Shown here in pieces: positions 1 to 64,000 of a stretch of 64,000 bases of DNA (the stretch's first letter is position 1; every line of letters starts with the position of its first letter). Source of the stretch: Paludisphaera soli (GTDB taxonomy: Bacteria; Planctomycetota; Planctomycetia; Isosphaerales; Isosphaeraceae); NCBI RefSeq assembly GCF_011064595.1, contig NZ_JAALJI010000003.1:186001-250000 (forward strand). The letters are read 5' to 3'. The position numbers and the translations under genes were made by a program. The notes beneath the pieces were generated by a model, which saw only the letters and a program-made list of their open reading frames with translations, searched no databases and was not told the DNA's origin.

Positions 1-1
1 C

Positions 2-910
2 GTGAAGACGTTCGCGGACCTCGACGAGGCGCTGGACGACCCGCAAGTCGACCTCGTCGTCCTGGCGACTCCGCACGACGTTCATGCCGAGATGGCGGGC
101 CGCGTCCTCGACGCCGGCCGGCACTGCGTGGTCGACAAGGTCATGGCGCTGACGACCGCCGAGGCCGACCGAATGATCGCGGCCCGCGACCGATCGGGCC
201 GGATGCTCTCGGTCTTCCACAATCGCCGCTGGGACTGGGACTTCGCCACGATCCGGTCGCTCTTCCGCGAGGGGACGATCGGCCGGCCGTTGTTGATCGA
301 GAGCGCCGTCTGCCGCTTCAAGGCCCCGCAAGGTTGGCGTGGCGAGCTTGGCGCCTCGGGGACGATCCTCCACGACTGGGGCGCGCACATGGTCGACCAC
401 GCGCTCCAACTCGGCCTGGGCCCCTGCCGACGCGTGACTTCCTGGCTGTTCGAAAGCCCGTGGGAGGGCGTCGACATCGGCGGCCATGGTCGCCTGATCT
501 TGGAGTTCGACCGCGCCATATTCCAGGCCGAGACCAGCCGGATCTGCCGCATCGACCGCCCGCGATGGTGGGTCGTCGGCTCGGCGGGGGGCTACGTCAA
601 GTACGGCGTCGACCCGCAAGAAGAGGCCCTCCGCGCCGGCGACATCGACGCGGCCTACGAGACGGAGAGCCAGCAGGGCTATCTCTGCACGGCCGCGGAC
701 CCCGCCCCCGACACGCGCGATCCGGAGACCTTGCGGCGTCGTCTCCCCTCGGTGCGGACGCACTGGGACGGCTACTATGCGAACATCGCCGCGCACCTGA
801 CTCGTGGCGAGCCGCTGGCCGTGACGGCCGAGCAGGCTCGCGAGGTCGTGCGGGTGCTGGAAGCGGCCGTCGAATCCTCGCGCGAGCATAAGTCGGTGGA
901 AGGTCCCTAG
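2..910 (+). CDS. Gfo/Idh/MocA-family oxidoreductase (5' truncated)
   Basis: Probable NAD(P)-dependent sugar or inositol dehydrogenase-like enzyme of the Gfo/Idh/MocA family. The visible 302 residues begin inside the N-terminal Rossmann domain: a DLVVLATPHDVHAEMA strand-helix is followed by CVVDKVMALT, which corresponds to the family's EKP motif with D in place of E, and then by the C-terminal alpha/beta domain, including HDWGAHMVDHALQL, which matches the family's G-H-x-x-D-xx region. The usual GxGxxG nucleotide loop is missing because the window starts inside the gene, so the GTG at position 2 is not the real start. The stop is TAG at 908-910, 48 bases before the kinase gene. The substrate cannot be told from sequence. 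The family is reasonably sure and the exact reaction is unknown. Confidence 0.85.
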   Translation: MKTFADLDEALDDPQVDLVVLATPHDVHAEMAGRVLDAGRHCVVDKVMALTTAEADRMIAARDRSGRMLSVFHNRRWDWDFATIRSLFREGTIGRPLLIESAVCRFKAPQGWRGELGASGTILHDWGAHMVDHALQLGLGPCRRVTSWLFESPWEGVDIGGHGRLILEFDRAIFQAETSRICRIDRPRWWVVGSAGGYVKYGVDPQEEALRAGDIDAAYETESQQGYLCTAADPAPDTRDPETLRRRLPSVRTHWDGYYANIAAHLTRGEPLAVTAEQAREVVRVLEAAVESSREHKSVEGP

Positions 911-958
911 GGTTCTTGAGGCGACGCCCCGGGGGGCGAGCTTCGGAGGGTTGTTTCG

Positions 959-3601
959 TTGGTGATCCATTGCCCCTCGTGTCGGCACCCGATCCGCGTC
1001 GTGGACGTCCATCCCGGCCGATTCACGCCCAAATGCCCGAGCTGCCGGGCGCCGTTCATCCTGACGATCCCGGATGGGGACGGCGGCGGGCCGATCGTGG
1101 AGACCACGAGGACCGGGAACGCCGACGCCTCGGCCCCGTCGCTTGAGGCGATCCCGACGACGCTCGACGCGCCGGCGGCCGTCCTCGGCTACGGTCGGCT
1201 CCCCCGCGGCGTGCCGCGCCTCCTCGGCCGCTGCTTGGTCCTCAAGCTGCTCGGACACGGCCCGCGAGGGAGATCGCTGCTGGCGCGTCCCCTTTCGCTC
1301 GCCGGCCGGGTCGTGCTCAAGGTCGTCTCCGCCGACCGCGACCGCGACGCCGTCTTCGTCGAGCGTTTCCTGCGCGAGGCGCTGGCGACCGCCCAGCTTT
1401 CGAGCCCGCACATCATCCCGATCGTCGACATCGGCCGCGATCGGTCCTCGACGTTCACGGCCATGGAGTACGTCCCCGGCTCGTCGCTCGCCGAGGAGCT
1501 GGCCAGGCGAGTGAAGATCGAGCCCCGCACGGCGGCCGCGTGGATCCTGCAGGCGGCGCGCGGGCTGGCCGTCGCGCACGCCCAGGGGATCTGGCATCGC
1601 GACGTGAAGCCCGAGAATCTCCGGCTCACGCCCGACGGCCTGGTGGTCGTCGACGACCTGGGGCTGGAGACCACCCCCTCGATGGCGGCGGCCGAGAGCG
1701 CTCGCGACGCGGCCGGTCGTCGCGGCCCGAAGGGACGGGGCAAGACCGCCTCCGAAGACGCCCCGGCGAAGCCCCCGACGATCCAGCGCGCCGCCGCCGG
1801 CACGCCGGCCTACATGGCGCCCGAGCAGGCGCGCGACGCCCTGGTGATCGACGGCCGGGCCGACGTCTACGCGCTCGGCTGCACGTTCTACCAGCTCGTC
1901 ACCGGCCGGGCGCCGTTCGCCAAAACCACGGCGACCGAGCTGATCGCCAGCCATCAGGACCAACCGCTCATCCCGCCGCAAGAGTTCGCGCCGGGCCTTC
2001 CCGCCCCGATCTCCGAGGCCATCCTGGCGATGACGCGGAAGTCCCCCGAGGAACGCTACCTGAGCATGGACGTGGTGATCGACGTGCTCGAGAACGCCCT
2101 GGGCCTTCGACAGGGCGGAGTCACGGCCGACGAGGCCGCCTATCAGGCGGCGGCGATGGACGCGGCGGTGCTGATGCGCGACTCGCCGGCGGCGCGTCTG
2201 CGTCGCGGGGTCCTGATGGCGGCCGGGGGCGCGTGGCTGGCGTTCCTGGTCCTGCTCCTGGCGTTCGGGGCGTACCGGCCGATGCTCGTCATCGCCGGCT
2301 TCGGCCTGCTCACCGCCGCTGCCCTGGCCTTCACGTCGAGGTCGGTCCGGCCGTCGGGCCTGGCCGAACTGATCCGCGAGGTCTTCCTGGGCGACGGCCT
2401 CCGATCCTGGTTCGTCGCCGCGGCCGCCGCCCTGGTGCTCCTGGGCATGACCGTCTACGGCGGCTTCCTCTGCCCGCTGCTCTTCCTGGCGGCCTCCGTC
2501 GGAGGGCTGATCGGCGCCTTCCATTTTTACGTTGAGCGGCCGTTCCTCGTCGCGAAGGACGAAGCCGTCGGCGCCGTGAAGGATCCCCTGAGAAGGCTCC
2601 GACGCGTCGGCGTCGACGAGCGACGGCTTCGCGATGCGTTGATCCTCGCCGCAGGTCGAGGTTGGGAACCCCTCTTCGCCGCCCTCTTCGGCGAGCGGGC
2701 TCTCGCCGCCGAGAGGCTGCGCGGCCTGCACGACCCGTCCGCACCGAGCGGCGAGGGGCGTGCGTGGTGGCGCGGGGGCGTCGAGCGCGGGCTCGCCGCC
2801 CTGGTCGCGATGCGTCGGGATGCCCGGCTCCGGCGCCTCTTTCAGAATGCGGCTGAGGCGCGGTTCGAGGCCGAGGGGCTCAACCTGCTCACCGCCCGCC
2901 GGCTCTCCTGGCGCGTCTCCCGCGCCCTGATCCGGGCCGCCGCCGAGTGGCGCGACGAGCAGGCCGCTCTCGAGGCCGGTCGGCGCGCGCCGGGGGCGGC
3001 CGGGCCGACGATCACCCAGCAGCTCCGCGACGCGGTCGAGAATCCGGATCGGGTCCTGGCCGGACGCGAAGCCGGTCCGGGGCTCCTCGCTCCGCAGCTC
3101 GAAAGCTGGTCCTATCGGTTATTCGGCCGACTCCCCAGGCTGATCCTGGGGGCGTCGCTCTTCGCCGTCTTCGCTTACTGGATGCACTCGCACGACGTCG
3201 TCACCGCCGACCAGGTCGGTCGCGCCGCGGCCGACATCGGTCGCGCGGCGAAGGCCGCCGCCGAGAACGCCGATCCGGACGCCTTGCGGGACGTGCGGGT
3301 GGACATCCCCGTCGAGACCTCGCGTTGGTTCCAACCGCTCGGCGACACCTGGGTATCCGCCCCATTCCGATCGATCCTCGCGGCCAACGTGGGGGCCGCG
3401 GGGCTGCTCCTCATTGCGTCGGCGGTCTTCCGTTCGCGCCTCGTGGGCCTCTTCGCGCTGCTCGCCGCCGCTGTGGTGGTCTTCGGGCCGGGGTTAGGGC
3501 TGACCAGCGCCTGGCTGGCCCCCCGGTTCGCCGCGCCCGCTCAGGCGATGCTCCTGGGACTGGTCATCCTGGGAGTCGGCGTCCTTCTTTCGAGGCGATG
3601 A
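959..3601 (+). CDS. Membrane Ser/Thr protein kinase with N-terminal zinc ribbon
   Basis: Hanks-type Ser/Thr kinase of 880 residues. An N-terminal MJ0042-type zinc ribbon has two CPSC pairs in the first 30 residues. The kinase domain (about residues 90-370) has VVLKVV (ATP-binding Lys), HRDVKPENL (catalytic Asp215), a DLG in place of DFG (Asp233), and the activation-segment end GTPAYMAPEQ. The glycine loop (LGHGPRGRS) is degenerate and the activation segment carries an unusual basic, Ala-rich insert of about 35 residues. Several hydrophobic segments (about residues 420-530, 715-740 and 800-880) suggest a multi-pass membrane protein. TTG at 959 is chosen because GGAGGG lies 8 bases upstream; GTG at 962 is the alternative. 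The 3' end overlaps the convergent YfhO-like gene by 61 bases. The signal sensed is unknown. Confidence 0.9.
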   Translation: MVIHCPSCRHPIRVVDVHPGRFTPKCPSCRAPFILTIPDGDGGGPIVETTRTGNADASAPSLEAIPTTLDAPAAVLGYGRLPRGVPRLLGRCLVLKLLGHGPRGRSLLARPLSLAGRVVLKVVSADRDRDAVFVERFLREALATAQLSSPHIIPIVDIGRDRSSTFTAMEYVPGSSLAEELARRVKIEPRTAAAWILQAARGLAVAHAQGIWHRDVKPENLRLTPDGLVVVDDLGLETTPSMAAAESARDAAGRRGPKGRGKTASEDAPAKPPTIQRAAAGTPAYMAPEQARDALVIDGRADVYALGCTFYQLVTGRAPFAKTTATELIASHQDQPLIPPQEFAPGLPAPISEAILAMTRKSPEERYLSMDVVIDVLENALGLRQGGVTADEAAYQAAAMDAAVLMRDSPAARLRRGVLMAAGGAWLAFLVLLLAFGAYRPMLVIAGFGLLTAAALAFTSRSVRPSGLAELIREVFLGDGLRSWFVAAAAALVLLGMTVYGGFLCPLLFLAASVGGLIGAFHFYVERPFLVAKDEAVGAVKDPLRRLRRVGVDERRLRDALILAAGRGWEPLFAALFGERALAAERLRGLHDPSAPSGEGRAWWRGGVERGLAALVAMRRDARLRRLFQNAAEARFEAEGLNLLTARRLSWRVSRALIRAAAEWRDEQAALEAGRRAPGAAGPTITQQLRDAVENPDRVLAGREAGPGLLAPQLESWSYRLFGRLPRLILGASLFAVFAYWMHSHDVVTADQVGRAAADIGRAAKAAAENADPDALRDVRVDIPVETSRWFQPLGDTWVSAPFRSILAANVGAAGLLLIASAVFRSRLVGLFALLAAAVVVFGPGLGLTSAWLAPRFAAPAQAMLLGLVILGVGVLLSRR

Positions 3602-5838
3602 CGGCGAGCCGCGTCCCAGCCTAGCAAGACCAGCGCCGAGGCGAGGGCTCCGGCGCTGACGAGGACGGTGGAGAGCAGGTTCGTCGGCCGGTATGTGAAC
3701 GTCACCTGGTGCACACCCGCGCCGGGGACGTGGGCCGCCTGGACTCCCGCGTCGGCGCGGCGCACGGGCCGCTCCGCGTCCCCCTCGATCCTGGACATCC
3801 AGCCAGGATAGAAGGTCCGGTTGAGGACGACGTCGCACGGCCCGTCGTGCTCGACCGTCGCCGTGCGGCCGTCCCAGGAGACGACTTCGGCGCGAGTCGC
3901 ATTGGGCCGCTGGTCAGGAGGCGGCATTTCCTCCACCCGGTAACGGACGACGCTTCGATCAGGGATCATGAGCCGACGTCCATCCTGTTCGGCAATCGCC
4001 TTGCCCACCGCGCGGGCCATGGGGGCGGGGTCCGTGAATCGGTAGAGCCGCCAGGTCGCGTGCGCGGGGGCTCCGACCGGCTTGTGGACGACTCGATCCA
4101 GGGTCTCGTCGCGCGACGTCAGGATGAGTTCGGCGGTCGCCGAGTCGATCGGACCGTCCCAGACGCCGTGGGTGGCCCCGTAGTGTCGGATCAAGGAGTC
4201 GGCGTAACCAGGAAAGCTGACGTTCCTCTGCGCGAGCCCCGCCAGCGACGGATGCGGGTCCGGAGGCGCGAATCCCGTGTAGGGAAAGAGCGGGCCCATG
4301 CCGAGGCGCAGAGGGATGTCGCTGAGCAACCCGACGAGCCTGCCCGCACCCTCCTCTTCCGCGAGCTTCGTCAGGACGGGGCTCGATTCGGGGATCGAAG
4401 CCGCCCATCCCCATTCGGTCGTGGAAGTGTAATAGAGCGTCCCCAGTTCGGCGGCCGTCGCCACGAGCAGGACCCGGGCGGGGACGCGCCCCCTCAGCCA
4501 ACCGGCGGCGAGCACCGCCGCGATCAGCCAGGCGCCCGCCGCAGTCGCCAGTCGGATGAGAAGCCGATCGCCCCCCAACTCCCGAATGTGATCGGCCCGC
4601 CACGACCAGGACGCCACCCACCAGGTGCCCCCCGCCGCGAACGCGACGGCCAGGCCCAGCCCCAGCCAGGCGAGCGCCCGCGATCCGCCGCGATCGAGCC
4701 CCTTGCCGGCGAGGATGGCCAGGCCGAGACTCGTCACGGCCAGGAATCGCCCCGGCGCCCGGAACAGCCCCATCCCCGGCAGCGCGGCGACCCACGCGAA
4801 GCCCTGGAGCCACACCCCGGGCAAGATCGCCAGCACGAAGGTCGCCAACGCGACCCCGATCCAGAATCGCGACCCCGAGTTGGGCTTCGTCATGACGCCC
4901 ACGAAGGCGAAGATGAGGGGAATCGTGCCGATGTAGAAGCAGGCCTCGTAGCCCGTCGTCCCGAGTGCATACCAGTAATTCGCCTCGGGACCTCCGGGGA
5001 TGCCGCGCAACCACCCCGGCACGACGAGTTCCGCCCAGTGGGCCGGCGGGAAGCCATAGAACGCCAGCGCCAGGAACGGCCGCTCGTCCTGGCCGACGAA
5101 CCGGGCCAGCTCCCAGCTCGGCCCGAGCTGCACCGCCGCGATCGCCGCCCCCCAGCCCAACCCGAGCAGCAAGAGCGCGACACGCCAGGCCCGCCTCGGC
5201 GTCCCGATCGCCCGCCAAATCCCCGTCGCGACGACCAATCCCGCCGTCCACGATTGCACCTGGAAGTGCCCGACCGTGAGTTGCAAGCCGTAGGCCAGGG
5301 CCAAGGCGGCCGCTCCGACCGGCCGGCCCTCGGCCATGATCCATTCGGCCAGCAACAAGCAGAGGGGAAGGTACGGCAAGGCGTGATAGAAGACCTCGTG
5401 ACTGGAATGGATCGACTGGAAACCGCAGAAGGTGAACGAGAGCGCCGCCAGGGCCGATCCGCTCGACGTCAGGCCGAGCCTGCGCGCATAGGCATAGGTC
5501 GCCCCCGCCAGGAAGCTGTAGTGCAGGAACATCGCCAGGCGGTAAGCCAGCGGGACCGAGAAGACTCGGTAAAGGAGCTGATTCGGGGGGTAGAAGGCCG
5601 CCGCATGGCTCTCGGCGACGAGCGGGAAGCCCAGTCCGATGCGATCCGACCAGTAGGGCAGCCCCCCCTCGGCCAGAGATCGGGCCAACTCCGCTTTCAT
5701 GGGCCTATACATGCGGTCCGGATCGCCCCCGACCGGCTCGATCCCCACCAGGAGCCCGCCGAGGACGACGGCCGTCAGCGCCAAGGTGCACCCCAGGGCG
5801 GCTTTGGGCGCGGCGACAGCGAAGAGCTTCGTCTTCAA
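3541..5838 (-). CDS. YfhO-like multi-pass membrane protein
   Basis: Integral membrane protein of 765 residues with a hydrophobic N-terminal helix, then an extracytoplasmic loop with DPDRMYRPMKAELARSL and a conserved-looking LPYWSDRIGLGFPLVAES segment, followed by about a dozen hydrophobic stretches to residue 470, a soluble region, and one last helix near the C-terminus. This is the layout of bacterial YfhO-family (GT-C-like) proteins; B. subtilis YfhO is linked to lipoteichoic-acid glycosylation, so a role in transferring sugars from a lipid carrier is possible but inferred. The C-terminal beta-rich part (FYPGWMSRIEGD) is also typical. It faces the kinase gene tail to tail and overlaps it by 61 bases. 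Confidence 0.8.
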   Translation of the reverse strand: MKTKLFAVAAPKAALGCTLALTAVVLGGLLVGIEPVGGDPDRMYRPMKAELARSLAEGGLPYWSDRIGLGFPLVAESHAAAFYPPNQLLYRVFSVPLAYRLAMFLHYSFLAGATYAYARRLGLTSSGSALAALSFTFCGFQSIHSSHEVFYHALPYLPLCLLLAEWIMAEGRPVGAAALALAYGLQLTVGHFQVQSWTAGLVVATGIWRAIGTPRRAWRVALLLLGLGWGAAIAAVQLGPSWELARFVGQDERPFLALAFYGFPPAHWAELVVPGWLRGIPGGPEANYWYALGTTGYEACFYIGTIPLIFAFVGVMTKPNSGSRFWIGVALATFVLAILPGVWLQGFAWVAALPGMGLFRAPGRFLAVTSLGLAILAGKGLDRGGSRALAWLGLGLAVAFAAGGTWWVASWSWRADHIRELGGDRLLIRLATAAGAWLIAAVLAAGWLRGRVPARVLLVATAAELGTLYYTSTTEWGWAASIPESSPVLTKLAEEEGAGRLVGLLSDIPLRLGMGPLFPYTGFAPPDPHPSLAGLAQRNVSFPGYADSLIRHYGATHGVWDGPIDSATAELILTSRDETLDRVVHKPVGAPAHATWRLYRFTDPAPMARAVGKAIAEQDGRRLMIPDRSVVRYRVEEMPPPDQRPNATRAEVVSWDGRTATVEHDGPCDVVLNRTFYPGWMSRIEGDAERPVRRADAGVQAAHVPGAGVHQVTFTYRPTNLLSTVLVSAGALASALVLLGWDAARRHRLERRTPTPRMTSPRSIA
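3631..3658 (+). terminator. Possible hairpin terminator of the kinase gene
   Basis: CAGCGCCG at 3631-3638 and CGGCGCTG at 3651-3658 form an 8-bp stem with a 12-base loop, 30 bases past the kinase stop. It lies inside the 3' coding part of the convergent YfhO-like gene and lacks a T-tract, so it may be chance structure in GC-rich coding sequence. Confidence 0.3.
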
Positions 5839-6027
5839 GCGGGATTTCCTAACCTGTCCGGAGTACGCCCGGCGGGGACGGCTCCGATGAACTTAAGATC
5901 CAAAAAATCCACCAATGTTATCCTGCGTCGACACAAGGGAAGCCGCGGTTCGTATCGTAATAAATGGAGACTTCACGCGAAATCCCGTGAGACGTCGGTT
6001 CGTCGAAGGAATCCAAGGAGGTCCGTC

Positions 6028-6783
6028 GTGATCAACATGAACTGCCCCTCCTGCGGTGCCGAAGGTCGAATCCCGAAAGAGAAGGTCAACACGCGACTGC
6101 TGTGCAAGAAGTGCCTCAAGAGCTTTTACCTGACTGCGGAAGGAAAGATCGTCGCCGGTTCGCCGGCCGAAGTCGGGACGCCCCATCACCACCACCTCAT
6201 CCCCGAGGCCCACGCGCTGGACCACGTCGAAGAGGAGGTCGATCACTGGCTGGCGCGGCTGCACAAGGCCGTCCCCTGGGCGATCGGGGCTGTGGTCCTC
6301 ATCGTCCTGGCGATCGGGGCCCGGACCCTCTACCACGCCTCCCGCCCCTTGAGCCTTGAAGAGCAGGCGATGACGATCGCCCAGGCCCTGATCCGGGGCG
6401 ACGCGGCGACGCTCCGGGATCACAGCGTCGCGGGGAGCGGGGACGCGGTCGCGGAGTGGACAGAGGCGGTCCGGCCGGAACTCGGGACTCGGGCCGAAAC
6501 GCCCCACACGGTCGCGCCCCGGGTCGAGTTCACGCGTTCGCCCACCGACCCCGGCCCGGGACTGATCGAGCTCGTGACATCCATCAAGACGGACCAGCAC
6601 GTCGGCCGGATGGGTTTCGCCGTGCCCGACGTCTCCGCGGAGATGAAGTCGGGGGGCGCGGTGGAATTCCCGATGATCCTCTCGGGCGACGAGGGCTCGG
6701 GGTGGCTCCTCGACGGAGCCCGCACGCTGGAGGCGTACCGGAAATCGCGGCCCAAGGCCGTCGCGAGGGTCGCCCGTCCCTGA
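6028..6783 (+). CDS. Zinc-ribbon single-pass membrane protein, function unknown
   Basis: Protein of 251 residues. It starts with a zinc ribbon (CPSC at residues 6-9 and CKKC about 20 residues later) of the same MJ0042-like type as the kinase at 959-3601, followed by a His cluster, one transmembrane helix (AIGAVVLIVLAIGA, near residue 90) and a soluble C-terminal domain of about 150 residues that I do not recognise. The frame is open far upstream, but the start is fixed by AAGGAGG at 6015-6021, six bases before GTG 6028; ATG 6037 is a weaker choice. Zinc-ribbon membrane proteins of this design are frequent in planctomycetes. A regulatory or envelope role is only a guess. Confidence 0.75.
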   Translation: MINMNCPSCGAEGRIPKEKVNTRLLCKKCLKSFYLTAEGKIVAGSPAEVGTPHHHHLIPEAHALDHVEEEVDHWLARLHKAVPWAIGAVVLIVLAIGARTLYHASRPLSLEEQAMTIAQALIRGDAATLRDHSVAGSGDAVAEWTEAVRPELGTRAETPHTVAPRVEFTRSPTDPGPGLIELVTSIKTDQHVGRMGFAVPDVSAEMKSGGAVEFPMILSGDEGSGWLLDGARTLEAYRKSRPKAVARVARP

Positions 6784-6859
6784 ACTTCGGCGGGGTGCCG
6801 AGGCGGCGACGCCCCTCGCTCGCCCCCTCAAGCCGGACGCCGCCGGGGGGACGGCGCGC

Positions 6860-6888
6860 TTGACGGTCGCGCGGCTTACGGCTACCAT
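6860..6888 (+). promoter_or_regulatory. Candidate sigma-70-type promoter for murB
   Basis: TTGACG (6860-6865), a 17-base spacer and TACCAT (6883-6888). The predicted transcript start near 6895 would give murB a leader of about 40 bases. Confidence 0.5.
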
Positions 6889-6935
6889 GCGGCGGTCATT
6901 TTTCGGGAACGTTTTCGCCAATCGGGGTTGGTCGC

Positions 6936-7820
6936 TTGCAGCATCCCTTCAAGGATTACCAGGAGTTCGTCGCCGAGGACCAACCCCTGGCTCCGCTGAC
7001 GTGGTTCCGACTGGGAGGCCCCGCCGCCTATTTCGCCAAGCCGCGTAGCATCGAAGAGATGCGCGGCGTCTTGAACCGGGCCCACGAGGCCGGCATCCCC
7101 TCCAAGCTGCTGGGGGGCGGGACCAACGTCCTCGTCCGCGAGCCGGGGGTCGAAGGGCTCGTCATCCACATGGAGAGCCCGTTCTTCTCGGACGTGACCG
7201 TCGGCGAGGATCGCATCAAGGCCGGCGCGGCGGTGCCGCTGACCGCCCTGATCTCGCAGGCCGCGCGGTCCGGGCTGGCGGGGCTGGAGATCCTCACCGG
7301 CATCCCCGGCACGGTGGGCGGGGCCCTGCGGGGCAACGCGGGAGGTCGCCAGGGTGCTATCGGTCCGTTCGTCAGCCGGGTGACGGTCCTGGACTCGGCC
7401 CTCGAACTCCAGGAACGCGAGCGCGACGACCTCAGCTTCGTCGACCGCGGGTCGAACCTCGACGAGCCGGTCATCCTCTCGGCCGAGTTCGAACTCACCC
7501 CCGAGGATCCGGAGTCGGTGGTCCGCCGGATGCGGCGAATCTGGATCGTCAAGAAGGAGAACCAGCCGTACGGCCACCAGTCGTCGGGCTGCATCTTCAA
7601 GAACCCCTCGGCCGACATCTCCGCCGGGGCCCTCATCGACCAGGCCGGCTTGAAGGGGACGCGGCACGGCGGGGCCGAGGTCTCGGACCGCCACGCCAAC
7701 TTCATCATCGCCCACCCAGGAGCGAAGGCCGACGACGTCCTCCACCTGATCGACCAGATCCAGCAGCGCGTCTGGCAGCAGTTCGGCTACGAATTGGAAC
7801 TCCAGCTCCGGATCTGGTAA
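6936..7820 (+). CDS. murB: UDP-N-acetylmuramate dehydrogenase (MurB)
   Basis: MurB reduces UDP-GlcNAc-enolpyruvate to UDP-MurNAc with FAD and NADPH, the second committed step of cytoplasmic peptidoglycan precursor synthesis. The 294-residue protein has the FAD-binding PCMH-type region (LLGGGTNVLV; GIPGTVGGALRGNAGG) and the C-terminal MurB domain with SSGCIFKNP, whose Ser is the expected proton donor, and a GAxIDxAGLKG stretch. The usual F-x-Y-R-x-S motif reads FVDRGS, so the Tyr is replaced by Asp while Arg and Ser are kept. TTG at 6936 gives the natural N-terminus (MQHPFKDY); no strong ribosome binding site is seen. It is followed by an ftsQ-like gene as in classical division-and-cell-wall clusters. 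Confidence 0.92.
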   Translation: MQHPFKDYQEFVAEDQPLAPLTWFRLGGPAAYFAKPRSIEEMRGVLNRAHEAGIPSKLLGGGTNVLVREPGVEGLVIHMESPFFSDVTVGEDRIKAGAAVPLTALISQAARSGLAGLEILTGIPGTVGGALRGNAGGRQGAIGPFVSRVTVLDSALELQERERDDLSFVDRGSNLDEPVILSAEFELTPEDPESVVRRMRRIWIVKKENQPYGHQSSGCIFKNPSADISAGALIDQAGLKGTRHGGAEVSDRHANFIIAHPGAKADDVLHLIDQIQQRVWQQFGYELELQLRIW

Positions 7821-7918
7821 GCTATCGCGTCCACGGCGGGACGACGGCGACACGCGACGGCCGAGCTTCGCCGCGCTCGGGCCGCCGCGCGCCGGCCGAT
7901 CAGGGAGGAGCCGGGGAG

Positions 7919-8926
7919 ATGGAGTACCGCGACCTTTCCCGGATCGTCGCCTCCGACGCCGACGACGGCGTGGATCCTCCGGCCCGAGTCCGCCGGTTCG
8001 AGTTCGTCCGCTCGACCGGTCGCCTCGACCTCCGCAAGCTCGCCGCCGCGCTGCTGCTCTCCGCGAGCCTCCTCGGCGTCCTCTTCTACGCCGGAGGGCA
8101 GGCCCTGAACTCCGGGGTCGCCTGGCTCCACCGGCAGCCGCAGTACCAACTCCCTTTCGACCGGATCGAGCTGCCGATTCCGCCGCCGGCCTGCTTCCGG
8201 GGGGGGACCTCGACCTTCCTGGACCGAGTCCGCCGGAACGCCGAGGAATCCGAGGTGCTGCCGATCCTCGACGTGGACCCCGAGCGGATCCGGGCCGCCT
8301 TCAAGCGCTTCCCCTGGGTCGAGCAGGTCCTCTCGGTCGAGTTCCCGCCGCGGGGGCTCGTGGTGCGGCTGGCCTACCGCGAGCCCGTCGCCAAGGTGCA
8401 ACTCCCCGGCGCCGACCAGCTCCTCCTGGACCGCGAGGGGTGCATCCTGCCGGTCGACGACATCGACGTCGAGCAGGTGAAGCGGCTGATCTGGATCCGC
8501 GGCGACGGCCTGACGGCGCCGGCCAAGGACCGGGTCGGCAAGCTCTGGCGGACCGAGGCGTCGGAGACCTCGCGAGGCGCCGTCGTGGACCGCGGCGTGA
8601 TCCAGGCCGCCCACCTCGCGGGATTCCTCCTGGAGCCCGCCCGGCGGGAGCAGGCCGAGTCCTCGTCGGCGCTCCGGATCGTCACGATCTACGCGACCGA
8701 CCCGCCCGCCAACCGAGGCCTCTTCATCCGCAACGCCGACGGGACGACCATCCTTTGGGGTCGAGGTCCCGGCGACGAACAGCCCGGCGAGCAGACGGCC
8801 CCTGAAAAATGGGAGATCCTGGTGGATCAGGCGGGCCGGAACCTCCTCAAGCCCGGGCAGCTCGGCGACTTTTGGGAGTTCGGCCGCAACGAGATGCGTT
8901 TCAAGCGAGTCGCGTCCGGGTCCTGA
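7919..8926 (+). CDS. ftsQ: FtsQ/DivIB-like division protein
   Basis: A 335-residue bitopic membrane protein: cytoplasmic N-terminus of about 40 residues, one hydrophobic helix (LAAALLLSASLLGVLFYAGG), then a POTRA-like domain (FKRFPWVEQVLSVEFPPRGL followed by the conserved REPVA) and an FtsQ-type beta domain (LLLDREGCILPV). FtsQ links cytoplasmic and periplasmic division proteins in other bacteria; planctomycetes lack FtsZ, so its partners here are unknown. GGAGGAG lies about 9 bases before ATG 7919. It follows murB by 98 bases and precedes secA-like by 163 bases. No ddl, ftsA or ftsZ is present. The family assignment is by motif and gene order, since FtsQ sequences diverge strongly. Confidence 0.75.
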   Translation: MEYRDLSRIVASDADDGVDPPARVRRFEFVRSTGRLDLRKLAAALLLSASLLGVLFYAGGQALNSGVAWLHRQPQYQLPFDRIELPIPPPACFRGGTSTFLDRVRRNAEESEVLPILDVDPERIRAAFKRFPWVEQVLSVEFPPRGLVVRLAYREPVAKVQLPGADQLLLDREGCILPVDDIDVEQVKRLIWIRGDGLTAPAKDRVGKLWRTEASETSRGAVVDRGVIQAAHLAGFLLEPARREQAESSSALRIVTIYATDPPANRGLFIRNADGTTILWGRGPGDEQPGEQTAPEKWEILVDQAGRNLLKPGQLGDFWEFGRNEMRFKRVASGS

Positions 8927-9089
8927 ACCGGCCCAGAGACCGGTTGCGGCGAATCCACCGAAAAAATCCGGGAAATCCGCGGCGGTGGACGTCCCGTTCC
9001 CTGCGGGGGCGAACCGTCCCCGCCCGCGGGCCCCGCATCGGCCCGCCCCGGGCCCGATCTCTCGTAACGGGATGGAAGAGGAAGCACCC

Positions 9090-11039
9090 ATGGCAAGCCG
9101 ACTCGGCTCGGGTTGGATCAACCAGGTGTCCCGGATCGCCGGGCCGACGCCCGCGGGACGTTTCGCCTCGTTCGCCGTGCAGGTCCACCGCGTCAACGCC
9201 CTGGAACCCAAATTCGAGCCCCTGACGGACGCCGAGCTTCGCGAGAAGGCCCACGCCCTCCGACTGCGCGCCCGGCAGGGCGACTCCCTCAACGCCCTGC
9301 TGCCGGAAGCCTTCGCCCTGACCCGCGAGGCCGCCAAGCGGACGATCGGCCAGCGCCAGTTCGACGTGCAGGTGCTCGGCGGCGTCGCCATCCACAACAG
9401 CTGCATCGCCGAGCTGGAGACGGGCGAGGGCAAGACCCTGGTCGCCACCATGCCGGCCTTCCTCAACGCGCTCCAGGCCAAGGGCGTCTACGTCGTCACC
9501 GTCAACGACTACCTCGCCCGCCGCGACGCCGAGTGGATGGGCCAGGTCTACCGCCACCTGGGCCTGACCGTCGGCTGCATCCAGACCGGGATGGCCGACT
9601 CCGAGCGTCGCAAGGCCTACAACTGCGACGTCACCTACGGCACCAGCAAGGAGATGGGCTTCGACTTCCTCCGCGACGAGCTGAAGCGGCTCCAGCTGGG
9701 CGACACCCATCGCAAGTCGTTCGAGCAGGCCTTCCTCGGCCAGGGGACCCATGCCGAGGCCGAGACTCCGGTCCAGCGCACCCACCACTTCGCGATGGTC
9801 GACGAGGCCGACAGCATCCTGATCGACGAGGCCCGCACGCCGCTCATCATCGGCGCCAACAACCAGCCGACCCAGGAGGAAGCCTCCGCCTACTACGGCG
9901 CCGACCAGCTCGCCGCGACCCTCGTCCGGATCAAGGATTACAAGTACGACCCGATCGAGAAGAAGGCCGAGCTGACCTCCGCCGGCCGCCGCAAGGTCCA
10001 GGCCCGCGCGGCGCATTCCTCGTTCGGAATGCTGACGGTGGACTCGCTCTACGAGTACGTCGAGCGTTCCCTCCGCGCCCAGATCGCCTACCTCCGCGAC
10101 CGCGACTACGTCATCCACGAGGGCGAGATCGTCATCGTCGACGAGTTCACCGGCCGCATGATGCCCGGCCGCCAGTGGCAGGACGGGCTCCACCAGGCCC
10201 TGCAGGCCAAGGAAAGGCTGGAGATCACTCTGGAGACGATCACCGCGGCCCGCGTCACGGTCCAGGACTTCTTCAAGCGGTTCAAGAAGCTCGCGGGCAT
10301 GACCGGGACCGCCACCACCGACGCCGCGGAGCTGCGGCGAATCTACAAGGTGGGCGTCATGAAGATCCCCACCAATCGCCACAACGGCCGCGTTTGGCTC
10401 GCCGACCGCGTCTTCTCCAACGAGGAGGAGAAGTTCCAGGCCGTCGCCGACCAGATCGTCGAGTGGAACAAGAAGGGGGCGCCGATCCTGATCGGCACCC
10501 GATCGATCGAGAAGTCGGAGCACCTCAGCGCCCTGCTCGCGGCGGCCGGCATCGAGCACCAGGTGCTCAACGCCAAGAACCACGAGATCGAGGCCCAGAT
10601 CGTCGCCCAGGCCGGCCAGAAGGGCCGCGTGACGGTCGCCACCAACATGGCCGGCCGCGGCACCGACATCAAGCTCGGCGAGGGCGTGGCGGAGCTGGGC
10701 GGTCTCCACGTCATCGGCACCGAACGCAACGAGTCGCGGCGCATCGACAGGCAGCTCGCCGGCCGCTCCGCCCGCCAGGGGGATCCCGGCATCTGTCAGT
10801 TCTTCGTCTGCCTGGAAGACGAGATCGTCGAGTCCTTCGGAGAGAAGCCCGCCAACCGCATCCGCAAGCGATACGACAGCCGGGGCGAGCTGACCAACGC
10901 CCGCTGGCGGCGCTTCTTCATCCAGGCCCAGGCCCGCAAGGAACGGCAACACTTCCGGGACCGCAAGCTCCTCATGCACTACGAGAAGCAGCGGGCCGAG
11001 ATGCGCAAGAACATGGGCCTTAATCCCGTGCTTGGCTGA
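9090..11039 (+). CDS. Short SecA-type translocase ATPase
   Basis: SecA-family motor of 649 residues. It shows the SecA Walker A (GEGKT, Lys115), the DEAD-like Walker B (VDEADSILIDEARTPL, about 237-252), the peptide-crosslinking domain, a linker region with FTGRMMPGRQW, and motor domain 2 ending in NMAGRGTDIKLG and GRSARQGDPG. It then stops about 100 residues later, so most of the helical scaffold/wing region, the C-terminal linker and the zinc-binding tail of a normal SecA are absent. ATG 9090 is chosen because AGAGGAAG sits just upstream; ATG 9072 in frame is an alternative. It is probably an accessory SecA (SecA2-like) beside a full-length SecA elsewhere in the genome, which is an inference. 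It follows murB-ftsQ. Confidence 0.88.
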   Translation: MASRLGSGWINQVSRIAGPTPAGRFASFAVQVHRVNALEPKFEPLTDAELREKAHALRLRARQGDSLNALLPEAFALTREAAKRTIGQRQFDVQVLGGVAIHNSCIAELETGEGKTLVATMPAFLNALQAKGVYVVTVNDYLARRDAEWMGQVYRHLGLTVGCIQTGMADSERRKAYNCDVTYGTSKEMGFDFLRDELKRLQLGDTHRKSFEQAFLGQGTHAEAETPVQRTHHFAMVDEADSILIDEARTPLIIGANNQPTQEEASAYYGADQLAATLVRIKDYKYDPIEKKAELTSAGRRKVQARAAHSSFGMLTVDSLYEYVERSLRAQIAYLRDRDYVIHEGEIVIVDEFTGRMMPGRQWQDGLHQALQAKERLEITLETITAARVTVQDFFKRFKKLAGMTGTATTDAAELRRIYKVGVMKIPTNRHNGRVWLADRVFSNEEEKFQAVADQIVEWNKKGAPILIGTRSIEKSEHLSALLAAAGIEHQVLNAKNHEIEAQIVAQAGQKGRVTVATNMAGRGTDIKLGEGVAELGGLHVIGTERNESRRIDRQLAGRSARQGDPGICQFFVCLEDEIVESFGEKPANRIRKRYDSRGELTNARWRRFFIQAQARKERQHFRDRKLLMHYEKQRAEMRKNMGLNPVLG

Positions 11040-11131
11040 GCCTCCATGGCGCGATAGGCTGGAGCCGCTTCGCTTCGGGCCCGCTCCCCGCGGGCTTCCC
11101 GTCCCACTCCACCCGAAATCAGGGGCCCTTC

Positions 11132-11599
11132 ATGCAGGTCTGGACTTCCGCCCGCGGACTCGCGGCGCTTCTCGTCGGGATCTCGATGACCTCGCTCGCG
11201 ACGGCGGACGAGGCCAGGGTCGAGGACAAGGAGTCGGAGAACGTCACGGTCACCTGCCCCACATCGGGCCTGGCTATCCTGAGTGGCTCCTCGATGACGG
11301 TCAACGGGACGATCCAGGTCGCCAAGGGCGAGCTGGCGCCGGACCTCGTGACGATCGGCTTCCTGGACGACGAGGACGCCTTGCTCGGATCCCATACCCT
11401 CACGCTCGGTCAGGAGACCGACTCGGGGACCTACAAGAAGACCAAGACGTCACACCTGTTCTGGATCAACATCAAGGCACCGACCAGGGTCGGAGAATGC
11501 CGACTCGTCGTCGAGACCCAGAAGTTCGCCCCGGGATCCGCAGTCGATCGAACCATCCTTAGGGAACGCATGAAGCCGCTGAAGCTCGAAATCAAGTAA
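11132..11599 (+). CDS. Secreted protein of unknown function
   Basis: Protein of 155 residues with a typical Sec signal peptide (hydrophobic core GLAALLVGISMTSLA, likely cut after ATA or TADEA) and a mature part of about 130 residues rich in alternating polar and hydrophobic residues, suggesting a small all-beta domain. Two Cys (TCPTSG and GECRL) could form a disulfide. I do not recognise the family. It lies 92 bases after the short secA gene on the same strand; a functional link to that translocase is possible but unproven. Confidence 0.65.
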   Translation: MQVWTSARGLAALLVGISMTSLATADEARVEDKESENVTVTCPTSGLAILSGSSMTVNGTIQVAKGELAPDLVTIGFLDDEDALLGSHTLTLGQETDSGTYKKTKTSHLFWINIKAPTRVGECRLVVETQKFAPGSAVDRTILRERMKPLKLEIK

Positions 11600-11623
11600 C
11601 CGGTCGGCCGAGCGGGATCCCCC

Positions 11624-12601
11624 TCACCCCCGCACCAGCTCGCGGCCCAGTCGCCGCAGGCGGTCGTCGAGCTTCGCGACCGGCCCGAGATGCTTCTCCA
11701 TCGTCGCGATCCGGTCGCCGCCCCCGATCGTCCGCAGGTCGTCGAGCCAGGCGACCGTCGGGCGGTACATCGAACGAGACGAAAGCAGGCTGTAGATCAG
11801 CAGCCAGGCCTGGCCGTAGGCCAGCTGGGCCGTTTCTGGGTCGTCGAACAGGGCGTCCTCGGTCAGCAGTCGCGAGGTCTCGATCCACGCCTCATCCGCC
11901 CGGATCGAGGCGCGGATGGCTTCCAGCCTGGGCTGGTTGACGCGACCCACGGGGGCCCGCGAGGTCCTGCGCCACATTTCGAAATAGGTCGCCAGCCCTT
12001 CGGTGACGCACTTCGGGGGCTCTTTCGTCAACGAGAGGAGCCCCGTGTTGAAGCAGAGCAGGTGCGTCGTCTCGTGGACGAGCGTGAACGTGTTGATCCG
12101 CTCCGCCGCGCCGCCGACCCCCTGGTCGGGCCGGAAATCGAACACGACGAGCCGGTCGGCGTCGAGGTCGAAGTGCCCCCCCACGTCCTTCCCCGGAGCC
12201 TCCCCCACGAGCGCCCCGTAGGAGATCGCGTCCTTCAACACGACGACGGTCATGCGGTCTTCCGGGAAATCGACCCGGAACCCCCGATCACGCAGGTGGC
12301 TCAGGAAGACCCGTCCCAGGCCCTCGCAGATCTCCAGCGCCGCGTCTCGGAACGGCTCGGGCGCGTCGCCGACGCCGAGGAAGTGCGCGGTCCGCGAGAC
12401 CCCGAAAGGTCCAAGGCCCGCCTTCCTCGCCTGCTCGGCGAGCTTGGCCACCCGATCGGCGTCCCCCGCCTCGACGCGTGACTGGGACTCTCCGATGGAT
12501 CGACCCGGCCTCGCCAGGCCGATCGCCGAGACGACCAGGCCCCCTGAAGTCCAGGAGAGGAATCGCCTTCGGGACGAAAGGGCGTCCGGGTCTTGATGCA
12601 T
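11624..12601 (-). CDS. DUF1570-like putative metallopeptidase, Tat-exported
   Basis: Protein of 325 residues starting at ATG 12601. The N-terminus has a twin-arginine-like signal (SRRRFLSWTSGG followed by a hydrophobic run). The middle contains a zincin motif, VHETTHLLCFNTGL, with His176, Glu177 and His180, and a downstream TEGLATYFE that could supply the third zinc-ligand Glu, as in gluzincins. This matches DUF1570-type proteins common in planctomycetes. Peptidase activity is inferred from the motif only. A perfect TATAAT on the minus strand at 12669-12674 would start transcription about 60 bases upstream of the ATG. Its 3' end faces the preceding secreted-protein gene at 24 bases. Confidence 0.75.
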   Translation of the reverse strand: MHQDPDALSSRRRFLSWTSGGLVVSAIGLARPGRSIGESQSRVEAGDADRVAKLAEQARKAGLGPFGVSRTAHFLGVGDAPEPFRDAALEICEGLGRVFLSHLRDRGFRVDFPEDRMTVVVLKDAISYGALVGEAPGKDVGGHFDLDADRLVVFDFRPDQGVGGAAERINTFTLVHETTHLLCFNTGLLSLTKEPPKCVTEGLATYFEMWRRTSRAPVGRVNQPRLEAIRASIRADEAWIETSRLLTEDALFDDPETAQLAYGQAWLLIYSLLSSRSMYRPTVAWLDDLRTIGGGDRIATMEKHLGPVAKLDDRLRRLGRELVRG

Positions 12602-12668
12602 GCGGCATAGCCCGTTTTGAGGGGGGAAATGGGGTCCGGAACTCACCTCGGCGCAAATCGACGACTCG

Positions 12669-12674
12669 ATTATA
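12669..12674 (-). promoter_or_regulatory. Candidate -10 box for the DUF1570-like gene
   Basis: TATAAT on the minus strand, an exact match to the sigma-70 -10 consensus, about 70 bases before the start codon. The -35 position (CTCTTA at 17-base spacing) is poor, so it may need an activator. Confidence 0.4.
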
Positions 12675-12822
12675 CTCCGCTCCGTCCAGAGTAAGAGCGC
12701 CGGGCACCCCGCGCTCGACAGGGATGGTTTTGGATCAAGACGCAACACCTAGTTTCCCTCGCGTGCCGAGCTCGCCCCCCACGACGAAAGCTCCACATGC
12801 CGGGACGCTTGCGAGGATGGAC

Positions 12823-13761
12823 ATGCCTGAGCGCATCTTGCTGACCGGTGGAACCGGCTTCTTCGGTCGTCGCATCGCGGAGGTCCTGCGCGCCCGAGGG
12901 CACCAGGTCGTCACGCCCGGCCGCCCCGACTTCAACCTGATGGACCCCGCCTCCACGACCCGCACCCTGGAGCAGGTCCGCCCCGACACGGTCGTCCACT
13001 CCGCCGCCCACTACGGCGGCCTGGGCATCTGCGTGGCCGAGCCGGTCCAGATCTTCCAGCGCAACGTCATCATGGGCGTGAACCTGCTGGACGCCGCCGC
13101 CAAGGTGGGGACCAAGAAGTTCCTGACCATCGGCTCCGCGTGCGCCTACGCCGGGGCCGTGAACGGCGACATGAAGGAGAGCGACTTCTGGTCGGGCCCG
13201 CTCCACCCCTCGGTCGAGTCGTACGGGTTCACCAAGAAGGTGATGGAAGTCGGCATGCGGGCCTACCAGCGGGGCTGCGGGATGATGGGCCAGATGCCCA
13301 TCGTCACGAACCTTTACGGCGAGCACGACGTTTTCGGCGAGTATCGCTCGCACGTCGCCGCCGCCCTCATCAAGAAGTTCGCCGACGCGGTGATCGAGAA
13401 GAAGAAGCAGGTCGTCTGCTGGGGCACCGGCGCCCCCGTACGCGAGTTCATCTACTCCGGCGACGCCGCCGAAGGCGTGGCCCGGCTGCTGGAGAGCGGT
13501 TACACCGACCCCCTCAACCTCGGCACCGGCATCGGCACGACCATCAAGGAACTCTCCGAGATCGTCGCCCGCCTCACCCGGTTCGACGGCGAGATCGTCT
13601 GGGACACCTCCAAGCCCGACGGCGTCATGCGGAAGGTGCTCGACGTCTCCAAGATGGAGAGCGTCCTGAACTGGAAGCCCCCCACGAGCCTCGAAGCCGG
13701 TCTCGAGAAGACGATTAAGTGGTACATGGCCAACAAGGCCGAGGCCGACGCCCGCAACTGA
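12823..13761 (+). CDS. GDP-L-fucose synthase-like NAD-dependent epimerase
   Basis: Extended short-chain dehydrogenase of 312 residues. It has the nucleotide loop GGTGFFG near the N-terminus, a Ser/Cys pair in IGSACAY, the catalytic YxxxK in SYGFTKK, and NLYGEHDVFG followed by a SHVAAALIKKF segment whose His aligns with the catalytic His of GDP-L-fucose synthase. It therefore likely performs epimerisation/reduction of a nucleotide sugar for surface glycans. No gmd (GDP-mannose dehydratase) is adjacent, so the substrate is uncertain. ATG 12823 is preferred because GAGGA lies about 5 bases upstream; ATG 12817 is the alternative. A strong intrinsic terminator follows at 13800. Confidence 0.85.
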   Translation: MPERILLTGGTGFFGRRIAEVLRARGHQVVTPGRPDFNLMDPASTTRTLEQVRPDTVVHSAAHYGGLGICVAEPVQIFQRNVIMGVNLLDAAAKVGTKKFLTIGSACAYAGAVNGDMKESDFWSGPLHPSVESYGFTKKVMEVGMRAYQRGCGMMGQMPIVTNLYGEHDVFGEYRSHVAAALIKKFADAVIEKKKQVVCWGTGAPVREFIYSGDAAEGVARLLESGYTDPLNLGTGIGTTIKELSEIVARLTRFDGEIVWDTSKPDGVMRKVLDVSKMESVLNWKPPTSLEAGLEKTIKWYMANKAEADARN

Positions 13762-13799
13762 ACCGACGTCCGTCGATCGACGCTCCGAAGACGCCTCCG

Positions 13800-13825
13800 A
13801 CGCCCCCTCGCGCCGGGGGCGTTTT
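13800..13825 (+). terminator. Rho-independent terminator after the epimerase gene
   Basis: ACGCCCCC (13800-13807), a 7-base loop and GGGGGCGT (13815-13822), running into TTTT at 13822-13825. It lies 38 bases after the stop codon and is the clearest classical terminator in the window. Confidence 0.75.
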
Positions 13826-14122
13826 CGCGCGCCTGAGGCTCCGCCCCGCCTCCGATCGCGAAGCCCCGCGCCGGAATTCCCCCGGACGAGCATCGTCATC
13901 GCGTGACACGACCTGCGCCGGTTTCGTATCACGAGCATCCATAGTAGATTCCAGGTGAGAGGTTCTCGAAAAGCCGGGATCGTCGCACGAGGACCGTCGC
14001 GGCCAGAACGCGCGTCGTCATCACAACTCGTTCGTCGCCGTCCGATCGCGTGACGACCTCCCGGCCGCTCGCGATGCTGAGAGGCCCGATTGCGTGACCA
14101 AAGCCACCATCGAAAGCGCGCC

Positions 14123-14226
14123 GAACGAACCCAATTCCTGGAGCCAAAAACGAACCTTAAGTATTACCAATAAGAAATTTATGTCGATTGGGTTCGTTTG
14201 AGGCCGGCGCGAACGAACCTAATTCC
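14123..14226. repeat. AT-rich block with direct and inverted AACGAACC repeats
   Basis: CGAACGAACCCAATTCC at 14123-14139 recurs with one change at 14210-14226. The core AACGAACCCAAT is also present inverted at 14187-14198, and a partial copy, AACGAACCT, sits at 14150-14158. The first copy and the inverted copy can form a 12-bp stem enclosing a strikingly AT-rich stretch (about 14159-14182) in otherwise GC-rich DNA. It could be a small dispersed repeat, a remnant of a mobile element, or a regulatory site for the sigma-M16 gene about 260 bases downstream. Confidence 0.65.
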
Positions 14227-14483
14227 CGCGAGCGACCCAGGCCGCCCGTTCGACGGTCTCGGAATCGCCGGTCAGTCCCTGGTGGGTCGAGGACATGGTC
14301 CCCGGGGCATGGTCCCGTGCCCGGCTGAACGGGGGTCCGAGAGGTCCGGTGGAATCTCAGCCGTCTTCATTTCGCGGAAATCCGTCACCGCAATGACGCG
14401 AGGTGCCACTCCCTGTCGAGCGATGGGAGGCCGCCCGGAGCGGCCCTTGGACGAATGGGACGGAACAGGACGGGGGGGGTTCG

Positions 14484-17400
14484 ATGATGTGCGAGGACCG
14501 GGCCACGAACTCGGACGCGGAGTTGTGGAGACAGGTCCGTGAAGGGAGTCATTCGGCGTTCGAAGAGGTCGTCGCACGCTACCAGTCGCAGGTGGCCGGG
14601 GTCGCCTACAGCACCTGCGGCAGCCTGACGACCAGCGAGGACGTCGCCCAGGAGACTTTCTGGGCGGCCTGGCGGCAATGCGAGACGCTCCAGGACCCGT
14701 CCCGTCTCGGCTCCTGGCTCTGCGGCATCGCTCGTCGTCAGGCCGCGAACGCCGCCCGCCGGTCGGCCGGTCGGACCTCGGTCGCGGTCGAACGGATCGA
14801 GGATCGCGAGGCGCCCGATCTCTCCCCCGTCGAGGAAGCCCTCCGGCGCGAGGAGGAAGCGTTCCTCTGGGCCATGCTCTCGGCGATCCCGCCGATCTAC
14901 CGCGAGGCCCTGGTCCTCTATCATCGCCAGGAACAGTCGGTGGCCGAAGTCGCCGCGAGTCTCTCCCTGTCGGAAGCCGCGGTCAAGCAGCGGCTGTCGC
15001 GGGGACGGGCCCTGCTCCGCGATCGCCTGGCCGACCGGATCGCCGACGGCCTGCGGCGAAGCCGTCCCGGCCGGTCGTTCACCGCCGGGGTGATGGCGGG
15101 GTTGTCCCTGGCCGCCGGCCCGAAGGCCGCCTCAGCTGCGGCCGCAGGCCTCGCCGCGAAGGCGGCCGTCGCCCCCTTCGCAGCCGGCGGCCTGCTCGGA
15201 ATGCTGGCGGGCCTCGGCGGCGGATGGCTCGGCGCGTGGCTGCCGGCCCAGGCGGCGCCTTCGCTCACCGAGCGCAAGCTCATCCTCCGGTCCGGTCGCC
15301 GCATGCTTGTGGTCTCGATCGGGTTCGCCGCGGTCATCCTGATCCTCGTCCGCACTTTGGGCGGGACTTCGGCCTATCTACCCGCGTGGCTCGTCGCGAT
15401 GCTCGCCTTCCAGGCGTGGGTGATCGGCGAGTCCTGGACATTGAGCCGTCGCATCCGGGAATTCCGCTCCACGCCTGTCCCGCCGGACGATCGGAACGCG
15501 ACGGCCGTGCGACGGGCCCTGGAATCATTGGTCCGTAATGTGGAGGGCCGAGCCTACCGAAGCCGGTTCCGATTCCTTGGCCTGCCGCTCCTCGACATCC
15601 AGGCGGGCGATCCCCCGAAGTTCGACCAGGAAGGACGGGAGTTGGAGCCCGCGGCCCCGCGAAGGACCGCCACGGGCTGGATCGCCGTCGGGGACGAGGC
15701 GCGGGGGGTCCTGCTGGCGATGGGCCATCGAGCCTTCGGCGGCGTGGCGATCGGCGGGGCGGCGGTCGGCCTCGTCGCCTTCGGGGGCGTCGCGGTCGGC
15801 CTGGTGGGGGTCGGCGGGGTGGCGGTCGGACTCCTCGCCGCCGGTGGGGCGTCCCTCGGAGCCCTGGCGATCGGCGGCCTGGCCGTCGGCGATCTCGCCT
15901 TCGGCGGGGCGGCCGTGGGGTGGAGCGTGGCCGTAGGCGGCCTGGCCGTCGCCAGGGAGACGGCCCTTGGGGGAGCCTCATTCGCTCGCCACGTGGTCGT
16001 CGCCCCGGAGGCCGCCGCACGGTTGCTGACCGGGAGCGAGATCGGCGTCCCCGCCCTCGATCGACCGATCGTCCGCGCCGCACGCTGGATGCTGGGCCAG
16101 GGTCGGCCGCTCGGGATCGGCGTCGGCGCGGTGGCCGTGTCCCTGGAGGTGCTGCGACTTCGAATCCTGTACCGGCGACACGCCGCGACCCCACGATCGG
16201 TCTCGAAGGCGCTTGGCCTGGCCTTGCTGACGGGCCTGGCCGGATGCTCCAGCCCCGCGTCCCCGGCCTCACCCACCCGGCTCCGGCTGGGCAACGGTCT
16301 ATCGGTCCTCTTGCGACCCGTGGCCGGGGCCTCGCAGGTGGCGGTCGTCGTCCTATACGATATAGGTGGCGACCACGACCCGGCGGGGCGTTCCGGATTG
16401 GCCCACTTGACCGAGCACCTTTACGTTACGGCCGCCGCGGGAGAGATGCCCGCCCGTTCGGCCCAGGATTTCTTCCAGCGTTATCCGGCGGGCTGTAACG
16501 CCCAGACGGGAGATCGTTACACGGTCTTCGCGACCGTCGGGCCTCCCGAGGACCTCGAAGCCCAGGTCGCCGAAGCCGCCGCGCGGATGGCCTCGCTCCG
16601 GATCACCGATGCTGACCTCGATCGGGAGAAGCCCCGCCTTGCGGCGGAACTGGCCTCCATGTTCGAGCAGTCGCCGAACCTGGCCGCGATCAACACCGCC
16701 CGCGAGGTCGTCCGACCGACGCCGAACGGAGGACGCCGGGGAGGCCTCGCCGAGCAAGTCTCGAGGCTCACGACGGGCGAACTCGTCGATCGCTGGCGAC
16801 GTTTCTACAAGCCGCGCAACGCCCGCCTCGTCCTGACCGGCGCGATCGACGCGGCCAACGCGGCGACCCTGGTCCGTCGCCATTTCGATGCGATCTCCGA
16901 GGGCGAGGCGGTCCCCCCGCCCGGCGACCCCGGCGCGATCGCGACGCCTCGCGAACGGCTCATCCCCCGTCCGCCCGGCGATCCGACCGTCGCCGCCGCG
17001 GCCGTCGCCGCGCCGCTCCCAGGGTCCCCTGGCTATGCGGAGTACCTCGTCCTCGGCGCCCGGCTGATGAAGGAGGGCCAGGACGGATCCGGCGGCGTGC
17101 AGATCTACATGCCGATCCTGGACGACCCGGCGGCGCTCGTCGTCTCGACCGTCGCGGCGGCCGGAGAGACTGCGGAGGAGGCTGCACGACGGCTGGACCG
17201 TCGTCTCACGCACATCGTCTCGGCCGAACTCTCGCCCGGCGAAGCTCGGGAGGCGCAGGCGACGTTGGGCTTCTTCCTCGGGACCTCCGATCTGCCCGAT
17301 CAAGCTTTGTCCGCCAACGTCTACGGCGTGGCGTTCACGCTCGGCCGCCGCGAACAACTCGGGATCGACCCCGAGCGGCTGAAGGGCGACTTCGAGCGAG

Positions 17401-17495
17401 TCACGCCCGAAAGCCTCAGCCGGATCGCTTCGGAAATCTTCGGCGAGTCGAGACGTGGATTGGCCCGAGTCGGCCCTCCGGGAGCCGCCCCCTGA
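14484..17495 (+). CDS. ECF sigma factor fused to membrane repeat region and M16-like zinc peptidase
   Basis: One 1003-residue reading frame. Residues 12-95 are sigma-70 region 2 (SEDVAQETFWAAWRQ) and 125-185 region 4 (an IPPIYREALVLYH helix, then VAEVAASLSLSEAAVKQRLS). Residues 200-255 and 275-318 are hydrophobic. Residues 417-490 are a decapeptide repeat of the GGxAxGxxAx type. Another hydrophobic segment ends in the lipobox-like LLTGLAGCSS (582-590). Residues 598-990 resemble an M16 (insulinase/pitrilysin) domain with HLTEH (His641, Glu644, His645) and Glu722, 76 residues after His645, the spacing expected for the third zinc ligand. The start is ATG 14484 or 14487. I see no stop or frameshift between modules. 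Planctomycete ECF factors with long C-terminal extensions are known; this peptidase pairing is the unusual part. Autoproteolytic or stress control is an inference. Confidence 0.82.
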   Translation: MMCEDRATNSDAELWRQVREGSHSAFEEVVARYQSQVAGVAYSTCGSLTTSEDVAQETFWAAWRQCETLQDPSRLGSWLCGIARRQAANAARRSAGRTSVAVERIEDREAPDLSPVEEALRREEEAFLWAMLSAIPPIYREALVLYHRQEQSVAEVAASLSLSEAAVKQRLSRGRALLRDRLADRIADGLRRSRPGRSFTAGVMAGLSLAAGPKAASAAAAGLAAKAAVAPFAAGGLLGMLAGLGGGWLGAWLPAQAAPSLTERKLILRSGRRMLVVSIGFAAVILILVRTLGGTSAYLPAWLVAMLAFQAWVIGESWTLSRRIREFRSTPVPPDDRNATAVRRALESLVRNVEGRAYRSRFRFLGLPLLDIQAGDPPKFDQEGRELEPAAPRRTATGWIAVGDEARGVLLAMGHRAFGGVAIGGAAVGLVAFGGVAVGLVGVGGVAVGLLAAGGASLGALAIGGLAVGDLAFGGAAVGWSVAVGGLAVARETALGGASFARHVVVAPEAAARLLTGSEIGVPALDRPIVRAARWMLGQGRPLGIGVGAVAVSLEVLRLRILYRRHAATPRSVSKALGLALLTGLAGCSSPASPASPTRLRLGNGLSVLLRPVAGASQVAVVVLYDIGGDHDPAGRSGLAHLTEHLYVTAAAGEMPARSAQDFFQRYPAGCNAQTGDRYTVFATVGPPEDLEAQVAEAAARMASLRITDADLDREKPRLAAELASMFEQSPNLAAINTAREVVRPTPNGGRRGGLAEQVSRLTTGELVDRWRRFYKPRNARLVLTGAIDAANAATLVRRHFDAISEGEAVPPPGDPGAIATPRERLIPRPPGDPTVAAAAVAAPLPGSPGYAEYLVLGARLMKEGQDGSGGVQIYMPILDDPAALVVSTVAAAGETAEEAARRLDRRLTHIVSAELSPGEAREAQATLGFFLGTSDLPDQALSANVYGVAFTLGRREQLGIDPERLKGDFERVTPESLSRIASEIFGESRRGLARVGPPGAAP

Positions 17496-17509
17496 CGGGC
17501 GATCTGACC

Positions 17510-17538
17510 TTGTCGCCCGGGGGCTTTCCCTCTATGTT
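17510..17538 (+). promoter_or_regulatory. Candidate promoter for the methyltransferase gene
   Basis: TTGTCG (17510-17515), 17-base spacer, TATGTT (17533-17538). The -35 box overlaps the right arm of a 7-bp hairpin (CGGGCGA 17496-17502 with TCGCCCG 17513-17519) that may terminate the preceding gene, so the two readings partly compete. Confidence 0.35.
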
Positions 17539-17606
17539 ATCGTCCCAATGGATTGCCCCAGCGGCCGCGAGGCCGCGCACGAGTCGACATCATGGAGGGA
17601 TGAACC

Positions 17607-18395
17607 GTGCTCCGCGCCTACACCGAGAATCTGTCCGCGACGAAGCGCGCCCGCCTCTGGCTCAAATACGTCATGTTCCCGGGCACCAACTGGGTGAGCC
17701 GGGACAAGTCCAAGGTCTGCCGGATGTTCCTCACCGGGACGCCGGAGCGGCCCGTCCGCACGCTCGACTGCGGCTGCGGCAACGCCTATTTCTCCCAAGA
17801 GGCCGTGAAGCGGGGCGCGAAGTGCCTCGGCATCACCATCCACGACTGGGAGAAGCACCACTGCGAGGAGATCCGCAGCTTCCTCGGCCTGACCGAGGAC
17901 CAGCTCGCGTTCCGTCGGGCGAGCCTCGAAACCCTCACCGCCGATCCTTCGCAGCACTCCCAGTACGACCAGGTCATCCTGCTCGACGTCATCGAGCACA
18001 TCCTGGACGCCCCCAAGGCGCTCCGCCAGATCCACGACCTGCTGGACGACGACGGCCTGGTCTACATCACCACGCCCGACCGCGATTGGCAGGGGAACGC
18101 CGATCGGATCCGCGTCACCCGCTACGAGGACGGCTGGCACGTCCGCAACGGCTTCACGTTCGAGCAGCTCGAACGGGTGCTGGAGGAGTCGGGCTTCGAG
18201 CCGGTGGACCGCCTTCGATTCGGCACGCTGGGCTCGACGGTCGTGACCTGGATCCAGCACCACGTCTTCCGATCGAAGATCGACCCGCTGACCGTGCTGA
18301 CCTTCCCCCTCCTGAAGCTGATCGCGACGCTCCTGTCGCCCTGGAAGGACTCGCACACGATCTTCGTCCTGGCCCGCAAGAAGCGTCCGGCCTGA
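17607..18395 (+). CDS. Class I SAM-dependent methyltransferase
   Basis: Protein of 262 residues with SAM motif I LDCGCGNAYFS (about residues 53-63), an acidic motif near ITIHDWEKHH, and motif IV-like LLDVIEHILD, all typical of small-molecule class I methyltransferases (Methyltransf_11/25 type). The C-terminal part has a hydrophobic stretch (LTFPLLKLIATLL) that may touch the membrane, so a lipid or surface-glycan substrate is possible. GTG 17607 is the start; GGAGGGA lies just upstream. The substrate is unknown. Confidence 0.82.
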   Translation: MLRAYTENLSATKRARLWLKYVMFPGTNWVSRDKSKVCRMFLTGTPERPVRTLDCGCGNAYFSQEAVKRGAKCLGITIHDWEKHHCEEIRSFLGLTEDQLAFRRASLETLTADPSQHSQYDQVILLDVIEHILDAPKALRQIHDLLDDDGLVYITTPDRDWQGNADRIRVTRYEDGWHVRNGFTFEQLERVLEESGFEPVDRLRFGTLGSTVVTWIQHHVFRSKIDPLTVLTFPLLKLIATLLSPWKDSHTIFVLARKKRPA

Positions 18396-18442
18396 CTCTC
18401 CCGAGGCCGTTCCGGGGCGGACCCCGTCGTCGCGTCGCGGAG

Positions 18443-18471
18443 TTGACCGGGCGCGCGGCACGCCTTAAGCT
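18443..18471 (+). promoter_or_regulatory. Candidate promoter for the ROK kinase gene
   Basis: TTGACC (18443-18448), 17-base spacer, TAAGCT (18466-18471). The -35 box is good and the -10 is weak. It lies about 90 bases before the ATG. Confidence 0.35.
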
Positions 18472-18561
18472 GGGGTCCTGCGCAAGTGCCGGCCGGTCCC
18501 GGCCGTCGATCGTCCCCCCACCGGAAAGTTCGACCAGGGAAGCATTGAAAGGCTGAGTTTC

Positions 18562-19545
18562 ATGAACGCGTTCGATCCCCGCCCGCCGTTCTACCTGGGC
18601 ATCGACCTCGGGGGGACGAACATCAAAAGCGGGGTGGTCGAGGATACGGGGCGTCCGCTCTCGTCCGTAAGCATCGAGACGCAGGCCGACCTCGGGCCCG
18701 AGGTCGGGATCGAGAACCTGGCCCGCGCCGGTAGGCTCGCCGTGGAGGCCAGCGGCCTGCGATGGGACCAGATCACCGGCGTCGGCCTCGGATCGCCCGG
18801 GACGATGGACCTGTCGCGCGGGATGCTCCTGGAGCCGCCCAACCTTCCCGGCTGGAATCAGCTACCGATCCGCGACTTGCTGGCGGCGAAGCTCCAGAAG
18901 CCGACCATCCTCCAGAACGACGCCAACGCCGCCGCCTACGGCGAGTACTGGGCCGGCTCGGGACGCAACACCCGGAGCCTCGTGCTCTTCACCCTGGGAA
19001 CGGGCGTCGGCTGCGGCATCGTCACCGAGGGCCGGATCATCGAGGGCCGCCACAGCCACGGCGGCGAGTGCGGCCACATCATCATCCAGATGGAGAACGG
19101 CCGGCGGTGCGGCTGCGGCGCCTACGGCCACCTCGAAGCCTACGCCTCGGCGACGGCGGTCGTGAAGCGCGCCCTCGACCTCCTCGACGAGGAATCCACC
19201 CAGAGCGTCCTCCGAGAGATCCCGGCCGAGGCGCTGACCAGCCGCGCCATCAGCGAGGCCTCCGACGCGGGCGACCCGCTGGCCCGCCGGCTGATGAAGG
19301 AGACGGCCTACTATCTGGCCGTCGGAGCCGTCACGCTCCTGCACACGATCGACCCGGACATCGTGCTTTTCGGCGGCGGGATGATCGCGGCCGGTCAGCC
19401 GTTCCTCGACGAAATCCGCCAGCACGTCCAGAACATGGCGTTCCCGGCCGTCGCCAAGGGGACGCGGATCGACTACGCCGAACTCGGCGGCGACGCCGGC
19501 TTCATCGGCGCCGCCGGCTGCGCCCGAGACGCCTTCGGTCGCTGA
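18562..19545 (+). CDS. ROK-family sugar kinase (glucokinase-like)
   Basis: ROK-family protein of 327 residues. It has the N-terminal phosphate loop GIDLGGTNIKSGVV, a second phosphate region LGTGVGCGI, HSHGGECGH, which matches the ROK H-G-E-x-G-H signature, and the zinc-binding segment CGCGAYGHLE. The usual zinc motif is CxCGxxGCxE; the third Cys is His here, which could still bind zinc. There is no N-terminal helix-turn-helix, so it is a kinase and not a ROK repressor. It likely phosphorylates glucose or a related sugar with ATP in the cytoplasm. It converges on the EF-hand gene across a hairpin at 19571-19602. Confidence 0.88.
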   Translation: MNAFDPRPPFYLGIDLGGTNIKSGVVEDTGRPLSSVSIETQADLGPEVGIENLARAGRLAVEASGLRWDQITGVGLGSPGTMDLSRGMLLEPPNLPGWNQLPIRDLLAAKLQKPTILQNDANAAAYGEYWAGSGRNTRSLVLFTLGTGVGCGIVTEGRIIEGRHSHGGECGHIIIQMENGRRCGCGAYGHLEAYASATAVVKRALDLLDEESTQSVLREIPAEALTSRAISEASDAGDPLARRLMKETAYYLAVGAVTLLHTIDPDIVLFGGGMIAAGQPFLDEIRQHVQNMAFPAVAKGTRIDYAELGGDAGFIGAAGCARDAFGR

Positions 19546-19570
19546 GGCTGAAAGCGAGAGGCTCGACGAC

Positions 19571-19602
19571 GGGCCGGACGGGCTTCGATGCCGATCCGGC
19601 CC
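19571..19602. terminator. Hairpin between convergent ROK kinase and EF-hand genes
   Basis: GGGCCGGA (19571-19578) and TCCGGCCC (19595-19602) form an 8-bp stem around a 16-base loop, between the stop codons of two facing genes. There is no T-tract; it could act in both directions. Confidence 0.5.
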
Positions 19603-19617
19603 GGACGCTCCCGCGGT

Positions 19618-20256
19618 TCACTCGGCCGCGTCGACCTTATCCTCGGCCTTGGCCTTCTCTCCCTTGCCGCCGCCGTCGGCCTTCTGCCGCGAGCGCAGGA
19701 CCTTGAGGTCGGCTTTGTCGAGATGCCCGTCGCCGTCGACGTCGAGCCGATCGAAGGCCGCCGGCCGGCCTCGGAATTCCTCGCGGCTCAGCTTGCCGTC
19801 CTTATCGGCGTCCTGTGTGCGGAACCGCTCGATCAGGGCCCTGGCGCGCTCGACCTTCATGGCGGGGCCCGACTCGGCCGGCTCGGCTTCGGCGGCCTTG
19901 GCCTCCTCGGCCTTCGGCGCCTCCGCCTTCTTGGCGGCTTTCTTCGGCTTCGCCTTCCCCTCGGCCTTGCGAGCGGCGGCGACCTTCTTGACCAGGGCGT
20001 CGAACTCGGCCTTGTCGATTCGGCCGTCCTTGTCGGAGTCGCCTCGCGCGAGGAGCTTGCCGAACGCGGGCTTCTCGTTGGCGGCGACTTCCTTCGAGTC
20101 GAGGGCGCCGTCGTTGTCGACGTCCAGGTCCGCGAACAGCTCGCCGAGCCGCCGGGCCGGGCCCGCCTTCGGCTCCTCGCCGAACGAGCGGCCGACCAGC
20201 GCGAGGCTCAGGGTGAACAGGGCGAGGCCCGCCTTCGAGGCGTTACGCAACGGCAT
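19618..20256 (-). CDS. Secreted EF-hand calcium-binding protein
   Basis: Protein of 212 residues with a signal peptide (hydrophobic ALFTLSLALVG) and four EF-hand loops: DVDNDGALDSKE, DSDKDGRIDKAE, DADKDGKLSREE and DVDGDGHLDKAD. The pairs are separated by a Lys/Ala/Glu-rich linker (about residues 110-140). Each loop keeps Asp at positions 1, 3 and 5 and an acidic residue at position 12 (Asp in the fourth), so calcium binding is likely. EF-hand proteins of this kind are abundant in planctomycetes; the role is unknown. Confidence 0.85.
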   Translation of the reverse strand: MPLRNASKAGLALFTLSLALVGRSFGEEPKAGPARRLGELFADLDVDNDGALDSKEVAANEKPAFGKLLARGDSDKDGRIDKAEFDALVKKVAAARKAEGKAKPKKAAKKAEAPKAEEAKAAEAEPAESGPAMKVERARALIERFRTQDADKDGKLSREEFRGRPAAFDRLDVDGDGHLDKADLKVLRSRQKADGGGKGEKAKAEDKVDAAE

Positions 20257-20373
20257 GGGGAAAGCTCCGGGACGATCGCCGCAGGCTCTCGGGGCCGCCT
20301 CGTCGCCGCGAGGCCCGGCCGTCGGAGTGTCGGCTGATCATCAAACCCCGGAACCGGCGAAGAGTCTCGCGCT

Positions 20374-22158
20374 TCAGGCCCCCGCGACGACGGCCGGGGC
20401 CGCCTCGACCGGTGACGGGAGGGGCCCGGAGACGAGGAAGTCCTTGATCTCGAGCTGGACCTTGCGGTAGCCGTTCCACTCGTCGACGCAGGGGTGGAAG
20501 ACCACGCTGCACTCCACGTCGTGGGCCAGGTCCTTCCCCTTCTCGGCCATGTTCCACGCCACGGCCTTGAACACGGCGCTCCCCTGTCCCAGCTTGAGCT
20601 GCAGATGCTTCTTCCCCTCGCCGACGGCCCGGGGCTCGCCCACGACGCGCGCCTGGCTGGCGAGGAACAACGGGCGAGGGTTGCCCATCCCGTGAGGTTC
20701 CAGCTTCTCCAGGGACTCGACCACGTTCAGGCTGAGCATCGACAAGGGGACCTCGGCGTCGATCGTCAGCACGCGCTCGCGAAGCTCCGGGGTGAGGAGA
20801 TCGCGGCAACGCGCGTCGAACCGCTCCGCGAAGGTTGGGAAGTGAGTTTCCGCCATGCGGACGCCGGCCGCCGCCGAGTGGCCGCCGAATCCGATCAGCC
20901 CTTCGGCACAGGACTGGATCGCGTCGTAGATGTTGAACCCGGGGACCGACCGGGCCGACCCCTGCGCGAACTCCTCGCCGAAGGCGACCAGGATGGTCGG
21001 CCGATGGTAGATCTCGACCAGCCGGCTGGCGACGATCCCGATGACGCCGGGATGCCATTCCTTGCGGCCGAGGACGATCGCCCCGCGATCTTTCAGCCCC
21101 CCTTCGGCACGAATCTGCTCCTGGGCCTCCTGGACGATCGCCCGCTCCACCTCCTGTCGACGCTGGTTGACGGCGTTCAGCTCGTCGGCTATCAGGTCGG
21201 CCAGGGCGTCGTCGCCGGTCGTGAGCATCTCGACGGCCCGCATGGCGCGTTCGAGACGCCCGGCCGCGTTGATCCGAGGCGCGAGGTTGAATCCGACCGT
21301 GCCCGCGGTGATCTTCGACCGTCCCAGGCAGTTCGCCACCCGCATCAGGGCGCGCATCCCGGTCGTCGGCGACGCCATGACGCCGGCAAGGCCGTGCCGG
21401 ACGAGGATCCGGTTCTCGTCCCTGAGCGGGACGACGTCCGCCACTGTGGCCATGGCCACCAGGCCGAGCGACTTCACGAGGTAGTCGCGCAGGTGGGGCG
21501 AGGCCTTCTTGCCGTCGCCGAAGCTCTTGCAGATCTGCCAGGCGAGCTTGAATGCGACCGCCGCGCCGCAGAGGTCGCCGAAGGGGTACGACCCGCCCGG
21601 CAGACGCGGATGGACCACGACGTCGGCCTGGGGTAGTTCGGGACCAATGGTGTGATGGTCGGTCACGATGAACTCGAGCCCGAGTTCCCGGGCCAGACGC
21701 GCCTCGGCCACCGCCGAGATTCCGCAGTCGACCGTCACCACCAACGCGCCGGGGTGCTCGGCGGCGATCCGTCGAATGGCTTCCGGGTTGACGCCGTAGC
21801 CTTCCTGGACGCGATGCGGGATGTAGTAGGCGACCCCCTTCGAGCCGGCGAGCCGGAGCGCGGCCCAGAGCACGCTCACCCCGCAGACGCCGTCCACGTC
21901 ATAGTCGCCGTAGATGACGATCGGCCGGTCCGCTCGGATCGCCCGGACGACGCGGTCGGCCGCGTCGACGGCGCCGGGAAGCGTCTCGGGATCGTTCAGC
22001 CCGTTGAGCCGCGATTCCAGGAAGGCCCGCGCTCGGTCGGCGTCGGTCACGCCGCGATTGATCAGCACCTGCGCCACCAGGGGGGGGATCCCCGCCGCGC
22101 GGCTCAGCGCGGCGATCTGGTCGCGATCAAAGGGTTTGACCTTCCATCGGGTCGACAT
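20374..22158 (-). CDS. recJ: Single-stranded-DNA-specific exonuclease RecJ
   Basis: RecJ is a 5'-3' exonuclease on single-stranded DNA acting in RecF-pathway recombination and mismatch repair. The 594-residue protein carries the DHH phosphoesterase motifs in order: YGDYDVDGVCG, VTVDCGIS, VTDHHTIG (the DHH motif) and a PRLPGGSYPF stretch with an adjacent Gly-rich region, then the DHHA1 domain with GFGGHSAAAG and a C-terminal OB-like domain. Length and motif order fit a complete enzyme. It is read toward the EF-hand gene 117 bases away. A minus-strand TATACT lies upstream at 22236-22241. Confidence 0.93.
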   Translation of the reverse strand: MSTRWKVKPFDRDQIAALSRAAGIPPLVAQVLINRGVTDADRARAFLESRLNGLNDPETLPGAVDAADRVVRAIRADRPIVIYGDYDVDGVCGVSVLWAALRLAGSKGVAYYIPHRVQEGYGVNPEAIRRIAAEHPGALVVTVDCGISAVAEARLARELGLEFIVTDHHTIGPELPQADVVVHPRLPGGSYPFGDLCGAAVAFKLAWQICKSFGDGKKASPHLRDYLVKSLGLVAMATVADVVPLRDENRILVRHGLAGVMASPTTGMRALMRVANCLGRSKITAGTVGFNLAPRINAAGRLERAMRAVEMLTTGDDALADLIADELNAVNQRRQEVERAIVQEAQEQIRAEGGLKDRGAIVLGRKEWHPGVIGIVASRLVEIYHRPTILVAFGEEFAQGSARSVPGFNIYDAIQSCAEGLIGFGGHSAAAGVRMAETHFPTFAERFDARCRDLLTPELRERVLTIDAEVPLSMLSLNVVESLEKLEPHGMGNPRPLFLASQARVVGEPRAVGEGKKHLQLKLGQGSAVFKAVAWNMAEKGKDLAHDVECSVVFHPCVDEWNGYRKVQLEIKDFLVSGPLPSPVEAAPAVVAGA

Positions 22159-22235
22159 CCGGCCCCACTCCCTGACCTTCGCGGTCGGCGGACGAACGAC
22201 GCCGGGCCTCGACGCCGCCCCGCCGCCTCTGGAGA

Positions 22236-22241
22236 AGTATA
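22236..22241 (-). promoter_or_regulatory. Possible -10 box for recJ
   Basis: TATACT on the minus strand in the 112-base gap between corA and recJ, about 78 bases before the recJ ATG. No convincing -35 box is present. Confidence 0.3.
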
Positions 22242-22270
22242 CACCATCCCCGCGAGGCGGCCCGCCCCGG

Positions 22271-23329
22271 TCAGAACCAATGGCGTCGCTTGGCGTAGGC
22301 GAGCATCCCCACCGGCGAGAGGCTCATGACCGCCAGGGACGCGAAGAAGAGGAACCACTTCGGCAGCCGGGCCTCCAGCTCCAGGGCTTCGCCGAAGAAG
22401 TTCATCCCGAAAAAGCCGACGATGAACGACATCGGCATGAACATGACCGTGACCATCGTCAGGGTCTTCATGATCTCGTTGCTGCGGTTCGACATCACCG
22501 ACAGATAGGTGTCCAGGGTGCCGGCGATCAGGTCGCGCAGGCTCTCCGAGATGTCGTGGATGCGGACGACGTGGTCGTACACGTCGCGGAAGTAAATCCG
22601 ATGCCCTTCCTTGACGACGCGGTAAGGATCGCGGGCCAACCGATTCAAGACGTCGCGCTGGGGGCTGAACGTCCGCTGGAGCTGGATCGCCGACCGCTTG
22701 ATCCGGAAGATTTGATGGAGATTCTGCGGCCCCAGGCTCTCCATGACCGCGTCCTGGACCTGATCCACCCGCTCGTCGAGGACCTCGATGGCCGCGAGCG
22801 ATTGGTCAACCGACCGGTCGAGGAAGCGGAAGAGCAGGTGGTCCGCGCCGTGCTTCATCCGATCCCGCGGGTCATGCTCGATGGCCTCCCGACCTTCGCT
22901 GAGGAAGGCGATCGGGGCTTCGTGGTAGGTCACCAGGTAGTTCGGCCCGAGAAAGACGTCCAACTCCTGGAGACAGAGGTCGTCCGAGATCGGGTCGATG
23001 CTGCTGGAATGGAAGACGAGGTACAGGTAGTCGTCCCAGTCGTCGATCTTGGGGATGTGCGATTCGCGAAGTGCGTCCTCGACCGCGAGAGGGTGGAACT
23101 TGAAGACGTTGAGGAGCAGGTGTTCGGCGGCCGGCGACGGCTCACCGGGATTGTCCTCGATGTCCAGCCAGAGCGTCCCGCGCACGTCCTGAATCGCCTC
23201 GTCGAGCCGGGCGATCGGCCAGTCCAGATGCATCTCCCCCTGCCCGTCTCGGAAGAGCGCCCGGAGCTTCAGGCCCGATGCGGGGGCGGCCTGACACGAG
23301 GCCGGCGGCGGATCGGACAGCGTCGTCAT
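22271..23329 (-). CDS. corA: CorA-type magnesium/cobalt transporter
   Basis: CorA-family divalent cation channel of 352 residues: a large N-terminal cytoplasmic alpha/beta domain, a long helical stalk (about residues 190-285) and two C-terminal membrane helices. The signature GMN is present in VGFFGMNFFGEA after the first helix (MFMPMSFIVGFFG), and the positively charged tail KRRHWF is kept. ATG 23329 is fixed by the four-base ATGA overlap with the stop of the preceding lipoprotein gene, implying translational coupling. It probably imports magnesium across the inner membrane. Confidence 0.92.
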   Translation of the reverse strand: MTTLSDPPPASCQAAPASGLKLRALFRDGQGEMHLDWPIARLDEAIQDVRGTLWLDIEDNPGEPSPAAEHLLLNVFKFHPLAVEDALRESHIPKIDDWDDYLYLVFHSSSIDPISDDLCLQELDVFLGPNYLVTYHEAPIAFLSEGREAIEHDPRDRMKHGADHLLFRFLDRSVDQSLAAIEVLDERVDQVQDAVMESLGPQNLHQIFRIKRSAIQLQRTFSPQRDVLNRLARDPYRVVKEGHRIYFRDVYDHVVRIHDISESLRDLIAGTLDTYLSVMSNRSNEIMKTLTMVTVMFMPMSFIVGFFGMNFFGEALELEARLPKWFLFFASLAVMSLSPVGMLAYAKRRHWF

Positions 23330-23760
23330 CGCCCGGCCTCCGGGTTGATCTGGGATCGCAGGAGTTCCTCCATGACGTCGATGCGGATCGGCGGCCCCGG
23401 CGGGACCTGCGTGGTCCTCCTTATCGGCGAGCTGTTGCGAAGCCGCCAGATCGCGCCGGGGTTGTCGATCGGGACGTCGACGAGCCGGACGATGTTGAGG
23501 CCGACGGGGGCTCTGGGCATCGTGAACGATCCGTCCGGCTTGATACGGGCCGAGGTCGGGTCCCCCAGCGTGCCGTCCAGCGGCTGGAATTCCACCCATC
23601 CTCGGTCGAGCGGCTTGCCCGCAAGGGTCACGACGCCCGAGACGGGGGTGGACGGGATGGCCTCGCGCCCGAGTTCTTCGGAGCAGCCGGCCGTGAGCAG
23701 GCCGAGGAGGCACGCGAGAGCCGAGGCTGGCGCAGTTCGGGTCGGGACGCTTGCTTCCAT
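23326..23760 (-). CDS. Lipoprotein with carboxypeptidase-regulatory-like beta domain
   Basis: Protein of 144 residues with a lipoprotein signal (ALACLLGLLTAGC, Cys lipidation site) and a beta-rich mature domain, VSGVVTLAGKPLDRGWVEF, typical of the transthyretin/carboxypeptidase regulatory-like fold found in many planctomycete lipoproteins. Its stop overlaps the corA start by four bases, so the two are translated together. What it binds is unknown; the coupling to corA is the only functional hint. Confidence 0.75.
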   Translation of the reverse strand: MEASVPTRTAPASALACLLGLLTAGCSEELGREAIPSTPVSGVVTLAGKPLDRGWVEFQPLDGTLGDPTSARIKPDGSFTMPRAPVGLNIVRLVDVPIDNPGAIWRLRNSSPIRRTTQVPPGPPIRIDVMEELLRSQINPEAGR

Positions 23761-23771
23761 GTGGGGCCCCT

Positions 23772-24425
23772 TCAGGCGGCGGTCGTCTCGTCGGCGTGGC
23801 GGTCCCGCAATTGCTCCGCGAGGCTGAGGATGCGGCGGTCGTCGGGATGGGAGCCGGCTTGCGAGGCGAGGATCCTCCGCCCTCCCCGGGAGTCGCGGCC
23901 GAGATGGGGGCCGCTTCCCGAATCGGGCAGGAACAGCCGGCCTCCCGACTGCCGCTCGCCGGCCATCGAGGCCGCCGGCCCGAAGAGGACCAGATCGCCC
24001 CCGCTCATCCCCAGCCCGGCCCGCGGTCCGACCCGCGACGCGGCCACGATCAGGCCGCCACGTTGATGATACCCGACCGCGCTGCCCGTCGGTCCGAGGA
24101 GGAGCAACGACCCGGCGATCAGGCGACTCCCCGCTCCGTCCGCCGAGGCTCCCTTGCAGACGACGTTGAGGTTCGGGGCGTCCATCCCGGCCGCCAGTTC
24201 GGGGCCGGCGTCGCCCTCCACCTCGATGACCGCCCGCCAGGGTCCGCGAAGTCCCGCGAGGAGCAGGCGGTGGCCCGCCGGGCCTTCGAGGCGGATGCGG
24301 GTCGCCCCTCGCTTGAGGCGGCGGACGACCTCGGCGTTGATCTGGTGGTAGTCGCGCAGCTCGGTGACCGAGATGGGGGAGTCCGGCGCGGCCGGCTCCC
24401 CCTCGGGCTCGTGGTCATTGCGCAC
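23772..24425 (-). CDS. GXGXG-motif domain protein (GltB C-terminal/FwdC-like)
   Basis: Protein of 217 residues whose body (about residues 25-165) looks like the single-stranded right-handed beta-helix shared by the C-terminus of glutamate synthase large subunit and subunit C of formylmethanofuran dehydrogenase: repeating GxxxG turns such as MSGGDLVLFG and QRGGLIVAAS. It opens with DYHQINAEVVRRL, as GXGXG modules often do. It has no catalytic domain of either enzyme. The start is GTG 24425, overlapping the upstream gene by 11 bases. Planctomycetes carry C1-transfer Fhc genes, but none is adjacent, so this appears to be a standalone module of unknown role. Confidence 0.65.
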   Translation of the reverse strand: MRNDHEPEGEPAAPDSPISVTELRDYHQINAEVVRRLKRGATRIRLEGPAGHRLLLAGLRGPWRAVIEVEGDAGPELAAGMDAPNLNVVCKGASADGAGSRLIAGSLLLLGPTGSAVGYHQRGGLIVAASRVGPRAGLGMSGGDLVLFGPAASMAGERQSGGRLFLPDSGSGPHLGRDSRGGRRILASQAGSHPDDRRILSLAEQLRDRHADETTAA

Positions 24426-25947
24426 GGGGAATCCCGCCGGCTCCGGCGTTCGGGGTCGCCGCCGCCTGGGGGGGGGCGGCCTCCCCGGCCGGCGCGGCGT
24501 AGGACGGGCCGTTGGGGAAGAGGACCGGGTCGGCGGGGGGCGTCTTGGCGAGGAATGCCTTGAACGCCGCCAACTTCGTCTTGAGTTCGGCCGTCAGGGC
24601 GGGGATCTGCCCGGTCGGGGCGCCGATCAGCGCCGTCGCGGTCTTCGACGGGATCTTCATCGCATCCAGGTACTTCTGGACGTCGGCCTTGTTGGCGAGC
24701 GCCGGGCTGTTGAGCAGGCCGCTGTCGCGGACGCCGGGCTGCCCTTCGAAGGCCTGGAGGACGGGCCCGACCAGGACGGTCGTGAGCTGCTGCGAGCGGG
24801 TCCGGTTCTCCGTGAAGCCGTCGCCGATCTTCTCGATCAGGCTCGCGGCCAGCTGCGCCGCGGCGTAGGCGACGACCTCGACGTTGTACTTCGGGACGGC
24901 CGAGGTGATCTGCATGGAGCCCAGCGCCAGGGCGGCCTCGGCGCGGACCTCGGGACGCAGGGAGTCGTCGATGAGGTAGGCGAAGGCGGCGGCGGCCATG
25001 TCGGCCGTGCGTGGCGATGTCGGCATGAAGCCCTGACGGAGGGCGGTCAGGGCCTCCAAACCGCGATGCTGGACCCACCACGGCCAGGCCTTGTTCTTCA
25101 GGAGTTGGTCGGCGATCGTCTTGGCGGCCTCGCTCTCCTGAGACGCGGAGAGGCGGTTGGCCAGCAGCTTGATGTTGGTCACGCCGCGGAACGCCCAGAG
25201 CTTGACCCACACCGTCTGGGTCGGGTTCTTGATCTCGTCCAGGAACAGCTTGAGCGCGTCAGGATTCGCGGACTGGGCCAGGATGATCATGGCCTGGATC
25301 CGCGCCACCAGGTGGTGCTTGAGGAGGGGCGGCAGCTTCTGGAGCAGGATCTGGTTGTACTTCGCCTGGAACGCGGAGTTCTTGGCGCTTCGCGAGGTGA
25401 AGACGGGTTCGAGCAGGTTCGACGTGGCCACCTGGATGGCCCTCGAGACGCTCGCATTCTGTTCGGACGCGGGGTCGACGACGGCTTGCAGGTTCCGCGT
25501 GTTGGTCATCTGGCCGATCATGCCGTTGACCACATTGGTGATCACGTTGACGTCGACCGCCGCGAGGGGATTGACGGCCATCTGCTTGACCTGATCGATC
25601 TCCTGCTGCGTCGCGGTCCGCTGCGCGCGGATCTCGGGGAACTTCTTCGGGTCGAGGAGGGGCTCGACGGCCGGATCCTTGTAGACCTCGAGGGCTGCGG
25701 CCTTGCGCGAGGCCGAGGGGTCCACGGGCGGGCCGTCCGCCTCGGCCTCGGTCGCGGGCTCGCCCTCGGCGGCCTTGGCGGTGGGGTCCTGAGGATTCGA
25801 GTCCGCCGCCTTGGCGGGGGCCTCTTGCGCCGGGGCGGGTGCGGGGGCGGCCCCCAACCAGGTCCACGCCAGGAGGCCGATCAGCCCCAGCCGGACGCCT
25901 TCGAGATGAGGCGCGACGCGCCCCGGGGCGGTGAACACCTTGATCAT
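24415..25947 (-). CDS. Secreted helical-repeat (HEAT-like) protein, function unknown
   Basis: Protein of 510 residues with a hydrophobic signal (GLIGLLAWTWLGAAPAPAPAQ), an Ala/Glu/Pro-rich spacer to about residue 85, then a long series of amphipathic helices (for example RPEVRAEAALALGSMQ) that resemble HEAT or armadillo-type repeats, and a Pro/Ala-rich tail. No catalytic motif is seen. It heads a minus-strand block reading through the GXGXG protein, the lipoprotein and corA, with overlaps or short gaps between them (11-base overlap, 11-base gap, 4-base overlap), which suggests one transcript. Confidence 0.7.
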   Translation of the reverse strand: MIKVFTAPGRVAPHLEGVRLGLIGLLAWTWLGAAPAPAPAQEAPAKAADSNPQDPTAKAAEGEPATEAEADGPPVDPSASRKAAALEVYKDPAVEPLLDPKKFPEIRAQRTATQQEIDQVKQMAVNPLAAVDVNVITNVVNGMIGQMTNTRNLQAVVDPASEQNASVSRAIQVATSNLLEPVFTSRSAKNSAFQAKYNQILLQKLPPLLKHHLVARIQAMIILAQSANPDALKLFLDEIKNPTQTVWVKLWAFRGVTNIKLLANRLSASQESEAAKTIADQLLKNKAWPWWVQHRGLEALTALRQGFMPTSPRTADMAAAAFAYLIDDSLRPEVRAEAALALGSMQITSAVPKYNVEVVAYAAAQLAASLIEKIGDGFTENRTRSQQLTTVLVGPVLQAFEGQPGVRDSGLLNSPALANKADVQKYLDAMKIPSKTATALIGAPTGQIPALTAELKTKLAAFKAFLAKTPPADPVLFPNGPSYAAPAGEAAPPQAAATPNAGAGGIPRAQ

Positions 25948-26518
25948 TGCGGCAAACCTCGTGAAAAGCCCCTCGGACGCATGCTCGGCCAGGGAACACG
26001 ATCCGTACGCCCCCGGCGAGGTCGGACGCCTCTCGCGGCGACCCGCCGCATCCCGCGGAGCGGGGCGGCCCGTCGCGGCGCCGTGCGGGCCCCGGGAAGA
26101 TTTCGAGAGAAGGAGAAAGGGGAATCGGCGGCGCAGGCTTGCTCGGGAATCCGGACGACTGATCGTCCCGTCGAGGGCCCCGTCGTCAACTCATCTCGTC
26201 TGGTTCACGGCACTTCCAACGACGAAACCTGAAGTTGAGGCTACCCCGCCGACCGGCCCCTGTCAAGTCGCCGCCCGGCTCCTCGCGACCGGACTTGACC
26301 GGCCTCGGGGCGTTGCTCCGAAACCAATCGCGGCGGCGCCGCCGACCCGTTCGCGGGCCGGACCTTCAGGCTCCTACGCGGGTCGGGTTGAGCCGTCGTC
26401 GTTCCCTCCCTAGAATCAGATACGCACGTCGCGAGGAAATCGTTCCCTCGGATCACGGGCCCGATCCGCCGATCCCAGAAAACCGATCCGGCGGCCTTCG
26501 CCGTCCGCCGGAGACTGG
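25948..26518. other. Divergent intergenic region, about 570 bases
   Basis: It separates two divergent transcription units. I see one good plus-strand promoter (26388-26416). No gene, RNA or clear minus-strand promoter was recognised in the rest. Confidence 0.5.
26388..26416 (+). promoter_or_regulatory. Candidate sigma-70-type promoter for the MBL-fold gene
   Basis: TTGAGC (26388-26393), 17-base spacer, TAGAAT (26411-26416). The leader to ATG 26519 would be about 95 bases. Confidence 0.55.
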
Positions 26519-27310
26519 ATGCCTGAAATGAGCCAGCGTCGCTACCTGTTCCCGAACGTCATCGAGATGAACTACCAGGCCCGTCGCCGGATGGGGGTCA
26601 ACGTGTACCTCATCGACGGGGGGGACGAGTACATCCTCATCGACGTCGGCTTCCTCGAAGACGCCGTCGCGGTCCTCCAGTTGATCCGCGAGCTGGGCTA
26701 CAGCTTCTCCAAATGCAAGATGATCCTGGCCACCCACGCCGACGTCGACCACACCCAGGGCCTGGCCCGGGCGCGCGACGTCCTCAAATGTCCGGTCGCG
26801 GCCCATCCCAAGAGCGTCGCCGCCATCGAATCGGGTGACGAGCTTTTCACGTTCGCCCGCATCGACGCGCAGGGGATCAGCATCCCCATGCCCAAGTGCA
26901 AGGTCGACGTCGAGATCGACGAGGGGAGCAAGATCCAGGTGGGCGAGCGGACCCTGGAAGTCTGGAGCACGCCCGGCCACGCGGCGGGCCAGCTCGCCTT
27001 CCGCATGGACGACCTGCTCTTCTCGGGCGACAACATCTTCCGCGACGGCTGCGTCGGGGCGATCGACGCCCACCACGGCTCGAACATCCCCGATTACATC
27101 GCCAGCCTGAAGCGGATCCGCGACTCCGACGCCGCGTTCCTCCTCCCCTCACACGGCCCGATCTTCCGCAAGGATCCGGCCCTGCTCGATCGCACCATCG
27201 CCCGGCTGGAGGGGTATTCGCACATGTCCGACTTCGGCACGTGCGCGGTGGATTGGCCGCTCATGGACGCCTGGGAAGACGAGCTGATCCGGCCGAACGT
27301 CGAATTCTGA
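26519..27310 (+). CDS. Metallo-beta-lactamase-fold hydrolase
   Basis: MBL-fold protein of 263 residues. Metal-binding motifs appear in order: THADVDHTQG (the HxHxDH box read as H73-A-D75-V-D77-H78, with Asp at the second His position), STPGHAAGQ, LLFSGDNIF and the final LPSHGPIF. These are the usual zinc or iron ligands of the fold, apart from the His-to-Asp change in the first box. The substrate is unknown; hydrolase or glyoxalase II-like roles fit. ATG 26519 has GGAG six bases upstream, and a promoter sits at 26388-26416. A hairpin after the stop separates it from the facing membrane-protein gene. Confidence 0.85.
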   Translation: MPEMSQRRYLFPNVIEMNYQARRRMGVNVYLIDGGDEYILIDVGFLEDAVAVLQLIRELGYSFSKCKMILATHADVDHTQGLARARDVLKCPVAAHPKSVAAIESGDELFTFARIDAQGISIPMPKCKVDVEIDEGSKIQVGERTLEVWSTPGHAAGQLAFRMDDLLFSGDNIFRDGCVGAIDAHHGSNIPDYIASLKRIRDSDAAFLLPSHGPIFRKDPALLDRTIARLEGYSHMSDFGTCAVDWPLMDAWEDELIRPNVEF

Positions 27311-27323
27311 GCCGCGACGCGGA

Positions 27324-27360
27324 GCGGGGCGTGACGCCGGTTCTCGGCTCCCCGCCCCGC
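27324..27360. terminator. Hairpin between convergent genes
   Basis: GCGGGGCG (27324-27331) pairs with CGCCCCGC (27353-27360), with a further GCCG/CGGC stem inside the loop. It lies within the 66-base gap between two facing stop codons. Confidence 0.45.
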
Positions 27361-27376
27361 GCCAAGGGGCTCGACC

Positions 27377-28129
27377 TCAGCGGCGGACGAGCCCCGCCGT
27401 CGCGCCGATCGCGCTCAGGCCGGCGACGAGCAGGGTTGAGAAAAGGCGGGCCTGCGAGGTCGTCGCGATCGGGTCGGAGATCCCGTCCGTCGGCAGGAGC
27501 AGGCCCCCGGCGATCTGGAAGGCGACTGCCCCGAGCAACCCGCCCGCCCCGCCACCGATCAGGGCCGCCACGCGCCGAGCCTTCGGCCCCTGCGCACCGA
27601 GCCCCAGGGCGAAGGCGCCGGAAAGGCCGATCACGATCGAGATCGCCCCGTGCAGGATCAGCGAAGGGATCAGGTCGTCCTCGAACGAGCCGACAGCCCG
27701 GGCGTGCAGTCTCACGCCGACGTAAGCGACAAGACCTGAAGCCAGGCCTCCCGCCGCCCCGACGAGCGCCGCCTTGACGGCCCCGGCGCCCGAACCCCGC
27801 GCAAGGCCTCCGGCCGCGCCCAACGCGACGCCCAACAGCGCGCCGAGCAGCCCGTACCTCCGGCCCGCCGTCGAGATGAGCGCGGCCAGCTCCGTGGCGC
27901 CGGTCGTCCCTTCGTGCTTCTGCCCCATCGTTTCCATGGGGACTTTCTTCGCCTCGACGCGGACCAGGCTCGTCTCGCCGGCGAACCAGGTCGCGACGGC
28001 GGCGACGAGCGAGCCGGTCAGCGTCAGCAGCCAGAGCCTCGAAGGCCTGACGGCCGGCGGACCGTTCGTGGCGTAGTCGACCCTAAGGACCTCGGGCGTC
28101 GTCGGTTCGGATTCGGGATTGGGATGCAT
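27377..28129 (-). CDS. Multi-pass membrane protein, function unknown
   Basis: Protein of 250 residues with about six hydrophobic segments: one near residue 33 (LWLLTLTGSLVAAVATW), then Gly/Ala-rich helices (LLGALLGVALGAAGGL, AALVGAAGGLASGLVAYVG, ISIVIGLSGAFALGLG, GGAGGLLGAVAFQIAGGLL) and a final helix. The short N-terminus is cytoplasmic-looking. ATG 28129 is used because the frame upstream enters the coding region of the next gene. It starts 46 bases after the stop of the TPR/FG-GAP gene and is probably cotranscribed with it. I do not recognise a family. Confidence 0.7.
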   Translation of the reverse strand: MHPNPESEPTTPEVLRVDYATNGPPAVRPSRLWLLTLTGSLVAAVATWFAGETSLVRVEAKKVPMETMGQKHEGTTGATELAALISTAGRRYGLLGALLGVALGAAGGLARGSGAGAVKAALVGAAGGLASGLVAYVGVRLHARAVGSFEDDLIPSLILHGAISIVIGLSGAFALGLGAQGPKARRVAALIGGGAGGLLGAVAFQIAGGLLLPTDGISDPIATTSQARLFSTLLVAGLSAIGATAGLVRR

Positions 28130-28175
28130 GCGGAGACCTGTGATCGTGTCGGGGAGAGGGATCGAACCGTAAGCG

Positions 28176-31121
28176 TCAGCCGCCCCAGGGGCCGGGGAGG
28201 GGCGTCGGTGCAGCGTCGCCTTCGCGCAGCAAGAAGCCCCGGCCGGCGGCCACCGTCTCGAAACGATCGACGCGGCCCGAGGGCCACCGGACCTCGACCT
28301 GGTCGGCCTGCTCGGCCGAGCCCAGCCCGAAGTGGAGCCTCGGATCGGACGCGGACTGGTAGCTGCCCCCACCCGTCCGCCAGCCTCGCAGCACCCGCCC
28401 GCCGGCCGTGACGCTGACGACCGCGCCGACGCCGTCGCGATTCGAGGACGTGCCCTGGAGTTGCAGCGTGAGGTGGCGAGCCGGCGTCGACTGGTTATGG
28501 AAGAATCCGAGCGGCGACTTCTGCGCGAGGACCAGGACGTCGAGCCGACCGTCGTTGTCGAGGTCTCCGGTCGCGAGCCCTCGGGACACGCGAGGCACGG
28601 TCCAGGGCTCGCCCGCGGCCTCGGTGACGTCGGTGAGCCGGCCATCCCGGCCTCCGAGCAGCAGCAGGGTCGGCATTTGGTAGGGATAGTCGGGGCGGTC
28701 GTCGTTGACGTGGCCGTTGGCCGTGGCGACGTCCATCCGGCCGTCGTTGTTCGCGTCGAACAGGCAGATGCCGAATCCCAGCATGTAGCGGCTGGGCGCG
28801 GCCAGGCCGAGGGGCCCGCCGTGGTCGCCGAACATGCCGTCCCCGAGGTTGCGGAAGCAGCTCGTCGACTCGCCGTAGAAGTTCGTCACGAACAGGTCGG
28901 GGCGGCCGTCGCCGTCGATGTCTCCGCAGGCGGTCCCCATGCCCGCCTGGAAGGCGCCCCCCGCGTTGCAGGCGACGCCGGCGATCAGTCCGACGTCCTC
29001 GAACTTCATCCCGCCCAGGTTGCGCCAGAGATAGTTCGCCGTCGTGTCGTTGGCGACGAACAGGTCGACGAGTCCGTCGTCGTCGACGTCGGCCGCCACG
29101 ACCCCGAGCCCCCGGCCGTCCACGTCGACGATCCCGGCCTCCTCGGTCACGTCCACGAACCGCCCGGCGTCGTTGCGGAACAGGTGGTCCGGCAAGGCGG
29201 TGAACGGGCGGGGCGTGCAGTAGTTGTAGCGCTGGCCCGGGTCGGAAAGATCCGCTTCCTTGGCCACGGTGACGCGGGGGCAGAGCGTGGGGTTCTCGGC
29301 GTCCCACACGAGGTAGTGGCAGACGTAGAGGTCCAGGTCGCCGTCGTTGTCGAGGTCGGCGAACGCGGCCGAGGTCGGCCAGTCCCGATCGCCGTCGAGG
29401 CCGGCGTCGGCGGTCGCGTCGGTGAAGGTGCCGTCGCCGCGGTTGCGATAGAGGGCGTAGGACCGCCATCGCGTCACGAAGAGATCCGCCCGGCCGTCGT
29501 TGTCGTAGTCGCCCACGGTGACGCCGTGGCCGAACCCGCGGGCCATGGCCGCGATCCCCGACGACTCGGTCGCGTCCTCGAACCGGCCGTCGCCCAGGTT
29601 CCGGAAGAGCCGGTCGCCCTGGTACGGCCGGGCCGGGTCGGCCGGGAAGGCTCCCCCCTGGACCACATACACGTCCATCCAGCCGTCGCCGTCGAAGTCG
29701 AGGATCGCGACGCCGCCGGCGGTCGTCTCCGGGATTTGCCGCTTGGCCGAGCGGCCGTTGTCGAACTCGAAGCGCAGGCCGACGGACTCGGCGTCGTCGA
29801 CGAACTTGGGCGGGCTGACCGCGGCGGTCGTCGCGGTCCGGGACGTCCCCGACGCGGCTTCCGGGGCCGAGCCCGAGGTCTTCGAGGCGAGCAACTCGGC
29901 GAGGGTGCCGCTCGACGTCGAGTCGGATTCCCGAAGCCTCGCCAGCGCCTGGGGCGGACGGGGGTCGGTGGGGACGAAGGCCGCGCGGAGCTTCCACCAG
30001 CCCCGGGCCTCGAAGGTCCGCCCGATCGTCTCCGCCAGCGTGGCCAGCTCGACGAAGCGGGCGGGGACGATCTCCTCGTCCATCAGGGCGCGATACCGGT
30101 CCTTCGCCGCGTCGCAGACGGCCTTCCGCTGACGAAGCTCTCGCGAACGCTCCAGGTCGCCCGACTCCGCGGCCATGGCGGCCAGTCGATCCAGGGCCCT
30201 GGTGTCGCCGGGCGCGGACGCGATCAGGGTTTCGAGGGCCGCGCGCTCCGCCTCGCGGTCCCCTTCGCGACGGGCCAACCAGGCGAGGACGCCCTGCCGC
30301 TCGGCCTCGGTGAAGCGATCGACCGGGAGGCGCGGCAGGGCCTCCCGAGCCGCATCGAGGTCGTTCGTCGCCCGGGCCAGCTCAAAACGGGCGTGCCAGG
30401 CCGCCGGATCCTCCGGCCGTGCCTTCAAGCATCGGCCGAGGAGCTGCTCCGCCTCGTCGAACCGGCCGGTCTGGAACGCCAGGTCGGCCTGGGCGAGCCA
30501 GACGCGATCGTCGTCGGGCGCCATCCGGGTCGCGTGCTCGACTTCGGAGCGTACGGCCTCCAGCAGGGTCGGCGAGCTGTCGGCCCTCCAGTGGTCGCGG
30601 AGGTCGCCGACCGGGTCGGTCGTGTTCCGCCAAGCTTGCTCGATCAGGCGCCGGACGTCGGCGCGGCGGCCTTCCCAGAAATACAGCTCCGAGAGGGTGC
30701 GGCGGACCTCGTCGCGCTCGGACGAGACCTCGGCCGAGGCCAGCAGCGAATCGAGCACGGCCTCCGCCTCGGCGAAGCGGCCCAGGTCCCCGACGAGCGT
30801 CCGCGCGCGAGCAAGACCGGCCTTGGTCGACCACTCCGTGCCGGCGGGCACGCTCGACCAGGCGGCGAGGGCGGCGTCCATGCGGCCGGCGGCGTGCTCG
30901 CAGACTCCGAGCCGATAGCCGACCTCGGGATCTCTCGGTCGCGACCAGCGAAGTCCGAGGAGGCGTTCCCGGGCCTCGGGGAAGCGTTCCGCCTCCATCA
31001 TCAGTCGGGCCCGTTCCAGCCCGCTGGCGAACCGCCAGTTGGCGACGGCCCACGATCCCAGCCCCGAGGCCGCCAGGGCCGCGACGGTCGCCCACACGAT
31101 GCGTCGTCGAGTCCGTCCCAT
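28176..31121 (-). CDS. CRTAC1-like protein: TPR, FG-GAP/VCBS repeats and ASPIC/UnbV domain
   Basis: Protein of 981 residues with an N-terminal membrane anchor (VWATVAALAASGLGSWAVA), tetratricopeptide-like repeats to about residue 400, then at least seven FG-GAP/VCBS repeats with calcium-loop motifs such as DFDGDGWMD, DYDNDGRAD, DLDNDGDLD and DIDGDGRPD (about 460-880), and a C-terminal ASPIC/UnbV domain (SVTAGGRVLRGW; HFGLGSAEQADQVEVRWPSG). This is the planctomycete CRTAC1 architecture: an extracytoplasmic, calcium-dependent beta-propeller joined to a TPR scaffold. Its ligand is unknown. A 13-bp inverted repeat lies just upstream at 31151-31204. Confidence 0.88.
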   Translation of the reverse strand: MGRTRRRIVWATVAALAASGLGSWAVANWRFASGLERARLMMEAERFPEARERLLGLRWSRPRDPEVGYRLGVCEHAAGRMDAALAAWSSVPAGTEWSTKAGLARARTLVGDLGRFAEAEAVLDSLLASAEVSSERDEVRRTLSELYFWEGRRADVRRLIEQAWRNTTDPVGDLRDHWRADSSPTLLEAVRSEVEHATRMAPDDDRVWLAQADLAFQTGRFDEAEQLLGRCLKARPEDPAAWHARFELARATNDLDAAREALPRLPVDRFTEAERQGVLAWLARREGDREAERAALETLIASAPGDTRALDRLAAMAAESGDLERSRELRQRKAVCDAAKDRYRALMDEEIVPARFVELATLAETIGRTFEARGWWKLRAAFVPTDPRPPQALARLRESDSTSSGTLAELLASKTSGSAPEAASGTSRTATTAAVSPPKFVDDAESVGLRFEFDNGRSAKRQIPETTAGGVAILDFDGDGWMDVYVVQGGAFPADPARPYQGDRLFRNLGDGRFEDATESSGIAAMARGFGHGVTVGDYDNDGRADLFVTRWRSYALYRNRGDGTFTDATADAGLDGDRDWPTSAAFADLDNDGDLDLYVCHYLVWDAENPTLCPRVTVAKEADLSDPGQRYNYCTPRPFTALPDHLFRNDAGRFVDVTEEAGIVDVDGRGLGVVAADVDDDGLVDLFVANDTTANYLWRNLGGMKFEDVGLIAGVACNAGGAFQAGMGTACGDIDGDGRPDLFVTNFYGESTSCFRNLGDGMFGDHGGPLGLAAPSRYMLGFGICLFDANNDGRMDVATANGHVNDDRPDYPYQMPTLLLLGGRDGRLTDVTEAAGEPWTVPRVSRGLATGDLDNDGRLDVLVLAQKSPLGFFHNQSTPARHLTLQLQGTSSNRDGVGAVVSVTAGGRVLRGWRTGGGSYQSASDPRLHFGLGSAEQADQVEVRWPSGRVDRFETVAAGRGFLLREGDAAPTPLPGPWGG

Positions 31122-31150
31122 GAGAAACCCGCTCTCCCCACAACGACGCC

Positions 31151-31204
31151 GGGGCTCGACGAGTCGCGTCGGCGTTCAAGCCGGCCTAACTCTCGTCGAG
31201 CCCC
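31151..31204 (-). terminator. 13-bp inverted repeat between small lipoprotein and CRTAC1-like genes
   Basis: GGGGCTCGACGAG (31151-31163) and CTCGTCGAGCCCC (31192-31204) are perfect inverted copies around a 28-base spacer that itself holds a CGGC/GCCG stem. It lies 57 bases after the lipoprotein stop and 30 bases before the CRTAC1-like ATG (minus strand). It may terminate the lipoprotein transcript, attenuate the next gene, or bind a regulator. Confidence 0.5.
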
Positions 31205-31260
31205 CGCGCCAAGGATCTACCCGGTCGATCCTCGGTCGGACGCCGATCCGCGCGGCGACC

Positions 31261-31500
31261 TTACTCGGCCTTGGGCTCCGCCGGCGTCTCCGGCGTCGCC
31301 GTCGGAGTACCCTTGCTGGCGGACTTCAGGTTCTTCTTGTCCATGCCCGTGTTGGCCGCCTTCATCATGTCGGCGGTCTTCTTCGCGAAATCCTCGTTCA
31401 CCTGCTCGGGCGGGGTCGAGGTGTTCGGCTGGTCCTCGCCGCAACCCCCCGCCAGGACGGCGATCGCCCCGCCGACGAGGATGGATCGAAATCGTCGCAT
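31261..31500 (-). CDS. Small lipoprotein, function unknown
   Basis: Protein of 79 residues with a clear lipoprotein signal (LVGGAIAVLAGGC) and a short, hydrophilic Lys/Thr/Pro-rich mature part of about 59 residues, ending in a low-complexity tail. It lies between the DUF1559 gene and the CRTAC1-like gene on the same strand, flanked by hairpins on both sides (31151-31204 and 31584-31610), so it may be transcribed alone. Similar tiny lipoproteins often sit next to DUF1559 genes in planctomycetes. Confidence 0.7.
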   Translation of the reverse strand: MRRFRSILVGGAIAVLAGGCGEDQPNTSTPPEQVNEDFAKKTADMMKAANTGMDKKNLKSASKGTPTATPETPAEPKAE

Positions 31501-31583
31501 AATCCGGTTCCTTTCGATGTGAAGGGCCAGGCCCTTTGCTTCGTCGATCCCGGCCGGATCCGCTCGACCCGGCCTCGGCCCGC

Positions 31584-31610
31584 CGCGCCCGCCCGAGGAG
31601 GGCGGGTGCG
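31584..31610 (-). terminator. Hairpin after the DUF1559 gene
   Basis: CCCGCCC (31588-31594), loop GAGGA, GGGCGGG (31600-31606), extended by four further pairs (one G-T) to 31584-31610. It lies 29 bases past the DUF1559 stop on the minus strand. Confidence 0.5.
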
Positions 31611-31638
31611 GTGCAGGCCGGACTCTCCGGGCGTTCGC

Positions 31639-32745
31639 TCAGAACGCGTCGGAGCCGATGACTTCGCCCTGGTTGCGGGTGCCGATGCCCCACCACACCT
31701 GGGGGGAGACCGAGTCCTTAACGAACTTGACCGAGCCGTCGACCATGACGACGTTGACGCCGCCGGGGTGGTTGCTCGTGGCGGTGATGGCGTCGTTGAA
31801 GCCGCCGGGGGCCCCGCCCCAGGAGTTGGCGGCGACGCAGGACAGGCCGTTCGGGGTCATCAGGTGACCGTAGGAGTTGAAGTGCAGCGTGCCGGCGTGG
31901 CTGCCGTTCCAGCAAGCGCCCGACCACTGGGTGGGGTTGGTCGGGGCCGTCGTGGAGGGGATGGCCTTGCAGCCGTTGAGGAACGCCTGGGCGTCCGCGG
32001 TACCGGTCGCCGTATCCCATCCGAGGCTCAGGCTCGACTGGAAGGAGACCCGCTTGCCGTTCTGCGAGCCGGGCACGGCGTTGGGGACGAATCCGGCCAG
32101 GCCGATCAGCTTCTCGCTGATCATGGCCGTGTTGCTCGTGCCGTCGGTGAACGATTCGAACCCGAGCGTGGACAGGTTCGCCGTGGTCACGGCGTTGGTG
32201 TAGCCGGGCCGGTCGCCGGGATCGCTCCGCAAGGGCACGAACGCGCCGCTCCACGACGCCATCGAACTCGGCCCGCCGAAGTTGGCGTGGTAGTTCGTGA
32301 AGGTGGAGGCGATCCAGCCGCCGATCTTCAGGCTCTCGGACGGGCAGACGAAGGCGTTGACCTTGGTCGTGCTCAGCGTATTGATGTTGGCCACGCCGAA
32401 GGCGCCGAAGGAGAAATTGGCCGAGTTGAACAGGGCCTGCTGCTCCATGTAACCCAGCAGGTGGACCATCCAGCCCAGCGGCCAGGGGCCTCCCGGCTCG
32501 CTCGGGCCGTTGGGTGCCTGGCCGAAATTCCCGAACAACGGAGGAACGGCGTTGATCGCCGAGTGGTAGTTGTGCACCGCCAGCCCGAGTTGCTTCAGGT
32601 TGTTGATGCACTGCGACCGGCGGGCGGCCTCACGTGCCGATTGCACGGCCGGCAGGAGCAACGCGATCAGCACGGCGATGATGGCGATGACGACCAGCAG
32701 TTCGATCAATGTGAAGGCGCGACGAGGCTGGAATCTTGATTCCAT
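31639..32745 (-). CDS. DUF1559 type II pseudopilin-like protein
   Basis: Protein of 368 residues with a prepilin-type N-terminus: short basic leader [10 protein letters not shown], the [20 protein letters not shown] cleavage/methylation helix, then [17 protein letters not shown] and [16 protein letters not shown], which are hallmarks of DUF1559 proteins. The C-terminus ends with the H-x-G-G-V-N-xxxxDGS segment. Such proteins are expanded by the dozen in planctomycetes and are thought to be exported and assembled like pseudopilins; their role is unknown. ATG 32745 gives the correct prepilin leader. A candidate promoter lies at 33048-33076. Confidence 0.93.
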
Positions 32746-33047
32746 GCGAGAGTCTCCCCTCGTCCGCGGGAGGCCCGCGGCGAGCTGTCGAGGATGACGG
32801 GGCGATGCACGACCGAAAGAAAAGACGATGAAGGTGCTGCGGGACGAGCCCGCGGACCGACGGCGACGCCGACGAGGCAGCCTCGATGTGCCGAGACGTC
32901 CTCGCGATCTCCGAGCGATCGAGTTGCCCGCCGATCGATGCCGAGAGCCCGAGGGGGCCGATGCCTCACGTCCCCCGTCGGGCCGCCGTTCCGGTCGTTT
33001 GTCCGGGCTTGTCGATTCCTCCCGAGAGGATCCGGCGACGCGGGATG

Positions 33048-33076
33048 AGCATAGATCAGACAATCGAAGTCGGCAA
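33048..33076 (-). promoter_or_regulatory. Candidate promoter for the DUF1559 gene
   Basis: On the minus strand, TTGCCG (33076-33071), 17-base spacer, TATGCT (33053-33048). The leader to ATG 32745 would be almost 300 bases, long enough to carry regulation. Confidence 0.45.
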
Positions 33077-33548
33077 CAAAAAATCGACGGAATCCAGGAG
33101 TTTAACTCCCAATGATTTAAGACGTTGGCCCCATCCCCCTCCTCCGTCGATCCCGCCAGCGTTTCTCCAAGTGCTGATGGATACCGGGTAAGAATTCCTG
33201 ATCCGCACCCCCATCGATGACCGACGCCGCGGAGAGGCTTCCAGGCAGGTTCCTGGAGTCGAACGATTCGACGGCCATGCGTCCGAATGGGGCGGACGAA
33301 CCGATAACCCGTCTGGCTCAAGATCCGAGATCCCTGCCGTTCATCGATCGCGTTCCTGAATGGAGTCCGACACGTGCCACCTCGGGCCCTACCCCTCCCG
33401 GATCCAGCACGCCGATCCCGCTCCAGTGTGGATTTCCGATTTTTTTCAGAACGCAGCCACGGCCTGGCCTCCGAACTCTCCCCAGGACTTCGGCCCGCTG
33501 CCTCACGAGGTCGCAAGCTTAAATTCTTCAAAGCCCATGGGATCGCGA

Positions 33549-33577
33549 TTGGCCGCAACCGACGAGCCTGTTAAACT
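33549..33577 (+). promoter_or_regulatory. Candidate promoter for the DUF1592-DUF1552 operon
   Basis: TTGGCC (33549-33554), 17-base spacer, TAAACT (33572-33577), about 65 bases before ATG 33642. Confidence 0.45.
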
Positions 33578-33641
33578 TTGTTGCAACCGCCTCTCGATTC
33601 CCGACCCGACCGCCCGCCATGCTCGCCCGGCCGGAGACGCC

Positions 33642-35978
33642 ATGATGCATTCGCCTGGGATGACGAAATTCCTGGCCCCCCTCCTCGCCTCCTTCGTCGC
33701 GATCGCCGTCCCGCTCCGGGCCCAATCCCCCGACGGCCCCGCCCCCGAGCCGGTCCGCGAGCTTTTCACGAGATTCTGCGTCTCCTGCCATCAGGGGGAC
33801 CAGGCCGAGGGGGGATTCGACGTGGCCAAACTCCTGGCCAAGGGGCCTCCATCGACCAACCGCAAGGCCTGGAATCGGGTCAAGGAGAATGTCGAGGGGG
33901 GGCTCATGCCGCCCGAGGACAACCCCCAGCCCACCGAGGATCAGGTGGCCGCGCTCGCGTCGTGGGTCGACGCCGAACTGAAGAAGATCGACTGCGGGGC
34001 GACCGTCGACCCCGGCCGGGTTACGATCCGGCGGCTGAACCGGGCCGAGTACAACAACACGATCCGCGACCTCGTGGGCGTCGACTTCCAGCCCGCGGAC
34101 GACTTCCCCTCCGACGACGTGGGCTACGGCTTCGACAACATCGGCGACGTCCTCAGCCTGCCGCCGATCCTGATGGAGAAGTATCTGGCCGCCGCGGAGA
34201 CGATCGCGGCGCGTGCCATCGTCGCCGCGGGGACCTCGGAAGTCCCGGTCAAGACGTACGAGGGGCCCGACCTCGAGAACGCCGGCGGGACCGCCGCCGA
34301 CGACGACGGGCGGTTCCTGGGCACGAACGGCGAGATCGCCCTCGCGCACGATTTTCCGCGCGACGCCTCCTACGTCGTCCGCGTGCACGCCTACGCCCAT
34401 CAGGCCGGCGACCAGCCCGCCCGGATGGCGATCAAGCTCGACGGCAAGACGCTCCAGAGCTTCGATGTGAAGGCCGTGCAGGGCTCGATCGGGACTTACG
34501 AGTTCCAGGGCAAGCTGCGGGGCGGCCGGCGGCGAATCGCCGCGGAGTTCCTCAACGACTACTGGGAGCCCGAGAATCCCGACCCCTCCCGGCGCGATCG
34601 GAATCTGGTCGTCCAGAGCATCGAGGTCCAGGGGCCGATCGGGGCGAAGGGCGATCCGCTCCCCGCCAGCCACAAGCTGGTCGTCTTCCGCAGGCCCTCG
34701 AAGCCGGAGGAGTTCTACGAGTGCACGACCGAGGTGCTCGATCGCTTCCTGCGCCGGGCCTATCGCCGTCCCGTCACCGGGGGCGAGGTGTCCAAGCTGG
34801 TCCGCCTGGCCGACCTCGCCCGCGAGAACGGCGAGAGCTATGAGCGCGGGATCCAGCTCGCCGTGCAGGCCGTCCTCGCCTCGCCACAGTTCCTGTTCCG
34901 GGTGGAGCTGTACCGGCCCAAGCGGGACAAGAAGGGTAAGGTCCTCGAGGCTCCCGGCGGGGTCCCGATCAACGATTTCGAGCTGGCCTCGCGGCTCTCC
35001 TACTTTCTTTGGAGCAGCATGCCGGACGACGAGCTGTTCCGGCTCGCGCTCGACGGTAAGCTTCACGAGGAGGCCGAGCTGGAGAAGCAGGCCCGGCGGA
35101 TGATCCGAGACCCCAAGTCGCGGGCCTTCGTCGAAAATTTCGCCGGACAGTGGCTCCAGCTCCGGAACTTGAAGACCGCGAATCCCGATCGCGAGCAGTT
35201 CAAGAGCTTCGACGAGCCGCTCCGGGAGGCGATGCAGAAGGAGTCCGAGCTGTTCTTCGCCTCGATCCTCCGCGAGGATCGCAGCCTCCTGGACTTCATC
35301 GACTGCGACTACACGTTCCTCAACGAACGGCTCGCGACCCACTACGGCGTCCCCGGCGTGAAGGGTCCGGAGTTCCGACGCGTGAAGCTCAAGGGAGGCG
35401 ATCGGGGCGGGCTCATCACCCAGGCGAGCGTGCTGACCGTGACCTCCAACCCCTCGCGGACCTCCCCCGTCAAGCGCGGCAAGTGGGTGCTGGAACAGAT
35501 CCTAGGCAGCCCGCCGCCGCCGCCGCCGCCGGACGTCCCGGTCCTGGCGGACGACGCCAAGGGGCCGCTCGTCGGCACGCTCCGCCAGCGCATGGAGCAG
35601 CACCGCTCGAACCCCAGCTGCGCCTCCTGCCACGCGCGGCTGGACCCGCCGGGCTTCGGCCTGGAGAATTACGACGCCGTCGGCGCCTGGCGCGACAAGG
35701 ACGGCGGATTGCCGATCGACGCCTCCGCACAGTTGCCGACGGGGGAGTCGTTCCGGGGGCCCGCCGAGCTGAAGGCGATCCTCAAGACCCGCAAGTCCGA
35801 ATTCGTCCGCTGCCTGGGCGAGAAGATGCTGACCTACGCCCTCGGTCGGGGTCTTGAAGACCCCGACGCCTGCACCGTCGACGCCCTCGTGAAGGGCGTC
35901 GCCGCCGATGACTATCGGCTCTCCCGGATGGTGCTGGAAATCGTCAAGAGCGAGCCATTCCTGAAGCGAAGGGGCTGA
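33642..35978 (+). CDS. Planctomycete cytochrome-like DUF1592 multidomain protein
   Basis: Secreted protein of 778 residues. After a signal peptide (FLAPLLASFVAIAVPLRAQ) comes a cytochrome-c-like heme site, FCVSCH (Cys46, Cys49, His50). Then follow DUF1587 (RRLNRAEYNNTIRDLVG), a carbohydrate-binding-like beta insert (about 190-320), DUF1595/DUF1592 (RLSYFLWSSMPDDELF; FAGQWLQLRNL), DUF1588 with a second CASCH near residue 660, and C-terminal DUF1585. ATG 33642 has GGAG five bases upstream. It is paired with a DUF1552 gene three bases downstream, the usual genetic unit in planctomycetes. The role is unknown; extracytoplasmic redox or polymer breakdown is often suggested. A seven-proline run occurs near residue 625. 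Confidence 0.93.
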   Translation: MMHSPGMTKFLAPLLASFVAIAVPLRAQSPDGPAPEPVRELFTRFCVSCHQGDQAEGGFDVAKLLAKGPPSTNRKAWNRVKENVEGGLMPPEDNPQPTEDQVAALASWVDAELKKIDCGATVDPGRVTIRRLNRAEYNNTIRDLVGVDFQPADDFPSDDVGYGFDNIGDVLSLPPILMEKYLAAAETIAARAIVAAGTSEVPVKTYEGPDLENAGGTAADDDGRFLGTNGEIALAHDFPRDASYVVRVHAYAHQAGDQPARMAIKLDGKTLQSFDVKAVQGSIGTYEFQGKLRGGRRRIAAEFLNDYWEPENPDPSRRDRNLVVQSIEVQGPIGAKGDPLPASHKLVVFRRPSKPEEFYECTTEVLDRFLRRAYRRPVTGGEVSKLVRLADLARENGESYERGIQLAVQAVLASPQFLFRVELYRPKRDKKGKVLEAPGGVPINDFELASRLSYFLWSSMPDDELFRLALDGKLHEEAELEKQARRMIRDPKSRAFVENFAGQWLQLRNLKTANPDREQFKSFDEPLREAMQKESELFFASILREDRSLLDFIDCDYTFLNERLATHYGVPGVKGPEFRRVKLKGGDRGGLITQASVLTVTSNPSRTSPVKRGKWVLEQILGSPPPPPPPDVPVLADDAKGPLVGTLRQRMEQHRSNPSCASCHARLDPPGFGLENYDAVGAWRDKDGGLPIDASAQLPTGESFRGPAELKAILKTRKSEFVRCLGEKMLTYALGRGLEDPDACTVDALVKGVAADDYRLSRMVLEIVKSEPFLKRRG

Positions 35979-35981
35979 ACC

Positions 35982-37328
35982 ATGAGCCGATCGAAGATCT
36001 CCAGGCGGGCCATCCTCCGGGGCGCCGGCGCGGCCGTCGCCCTCCCGTGGATGGAAGCCATGGCGACAGCGGCCGACCTCTCGGGCTCGGCCCCGGCCGG
36101 TCCTCGTCGGATGGCCTTCTTCTACGTCCCGAACGGCGTCCACATGCAGGACTGGCGTCCCGGCGCGGAAGGGCGGGATTTCCAGCTCCCCTGGATCCTG
36201 GAACCGCTCAACCCCCTGAAGGAGGACACGCTGGTCCTCTCGGGCCTGGCCCAGCTTAACGCCAAGGCCCTGGGCGACGGCCCCGGCGACCACGCCCGTT
36301 CGCTCTCGTGCTTCCTCACCGGCGTCCACCCGGTGAAGACTGACGGGGCCAACATCAAGGCCGGCGTCTCCGTCGATCAGGTGGCGGCCCAGAAGATCGG
36401 CGCGGCCACGCGGTTCCCCTCCCTGGAGCTGGGGATCGAACGCGGCGGCCAGTCGGGCAACTGCGACTCGGGCTATAGCTGCGCCTACTCCTCGAACATC
36501 TCCTGGCGCACTCCGACCACGCCGACGGCCAAGGAGATCAACCCCCGACTGGTCTTCGACCGTCTGTTCGGGGGCCGCGGCCGGAGCGGCTCCGAGGCCG
36601 ACCGCCGCAAGCGGAGCCTCTACGAACGGAGCCTCCTGGACTTCGTCCTGGAAGACGCCCAGGCCCTCCGCAACCGCATCGGCATGAACGACCGCCGGAA
36701 GCTCGATGAGTATCTGACGGCCGTCCGCGAGGTCGAGCAGCGGATCGCGCGGGCCGATTCCGACGCGGCGGACGATTCGAGCGTCGACGTCGGCGTGGCG
36801 CGTCCCGCCGGCGTCCCGAAGGACTACGCCGAGCACGTCCGGCTGATGTTCGACCTGATCGTGCTGGCCTTCCAGACCGACACGACGCGGATCTGCACCT
36901 TCATGTACGGCAACGAGGGGAGCACCCGCCCCTACCCGTTCCTGGAGGTCGCCGAGGGGCACCACGACCTCTCGCACCACGGGAAGGACCCGAAGAAGCA
37001 GGAGAAGATCCGCAAGATCAACCGCTTCCACATGGAAGAGTTCGCCCGCATGCTCCTGCGCCTGAAGGAGACGAAGGAGGGGGACCGTTCGATCCTCGAC
37101 AACTCGATGATCGTCTACGGCAGCGGCATCTCCGACGGCGACCGCCACAACCATGACGACCTGCCGGTGCTGCTGATCGGCAAGGGGGGCGGGACGATCG
37201 AGACCGGGCGCCACGTCGTCTACGAGCCGCAGCCGCTCAACAACCTCTACCTTTCGATGCTCGACCGGATGGACGTCCCCTGCGAACGCCTCGGCGACAG
37301 CACGGGGCGGCTCGACAAGCTCGCCTGA
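35982..37328 (+). CDS. DUF1552 protein, Tat-exported
   Basis: Protein of 448 residues with a twin-arginine signal (ISRRAILRGAGAAVALPW) and the DUF1552 body: MAFFYVPNGVHMQDW near the N-terminus, HARSLSCFLTGVHP, and C-terminal NSMIVYGSGISDGDRHNHDDLP, resembling sulfatase-like/DUF1501 relatives. It begins three bases after the DUF1592 gene and almost certainly shares its transcript. Export folded by Tat implies a cofactor or partner. Transcription would end at the large hairpin 37342-37391. The reaction is unknown. Confidence 0.93.
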   Translation: MSRSKISRRAILRGAGAAVALPWMEAMATAADLSGSAPAGPRRMAFFYVPNGVHMQDWRPGAEGRDFQLPWILEPLNPLKEDTLVLSGLAQLNAKALGDGPGDHARSLSCFLTGVHPVKTDGANIKAGVSVDQVAAQKIGAATRFPSLELGIERGGQSGNCDSGYSCAYSSNISWRTPTTPTAKEINPRLVFDRLFGGRGRSGSEADRRKRSLYERSLLDFVLEDAQALRNRIGMNDRRKLDEYLTAVREVEQRIARADSDAADDSSVDVGVARPAGVPKDYAEHVRLMFDLIVLAFQTDTTRICTFMYGNEGSTRPYPFLEVAEGHHDLSHHGKDPKKQEKIRKINRFHMEEFARMLLRLKETKEGDRSILDNSMIVYGSGISDGDRHNHDDLPVLLIGKGGGTIETGRHVVYEPQPLNNLYLSMLDRMDVPCERLGDSTGRLDKLA

Positions 37329-37341
37329 CCTCGACCTACCC

Positions 37342-37391
37342 GCGGGCCGTCAGGCCTGGGGGTCGCTCAGACCTCCAGGCCCACGGCCCGC
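37342..37391. terminator. Very long bidirectional hairpin covering the mutS-like stop codon
   Basis: GCGGGCCGT (37342-37350) pairs with ACGGCCCGC (37383-37391); after a small bulge, GGCCTGGGGGT (37353-37363) pairs with ACCTCCAGGCC (37371-37381) with one G-T pair. The total is about 20 bp of stem with a 7-base loop (37364-37370) holding the stop codon of the minus-strand MutS-like gene. It lies 14 bases past the DUF1552 stop and can serve both genes. Confidence 0.7.
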
Positions 37392-39178
37392 ATCAGCTCC
37401 AGCGCATTCGAGTGTTGGACGACGCCCGGGTGGATGCGGTAATCGAACCGCATCACGCCGTCCTCGAAGTGGTCCTCGAAATGGACGTTGAGCGTCCTGG
37501 GGCCGAGCCCGGCGACGATCTCCGCCAGCGCCAGGTCGTGGGTAGTGACCAGCCCGATCGCCCCACGCGCCAGGAGACCGCGGATGACCGCCTCCGCGCC
37601 GACGCGGCGGTCGTGCGAATTGGTGCCGCTGAATAATTCGTCGAGCAGGAACAGCAGCGGGAGCGGACCTCGCGAGACGTCGACGATCTGCCGGACCCGG
37701 GTGATCTCGGCGTAGAATCGCGACCGCCCGGCCTGGAGCGAATCCTGCACCCGCAAAGTCGCCCCCACGGCCAGCGGAGACAGCCGCAGCCGCGTCGCCC
37801 GAACCGGCGCACCGGCCTGGGCCATGACGGCCGACACCCCGATCGCGCGGAGCAGCGTGCTCTTGCCCGACATGTTCGACCCGCTGACGACCAGGGCCGT
37901 CGTCTCGCCCCCCAGTTCCACGTCATTCGCAACGCACTCGCGACGCGGGATCAGGGGGTGGCCGAGGGCCTGGGCCTCGAAGATCGCCGGCCCTTCGGCC
38001 AGCTCGGGGAAGACATCGTCGGGGTTCTCGGCCGAGTAGGCCGCGAGGGCCGAGAGGGCTTCGAAATCGCCCACCGAAGCGAGCCAGCCGGCGATCTGCG
38101 GACCGTTCTCCGCGCGCCAGGCGTCTATCCGCATGCCAAATTGCGTCCGCCAGAGCAGCACCAGGGCGAACGGCAGGAAGAACTGGTTGTCCCGAGTGTC
38201 CAGCAGGTGCAGGAGCCTTCCCAGGCTCCGGATCCGCTCGGACGCCGGACGCCCGCCGGTCTCCAGGGCCTCGCGCAAGGCTCGCAGCTGGGAGGATTGG
38301 AGCGGCTCGCGCTCCAGGCGATCGAGCAGCCCCGACAGCACGATCAGGTCGTGCGCCCGCTCGTCCACGCCCGCCAGGACCCGATCGACCCGCCTCGCCA
38401 GCCAGAAGCCGAAGGCGCTCTCGACGGCCAGGACGAGGAGCAGCAGGAGAAAGCGCTCGCCGTCCTGCATGACGAGCCAGGCGATCAAGGCCGAGGCGCC
38501 GATCGCCGCCAGGGCCGCCGCGACGACCCGGAGCGTGGAAGTGGGGAACACGCGGGGCGTCGCCCCCCAGGCGGCCAGCGCGGCGGGGTCGATCCCGGCC
38601 CGGACGTCGGCTCCGAGCAGTTCCAGGTCCTCGCGCAGATCGAGGCGCGGGCGAAGCTCGGCGACGGCCTCATGCCGGCCGGCGACCACGTCGGGGGGGG
38701 CCGGCGCGAGCAGCCAGGCCGCAAGGGCCTCCTCGCCGGCCTTCGTCCTGGCGGTGCAGAGCCGCTCGAACAGCGAGCCGACGCCGAAAAGGTCGAGGTC
38801 GGCGGCGTAGGGATGTTCCACGTCGAGGAAATTCGACCCGGCGACTCCCGTGCCCGCCCACCGGTCCTCCATCCGGGCCAGGCCTCGCTTGTAAAAGTCG
38901 ATCGTCCGCGCGGAACGCTCGGCGCGGCGGCGGATCGGCTCGTGAGCGAGCAAGATCGCCACGAACGCCGCGACGGGAAGTCCCAGCCACCAGGCCGAGG
39001 GATAGTCGGCCAGATAAACGTTGCCGGCGACGGCGAGGCCCAGTCCGAAGACGATCAACCGGAGGTCGGCGAAACGGGCGTCGAGCTTCTCCCATCGGGC
39101 CGCGGCCTGCTCGTGGAGGGCCAGTCGGCGGGAGTACTCGGCGTGCAGGTCGGGGTGGACGGCTGGGCTGTCGATCAT
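37367..39178 (-). CDS. Membrane-anchored MutS-family ATPase
   Basis: Protein of 603 residues with a MutS C-terminal ATPase: Walker A VSGSNMSGKSTLLRA (about residues 430-445), a Q-loop region, Walker B PLLFLLDELFSGTNSHDR and a H-loop THDLALAE. It lacks the N-terminal mismatch-recognition domain and instead has two hydrophobic pairs (GLGLAVAGNVYLADY with GLPVAAFVAILLA near residues 45-75, and two helices around 230-275), as in the membrane MutS-like subfamily of about 600 residues. It is thus unlikely to do canonical mismatch repair; its role is unknown. ATG 39178 excludes a low-quality N-terminal extension. Confidence 0.85.
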   Translation of the reverse strand: MIDSPAVHPDLHAEYSRRLALHEQAAARWEKLDARFADLRLIVFGLGLAVAGNVYLADYPSAWWLGLPVAAFVAILLAHEPIRRRAERSARTIDFYKRGLARMEDRWAGTGVAGSNFLDVEHPYAADLDLFGVGSLFERLCTARTKAGEEALAAWLLAPAPPDVVAGRHEAVAELRPRLDLREDLELLGADVRAGIDPAALAAWGATPRVFPTSTLRVVAAALAAIGASALIAWLVMQDGERFLLLLLVLAVESAFGFWLARRVDRVLAGVDERAHDLIVLSGLLDRLEREPLQSSQLRALREALETGGRPASERIRSLGRLLHLLDTRDNQFFLPFALVLLWRTQFGMRIDAWRAENGPQIAGWLASVGDFEALSALAAYSAENPDDVFPELAEGPAIFEAQALGHPLIPRRECVANDVELGGETTALVVSGSNMSGKSTLLRAIGVSAVMAQAGAPVRATRLRLSPLAVGATLRVQDSLQAGRSRFYAEITRVRQIVDVSRGPLPLLFLLDELFSGTNSHDRRVGAEAVIRGLLARGAIGLVTTHDLALAEIVAGLGPRTLNVHFEDHFEDGVMRFDYRIHPGVVQHSNALELMRAVGLEV

Positions 39179-39322
39179 GATGGGGGTCGTCGCCGCGAGG
39201 GGGAGTGGTGGCCAGGGTCCAACCGTAGCCGATCCCCCGCGCCGGCTCAAGGCGTCCACGGCCCACGCGAGCCGACGCCGGTTTCCAGCGGGTGCCGCAT
39301 CCCCAACCGCCCTTTCATCGAA

Positions 39323-39328
39323 TAGAAT
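39323..39328 (+). promoter_or_regulatory. Possible -10 box for the FtsK-like operon
   Basis: TAGAAT, 83 bases before ATG 39412, in an otherwise GC-rich gap. No TTG-type -35 box is found at the right distance. Confidence 0.3.
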
Positions 39329-39411
39329 GAGGTCCGCACCCGTCGGCGAGACGCCTCGAATCCACCGACTGCTTCAAGCGGAGACGGGCGTCGGCGCGAG
39401 CGAGGACCGCC

Positions 39412-40044
39412 ATGAGCAGCCAGGCCGAAGTCCATTCCATCGACGCCCTGCGCGAATTCCGGGTCGCCCTTTCGCTGTACGGAGACGACGTTCAGGCGGC
39501 CCTGGGCGCCGCCGACGCCGAGATCCGCCGCACCGTCCAGTGGCTCCAGCAGGACCGGCCGTTTTACTGGCAGGAGCAGATCAAGCGTCGTCGCGAGCGC
39601 GTGGCGTCCGCCAGGGCGGATCTCTTCCGACTCAAACTCCAGAAGACGCCCGAGCACCATCCGTCGCTGGCCGAGCCCAAGGAGAGGCTTCGCCACGCCG
39701 AGGCGGCCCTGGCCGACGCCGAGAAGCGGCTCGCCGCAGTCCGCAGGTGGCAACCCGCTCTCCAGCAGGCCGTCCTCGAATATCATGGCAGCGCGCAACG
39801 GCTGAAGGATCTCGCGGCGGCCGACGTGCCCCGCGCGATCGGCCTGCTGACTCGGATCGTCGAGGCTCTCGAAGCCTACCTGCGCCTCCAGGCCCCCGAC
39901 GGGGCGCCCTCGGAGGGGCTAGTCGGAGGGGGCGTCCGCCGCGCGACTCCAGAACTGGAAGCGGTGGCCCGCGAGATCCTCGACCAGGACGAGCCCGCCC
40001 CCGAACCACCGCCCGAGCCGCAAATCCCCGAGGAGGCCTCCTGA
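39412..40044 (+). CDS. Coiled-coil protein, first gene of the FtsK/EssC-like operon
   Basis: Almost entirely helical protein of 210 residues with no signal peptide or membrane segment. An N-terminal helix pair with conserved-looking Trp (VQWLQQDRPFYWQEQIKRR, about residues 43-61) is followed by a long coiled coil (Ala/Glu/Arg/Leu heptads to about residue 125), another helix pair, and a Pro/Glu-rich tail. It is one base upstream of the 79-residue gene and is surely cotranscribed with the large ATPase. By size and helical design it could be a WXG/LXG-like secreted or scaffold partner of the ATPase, which is inference; I know no named family. Confidence 0.75.
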   Translation: MSSQAEVHSIDALREFRVALSLYGDDVQAALGAADAEIRRTVQWLQQDRPFYWQEQIKRRRERVASARADLFRLKLQKTPEHHPSLAEPKERLRHAEAALADAEKRLAAVRRWQPALQQAVLEYHGSAQRLKDLAAADVPRAIGLLTRIVEALEAYLRLQAPDGAPSEGLVGGGVRRATPELEAVAREILDQDEPAPEPPPEPQIPEEAS

Positions 40045-40045
40045 G

Positions 40046-40285
40046 GTGGCGAACGCGAAGATCCTCGCCGGCTCGACCCGGTTGAAGCAGACGATCCGCA
40101 TCCTCAACGAGCGCTGGATGCTCACCGAGGCGACCTGGGGCGACGTCGTCCGCCGCCGCTTTGAGGAGCGCCACCTCGCGCCCCTCGTCCCCGCGGTCGA
40201 CTCGGCCGTCATCGGCCTCCAGAAGCTCGCGGAAGTCCTGGACCAAGTCCGACGCGACTGCTCGGATCGGAGCGAACTCACGTGA
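40046..40285 (+). CDS. 79-residue helical protein with Trp motif, partner of FtsK-like ATPase
   Basis: A small helical protein of 79 residues. It has two long amphipathic helices joined at TEATWGDVV, with a conserved-looking FEERHLAPL at the turn, and length and design near WXG100 substrates of type VII secretion, though the motif reads WGD and not WxG. GTG 40046 follows the previous stop by one base and AGGAGG lies 9 bases upstream. Its stop overlaps the start of the ATPase gene by four bases (GTGA), so its synthesis is coupled to the ATPase. WXG100-like identity is a hypothesis. Confidence 0.7.
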   Translation: MANAKILAGSTRLKQTIRILNERWMLTEATWGDVVRRRFEERHLAPLVPAVDSAVIGLQKLAEVLDQVRRDCSDRSELT

Positions 40286-43200
40286 CCCACCCTCCCTCCC
40301 CGCTCGTCCAGGGCTCGCCTGCGTCCAGCCCTCAAGAGATCCGACCGACCGAGGCCACGCCGACCGATCCCTTGCTCGCCCAACGCGAGGCGATCCGCTC
40401 GCTCGTCGTCGCGGTCGCCGAAAGGGCCGAGGCCGAGGCGAGGGTGGAAGAGGGTCGGAAGACTCGCGAATCCGAATTGGAGCTGGACTACAAGGTCAAG
40501 AAGGAAGCCCTGACTCGCCGCGTGGCCCAGCTCGAGAAGGACGAGACCGCCGCGGACGAACGTCGCCTGCGAGAGGTCGCCGAGGCGGCTTCGGCGGGCG
40601 AGGCTCGGGCCAAGAACGAGTTCGCGATGGGGAGCCGCCGGATCGCCGCCGAGTTCGACGCCCTGCGCCAGACCGCGAAATCGAAGCTGGCTCGCGACAA
40701 ATCCGATGCGATGGGGGGCCACGACGCCGGTCAGAAGGTCGCGGCCCAGGAACACGCGGCCGCCGCCAAGCCCCTCCAGGACGCGGCAGCGATCCTGGAT
40801 TCCTATCGCGAACGGCTCGCGGTCGTCGCCGTGGACTTCCGCAAATTCGGGCTCGATCCCGAGCCTCCCCCGCCCGCCCGCGAATCCTTCGACAAGTTCG
40901 CCGAGCCCGGCGACGAGCTGTTCGAGCGACTCTCGCGGATGGGTCCGCCGCTCAAGCTCCTCGAACGCCTGATCATCCCCCGCACTCTGAAGGGCGCCAA
41001 CGAGGCCTGGGTCTACGTATCGACCGCCCTGCTCGGCGGCGGGATCGGCCTGGCGCTCGGCGCCGACTTCACCGTCGCCCTCATCCTGGCCGGAGTCGGC
41101 CTGGCGCTCGGGCTGGCGCTGCGCATGAAGCTCGCGGCGCTCGCCAAGGAGCAGTTGGAACGGCTCTACGTGCCCTTAATGCAGTCGTCGTCCGCCGCGG
41201 CGGCGCTCGGGGACCACTGCAAATCCCGAATCGACGGCCGGTTTCAGGAGTCGCTCAGGACCCTCGCCGCCCGCCGGGACAAGGACCTGGAGCGGGCGAA
41301 AGAGGTCCACACCCTGACCATTGCCCAGGGGGAGGCCGACCGCGACGAACGCCTCCGCCAGATCAACGAGGTCTACGCGCGGAAGCTCCGCGAGAACGCC
41401 GAGGAGCGCGAACGCCGTTCCAGGGAGGCGGCCGAGACCCACGCGCGGAAGGCCGCCGACCTGAAGGCCAAGGCCGAGGCGGGGGCTATCCAGTTGGAGG
41501 AAGGGTACGCGACGGCCAAGGCCCAGGCCCGCGCAGTCCACGAGAGCGACGTCAGGGCCGTCGCCTCGCGATGGCGCGCGTCCGTCTCCGCCGCCGCCGC
41601 CGTGCTCGACGAGGTCGCCCGCCGGGCCGAGGGATTCGGCCTGTCGTGGGAGGACCCCGACTGGGCCGATCGCCCTCTCCACCGCGCAATCCCCCCGGCG
41701 CTACGGTTCGGGACCGTCGCGCTCGACCTCGCCGCCTTGCCGGGGGGCCTGCCGAACCGTCGGGACCACCGAGAAGGGCTCCCGGAAGCGTTCCGACTTC
41801 CGGCCCTCCGCCCGTTTCCCGGTTCCGCCAATCTGCTGGTCGAGACCCCCGCGGAAGGGAGGGCCGCCGCCTCGACGGCGGTCCAGGCGGCCATGCTCCG
41901 CCTGCTCGCCGGGCTGCCGCCGGGCATGGTCCGCTTCACCATCGTCGACCCGATTGGCCTCGGTCGCGGCTTCGGGGCGTTCATGCACCTCGCCGACTAC
42001 GACGAGGCCCTGGTGAACAATCAGGTGTGGACCGACGCCCGCCAGATCGAGGAGCGCCTGGCCGACCTGGAAGCCCACATGGAGCTGGTGACCCAGAAGT
42101 ACCTCCGCAACGAGTACGCCACGATCGAGGAGTACAACGCCGCCGCTGGCGAGGTGGCCGAACCCTACCGCGTCCTCGTCGTGGTCGACTACCCGACCAA
42201 GTTCGACGAGAAGGCCGCGTCTCGACTGGCCTCGATCGTGGCCGGCGGCCCCCCGTGCGGGGTGCTGACCCTTATCGCAGTCGACGAAGGCCGCGAGTTT
42301 CCGTCGGGCTGCCGGACCGCCGACCTCCGGCCTTACTGCACGCGTCTCTTCTGGAAGGACGGCGCCCTGGCCTGGGACGACCCGGAACTGGGCGGATACC
42401 CGTTCCTCCCCGACGCCCCGCCGGTTGGCGAGACCGCCACCCGGCTGATCCAGCGCATCGGCGAGGCGGCCAGGGCCGCTAAGCGGGTCGAGGTCCCCTT
42501 CGAGTTCATCGCGCCCGCGCCGGAATCCTGGTGGACGCGCGACAGCCGGGCCGGGGTCGACGTGCCCCTGGGCAAGGCGGCGGCCTCGAAGCGTCAGCAC
42601 CTGGCGCTCGGGAAGGGGACGTCGCAGCACGTCCTGATCGCCGGCCGCACGGGCTCGGGCAAGTCGACCTTGATGCACGCGATGATCGTGAATCTCGCCC
42701 TGGCGTACAGCCCGGACGAGATCGACATGTACCTGATCGACTTCAAGAAGGGCGTCGAGTTCAAGGTCTACGCGTCCCACGGCCTCCCGCACGCCAGCGT
42801 CGTCGCGATCGAGAGCGAGCGCGAGTTCGGCGTCAGCGTGCTGAACCGGCTCGACGCCGAGCTGAAGATCCGGGCCGATCGCTTCCGGGCGGCGGGGGTG
42901 CAAGACGTCCAGGGCTTCCGGGGCGTGCCGGGATCACCCCCCCTGCCCCGGATCCTCCTGATCGTCGACGAGTTCCAGGAGTTCTTCGTCGAGGAGGACA
43001 AGCTGGCTCAGGAGGCCGCCGGGCTGCTCGACCGGCTGGTCCGCCAGGGTCGGGCCTTCGGCATCCACGCGATCCTGGGCTCGCAGAGCCTCGGCGGGGC
43101 GTTCACGCTGGCGCGCAGCACCCTCGGCCAGATGGCCGTGCGGATCGCCCTCCAGTGCAGCGACGTGGACTCGCACCTGATCCTCTCCGAGAACAACCCC

Positions 43201-44256
43201 GCGGCCAAGGCGCTCTCGCGGCCGGGCGAGGCGATCTACAACGACGCCAACGGCGCCCCCGAGGGGAACCACGTCTTCCAGGTCGTCTGGCTCGGCGAGG
43301 ATCGTCGCGAAGACTACCTGGATCGGATCCGCCGACTGAGCGAAAGCCGCGGCCGGGTCGAGCGCGCGCCGATCGTCTTCGAAGGGGACGCCCAGGCCGA
43401 TTTCGCGAACAACCCCCTGCTGCTCGAACGACTGGAGCAGGCCGCCTGGCCCGAGTCCCCGCGGTCGTCGCAGGCCTGGCTCGGCGATCCGGTCGCGATC
43501 AAGGAGCCGACAGCCGCCCTGTTCCGACGCCAGGGGGGGAATCACCTGCTGATCGTCGGTCAGAACGAGGAGGCCGCGCTCGGCGTGATCGCCTCGACGC
43601 TCCTGAGCCTGGGCCTGCAATACCCGCCGGCTCGCGAGGAATCGGTTCGCGAGGGCGCTCGCTTCTGGGTGCTGGACGGCACCCCCGAGGATTCGGAGCA
43701 CGTCGAGACGCTCCGAAAGGCCGCCGACGCGCTCCCCCACGACGTCCGATTCGGCGGCTGGCGGGAAGCCTCGGCGTTCGTGGCCGAGATCACCGGCGAG
43801 CTCGAGCGCCGCCGCACGCCCGACGCCGCCGACGGCCCGGAGCTGTTCCTCCTCATCCACGACCTGCCGAGGTTCCGGGACCTGCGCCGCCGCGAGGACG
43901 ACTTCCATTTCGGCGAGCGCGAGGAGGCGACCCCGGCCGACCAGATCGACCTGATCCTCCGCGAAGGTCCGGGCTACGGAGTCCATCTCGTCGCGTGGTG
44001 CGACACCGTGAACAACCTGAACCGATGCGTCTCGCTCCAGCAGCTCCGCGAGTTCGGCATGCGCGTCCTCTTCCAGATGAGCCCGACCGACTCCGGCCAC
44101 CTCCTGGACAACACCTCCGCCGCCAGGCTCGGCACCAACCGGGCGCTCTTCTCCAGCGAGGAGCACAATCGCATCGAGAAGTTCCGCCCCTATCGCCCGA
44201 TCGAGGCCGATTTCCTCGGCCGCATTCACGATCGCCTGCACGCGCGAGGTCGCTGA
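40282..44256 (+). CDS. FtsK/SpoIIIE-EssC-like membrane ATPase with three ATPase modules
   Basis: Protein of 1324 residues. A charged coiled coil (about 40-170) precedes a transmembrane hairpin (about 247-283) and a second long coiled coil (290-440). Three P-loop-like modules follow. Module 1 (about 500-690) is degenerate, with VETPAEGRAAAS in the P-loop place. Module 2 (about 770-1000) is a full FtsK domain with GRTGSGKST (788-796), YLIDFKKGVEF, Walker B LLIVDEFQEFF (Asp896-Glu897) and an AILGSQSL sensor. Module 3 (about 1075-1310) has GQNEEAALG with no Lys or Ser. One active and two degenerate modules in tandem recall EssC/EccC of type VII secretion more than the DNA translocase FtsK. GTG 40282 overlaps the previous stop. 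Confidence 0.88.
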   Translation: MTHPPSPLVQGSPASSPQEIRPTEATPTDPLLAQREAIRSLVVAVAERAEAEARVEEGRKTRESELELDYKVKKEALTRRVAQLEKDETAADERRLREVAEAASAGEARAKNEFAMGSRRIAAEFDALRQTAKSKLARDKSDAMGGHDAGQKVAAQEHAAAAKPLQDAAAILDSYRERLAVVAVDFRKFGLDPEPPPPARESFDKFAEPGDELFERLSRMGPPLKLLERLIIPRTLKGANEAWVYVSTALLGGGIGLALGADFTVALILAGVGLALGLALRMKLAALAKEQLERLYVPLMQSSSAAAALGDHCKSRIDGRFQESLRTLAARRDKDLERAKEVHTLTIAQGEADRDERLRQINEVYARKLRENAEERERRSREAAETHARKAADLKAKAEAGAIQLEEGYATAKAQARAVHESDVRAVASRWRASVSAAAAVLDEVARRAEGFGLSWEDPDWADRPLHRAIPPALRFGTVALDLAALPGGLPNRRDHREGLPEAFRLPALRPFPGSANLLVETPAEGRAAASTAVQAAMLRLLAGLPPGMVRFTIVDPIGLGRGFGAFMHLADYDEALVNNQVWTDARQIEERLADLEAHMELVTQKYLRNEYATIEEYNAAAGEVAEPYRVLVVVDYPTKFDEKAASRLASIVAGGPPCGVLTLIAVDEGREFPSGCRTADLRPYCTRLFWKDGALAWDDPELGGYPFLPDAPPVGETATRLIQRIGEAARAAKRVEVPFEFIAPAPESWWTRDSRAGVDVPLGKAAASKRQHLALGKGTSQHVLIAGRTGSGKSTLMHAMIVNLALAYSPDEIDMYLIDFKKGVEFKVYASHGLPHASVVAIESEREFGVSVLNRLDAELKIRADRFRAAGVQDVQGFRGVPGSPPLPRILLIVDEFQEFFVEEDKLAQEAAGLLDRLVRQGRAFGIHAILGSQSLGGAFTLARSTLGQMAVRIALQCSDVDSHLILSENNPAAKALSRPGEAIYNDANGAPEGNHVFQVVWLGEDRREDYLDRIRRLSESRGRVERAPIVFEGDAQADFANNPLLLERLEQAAWPESPRSSQAWLGDPVAIKEPTAALFRRQGGNHLLIVGQNEEAALGVIASTLLSLGLQYPPAREESVREGARFWVLDGTPEDSEHVETLRKAADALPHDVRFGGWREASAFVAEITGELERRRTPDAADGPELFLLIHDLPRFRDLRRREDDFHFGEREEATPADQIDLILREGPGYGVHLVAWCDTVNNLNRCVSLQQLREFGMRVLFQMSPTDSGHLLDNTSAARLGTNRALFSSEEHNRIEKFRPYRPIEADFLGRIHDRLHARGR

Positions 44257-44262
44257 TTTCGT

Positions 44263-44295
44263 CCGGTTCGGGAAGGTCTGTCGGCACCGGTTCGG
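44263..44295. repeat. Direct repeat upstream of the gcv promoter
   Basis: CCGGTTCGG occurs at 44263-44271 and again at 44287-44295, the second copy touching the -35 box. Such a pair could be an operator for the glycine cleavage operon. Confidence 0.35.
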
Positions 44296-44324
44296 TTGTC
44301 GTTCCCGGGCGGGCCGGATACAAT
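44296..44324 (+). promoter_or_regulatory. Promoter of the glycine cleavage operon
   Basis: TTGTCG (44296-44301), 17-base spacer, TACAAT (44319-44324). The start of transcription near 44331 leaves about 48 bases to ATG 44379, which supports that start over ATG 44346. The leader is too short for a glycine riboswitch. Confidence 0.6.
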
Positions 44325-44378
44325 CCACCGCTCCGATGTGATGTCATGAGTCTGGGGCTTACGCCCGGAGCGTCGTTG

Positions 44379-45494
44379 ATGGCCGACCCGACCGCGTTGA
44401 AGACCCCCCTGTTCGACTGGCACCAGGCCAACGGCGGCCGGATGGTCGACTTCGCGGGCTGGTCCATGCCCGTCCAGTACACGAGCATCGTGGAGGAGCA
44501 CCAGGCCGTCCGGCGCGGCGTCGGCCTGTTCGACGTCAGCCACATGGGACGCCTGGCGTTCGATGGGGCCAAGGCGCTCGACTGGATCAACCTGGTCGCC
44601 ACCAACGACGCCGCCAAGCTCGAAGCGGGGCGGATCCAGTACAGCCTGCTGGCCAACGACCTCGGCGGGCTCATCGACGACATCCTGGTCTACCGGCTCG
44701 CCAAGGGTTACTACGTCGTTTGCAACGCGTCCAACCGTGAGCGGGTGGTCGCCCAGTTCCAGGAGCACCGCGAGGGCTTCAAGGCCGCGCTCTCCGACAG
44801 GACCGCCGACACGGCCATGATCGCCGTGCAGGGGCCGTCGGCCGCCGCGACGGTCCAGGCGATCTCTTCCGTGACGTTTGACGGCCTCAAGTATTATCAC
44901 GCGACCGAGGCCAAGTTGCTCGACGGCGTCGCGGCCCTGGTCAGCCGGACCGGCTATACGGGCGAGGACGGTTTCGAGCTGATCGTCCCCGCCGCCGACG
45001 CCGCGAAGGTCTGGATCGGGCTGATGGACGCGGGGGCCCCGTTCGGCGTCGTCCCCTGCGGGCTGGGTGCGAGGGACACGCTGCGGTTCGAAGCCGCCAT
45101 GCCCTTGTACGGGCACGAACTGACCGACACCACGAGCCCGTTCGCCGCCGGCGTGGGCTGGGCCGTGAAGCTCGACAAGGGGGACTTCGTGGGTGCCGAG
45201 GCCCTCCGCCAGCAGGCGCAAAGCCCGGGCTCGACCCGCGTCGGCCTGAAGCTGGAAGGCAAGCGGATCGCCCGCCAGGGATCGTCGGTGACCTCGGATG
45301 ACCGCTCCCTGGGACTGGTGACGTCCGGGACGTTCGCCCCCACCCTCCAGGCGAGCCTGGCGATGGCCCTCATCGACCCCGAGTTCGCCGCGCCGGGCAA
45401 GAAGGTCGTCGTCGACGTCCGCGGCAAGCCCGAGCCGGCCGAGGTGGTCCCCCTGCCTTTCTACAAGCGTCCCCGGCCGCAGTCCCAGACCTGA
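44379..45494 (+). CDS. gcvT: Aminomethyltransferase (glycine cleavage T protein)
   Basis: GcvT moves the methylene group from the aminomethyl-lipoyl arm of GcvH to tetrahydrofolate, releasing ammonia. The 371-residue protein has the expected N-terminal VDFAGWSMPVQY, GLFDVSHMGR (with the catalytic-region Asp), the folate-site segment GYTGEDGFELIVP, and GLGARDTLRFEAAMPLYGHEL with the conserved RDTLR...YGHE, plus the C-terminal beta domain (LGLVTSGTFAPTL). ATG 44379 is chosen because GGAG lies eight bases upstream and the promoter fits; ATG 44346 in frame is the alternative. First gene of a four-gene gcv operon. Confidence 0.95.
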   Translation: MADPTALKTPLFDWHQANGGRMVDFAGWSMPVQYTSIVEEHQAVRRGVGLFDVSHMGRLAFDGAKALDWINLVATNDAAKLEAGRIQYSLLANDLGGLIDDILVYRLAKGYYVVCNASNRERVVAQFQEHREGFKAALSDRTADTAMIAVQGPSAAATVQAISSVTFDGLKYYHATEAKLLDGVAALVSRTGYTGEDGFELIVPAADAAKVWIGLMDAGAPFGVVPCGLGARDTLRFEAAMPLYGHELTDTTSPFAAGVGWAVKLDKGDFVGAEALRQQAQSPGSTRVGLKLEGKRIARQGSSVTSDDRSLGLVTSGTFAPTLQASLAMALIDPEFAAPGKKVVVDVRGKPEPAEVVPLPFYKRPRPQSQT

Positions 45495-45570
45495 TCCGGC
45501 GAGGCCGGCCGCGTCGCCGCCTTCCCCTTCTCATCGCAGGCGTTCCCCGAAGCCGCAAGGACCCCGAGAC

Positions 45571-45957
45571 ATGGACCCCAAGAAGCTCCGCTACTCCCCC
45601 ACCCACGAATGGGTCGACGTCGAGGGCGGCACCGCCGTCGTGGGCCTCTCGAAGTTCGCCGTCGATCAGCTCACCGACCTGTTGACGATCGAGCTCCCCA
45701 AGGTGGGCGACCGCCTGACGGCCGGTAAGAGCTTCGGCGAAGTCGAGAGCGTCAAGTCGGTCAACGACCTCTACGCGCCGGTGAGCGGCGAGGTGGTCGA
45801 GGTCAACCAGGCCCTGGCCGACGACGTGCAGATCCTCTCCGAAGACCCCTACGCCAAGGGCTGGCTGGTCAAGATCAAGGTCGACGACCCCGCCGACGCC
45901 GAGAAGTTGATGGATCACACCGCGTACGAGACGAAGATCGCCTCGGACGATCACTGA
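45571..45957 (+). CDS. gcvH: Glycine cleavage system H protein
   Basis: Lipoyl carrier of the glycine cleavage system, 128 residues, the normal size. The lipoylation site is Lys62 in GEVESVKSVNDLYAP, and the flanking beta-hairpin fold (THEWVDVEGG; GWLVKIKVDDP) is complete. It shuttles the aminomethyl group between GcvP and GcvT and hands electrons to lipoamide dehydrogenase, whose gene is not in this window. It lies 76 bases after gcvT. Confidence 0.97.
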   Translation: MDPKKLRYSPTHEWVDVEGGTAVVGLSKFAVDQLTDLLTIELPKVGDRLTAGKSFGEVESVKSVNDLYAPVSGEVVEVNQALADDVQILSEDPYAKGWLVKIKVDDPADAEKLMDHTAYETKIASDDH

Positions 45958-46009
45958 ACGCGACCCGCCGAGGATCCGGCCGCGACGCGTTCATCAAGCT
46001 GGGAGCAAC

Positions 46010-47362
<1,353 letters not shown>

Positions 47363-47416
47363 GAGCCGGGGGCCGCCGACGTCGCAGCGAACGACACCTC
47401 AATCGCAAGAATTTTC

Positions 47417-48877
47417 ATGTATAAACTCGACCAACCCCCGCTGCTGTTCGAAGCGAGTCGACCCGGCCGGAGCACCGCGATCCTGCCGCCGTGCGACGTG
47501 CCCGTCGTCCCGCTGGATTCGCTGATCCCCGCCGAGCATCTCCAGAAATCGGCCGTCCCGCTCCCCGAGCTGAGCGAGCTGGACGTGGTCCGTCACTACA
47601 CGAACCTCTCGTCTCTCAACATGTCGATCGACGGGAATTTCTACCCGCTCGGATCGTGCACGATGAAGTACAACCCCAAGCGGAACGAGCGGCTTGCGGC
47701 GCTCCCCGGACTGGGGGCCCAGCATCCCTACCAGGACGACTCGACGCTCCAGGGGATGCTGGCGATCCTCCACGAACTTCAAAACGACCTGGCCGAGATC
47801 GCCGGGCTCGACGCGGTGAGCCTCCAGCCCGCCGCCGGCGCCCAGGGCGAGCTGACCGCCCTGTTCGTCGCCGCCGCCTACTTCCGCGATCAGGAGCCGG
47901 ATCGGAAGCGGACGCAGGTCCTGATCCCCGACAGCGCCCACGGCACGAATCCGGCCTCTGCCCACCTGGCCGGCTTCGAAACCGTCACCGTCAAGAGCGA
48001 CTCCCGCGGCCTCGTCGACATCGAGGACTTCAAGTCCAAGCTCAGCGACGACGTCGCCGTCTTCATGATCACGAACCCGAACACCGTGGGGCTGTTCGAC
48101 CCCCAGATCGGCGAGATCGCCGGGCTGCTCCACGAGCGCGGCGCCCTGCTCTACCTGGACGGCGCGAACATGAACGCGATCCTCGGCGTCGTCCGCCCCG
48201 GCGACATGGGGGTCGACCTGATGCACTACAACCCGCACAAGACCTTCTCCGGCCCGCACGGCGGCGGCGGCCCCGGCGCCGGCCCGATCGCCGTCCGCGC
48301 CAAGCTCGCCCCTTATCTCCCCTCGCCGATGGTCGGCCGCCGCGAGGACGGCACCTACTTCCTGGACGAGGACCGCCCGCTGTCGATTGGCCGGGTCCGG
48401 GCCTTCTTCGGCAACACGGGCGTCCTCTTCCGCGCGTACTGTTACATCCGCAGCCAGGGGCCCGACGGCCTGAAGCGGGTGGCGCAGCATGCGGTCCTCA
48501 ACGCCAACTACCTGCTGAGCCTCGTCCGCGACGTCTATCCCGTCCCATGCGGGCCGCGCTGCATGCACGAGTTCGTCGCGTCCTGCCGGACGCTGGCGAA
48601 AGATCGAGGTATCCGGGCGATGGACGTCGGCAAGCGCCTGATCGATTACAATTTCCACGCGCCCACGGTGTACTTCCCGCTGATCGTGTCGGAAGCCCTG
48701 ATGATCGAGCCGACCGAGACCGAGAGCCGCGACACGCTCGAAGCCTTCGCCGCGGCCCTCCGTGCGATCGCCGCGGAAGACGCCGATTCGCTGCACGACG
48801 CCCCTTTCACCACGCCGGTCAGCCGGCTCGACGAGGTCAAGGCCGCCAAGACGCCCGTCCTGCGCTGGACGCCCTGA
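47417..48877 (+). CDS. gcvPB: Glycine dehydrogenase (decarboxylating) subunit 2
   Basis: PLP-carrying half of the split P protein, 486 residues. The PLP lysine is Lys275 in HYNPHKTFSGPHGGGG. Other P-protein landmarks are FYPLGSCTMKYNPK, LQPAAGAQGE, and SAHGTNPASA. It forms an alpha2beta2 enzyme with GcvPA. The start ATG 47417 follows gcvPA by 54 bases. The split P protein is common outside proteobacteria and eukaryotes. Confidence 0.97.
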   Translation: MYKLDQPPLLFEASRPGRSTAILPPCDVPVVPLDSLIPAEHLQKSAVPLPELSELDVVRHYTNLSSLNMSIDGNFYPLGSCTMKYNPKRNERLAALPGLGAQHPYQDDSTLQGMLAILHELQNDLAEIAGLDAVSLQPAAGAQGELTALFVAAAYFRDQEPDRKRTQVLIPDSAHGTNPASAHLAGFETVTVKSDSRGLVDIEDFKSKLSDDVAVFMITNPNTVGLFDPQIGEIAGLLHERGALLYLDGANMNAILGVVRPGDMGVDLMHYNPHKTFSGPHGGGGPGAGPIAVRAKLAPYLPSPMVGRREDGTYFLDEDRPLSIGRVRAFFGNTGVLFRAYCYIRSQGPDGLKRVAQHAVLNANYLLSLVRDVYPVPCGPRCMHEFVASCRTLAKDRGIRAMDVGKRLIDYNFHAPTVYFPLIVSEALMIEPTETESRDTLEAFAAALRAIAAEDADSLHDAPFTTPVSRLDEVKAAKTPVLRWTP

Positions 48878-48918
48878 TCCGGCCGGCCCCGTCGAGCCTC
48901 GGATCGCGGAGCCTCTCC

Positions 48919-50241
48919 ATGAGTCACGACCCGGACGACCTCGATCCGAACCAGCCGAGAAAGCCCCGAGCGCGACGCGACGCGGACCCGGGGGGCCGAC
49001 CGCCCCGCAAGCCCCCCGAGCACCCGCCCCGCGCCGGTTATGGAGAATCCGTCTTCCGGCCCAGCCCCGGCGGCGATCTCGATCCGGTCCGGCCGGGCTC
49101 GTCCCAGAGCGCCCGGAAGTCGGGCGATCCGACCAGCCGGATCGAGGCCGTCGAGCCCGGTCCCAAGTGGTACGAACGCATCCTCTTCGGCAGGGTCAGC
49201 TCAGGCCAGCTCTCCCAGTTCTGCCGCCAGTTCGCCTCCTATCTTAACGCCGGCGTCGACTACGACCGCGCCTTGTCGAGCCTCGGCCGTCAATTCCAGG
49301 GCACGGGGCTCGGGCCGGTGCTTGAGCGGATGCGGGGCCGGATCAGGGCCGGCTCAACCCTTGAGGAAGCCACCGCGCCCGAGAAGGCCGTGTTCGGCTC
49401 GATCTTCCAGAGCATGATCCGCGTGGGCGAGGCCCGGGGCGGCGTCCCCGAGACGCTCCGGATGCTCAGCAAGAGCTTCGAATCCCGCCAACGCCTGATC
49501 CGCCAGGCGCGCTCGGCGATGATCTACCCGGCGATCGTCCTGTTCCTAGCCTCGGCGGTCGCCTGCTTGATGGCGATCTTCATCCTGCCGATGTTCGCCT
49601 CGCTGCTGGCCGACATTAGCAAGAAGTCCCAACTCCCCTGGGCCAGCCGGGGGCTCATGGCGTTCAGCGGGTTCATCTCCTCGGGCGGCTGGTGGATCCT
49701 GCCCCTGGCCCTCTTCGGCGTGCCTTTCGGTCTCGTCCAGTGGTACAAGACCTCGGTGGGGAAGAACATCCTCGACCGGATCCTCCTGCGGATCCCGGTG
49801 TTCGGTTCGATCCTCCGGAAGCTCGACGTAAGCCGGTTCGCCCGGACCCTCGCCAGCCTGCTCGACGCCGGAGTGGACATCGGCGGCTCGATCGAGCTGA
49901 CGGCCCAGGCCCTGGCCATGACGCCCATGCGGAACGCCGTCGAGTCGACGAGGCTCCCGGTCATGCAGGGCCGCGAGCTGAGCGCGGCCCTGGCACCCAC
50001 CCGGCAGTTCGGCCCGGACGTGATCGCGATCCTGGAGTCGGGCGAGGAGACGGGCAAGCTTCCCGAGACGCTGGCCCACCTCGCCGACGAGTACGAGGAA
50101 CAGGTGGCCTTCATGGTCAAGAACCTCGGCCACCTGATCCAGCCCCTGCTCGTGATCATCATCGCCGGGTTCGTCCTCTTCATCATCCTGGCGGTCTTCC
50201 TGCCCTACATCCAGCTCATCACGTCGCTGGCCGGCGGCTGA
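48919..50241 (+). CDS. Type II secretion/type IV pilus inner-membrane F protein
   Basis: GspF/PilC-family platform protein of 440 residues. A Pro/Arg-rich, probably disordered N-terminus of about 90 residues precedes the first F domain (FCRQFASYLNAGVDYDRALSSL), two membrane helices with ILPMFASLLAD, the second F domain (FARTLASLLDAGVDIGGSIEL) with VIAILESGEETGKLPETL, and a last helix (LVIIIAGFVLFIILAVFLPY). The long N-terminal extension is unusual. It lies 41 bases after gcvPB and may be read through from the gcv operon; no other secretion gene is near. It would serve pseudopilin assembly, for example of DUF1559 proteins, which is an inference. Confidence 0.9.
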   Translation: MSHDPDDLDPNQPRKPRARRDADPGGRPPRKPPEHPPRAGYGESVFRPSPGGDLDPVRPGSSQSARKSGDPTSRIEAVEPGPKWYERILFGRVSSGQLSQFCRQFASYLNAGVDYDRALSSLGRQFQGTGLGPVLERMRGRIRAGSTLEEATAPEKAVFGSIFQSMIRVGEARGGVPETLRMLSKSFESRQRLIRQARSAMIYPAIVLFLASAVACLMAIFILPMFASLLADISKKSQLPWASRGLMAFSGFISSGGWWILPLALFGVPFGLVQWYKTSVGKNILDRILLRIPVFGSILRKLDVSRFARTLASLLDAGVDIGGSIELTAQALAMTPMRNAVESTRLPVMQGRELSAALAPTRQFGPDVIAILESGEETGKLPETLAHLADEYEEQVAFMVKNLGHLIQPLLVIIIAGFVLFIILAVFLPYIQLITSLAGG

Positions 50242-50264
50242 CCGATCCAAGCAAGAACGCTTGG

Positions 50265-50286
50265 GGCCGGACCTCTCGGTCCGGCC
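50265..50286. terminator. First of two tandem hairpins between convergent genes
   Basis: GGCCGGACC (50265-50273), loop TCTC, GGTCCGGCC (50278-50286), 23 bases after the F-protein stop. Confidence 0.55.
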
Positions 50287-50306
50287 TCCCGAATTCAACC
50301 CGAGTT

Positions 50307-50362
50307 CGAAACGAACCCGGGAGGTCGGATCTGACGATCCGACCTCCCGGGTCGTGGTTTCG
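50307..50362. terminator. Extended 17-bp perfect hairpin between convergent genes
   Basis: ACCCGGGAGGTCGGATC (50315-50331) and its exact reverse complement (50336-50352) flank the loop TGAC. An outer CGAAAC (50307-50312) with GTTTCG (50357-50362) continues the structure. It sits 20 bases from the end of the giant minus-strand gene and probably stops transcription from both sides. Confidence 0.65.
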
Positions 50363-50382
50363 CTCAGGGTCGTCGCGACGGC

Positions 50383-53300
50383 TCAGTTACCGGCGGCGAA
50401 CCGGGGCGGGGTCCGCCGCAGGGTCGCGAGCCGGGGCCCGGCCAGCTCGGCGCCCGGCTGCACGCGGACGACCGGCTGGCGGACGCTGGCCTGGCGAGCG
50501 GCCCGCTGGGCGGCCATCTTGGCGGCGGCGGCCGCCCGGGCGGCGGCCCGGCTGTTGACGGCCACCGGGGTCGGCGCGGGGGCCGGCTCGGGGGTGGTCG
50601 GGGCCGGGGCGACGATCGGGGTCACCGGGGTCGCCGGGGTCTCGACGGCCGTCGCGGGGGCGGTCGCCGGCGCCACGCTGGTGGAGACGCCGACCGGAGT
50701 CGTCCGAGGGGGCGAGGTCCGGGGGGGCGTGGTCGGCGTGGTCGGGGTTGTGGGCGTCGTGGTGCCGGTCGGGATGTACTCGAAGGCTCCGACGTCGCGG
50801 GGGCCGAACCCGGGGAGCTTGAGCCCGCGGGTCGTGGGGTTGACGTTCTGGAAGTTGCCGAGGAAGTCGGTCTGCACGGCGATCGACGCCAGGGCGTTGT
50901 TGATGGCGGCCGAGTTGGCCGCGAGGCCGAAGTCGGCGCTCAGGTAGAAGGTCGCCGGGCCGTCCGACCCGGGGCGGGGGTCGATCGGCGAGATGAACGC
51001 CGGCCATCCCGTGAAGTTGCCCAGGTTCGCGGCGGCGTTGGAGGCGTTCGGCCCGAGTTTCGTCAGGTCGAAGCCGTTCCCGACGTTGTAGGCGGCCCAC
51101 CAGTGCAGGCTGTCGCTCTGGCCGTTGCCGGAGAACATGTTGTTGTTGAGGATGAGGTGGTTCGGCGTCGCCGAGTACACCCCGAGGCCGTTGCGGCTGG
51201 CAGTCTGGTCGTGGTTCTGCCAGAAGATGTTGTTCGACAGGTTCGCCTGATTCGAACCCGTCGAGCCGCTGTTCTGGGCCCAGAGGCCGTAGGTGTTGAA
51301 GGCGAACGTATTGTTGATCAGGGAGTGGGTCGAGGTGGTCGGCGTGCCGCCCAGGTCGTTCAGGTAGACGCCGGTCGTGTTGCCGATGAACCCGTTGTTG
51401 GCGAACGTCGAGGCCCCCGGGCCGGAGGACGAGGTCTGGGCCAGCACGCCGATGCCGGAATTGATGAAGTAGTTCCGGTCGACGAGCATGGTCGAGTTGG
51501 TGAGGAGCAGGCCGACCGAGTTCAGGTTCTGGGACCCGAAGGCCGGGTCGCCGAGGAGCGACGAGGCGATCGTGAACCCGGCGAGTTCGGTCTGCAGGGC
51601 CGCCCCGGTGGTGGGGTCGAGATAGGCCGTGAGGCCGTCGGCGACCACGCTCATCGCGTTGGTCGCGGCGGGGGGCCGGATGATCGTCGTGAGGGCGTTC
51701 CCCCGCACCAGCGAGGCGTCGGTGCTGGAGACGCCGGCCGAGACCAGGCTGACCTGATTCCTCATGATCACGGACTCTGTGTAGAGTCCGGGCAGGACCG
51801 CCACCCGGTCGCCGAAGCCCGCCGCGAGGACCGCTTCGGAGATGGTGGCGTAGGGGTTGGCACGAGTGCCGATCGTCGCGGTCGGATCCGTCGCGTACCC
51901 GGCGCCCACGAAGACGCTCGTGGCGGTCGAGGGGCTGAAGACCGCGAACTGAGAGACCACGTCCGCCCCCGGCAGGTTGCCGGCGATGTCGCGGACGCCG
52001 TTGGCGCCCGTCCCCAGGATGGTCAGCTGGTAGAGGCCGTTGGTCAGGGTCGTGGAGGGCCGGAAGGTGATGCGTTCGCGGCCCTTGCCGCCGCCGCCGC
52101 CCTGGGCCGCCGAGTCGAGGAAGAGGACCTGGATGCTCGCGGGGTCGATCGTGATCGTCGTCCCGTTGGCGAACGTGCCGTCCGCCCCGGCCCGCACGAG
52201 CTGGATCTGCGAGGCCGTGAGGCGCGTCAGGTCCAGGTTCTTGTTGGCAGACAGCTGGAACCCGAAGTTCGCCGACGGGTTCGACACGACCGAGCCGTTG
52301 GTCGGCGAGTCGATGGTGACGACGAGCGGCGTCCCGGCCGAGGTCGGCTGGGCGTTGTCGACCACGAGGGTCGTCTGGGCGCCGGGCAGCGTGTTGTTGG
52401 AGATGTTCCCGCTCTGGTCGACGATCCGGACTCGGGCCACGTAGTAGCCGCCGACCGTGCCCGGGATCGGGATCAGGTTGCCGCTCGACCCGACGTTGTA
52501 CGGCGAGGAGAGCAGCCCGGCGGTCGTCGGCACGAAGCCGGTGCGGGCGCCGTCCTGGCCCACCGTGACCGCGAACGACCCGTTGGCCTGGGTCAGCGCG
52601 GTCCCGGCGTTGGGACGGATGAACGCGGCCAGGTTCGCCGGGGCGGTGGCGGCGCTCCAGTAGGTCGTCGTGTTGCCGTTGCCGGCCAGGGCGACGACGC
52701 CGATGTCCACGATGGCGGTCTGGCCGCCGAGCGGGACCAGGGCGGTGTTGGGGTTGGTGATGGTGCCGGTGAAGGTCGGGTTCACGACGTTGGTGACCCG
52801 GTCGCCGACGATGTTGCTGTCGCTGGCCGCGGCCAGCTGGAAGCTCCCGGGGGCCAGCCCCGAAGGCACCGTGTTGATGATGAAGCTGCTGAAGAAGTCG
52901 CCGCCGGGGTAGCCGTCGCCCGAGGGGAGCGGGCGCTGGACGCCGGTGGCCGGGTTGTTGTTGTTGGTCAGGTTCTCGCCGTCGAGCGTGATCCCTTCCG
53001 GGTTCGCCAGGACGTTGGAGCCGTCGCCGACCAGCACGAAGCGATAGGCGTCGGTCCCGAGGTTGATGCCGGCGGCCGCGAGGCTGACCCGGATGAAGCG
53101 GCCCTGGACGTTGTAGCTGAGCAGGCCGGCGAGGCTGATGAACGTCCCCGCGACGTTGTTGCTCGTCACACCCAGGGCCTGGAGGCGCACCGTGTCGGCG
53201 TTGACGGTGTTCGGGTCGATGGGGCTGCTGAAGTTGAACTGGACGTAGTCGGGCGTCCGGTTCGACCCGGCGGTCCCGCCGACCGAGTAGAAGTTGCGGG

Positions 53301-56300
53301 TCTCCCAGACCCCCGCGGCGGCGGCGTAGATCGCGGTGACCGCCGTCACCTGGGGCGGGAAGAGGTTGACGTACTCATAGGCTCCGATGTCCGTGAACGG
53401 GTCGCTGCCCGTGCCGGCGTCCGGCGTCGTCGGCTCGTCAGCCCGGATGAACCCGAGCAGGTCGCGACGGCCCAGGAACTGGCCGCGGAGCGCCTCGTAC
53501 TGCAGCGAGCCCGGGACGAAAGAAGGCCCGTTCGTCGCCCCGGCGGGGAGGACCAGGGTCGGCACGTAGAGGTCGGGGAAGCTGTAGGCGCCCGAGCCGG
53601 GGAGGGTCAGGATCTGGCGGGTGTCGAAGATGTTGCCGAATCCACCGGACACGTTCGAGGCGCCTGCCTGCTGGTTGCCGGTGAGCGTCCCCGGGTCGGT
53701 CCGGGGGCCGTAGGAGAGGCCGTTCGCCGGCGGCGTGACGGTCGGGTAGACCGCGTTGCCGGCCGGGTTGGGGCCGATCTCGCTGCGGCCGGCGTCGATC
53801 GCCGCCGACCCCGCACTCAGGGCGAAGTTGCGGTTGGCCGCGTCGACGAACCGCGGATCGCCGAACCGGGGGCTGACGTTCCCGCCGAAGCCGCCGTTCG
53901 CGTTCGTCGAGAGGACGTTCTGGACGTTGCCGAAGAACAGGTTGTTCTGCAGCTGGCTGTTCCACTGCATGCCCAGCAGGTTGACCGCCGTGTCGCTCGA
54001 ATTGACGAAGATGTTGTTCATCGCCATCGTGTAGACGTGCGACAGCGAGTTCTGGCCGTTGAACGTCGGGGCGACGGTCGCGACCGCCGTCTGGGTGTTG
54101 TAGAACGTGTTGTTCAGCAACACCAGCATCATCGGCGAGGGGCTGGCGTCGTTGTTGACGGTCTCGGCGTTGACCCGGACGCCGACGGGCGTGTTCGAGA
54201 TCGTGTTGTTGTAGAGGTAGAGCGTCACGCCCTGGCCGCGGAAGTCGGAGCGGACGCCGCCGACGATCGCGTTCGCCGAGGCCGGATGGGCGAACACCGC
54301 AGCGTCCGCGAACGAGTCGATGCGAGTCCCCGAGATCCGCAGGGCCATGCGGGCGTTCAGCTGGACCGAGGGGTCGAAGACGCCCGGCGCGGTCTGGACG
54401 TACCCGGACTTGACCTGGTTCGGGGCACCCGGGCCGGCGTCGACGATGCCGCCTCCCTGGACCTCGATCCGGGTCATGTACCGGAGGTCGGCGTTGTCGA
54501 TCAGGCTCCCCTGACGCGGGTCGGTCAGGTTGTACGTGGTCGACGAGTTGCCGCCGATGTAGATGTAGCCGCCGTCGCCGGGCTGCGGCGTCGTCAGGCT
54601 CTGGCCCTGGTACCGCCCGAAGGGTCCGACCGGATAGCTGTTGAGGATGGTGTTGTTCACCACCCCTCGGGCCGACGTGCCGACCGTGGTGTCGCGGAGC
54701 GACGTGACGATGACGGGCACGCGCTGCTGCCCGGTGCTCTGGTTGCCCGGGATGCCGAGGATCCGGAGCTGCGTCCAGACGCCCGGGTCGACGAGCGGGC
54801 TGGCGTCGGGGTCGGCACCGTCGTCGACGCCGGCGATGAAGCCGGCACCGGCCTGCAGGGAGGCCGCAGCCCCGGTCGAGCCGAAGCCCTCGAGGCTCCC
54901 GGCCCCGTTGACGTTGTTCTCGGTCAGCAGTTTGACGACCACCGAGGCGCCCGGGCTGGCGATCCGCGTGCCGTCCGCCAGGAGCGTGTTCGGCAGCGCG
55001 GACTGGATCGTCAGGGAGGAGCGCGGGGGCGGCGGCGTGACGAACTGGGTATCGCTGACGTTGGGCCGGGAGTTCTGGAAGGAATCCAGCACGATCGTCC
55101 CGCGGAGGACGTACGTGATGTCCGTCAGGTCCCAAACCGTATTGAAGAACTGGTTGCCCGAACTGCCCGGGAGCAGGCTCGCCTCGATCGGCCCGACGAC
55201 GGAGTAGTTCGTCGAGGCGTTCGAGAGGTACGCCCGCGTCGCGAGGACCGCCAGGCCGTCGATGCCGTTGCCCTGCATCACGTTGCCGCGGAGGAACGGA
55301 TGGCCCGAGAGCAGCGGGCGGAGCGGATCGCCCGCCAGCAGGCCGTCGGCCTCCACCTGCATCGCCGCGTCGAAGTTGTTGTAGAAGTTGTTGTTCGTGA
55401 CGTAGACCCGGGAACCCGACCCGAACTGGAACGGCACCGAGAAGTTCGTCTGGTCGATGATGAAGGACAGCACCGACTGCGTGGGGAGCGTGATGTTCGG
55501 CGTGTTCACGGCGCCGCCGCCGTATCGGAAGGTGGCCGCGTTGACCACCGCGCGGGCGCCGCTCTGGATGCCGACGCTTCCCCACATCGCGGGGCCGAGC
55601 GTCACCGGGGTGGTATTCCCGGTCACGTTGATCGGCGTGGGGACCAGGGTGGTCGTCGCCGTGTTGTCGAACAGCGAGGTGAAGAGCACCTGCGGGTCGT
55701 TGGCGCTCAGGGCCTTGAAGTTCGCGCTCTCGGGGCTGTAGTTCGGGTCGAGGTCGAACTTCCGGATGTAGTCCCGGGATCCGACGTTCAGGCTGGAGGC
55801 GGGGTTGATCACGCTCAGCGACGAGTTCTGGCCGAACCGGAGCATCGAGCCCGAGTCGACGTACAGGCGGTCGCCGACGAAACGGGTGCTGCCGCCCGAG
55901 TTGACCTGGAACTGCTGGCCGACGATGAGCTGGGCCAGCACGATCAGCGGCAGCGGCTGGAACAGGGCGTAGCTCGCCGGAGTGACCTGACCCCCGCCCG
56001 TCGGGACGCGGGTCGCGTCGGTCGGCTGGATGAAGCCGTTGTTCTGGGCGAGCATCCAGATGCCGTTGAGGCTGTTGTTCTGGACCGTGGCCCGCCGGAC
56101 GACCGGCCCGCGGGCCGCGACGTCATCCTGCAGGAACGAGTCCATGTCGGCCCCGATGGCCCCTTGCGTGCCGCCGGACGTGCCGGTGTCGGTGACGCGG
56201 GTGTTGGTGATCGACGGCCGGGTGTTGTACAGGGTGAGGCCGCTGTACGTCGTGCCGGAGCTGCGCGGAACCGAGCCGCCGCCGTAGCGGAGGACGGCGT

Positions 56301-59300
56301 AGTTGATCCGCGACATCAGCTCGTCGGCCCCGCCGATCGCCGGGCGGGCGGCGGATGCGCTCGTCGTGCCGACCCCGAGGAGGACGCCGTCGACCGGGAA
56401 GCGGGCGTCGTTGGCGCGGGTCCCGACACGCTGGTTGTAGTTGCGGAAGACCACGCCGCCCCAGTCGCCGGCCCGCGGGGTGGTGTTGGGGTTGCCGTTG
56501 GTCTGGCCGCCGATCGAAGCGTCGTTGTAGGACGTGAAGTTGACCTGCTGCGAGGCGACCGAGTTGCCCTGGATCTGGAGCGCCGAGCCCTGGTTCTGGA
56601 CGAAGAGCGACGCGTTCTGGGACTTGAGGGTCGTCCCCGGCGTGAACACCAGGGTGGTGTTGAACGGCACGGACGCGCTGGCGTCGTTGTAGGAGTTCGG
56701 CCCGGCCGGGGCCTGGAGCACGAACGGCTGCTGGGTGACGACGCCCGAGACCGGATTCCGCTGGGGCGTGCCGGGGATGGCGACGATCACCACGGGCCCG
56801 TTGTAGGCGAGCTGCTGGGCCGCGTAGAGCACCGACCGGTCGAACCGGCCGTTGCCGTTGCGGTCGTAGTTCGGGTCGAAGCCCGACAGGAAGTTCGAGG
56901 AGTCGTTGAGCCCCCCGTTCGGGTTGCGGAACGGGTTGGCCGGCGAGGTGAGCGGGTCGCCTTCGGGGGCGAGCGTCGAGTAGGGCCGGGCCAGGCTGCC
57001 GTCGGGCGTGGTGGACGAGTCGAGCGGATCTTCCTGGTAGTCGGGGCGGGTGTAAAGGATGTTGCTGGACGCCGCGACCACGAAGCCCGTCATGAAGGCG
57101 CCGCCGCCCTCGCCGTCGCCGGTCATCCGGCTGATCGGGGCCGGGCTGGCGTAGCCGGTGGAGAGCAGGGTCTCGTAGTTGTAGATCGAGCGGTCGCCGG
57201 GGAACTGGCGGGTCGGGTCGGACGTGAACGGGTGGAACTGGGTGCTGATCGTGCTGGTCGGGTTGCCCAGGAATTCGCCGTCGAGCTGGTTCCGGTAGAT
57301 GTCGAAGATCCGGGTGTCGTTACCGAGGGAGTCGACCTGGTTGGGGATGTAGACGCGGTAGTAGTCGGGCGTCGCCAGGCCCCCCGGGGCGACCATCACC
57401 AGGCGGGTGCCGCTGGGGTGGCTGGCGTCGGCCATCTGCCAGTTGCCGGTGCCCGGATTCTGCCAATAGAGGGCGACCATCGTGCCGGCGACGCGGGTGA
57501 AGCCCGAGCCGGTGTCGGCCAGGCCGCTCTGGCCGAGGTTGCCGAAGTTGCCGTCGGCCGGCGAGCCGATCTGGTCGGCGGACCGGACCAGGCGGATCAG
57601 GTCGGAGTAGTCGATCGCCTGCCCGTTGCCGTTCCTGAGAGGCAGCGGGTTGGAAAAGTCGAACATCCAGGCCGTGGGCGGGGCCTGGGCACGCGTCCCG
57701 GAAACGTCGAAGTAGGCCCCGGGCCCGCCGACCGAGTTGTAGTTGTTCTGGTTGGCGGTGTCGGTCATCGCCATGTTGGTGATGTATGCCGGCGCCCGCT
57801 GGAGGCGGAAGTACAGGGCGTAGTTCGGCGTGTTGTCGCCGGCGTTCCGCAGCGGGTTGCCGGCGGCGTCGAGCAGGCCGCTCCGGTAGACGCCGTCCGT
57901 GGTCCCCTGGCTGAACGCCCGGAGCCGGTAGGTGCCCGCCGGCAGGCCGGGGGCCAGTGAGAGGTCGATCCGGCCCTGGTAGGTGCCGATGAAGTTGCCC
58001 GAGGCGTCATACGTCGGGGCCCGGTCGACGTAGGTCGCCCGGGTGATGAACTGGCTGACGTCCAGCACCGTCCCGTTGTCGAGCACGACCTGGAGCTGGT
58101 AGTTGCTCAGGTTCACGGCCGAGGACGGGTCGAGGGCCGGGAAAACCACGTTCCGCGGCGTCGCCAGGTAAGGAGCAGCCTGGGCGGAGACGTCCTGGAC
58201 GTACAGCGAGAGCCCGGGCAGGTCGGAGACGAAGAACGGGAACGGCGACTGATCGAGCTGGGCCGCCCCGGTGACCGAGGGCGCGGTCAGGTCGACCCGG
58301 AACGAACGGTCAAGGGACGAGGACAGGCCGGGGAGCGGCGGCTGATCGCTCTGGCCCACGACCACGACCCGGGCCCGCTGGAAGCCCTCGGGGAGGGCGA
58401 TCGGCGCGGTGAACGTGAAGGTGCCGTTGGCGTCGGTCAAGCCCTGCACGTTGAAGCCGCCCGCGAACCCGCGGCCGTTGGCCCCTACGCTGAGGTCGAT
58501 GTTGCCGCCGTTCAGCGAGTTGAACTGGACGTAATAGTTGAGGTTCGCGACCGTCCCGGGGAACGTGTTGTACACCTGGCCGATGAACCGAGGCCGCGAG
58601 TTCCGGGTGTTGGAGTCGGAGCTGATCCCCGTGTCGTTGGCGGCGGTCGGGTCGAGCGCGAACGAGGTGATGACCGGGGCCTGCACCAGCAGGACGCCCA
58701 GGTCCTGGAGGAAGTTCCCGCCCGCGGTGCCGTTGCCCGACGGGAACGACCCGCTGAACTCGCCGTCGAGCTGGTTGCCGACGGCGTCCCTCACGCCGTT
58801 CGGCCCGTTCATCACCACGATGGCGTAGCGATCCGACGGCAGCGCCGTCTGGGGGAGGGCGGAGAAGTCCAGCGTGGCCGTGTTGGTCGCCGCGTTGTAG
58901 CTGATCGTGACCCGGGGGTCGAGGCCCAGGTTGATGACGCCCGGCCCGTTCCAGGCGGTGGCGCCGTTGCGACGGGCGACGAGGATGTTGTTCTTGGTGA
59001 TCGTCGACGGGTCCATCGGCTTCGAGAACTGGACCGTCACCTGGCGGCCGAGCGTACTGGTCGCCGCGACGGTCGGCGAGGTCACGTCCTGGAGCCGGAA
59101 CGAGATCAGGCCCGACTGCTCCAGCACGCGGCCGTCGGTCGAGGTCACCGGGCCGGCGACGACGTAGGTGTAGACGCCGTTCGCCGTCGAGGCGACCGCC
59201 TTGTCGTAGGTGAACGAGTAGGGATACGCGACCATCGTCGGATTGGTCGGATCGTCCAGCGGGATCGGGGTGCCGATCGACGTGGTGACGCCGTTGGGCC

Positions 59301-61359
59301 TGTTGATGAACTGGATGTTGCCGGCCGACAGGCTCGAGGCCCGGACCGGCTTGCTGAAGGTCACGACGATGTAATTGGGGATGGTCGTGACCACCGTGCT
59401 GTTCGCCGGGGTCGTCGAGGCCACCGTCAGGACGTCGACCGCGGCGATCGCCGCGGGGGCGTTGATCAGGCCGTAGCCCGACTGCGGGTTCCAGGTGCCG
59501 GCCCCCTGGCCGTTCATCGGCTGCGCCGAAGCGATCAGGCCGCTGCGGATCTCGGCGGGGGTCGAGTTCGGCGCCTTCTGGAGCATCAACGCGGCGACGG
59601 CCGCGGCGTTCGGGGCGGCCGAAGAGGTGCCGAAGAAGCTCGGCAGATCCTGCGAGAGGTTCGTCGTCGTGGCCGGGTTGCCCGGGTACGGCGGGTTATT
59701 CGTCTGCATGACGAAGCCGAAGAACGTCGTGTTGCCGCCGTCGGGCGCGGTGATCACCGGGTTCTGGGGGATCACCGGCGTCGCCAGCGGGTTGCCTCTG
59801 GCGTCGCGGACGTAGATCGACGGCCCGAAGGAGCTGAACGGCTCGTTGGCCAGCGGGTTCTGGTTGAGGAACGGCGAGGGCGCCCACCAGGGCGTGGCGC
59901 CGACCCCGATCGTGTCGACGGCCGTCGAGTGGCCGGCGCTGGTCGCGTAGTAGGTCCCGCCCGCGGTGCCGAACTGCTGGGAGAAGTTGATGTCGCCGCC
60001 CCACTCCACCATCTGGACGTGGCCGGGGTCGGACCCGCTCACGACCTGGATGACGACGGTGTAGCTGCCGGCGTTGGGGACGGTGACGAACTGGAACGGC
60101 TGCTGGGTGGCCGTGTTGTCGTCGTTGCCCTGGGCGACGATGGCGCCGGTGGAGTCCAGGACGTAGATGTTGAGGTGCGACGTGACCGTGTTGCCCGAGC
60201 CGACCGGCTGCTGGGTGGCGAACGGCTGATCGAACTGGAAGATGATCGAGGCGTTGGCCGAGTTGGTCGTGATCGGCAGCTGGGTGGCGGCGGCCCCACC
60301 CCCGCCGTTGAAGTTCATGAACCGGGTGGCATTGCCGCCGTTGATCGCCGGGATGGTCCCCTGGACGCCGCGGAAGGTCGACAGATAGCCGTTGTCGGCC
60401 GAGTTGCGGGCCGCCGCGAAATAGGGTACGCCCCGGTTCGTCACCGCGGTGACGGACTGGGCGATGATGCCGTCCTGGAAGAAGGGCTCGTTGGCATAGC
60501 CCACGTCGTCGACGATGATGTCCGAGCCGGCGTCGGCGAGGGCGACGATGTTCTGCGCGTAATTCAGGTCGTCGATGAACGCGGTCGCGAACTGCAGGCT
60601 CGCCCCGGGGGCGATGTCGTAGATGTTCTGCAGCATCGCCCGGCCTTCATCCGAGCCCTGCCCCGCGGGGAGGTCCGAGAGGACGCGGATGCCGGCCGGA
60701 AGGTCGCCCGTGTTGATGTCGGTCTGGTAGCCGCCCAGCGAGTCGAAGCTGTCGCTCAGGACGCCCACCGTCACCCCCGCCCCGGTGACGCCGTACTGCG
60801 CCGCGGCGACGTCCGAGAACGTCGACTGCTGCGCCTGGTTGTTGGCGAGCCCCTCGAAAGCGGTCTCCGGCTTGTAGATCGGCCGGCCGCTGACGAGGCT
60901 GGGGAGCTGCGAAACGGTGTATAGCTGGCTGATAGGCATCCAGCCGTTGATCATGCCGTAGGTCGCGCTGGACGACGTGACCTGCATGCCCAGGTTGACG
61001 GCCGTGGACCGCAGGGCGTTCAGGTCGCCCCAGGTCGTCAGGCCGATCATCACCGAGCCGTTGCGGATCTGAAGGGCGGGGAAGGCGGCGGCCAGGGCGT
61101 TCGAGCTGAGCCCGGACTGCTGCTTCTGGTACAGGTTGATCAGCTGCCCGCCCAGCGGGGCCATGGGGCCGTTCTGGACGTCCGCGATGTTCGCCGATCG
61201 GGCGTTCCAGATCGGGTTGCCGCCCTGGAGGGGATCGCTCGCCATCAGGATGCGGCCTTCGAGCCACTCCAGCTTGGGGAGGCCCTGTCGCTTGGCCTGC
61301 TTCTTGTCGCGACGCCGATCGGGCCCCTTGTCACCACCACCCAGCTTGAAGCTCCCCAT
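50383..61359 (-). CDS. Giant secreted surface protein with subtilase-like and beta-helix domains
   Basis: One uninterrupted gene for 3658 residues. The basic N-terminus carries LEWLEGRILMAS (about 29-40), the LEPR-XLL-like signature of planctomycete giant proteins. A subtilase-like domain (about 190-600) has SDSFD (Asp203/206), DEGRAML (Asp237, Glu238) in place of the HGT His motif, and GTSSAAP with Ser579. Then come Ig-like/Big_5-type domains (starting near PANSTVVTTIPNYIVV), long parallel beta-helix regions (about 1580-2500 and 3150-3450, the second starting with a DUF1565-like segment near 3170), more Ig-like domains, a Thr/Pro-rich spacer (about 3520-3580) and an Ala/Arg-rich C-terminus. 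ATG 61359 has GGGGGAG seven bases upstream. It is probably an exported adhesin or wall component. Confidence 0.9.
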   Translation of the reverse strand: MGSFKLGGGDKGPDRRRDKKQAKRQGLPKLEWLEGRILMASDPLQGGNPIWNARSANIADVQNGPMAPLGGQLINLYQKQQSGLSSNALAAAFPALQIRNGSVMIGLTTWGDLNALRSTAVNLGMQVTSSSATYGMINGWMPISQLYTVSQLPSLVSGRPIYKPETAFEGLANNQAQQSTFSDVAAAQYGVTGAGVTVGVLSDSFDSLGGYQTDINTGDLPAGIRVLSDLPAGQGSDEGRAMLQNIYDIAPGASLQFATAFIDDLNYAQNIVALADAGSDIIVDDVGYANEPFFQDGIIAQSVTAVTNRGVPYFAAARNSADNGYLSTFRGVQGTIPAINGGNATRFMNFNGGGGAAATQLPITTNSANASIIFQFDQPFATQQPVGSGNTVTSHLNIYVLDSTGAIVAQGNDDNTATQQPFQFVTVPNAGSYTVVIQVVSGSDPGHVQMVEWGGDINFSQQFGTAGGTYYATSAGHSTAVDTIGVGATPWWAPSPFLNQNPLANEPFSSFGPSIYVRDARGNPLATPVIPQNPVITAPDGGNTTFFGFVMQTNNPPYPGNPATTTNLSQDLPSFFGTSSAAPNAAAVAALMLQKAPNSTPAEIRSGLIASAQPMNGQGAGTWNPQSGYGLINAPAAIAAVDVLTVASTTPANSTVVTTIPNYIVVTFSKPVRASSLSAGNIQFINRPNGVTTSIGTPIPLDDPTNPTMVAYPYSFTYDKAVASTANGVYTYVVAGPVTSTDGRVLEQSGLISFRLQDVTSPTVAATSTLGRQVTVQFSKPMDPSTITKNNILVARRNGATAWNGPGVINLGLDPRVTISYNAATNTATLDFSALPQTALPSDRYAIVVMNGPNGVRDAVGNQLDGEFSGSFPSGNGTAGGNFLQDLGVLLVQAPVITSFALDPTAANDTGISSDSNTRNSRPRFIGQVYNTFPGTVANLNYYVQFNSLNGGNIDLSVGANGRGFAGGFNVQGLTDANGTFTFTAPIALPEGFQRARVVVVGQSDQPPLPGLSSSLDRSFRVDLTAPSVTGAAQLDQSPFPFFVSDLPGLSLYVQDVSAQAAPYLATPRNVVFPALDPSSAVNLSNYQLQVVLDNGTVLDVSQFITRATYVDRAPTYDASGNFIGTYQGRIDLSLAPGLPAGTYRLRAFSQGTTDGVYRSGLLDAAGNPLRNAGDNTPNYALYFRLQRAPAYITNMAMTDTANQNNYNSVGGPGAYFDVSGTRAQAPPTAWMFDFSNPLPLRNGNGQAIDYSDLIRLVRSADQIGSPADGNFGNLGQSGLADTGSGFTRVAGTMVALYWQNPGTGNWQMADASHPSGTRLVMVAPGGLATPDYYRVYIPNQVDSLGNDTRIFDIYRNQLDGEFLGNPTSTISTQFHPFTSDPTRQFPGDRSIYNYETLLSTGYASPAPISRMTGDGEGGGAFMTGFVVAASSNILYTRPDYQEDPLDSSTTPDGSLARPYSTLAPEGDPLTSPANPFRNPNGGLNDSSNFLSGFDPNYDRNGNGRFDRSVLYAAQQLAYNGPVVIVAIPGTPQRNPVSGVVTQQPFVLQAPAGPNSYNDASASVPFNTTLVFTPGTTLKSQNASLFVQNQGSALQIQGNSVASQQVNFTSYNDASIGGQTNGNPNTTPRAGDWGGVVFRNYNQRVGTRANDARFPVDGVLLGVGTTSASAARPAIGGADELMSRINYAVLRYGGGSVPRSSGTTYSGLTLYNTRPSITNTRVTDTGTSGGTQGAIGADMDSFLQDDVAARGPVVRRATVQNNSLNGIWMLAQNNGFIQPTDATRVPTGGGQVTPASYALFQPLPLIVLAQLIVGQQFQVNSGGSTRFVGDRLYVDSGSMLRFGQNSSLSVINPASSLNVGSRDYIRKFDLDPNYSPESANFKALSANDPQVLFTSLFDNTATTTLVPTPINVTGNTTPVTLGPAMWGSVGIQSGARAVVNAATFRYGGGAVNTPNITLPTQSVLSFIIDQTNFSVPFQFGSGSRVYVTNNNFYNNFDAAMQVEADGLLAGDPLRPLLSGHPFLRGNVMQGNGIDGLAVLATRAYLSNASTNYSVVGPIEASLLPGSSGNQFFNTVWDLTDITYVLRGTIVLDSFQNSRPNVSDTQFVTPPPPRSSLTIQSALPNTLLADGTRIASPGASVVVKLLTENNVNGAGSLEGFGSTGAAASLQAGAGFIAGVDDGADPDASPLVDPGVWTQLRILGIPGNQSTGQQRVPVIVTSLRDTTVGTSARGVVNNTILNSYPVGPFGRYQGQSLTTPQPGDGGYIYIGGNSSTTYNLTDPRQGSLIDNADLRYMTRIEVQGGGIVDAGPGAPNQVKSGYVQTAPGVFDPSVQLNARMALRISGTRIDSFADAAVFAHPASANAIVGGVRSDFRGQGVTLYLYNNTISNTPVGVRVNAETVNNDASPSPMMLVLLNNTFYNTQTAVATVAPTFNGQNSLSHVYTMAMNNIFVNSSDTAVNLLGMQWNSQLQNNLFFGNVQNVLSTNANGGFGGNVSPRFGDPRFVDAANRNFALSAGSAAIDAGRSEIGPNPAGNAVYPTVTPPANGLSYGPRTDPGTLTGNQQAGASNVSGGFGNIFDTRQILTLPGSGAYSFPDLYVPTLVLPAGATNGPSFVPGSLQYEALRGQFLGRRDLLGFIRADEPTTPDAGTGSDPFTDIGAYEYVNLFPPQVTAVTAIYAAAAGVWETRNFYSVGGTAGSNRTPDYVQFNFSSPIDPNTVNADTVRLQALGVTSNNVAGTFISLAGLLSYNVQGRFIRVSLAAAGINLGTDAYRFVLVGDGSNVLANPEGITLDGENLTNNNNPATGVQRPLPSGDGYPGGDFFSSFIINTVPSGLAPGSFQLAAASDSNIVGDRVTNVVNPTFTGTITNPNTALVPLGGQTAIVDIGVVALAGNGNTTTYWSAATAPANLAAFIRPNAGTALTQANGSFAVTVGQDGARTGFVPTTAGLLSSPYNVGSSGNLIPIPGTVGGYYVARVRIVDQSGNISNNTLPGAQTTLVVDNAQPTSAGTPLVVTIDSPTNGSVVSNPSANFGFQLSANKNLDLTRLTASQIQLVRAGADGTFANGTTITIDPASIQVLFLDSAAQGGGGGKGRERITFRPSTTLTNGLYQLTILGTGANGVRDIAGNLPGADVVSQFAVFSPSTATSVFVGAGYATDPTATIGTRANPYATISEAVLAAGFGDRVAVLPGLYTESVIMRNQVSLVSAGVSSTDASLVRGNALTTIIRPPAATNAMSVVADGLTAYLDPTTGAALQTELAGFTIASSLLGDPAFGSQNLNSVGLLLTNSTMLVDRNYFINSGIGVLAQTSSSGPGASTFANNGFIGNTTGVYLNDLGGTPTTSTHSLINNTFAFNTYGLWAQNSGSTGSNQANLSNNIFWQNHDQTASRNGLGVYSATPNHLILNNNMFSGNGQSDSLHWWAAYNVGNGFDLTKLGPNASNAAANLGNFTGWPAFISPIDPRPGSDGPATFYLSADFGLAANSAAINNALASIAVQTDFLGNFQNVNPTTRGLKLPGFGPRDVGAFEYIPTGTTTPTTPTTPTTPPRTSPPRTTPVGVSTSVAPATAPATAVETPATPVTPIVAPAPTTPEPAPAPTPVAVNSRAAARAAAAAKMAAQRAARQASVRQPVVRVQPGAELAGPRLATLRRTPPRFAAGN

Positions 61360-62087
61360 CGACAGACTCCCCCGGTTTGCGTTGAAAGTCCCGGCCCGGG
61401 TCGACCGACGCGTTCCACCGCGTCGACTCGCCCCACTCGGGCTCTCCCCCGTCAAGGTGACCCAATCCGAACTCGCGGTCCCGGCGTCGGCGAGGATACC
61501 CCTCGCCCCTCGCCCGCCGGCCGCGCGGCCATCGCGACCGCCCTCTCGCGAGGCCGCTCGCTCTCGATTTCGCGTCCATCGGGAGCCGCTCGGGGCGGCT
61601 CCCTCGACCGTCACAATCCCGGCCCAGGCCCGGCGCCCCGGCGTCCGGCCCCCCTCAGGGCCTTCGCCGCGCGACCGGTGCGCCTACGCCCGCGATCCCT
61701 CGACCGCCCCGCACCCGCGACCGCCGAACGGCGCTCCGAAGGGTGACTCGGCGGACTCTTTGTGATTGGCTCCATGCATGCAGTCAATGATTGTCTTGAA
61801 GATTCCGTTCGTCAAGCCCCGGGTCCGCGAAAATGGGCGGGATGTGATTCAAGGGGAGTGTCGTCGAGCGTACCGGGGCCGGCGCCATGTTGGAGATGGC
61901 GACTCATACGACAGTCTGGCCCACGGAACGGGGTTGTCAAAGCATGGGGGAGGCCGAAAGACCGGGCGGGGTGGGGCCTTCATCGGTCGGAGCGAGGAGA
62001 ACGATCGGGTCGTGGGAGCGCAAGTCGCGGGAGGGGCCGATCGCGCCGATCTCGGGCGGATCGAGCCCCGAAATGGGCGGAATCGGC
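61360..62087. other. Gene-free interval of about 730 bases
   Basis: Upstream leader of the giant gene and downstream end of the HAD operon. The only signal seen is the giant gene's ribosome binding site. The overlapping plus-strand open frames look like GC-driven shadows without start signals. Confidence 0.5.
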
Positions 62088-62732
62088 TCAAGTCGAGGCC
62101 GGTCGCGTTGGAGGCAGTTCGACGCCGTGCTCCCGGAGTTCGCGCGCGAGCTGGTCGGCGTCGCGATAGACGACCCCGATGAGCCCGGCGTCGCGCGCGC
62201 CTTGTATGTTCTCCTCGACGTCGTCGATGAAGAGGCAGGACCCGGCGGGCGCCCCGACGGCTCGGGTGCAAGCGTCGAAGAACTCGCGCGAGGGCTTCAT
62301 CGCCTGGACCTCGTGCGAGAGCACGAAGTGCTCGAAGTGGTCGAGGGTCTCGCGGAACTCCCGCCGGTAGAAGGCCGCGTGGATCGCGTTGGTGTTCGAG
62401 CCCAGCAACAACGTATATCCGGCGGCCTTCAGGTCGACCGCCAGCCCGGCGACCGGCGCGTTCAGCTCGAAGATGTCCTGCCAGGACTCGGCGAATTCTT
62501 CGAAGCTCATCTCAAGTCCGACCTCACGCTGGACGACGGCCGCGAAAGCCTCGGGGGTCAGGCGACCCGACTCGAAATCGGCGAGCAGCGCATTGAGGCC
62601 GCGTTCTTCGGCGAGCGTCTGGAATTCGTCGGCTGAAAGTCCCAGTCGCTCGCCGAACCTGGAATAGATGAGGCGGTAGTCGAAGAAGGCGAGGACGTTT
62701 CCAAAGTCGAACATGACGACCGGCGAACGCAT
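62088..62732 (-). CDS. HAD-superfamily hydrolase
   Basis: Haloacid-dehalogenase-like hydrolase of 214 residues. Motif I is VMFDFGNVLA (nucleophile Asp9, with Gly where most HADs have the second Asp, as in YihX-type members), motif II LLLGSNTN, motif III the Lys of AMKPSREFF, and motif IV CLFIDDVEENI. A helical cap lies between motifs I and II (about 20-95). It probably dephosphorylates a small metabolite such as a sugar phosphate. It starts four bases after the stop of the DUF1559 gene and so belongs to the same transcript. Confidence 0.88.
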   Translation of the reverse strand: MRSPVVMFDFGNVLAFFDYRLIYSRFGERLGLSADEFQTLAEERGLNALLADFESGRLTPEAFAAVVQREVGLEMSFEEFAESWQDIFELNAPVAGLAVDLKAAGYTLLLGSNTNAIHAAFYRREFRETLDHFEHFVLSHEVQAMKPSREFFDACTRAVGAPAGSCLFIDDVEENIQGARDAGLIGVVYRDADQLARELREHGVELPPTRPAST

Positions 62733-62736
62733 TTTC

Positions 62737-63696
62737 TCAGTTCCTAGGTGCCTGGGGCGGGTCCGATTCGGATGGCGTGGACGTCTGGGGTCCGATCGTG
62801 CCGTAAGCCTGCCAGACCTCGTGCGAGATCGTCGGGGCGACGAGTTTCGCCGAACCGTCCAGCATGAGCATGTTCACGCCCCGGACGTGGGCGCTCGACG
62901 CGCCCATCGCGGCCGATCGTCCGTCGGGCGACACGCCCGAAAACGGCGAGGCCGGCGGTGAGGTGTGGTTGTAGAGCGTGTATCGAAAGTCGGCCGGTCT
63001 CCAGGTCATCCCGGCGTCGCCTCGGTAATCCAGCGGCTGGGGCGCCTGCACTGTCACGCGGCCGATCGGCCGGTCGAACCAATGTTCGGCGACGACATAG
63101 TTCTCCGGAGCGTCCACCGGTCGATCGTTCCCGATAAGGCGTTCCGCGAAGGCGGCCGTGAAGCTCGTCCCATCGCGACGTTCCACCTCGGCGAGCGTGG
63201 TCCGTCGGCCGATCGCGAACGGCCCGTCGCTCCCCCGAGGATCGCCCCCGGTCGCGGCTCGATAGCTGACCGGCGAAGGGAAAAGCCCCGCCATGGCCCT
63301 CCCGTCGCTGGGGCAGAGGAAACCCGCGACGGGGATGGCCTCGGGCGTCGGCGCCCGCAAGGCGGGGAGGTTCGACCCGTCGGGGTCGAGCCCGAGGAAG
63401 CTTGCGACCCCCAACGTCTCCAGCATCGCCCGAAGCGGCCCCGGGGGGGCGCCGTCGATCGGCGAATCGATCGCGACGGGGACGCCGACCGCGGGAAGCC
63501 CGGCGTACGCGTCGTCGTAGTACGCCAGCGCCTTGCCGATCTGCGCCAGGTTATTCTGGCACATCGCGAGCCGGGCCGACTCGCGGGCGCGAGTGAGACC
63601 CATGATGACGAAGAGCAGGACCACCAGGACGACGAAGAAGACGACGACCACGTCGGCCGGCGTCAGCCCGCTTCGGGATGCTTGCGACCGCCTCAC
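62737..63696 (-). CDS. Divergent DUF1559-like pseudopilin-type protein
   Basis: Protein of 319 residues. A basic N-terminus is followed by a hydrophobic helix (VVVVFFVVLVVLLFVIMGL) and ARESARLAMCQNNLAQIGKAL, the DUF1559 hallmark, and the C-terminus keeps HVRGVNMLMLDGSAKLV. The typical prepilin site F-T-L-I-E is replaced by GLTPADVVVV, so processing by a prepilin peptidase is doubtful. It lies between an Ig-like gene (three-base gap) and the HAD gene (four-base gap), suggesting a specialised member tied to this operon. Confidence 0.85.
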   Translation of the reverse strand: MRRSQASRSGLTPADVVVVFFVVLVVLLFVIMGLTRARESARLAMCQNNLAQIGKALAYYDDAYAGLPAVGVPVAIDSPIDGAPPGPLRAMLETLGVASFLGLDPDGSNLPALRAPTPEAIPVAGFLCPSDGRAMAGLFPSPVSYRAATGGDPRGSDGPFAIGRRTTLAEVERRDGTSFTAAFAERLIGNDRPVDAPENYVVAEHWFDRPIGRVTVQAPQPLDYRGDAGMTWRPADFRYTLYNHTSPPASPFSGVSPDGRSAAMGASSAHVRGVNMLMLDGSAKLVAPTISHEVWQAYGTIGPQTSTPSESDPPQAPRN

Positions 63697-63699
63697 GAA

Positions 63700-64000
63700 T
63701 CAGTCCTTCACCGTCAGGAGTGCATCGCCCGAGCCGACGTTCCCGGCGGCGTCCGTGACGCGGATCATCAGCAGGTGGACGCCCGGTTTTAGATCGGGGA
63801 GCTTGAGGGAGAGCTTTTCCGTCGTGCCGTCGAACAGGCCGTCGGCGGGGAATATCGACGACCAGGCCCCGCCGTCGACCGCATACTCGGCCTTCACCAG
63901 CCGAGTCAAATCGTCGGCGAGATTAACGGCGGCCGAGCGGCCTTCGGGTGTGATCGTGACCTTCGGGGCCTCGTGGTCGACGAGGAAGCTCCGGCTCTCG
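63700..64000 (-). CDS. C-terminal end of an Ig-like extracellular protein (cut by window edge)
   Basis: The minus-strand frame is open from the window end to the stop at 63700, giving about 99 residues. They form an Ig-like or Big-type beta-sandwich: EAPKVTITPEGR, AEYAVDGGAWSSIFP, LKPGVHLLMIRVTDAAGNVG. Such domains often close large sialidase-, NHL- or propeller-type proteins. The start and main part lie outside the window. The next gene begins three bases downstream. Confidence 0.7.
   Translation of the reverse strand, partial: ESRSFLVDHEAPKVTITPEGRSAAVNLADDLTRLVKAEYAVDGGAWSSIFPADGLFDGTTEKLSLKLPDLKPGVHLLMIRVTDAAGNVGSGDALLTVKD

Follow-up and report, generated by a model that had tools for sequence, protein, structure and literature searches.

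Extracytoplasmic function (ECF) sigma factors usually depend on separate anti-sigma factors and proteases for their switching. In several ECF groups (IutY of Pseudomonas putida, ECF243; ECF48, ECF52, ECF53; ECF36) the sigma factor and a membrane regulator are likewise found in one chain, as in the gene described here, and the excerpted text of PMC8999054 names no peptidase domain for them. Planctomycete ECF sigma factors that carry a long C-terminal extension (WD40 type, ECF57) follow the same theme within the phylum, a sigma factor joined to a large extension, according to excerpts of PMC8999054 and PMC8567305. The bacterial single-half M16 enzymes (4nnz, 3amj_C, 3eoq) share with the present protein the zinc motif HxxEH-X76-E, both M16 domains and a length of about 400 residues. 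M16 enzymes enclose and cut short peptides, and their traits include an Arg/Tyr pair in the second lobe and a dimer chamber; we know of no role of theirs in site-1 cleavage of membrane anchors. The fbcH polyprotein of Bradyrhizobium japonicum reportedly unites a membrane and an exported protein, cytochrome b and c1, in one chain that is parted by signal peptidase. In ECF41, the fused C-terminal extension is soluble and is not an M16 peptidase. The tested ECF41 promoter is TGTCACA-n16-CGTC, with TGTCACA as the -35 box, and the neighbouring genes are the only detectable targets (excerpts of PMC3426412).

The window, i.e., the whole analysed stretch of 64,000 nucleotides, carries a single gene for an ECF sigma factor, a membrane region and an M16 peptidase (Table 1). 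Unlike the fused-membrane ECF groups, it has a Gly/Ala repeat in the membrane part and an M16 domain as the outer part. Its peptidase differs from the single-half M16 enzymes in that members of its clade are fused to an ECF sigma factor or encoded directly behind one, and it differs from fbcH, which joins respiratory proteins and is reportedly cut by signal peptidase I, in joining a sigma factor to a part with a lipobox. A full-text search of one literature library found neither a sigma factor-M16 peptidase fusion nor an extracytoplasmic function sigma factor with M16 in planctomycetes, and listed two Vibrio papers in which sigma factor, insulinase and fusion occur together; within that coverage it does not establish absence from print.

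Results

The fused gene and its domains

The frame runs from ATG 14484 to the stop codon at 17493-17495 without internal stops. An alternative in-frame GTG at 14403 would give 1030 aa, but since it overlaps the conserved upstream element the ATG is the likelier start. The first-pass annotation had described one frame with sigma regions 2 and 4 and an M16 domain, and all four Pfam domains of the protein did score above their gathering scores. The sigma part reached 81.4 bits against TIGR02937 (cut-off 42.9), and no family of sigma region 1 or 3 was among the Pfam matches with E up to 1. Judged by these domains, regions 2 and 4 without 1 or 3, it has the composition of an ECF (sigma-70 group 4) factor.

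Table 1. Features of the fused gene and its upstream region (positions in the window)
Feature	Position	Strand	Residues	Basis or remark
Two-box element CGTCACC-N14-TGCCAC, predicted self-recognised ECF promoter	14383..14409	+		
Fused gene (ECF sigma, Gly/Ala-repeat membrane region, M16 peptidase)	14484..17495	+	1003 aa	
Sigma70 region 2	14571..14765	+	30-94	Pfam PF04542 (Sigma70_r2), 9.1e-13
Sigma70 region 4	14865..15017	+	128-178	Pfam PF08281 (Sigma70_r4_2), 8.6e-11
Gly-rich hydrophobic segment, possible membrane segment 1	15180..15242	+	233-253	Conserved in type-A homologues
Two hydrophobic helices	15303..15428	+	274-292 and 297-315	Alignment and hydrophobicity of homologues
Period-10 GGxAxGxxAx repeat	15735..15983	+	418-500	Lag-10 identity
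Last membrane helix, positively charged end YRR	16107..16178	+	542-565	
Internal signal segment, lipoprotein type, with lipobox LAGC at its end	16197..16247	+	Cys588 (lipobox)	
Peptidase_M16	16326..16670	+	615-729	Pfam PF00675, 1.1e-5
HLTEH; Glu722	16404-16418; 16647-16649	+	641-645; 722	M16 zinc motif
Peptidase_M16_C	16767..17057	+	762-858	Pfam PF05193, 1.7e-6

Hydrophobic helices after region 4 could be aligned across the 12 homologues of the window sigma (type A, 12 sigma genes with that of the window), as in ECF groups with a fused membrane anti-sigma part. Helices and topology were called on the homologues from other genomes with a rough hydrophobicity script. The hydrophobicity of the Gly-rich segment was borderline in the homologues, and the positive charges after helix 3 clashed with a simple odd-number topology model. 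The last helix ended in YRR, YKR or YQR in 10 of the 12 homologues, and this end was lost in the two fusions of genus g7. The decapeptide repeat that had been noticed in the sequence withstood a shuffling control: residue identity at lag 10 was 0.34, while the best of lags 3-24 in 2000 shuffles had a mean of 0.21 and a highest value of 0.31. The Gly/Ala repeat was present in 12/12 type-A homologues. Compared with the PDB, the repeat domain gave a single match, at E 0.26, and two structure predictions had a mean pLDDT of 48 and 47, too low to use.

The distance from the second His of HLTEH to E722 is exactly 76 residues, as the annotation had it, and HxxEH-X76-E was kept in all 13 clade members of the family and in all seven intact members outside it; the zinc motif of G326, which was included in none of the trees, reads HLLEH. 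Similarity to M16 in profile searches was clear, with the clade profile matching 4nnz at 8.5e-27 over profile positions 1-402 of 404. When five relatives were scanned with Pfam, PF05193 was above cut-off in all and PF00675 in three, the first M16 domain of G009 and G021 falling under the cut-off and the second over it. M16 proteins that are split from the sigma, unlinked or from outside the family have at their start a segment that by eye resembles a signal peptide, and therefore the M16 domain likely works outside the cytoplasm, in line with the extracytoplasmic protease supposed earlier.

The lipobox-like LAGC lies internally in the chain, not at its N-terminus, and agrees with the PROSITE pattern PS00013. 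This pattern was found at the joint in four of the five congeneric fusions, and in neither of the two g7 fusions nor any of the three fusions to other ECF sigma factors (type B, see below). The G003 chain has M16 fused and no lipobox at the joint. Among three split or unlinked M16 proteins, only that of G014 fitted the pattern. Since the lipobox recurs at the joint within the genus, the chain may be cut there by signal peptidase II and the peptidase detached; such maturation cannot be general, because the joint lacks a lipobox in g7, in the type-B fusions and in G003.

Distribution and phylogeny of the fusion

The survey covered 45 genomes of the family, in which 13 genes of the window's M16 clade were found: seven fused to a type-A sigma, two just downstream of one, three fused to ECF sigma factors of another lineage group (type B) and one unlinked. 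Correspondingly, the 12 type-A sigma genes were fused to M16 (seven), split from it (two) or without M16 (three: G004, G018 and G063). A split in every homologue would have spoken against the fusion, and this is not what the homologues show. An unbroken chain occurred in five of six genomes of the window's genus, its own included, and in two of three of g7. In four of five congeners the chain is the same (54-59% identity to the window protein); in g7 the joint differs. These four unbroken congeneric chains exclude in practice a sequencing error, frameshift or assembly error joining two genes. An internal start ahead of M16 was likewise rejected for the window genome, because the stretch from the end of the last membrane helix to the lipobox has no ATG or GTG and a single TTG, at residue 581, seven residues before Cys588, and hence of no use; such a start is possible in G005 and, less so, in G001.

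In two genomes the sigma gene is followed by an adjacent M16 gene, in the same order as in the fusion, and one of these pairs has the overlapping stop and start TGATG after AAAGGAG. Beyond the family, M16 has a gene of its own. Because some relatives hold them as neighbouring genes, sigma factor, membrane module and peptidase are probably one envelope-signalling unit. No M16 remnant was found in G004, the congener without M16, and G014 has the clade M16 without a type-A sigma. The sigma-membrane part probably can work without M16, since three of 12 genomes have it so, and together with G014 these genomes indicate that neither partner is essential to the other.

In both the sigma and the M16 tree, G028 and G059 group with G009 and G031 and away from the window's genus, and the g7 fusions were grouped with split genes (98/98). 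In the sigma tree, the window sigma and the ECF sigmas of the type-B M16 fusions are parted by a 100/100 split. A single ancestor of all ten fusions was rejected by the AU test (p 0.014), for a group chosen after the tree was seen; a single ancestor of the seven type-A fusions was not rejected (p 0.19). Apparently, the fusion has arisen more than once, from distinct sigma lineages. Such repeated fusion indicates a direct functional tie of M16 peptidases to sigma control; the tie proposed in the first-pass annotation gained support in that the genus has retained the fusion, that g7 has it too, that split neighbours are its counterpart and that it was remade with other ECF sigmas.

Upstream element and candidate targets

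The two-box element YGTCACC-N14-YGCCAC was found upstream of 12/12 type-A sigma genes (10 exact, two with one mismatch and the same spacing) and of none of seven control genes, the starts of which were taken as those of the longest frames. The element was defined without the copies of G009, located at -255, and G018. The copy in Table 1 is the sole exact match in the window. Newly described here, the element is probably the promoter recognised by the own sigma factor. It could also be an operator of another regulator, in favour of which GTCAC recurs 21 bp away in the nearly identical form GCCAC. The sigma factor resembles ECF41 (excerpts of PMC3426412) in a near-identical candidate -35 box and in predicted targets confined to its own neighbourhood, while the second box is CGTC in ECF41 versus YGCCAC here.

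A profile of the element was searched in 16 genomes, with 150 first-look candidates scored per genome. In each of the 12 genomes with a type-A sigma, the predicted own promoter topped the matches listed (E 7.5e-5 to 0.019), the profile having been trained on these 12 copies; the next sites there began at E 0.27 among the matches listed, where no convincing second target was found. G014, without a type-A sigma, has a profile site at E 0.049. Matches to the strict pattern numbered 3-13 in 12 genomes with a type-A sigma and 3-11 in eight without, in both sets far more than the 0-4 of the reversed control. Since the counts are similar with and without the sigma, most of these matches are unrelated to it, and they are probably coding phrases. 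A large regulon was rejected on both grounds, the similar strict-pattern counts and the profile without a second convincing site among the matches listed.

Discussion

Our preferred reading, to which we give about an even chance of being right, is an autoregulated membrane-bound ECF sigma unit that makes an exported M16 peptidase together with itself. The sequence itself shows the domains, the intact zinc motif, the conservation of fusion and linkage and that of the upstream element; topology, autoregulation, maturation, signal and substrate are what we infer here. The N-terminal sigma factor would stay in the cytoplasm, held by its own membrane region of helices and Gly/Ala repeat in place of a separate anti-sigma factor. 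Once an envelope signal has acted on the membrane part, the sigma factor would transcribe its own gene from YGTCACC-N14-YGCCAC, and more sigma factor and more M16 peptidase would be made together. The peptidase would act at the outside of the inner membrane or farther out, probably cutting peptides, either as an effector or as a sensor with feedback. In the window's genus, signal peptidase II probably matures the chain at the internal lipobox to a membrane sigma factor and a peptidase lipoprotein, which would restore the two-protein state of the split relatives.

Other readings were weighed against this one. The first-pass annotation suggested that cleavage frees the sigma part. It is quite improbable that the chain stays whole and that its own M16 domain, or a protease triggered by it, cuts the anchor and releases the sigma factor: the M16 domain would sit across the membrane from the sigma factor, short peptides are the substrates of the M16 enzymes known, some homologues are split and some sigmas have no M16, and a cleavage site is not evident. 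Such release would nevertheless agree with the M16 motif being intact in 13/13, with M16 being borne on a chain without a joint lipobox in the two g7 fusions, the three type-B fusions and G003, and with ECF sigma factors with fused membrane parts being activated by proteolysis, e.g., IutY, linked to Prc and RseP in the excerpts of PMC8999054 and PMC7593790. A sensor role of M16, in which peptide binding or turnover outside reshapes the chain and switches the sigma factor uncut, would place M16 among several outer domains that planctomycete ECF proteins can exchange. Of 11 other long ECF proteins, hand-picked from the surveyed genomes, eight indeed have a recognised domain at the C-terminus (CarboxypepD_reg in three, DUF1559 in two, STN, WD40, AhpC-TSA), and in the tree the type-B M16 fusions fall in the ECF group of these proteins, from which the window sigma is parted by the split mentioned above. 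We consider this role unlikely, as M16 is a separate protein in the split genomes, leaving no chain to transmit the signal, and in the window's genus the lipobox would let it come off the chain.

A neutral read-through, by which the stop separating two co-transcribed genes with a loose functional link disappeared and the fusion does nothing, would account for a joint that retains the last helix and a signal segment, like the split state, and for G005, where AAAGGAG stands just before an in-frame ATG at the joint, like a former start site. We give it a low probability; the fusion is kept in five genomes at 54-59% identity to the window protein, the g7 fusion has a different joint, and M16 became fused a further time, to the type-B ECF sigmas.

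The preferred unit can be drawn more boldly, as a possible though rather doubtful one-gene circuit. Sigma factor, membrane sensor and zinc peptidase would be made as one polyprotein from a self-recognised promoter, the only strong target of the sigma factor; signal peptidase II would yield the membrane sigma factor and the peptidase lipoprotein at a fixed ratio of 1:1, and the peptidase would close the loop by destroying or processing a peptide signal.

One gene thus combines a sigma factor, a membrane part and a probably exported peptidase, whereas ECF sigmas normally use separate regulators. The conserved promoter candidate makes the regulation of a group of membrane sigma factors testable. 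Should the lipobox be used, signal peptidase II would split the protein, which would then be a regulatory polyprotein of bacteria.

The fused gene and its relatives

The window has a G+C content of about 69% and covers positions 186001-250000 of contig C121 in an assembly of 8 Mb. The domain calls made earlier for its fused gene were borne out by Pfam, with Sigma70_r2, Sigma70_r4_2, Peptidase_M16 and Peptidase_M16_C all above the gathering score, and the zinc motif has the spacing claimed for it, i.e., HLTEH at residues 641-645 followed by Glu722, with exactly 76 residues between. Between the sigma and the M16 domains the chain contains a Gly-rich hydrophobic stretch, two hydrophobic helices, a Gly/Ala repeat of period 10, a last helix with YRR at its end and, behind it, a signal-like segment that closes with LAGC. 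The lag-10 identity of the repeat was 0.34, against a best-lag mean of 0.21 and a maximum of 0.31 in 2000 shuffles. A stand-alone protein of 135 aa from another family of the class (locus L085) consists mostly of the same decapeptide repeat and matched no Pfam family. The window also encodes a SecA-type ATPase (SecA_DEAD, 1e-107), which with 684 aa is short for SecA.

Features and their coordinates (positions without a locus number are those of the window)
Feature	Position	Strand	Remark
Two-box element	14383-14409		Upstream of fused gene; sole exact match within the window
Fused gene	ATG 14484 to stop 17495	+	Single open frame, 1003 aa
SecA-type ATPase	8985-11039		
Fusion in congener G005	L035:7336-10353	-	
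Type-B locus	L041:190-2370		ECF sigma and same M16 clade
Type-B locus	L042:7357-9582		ECF sigma and same M16 clade
Type-B locus	L068:318-2609		ECF sigma and same M16 clade
Long ECF-like frames (G047)	L074:2-8000		
Repeat protein	L085:1672-2076		
Second ECF sigma gene (G063)	L086:4316-4912		
Frame with sigma-like end (G152)	L099:1775-5047	-	

The fusion, first read from a single sequence, is real: among 59 genomes searched, the same chain was found in one open frame in four of the five congeners (G001, G002, G003 and G005), with 1019-1067 codons and 54-59% identity to the window chain. The fifth, G004, possesses the sigma-membrane part alone, and no trace of an M16 remnant was found behind that gene. 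A search of 45 family genomes, with up to 41 candidates scored per genome, yielded 13 genes of the M16 clade in 12 genomes at E 1e-30 or better; the membrane-repeat part was represented by 12 genes in 12 genomes at E 1e-12 or better. Seven of the 13 M16 genes are fused to sigmas of the window's lineage, type A (the window's genome G000, the four congeners, and G028 and G059 from a second genus, g7). Two others lie directly downstream of a type-A sigma gene, in G009 with stop and start overlapping as TGATG and AAAGGAG ahead, and in G031 after a gap of 88 bases. Three are fused to ECF sigmas of another lineage group, type B (G021, G060 and a second copy in G031), and for the last, in G014, no sigma was found in the surrounding 17 kb. 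The 12 type-A sigma genes are accordingly fused to M16 in seven cases, adjoin it in two and are without it in three (G004, G018 and G063); in G063 the contig stops about 800 bases downstream of the sigma gene, and the search of this genome for M16 was negative. About 200 bases downstream of the same sigma gene lies a second ECF sigma gene with Pfam regions 2 and 4. Five relatives were scanned for the M16 domains: both exceeded the Pfam cut-off in three, while in G009 and G021 the first was below it and the second above. In the G005 fusion, AAAGGAG just ahead of an in-frame ATG at the joint near residue 580 resembles a former or still active M16 start site.

Membrane parts fused to sigma factors are already described in the literature, as are long extensions on planctomycete ECF proteins. 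An ECF sigma-M16 peptidase fusion was not found in the literature searched, a scope outside which the main ECF classification papers lie.

A conserved element upstream of type-A sigma genes

Two boxes, YGTCACC-N14-YGCCAC, stand in register in 10 of 11 aligned upstream regions. The element precedes all 12 type-A sigma genes, exactly in ten and with one mismatch in two (G059 and G018), and its distance to the start used, counted from where it begins, is 70 to 255 bases; the spacing of the boxes is constant. The copies of G009, which was unaligned, and G018, outside the alignment, played no part in defining it. No element was found at up to two mismatches in seven controls, one of 189 bases only, which comprised three type-B fusions, two M16 genes without a sigma fusion of their own and two family-f2 sigmas. 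Allowing one mismatch on both strands, 599,492 bases of compared loci gave 19 matches, 12 of them the sigma sites. Since the window yielded three matches at one mismatch against a shuffle mean of 0.76, the weight of the element lies in its conservation and not in the window alone. Its first box is nearly equal to TGTCACA, the -35 box of ECF41 sigmas, whose detectable targets are described as confined to their own neighbourhood (PMC3426412).

A profile of the 12 sites was run against 16 genomes, with 150 candidates scored in each, so that weak sites would escape. In each of the 12 sigma-bearing genomes the top rank went to the own site, which had itself trained the profile (E 7.5e-5 to 0.019). 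Among the matches listed, the next sites in these genomes start at E 0.27, and the best sites in the four genomes without a type-A sigma were at E 0.049 to 0.85. Because the own sites rank first and the next are weak, the type-A sigma likely controls its own gene via this predicted promoter, and a second target is not visible among the matches listed.

Origins of the fusion

In the midpoint-rooted sigma tree, types A and B fell on opposite sides, each at 100/100, and type-B sigmas were placed among ECF proteins with long C-termini of other kinds; at least two ECF lineages have therefore acquired M16. The sigma of the second G031 copy formed a long branch, and its grouping with the two remaining type-B sigmas was not firm. 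Eleven long ECF proteins were chosen by frame length, of which eight carry a recognised C-terminal domain (CarboxypepD_reg in three, DUF1559 in two, and STN, WD40 and AhpC-TSA) and three do not. Locus L074 holds three consecutive long frames with ECF sigma similarity; two long ECF-like frames of this locus come on top of the eleven proteins scanned.

Within type A, the g7 fusions cluster with the split genes (98/98), and their joint differs in that both the last helix and the signal segment are absent. These features favour a second fusion; the alternative, one origin of the type-A fusions, was not rejected by the AU test (p 0.19). A single origin of all ten fusions was rejected (p 0.014), for a group picked after the tree was seen.

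Placement of the peptidase and possible mechanism

Split and unlinked M16 proteins of the family start with a segment that by eye resembles a signal peptide. In the type-B chains of G021 and G060 a single hydrophobic segment separates sigma from M16; in the second G031 copy it is below threshold, though a short hydrophobic run is visible there. M16 follows directly behind the repeat in g7, and in the window's genus it is preceded by the last helix, which there closes with YRR, and then the signal-like segment. Provided that the end of the repeat lies outside, each of the four arrangements is compatible with an external M16. In 10 of 12 type-A chains the last helix has YRR, YKR or YQR at its end, and a simple helix count is disfavoured because of the charges after helix 3. 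This putative topology was derived from sequence, and two AlphaFold predictions were too poor to inform the placement of M16.

Most likely, the chain would act as an autoregulated membrane ECF unit producing an exported peptidase along with itself: active sigma would transcribe its own gene, and sigma and exported peptidase would be made together. In the window's genus the chain would be parted by signal peptidase II, as suggested by the lipobox at the joint, which is found in four of the five congeneric fusions and is absent in G003, g7 and type B. The first-pass annotation had instead suggested a self-contained system in which cleavage frees the tethered sigma; such self-release is possible but less likely. 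Proteolysis is known to activate fused ECF proteins such as IutY (PMC8999054, PMC7593790), so other proteases may cut the membrane part.

Beyond the family, 392 genomes drawn evenly from the phylum were searched with a profile, four candidates being scored in each; besides G000, seven of them contained the M16 clade at E 1e-45 or better. In these seven and in locus L071, M16 is neither fused to a sigma nor has one directly beside it; the zinc motif is retained in all seven genes, the frame-broken L071 being left out of the count. An ECF-like gene occurs at some distance in two of the eight stretches. In G086 it lies about 4.5 kb from M16 on the opposite strand, with regions 2 and 4 above cut-off. 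In G152 a sigma-like stretch about 3.4 kb downstream of a stand-alone M16, on the same strand, is the divergent end of a 1091-aa frame, with both regions below the Pfam cut-off, and may be a distant trace of an M16-sigma link. The older arrangement was probably an exported M16 on its own, whose close link with sigma probably arose within the window's family.
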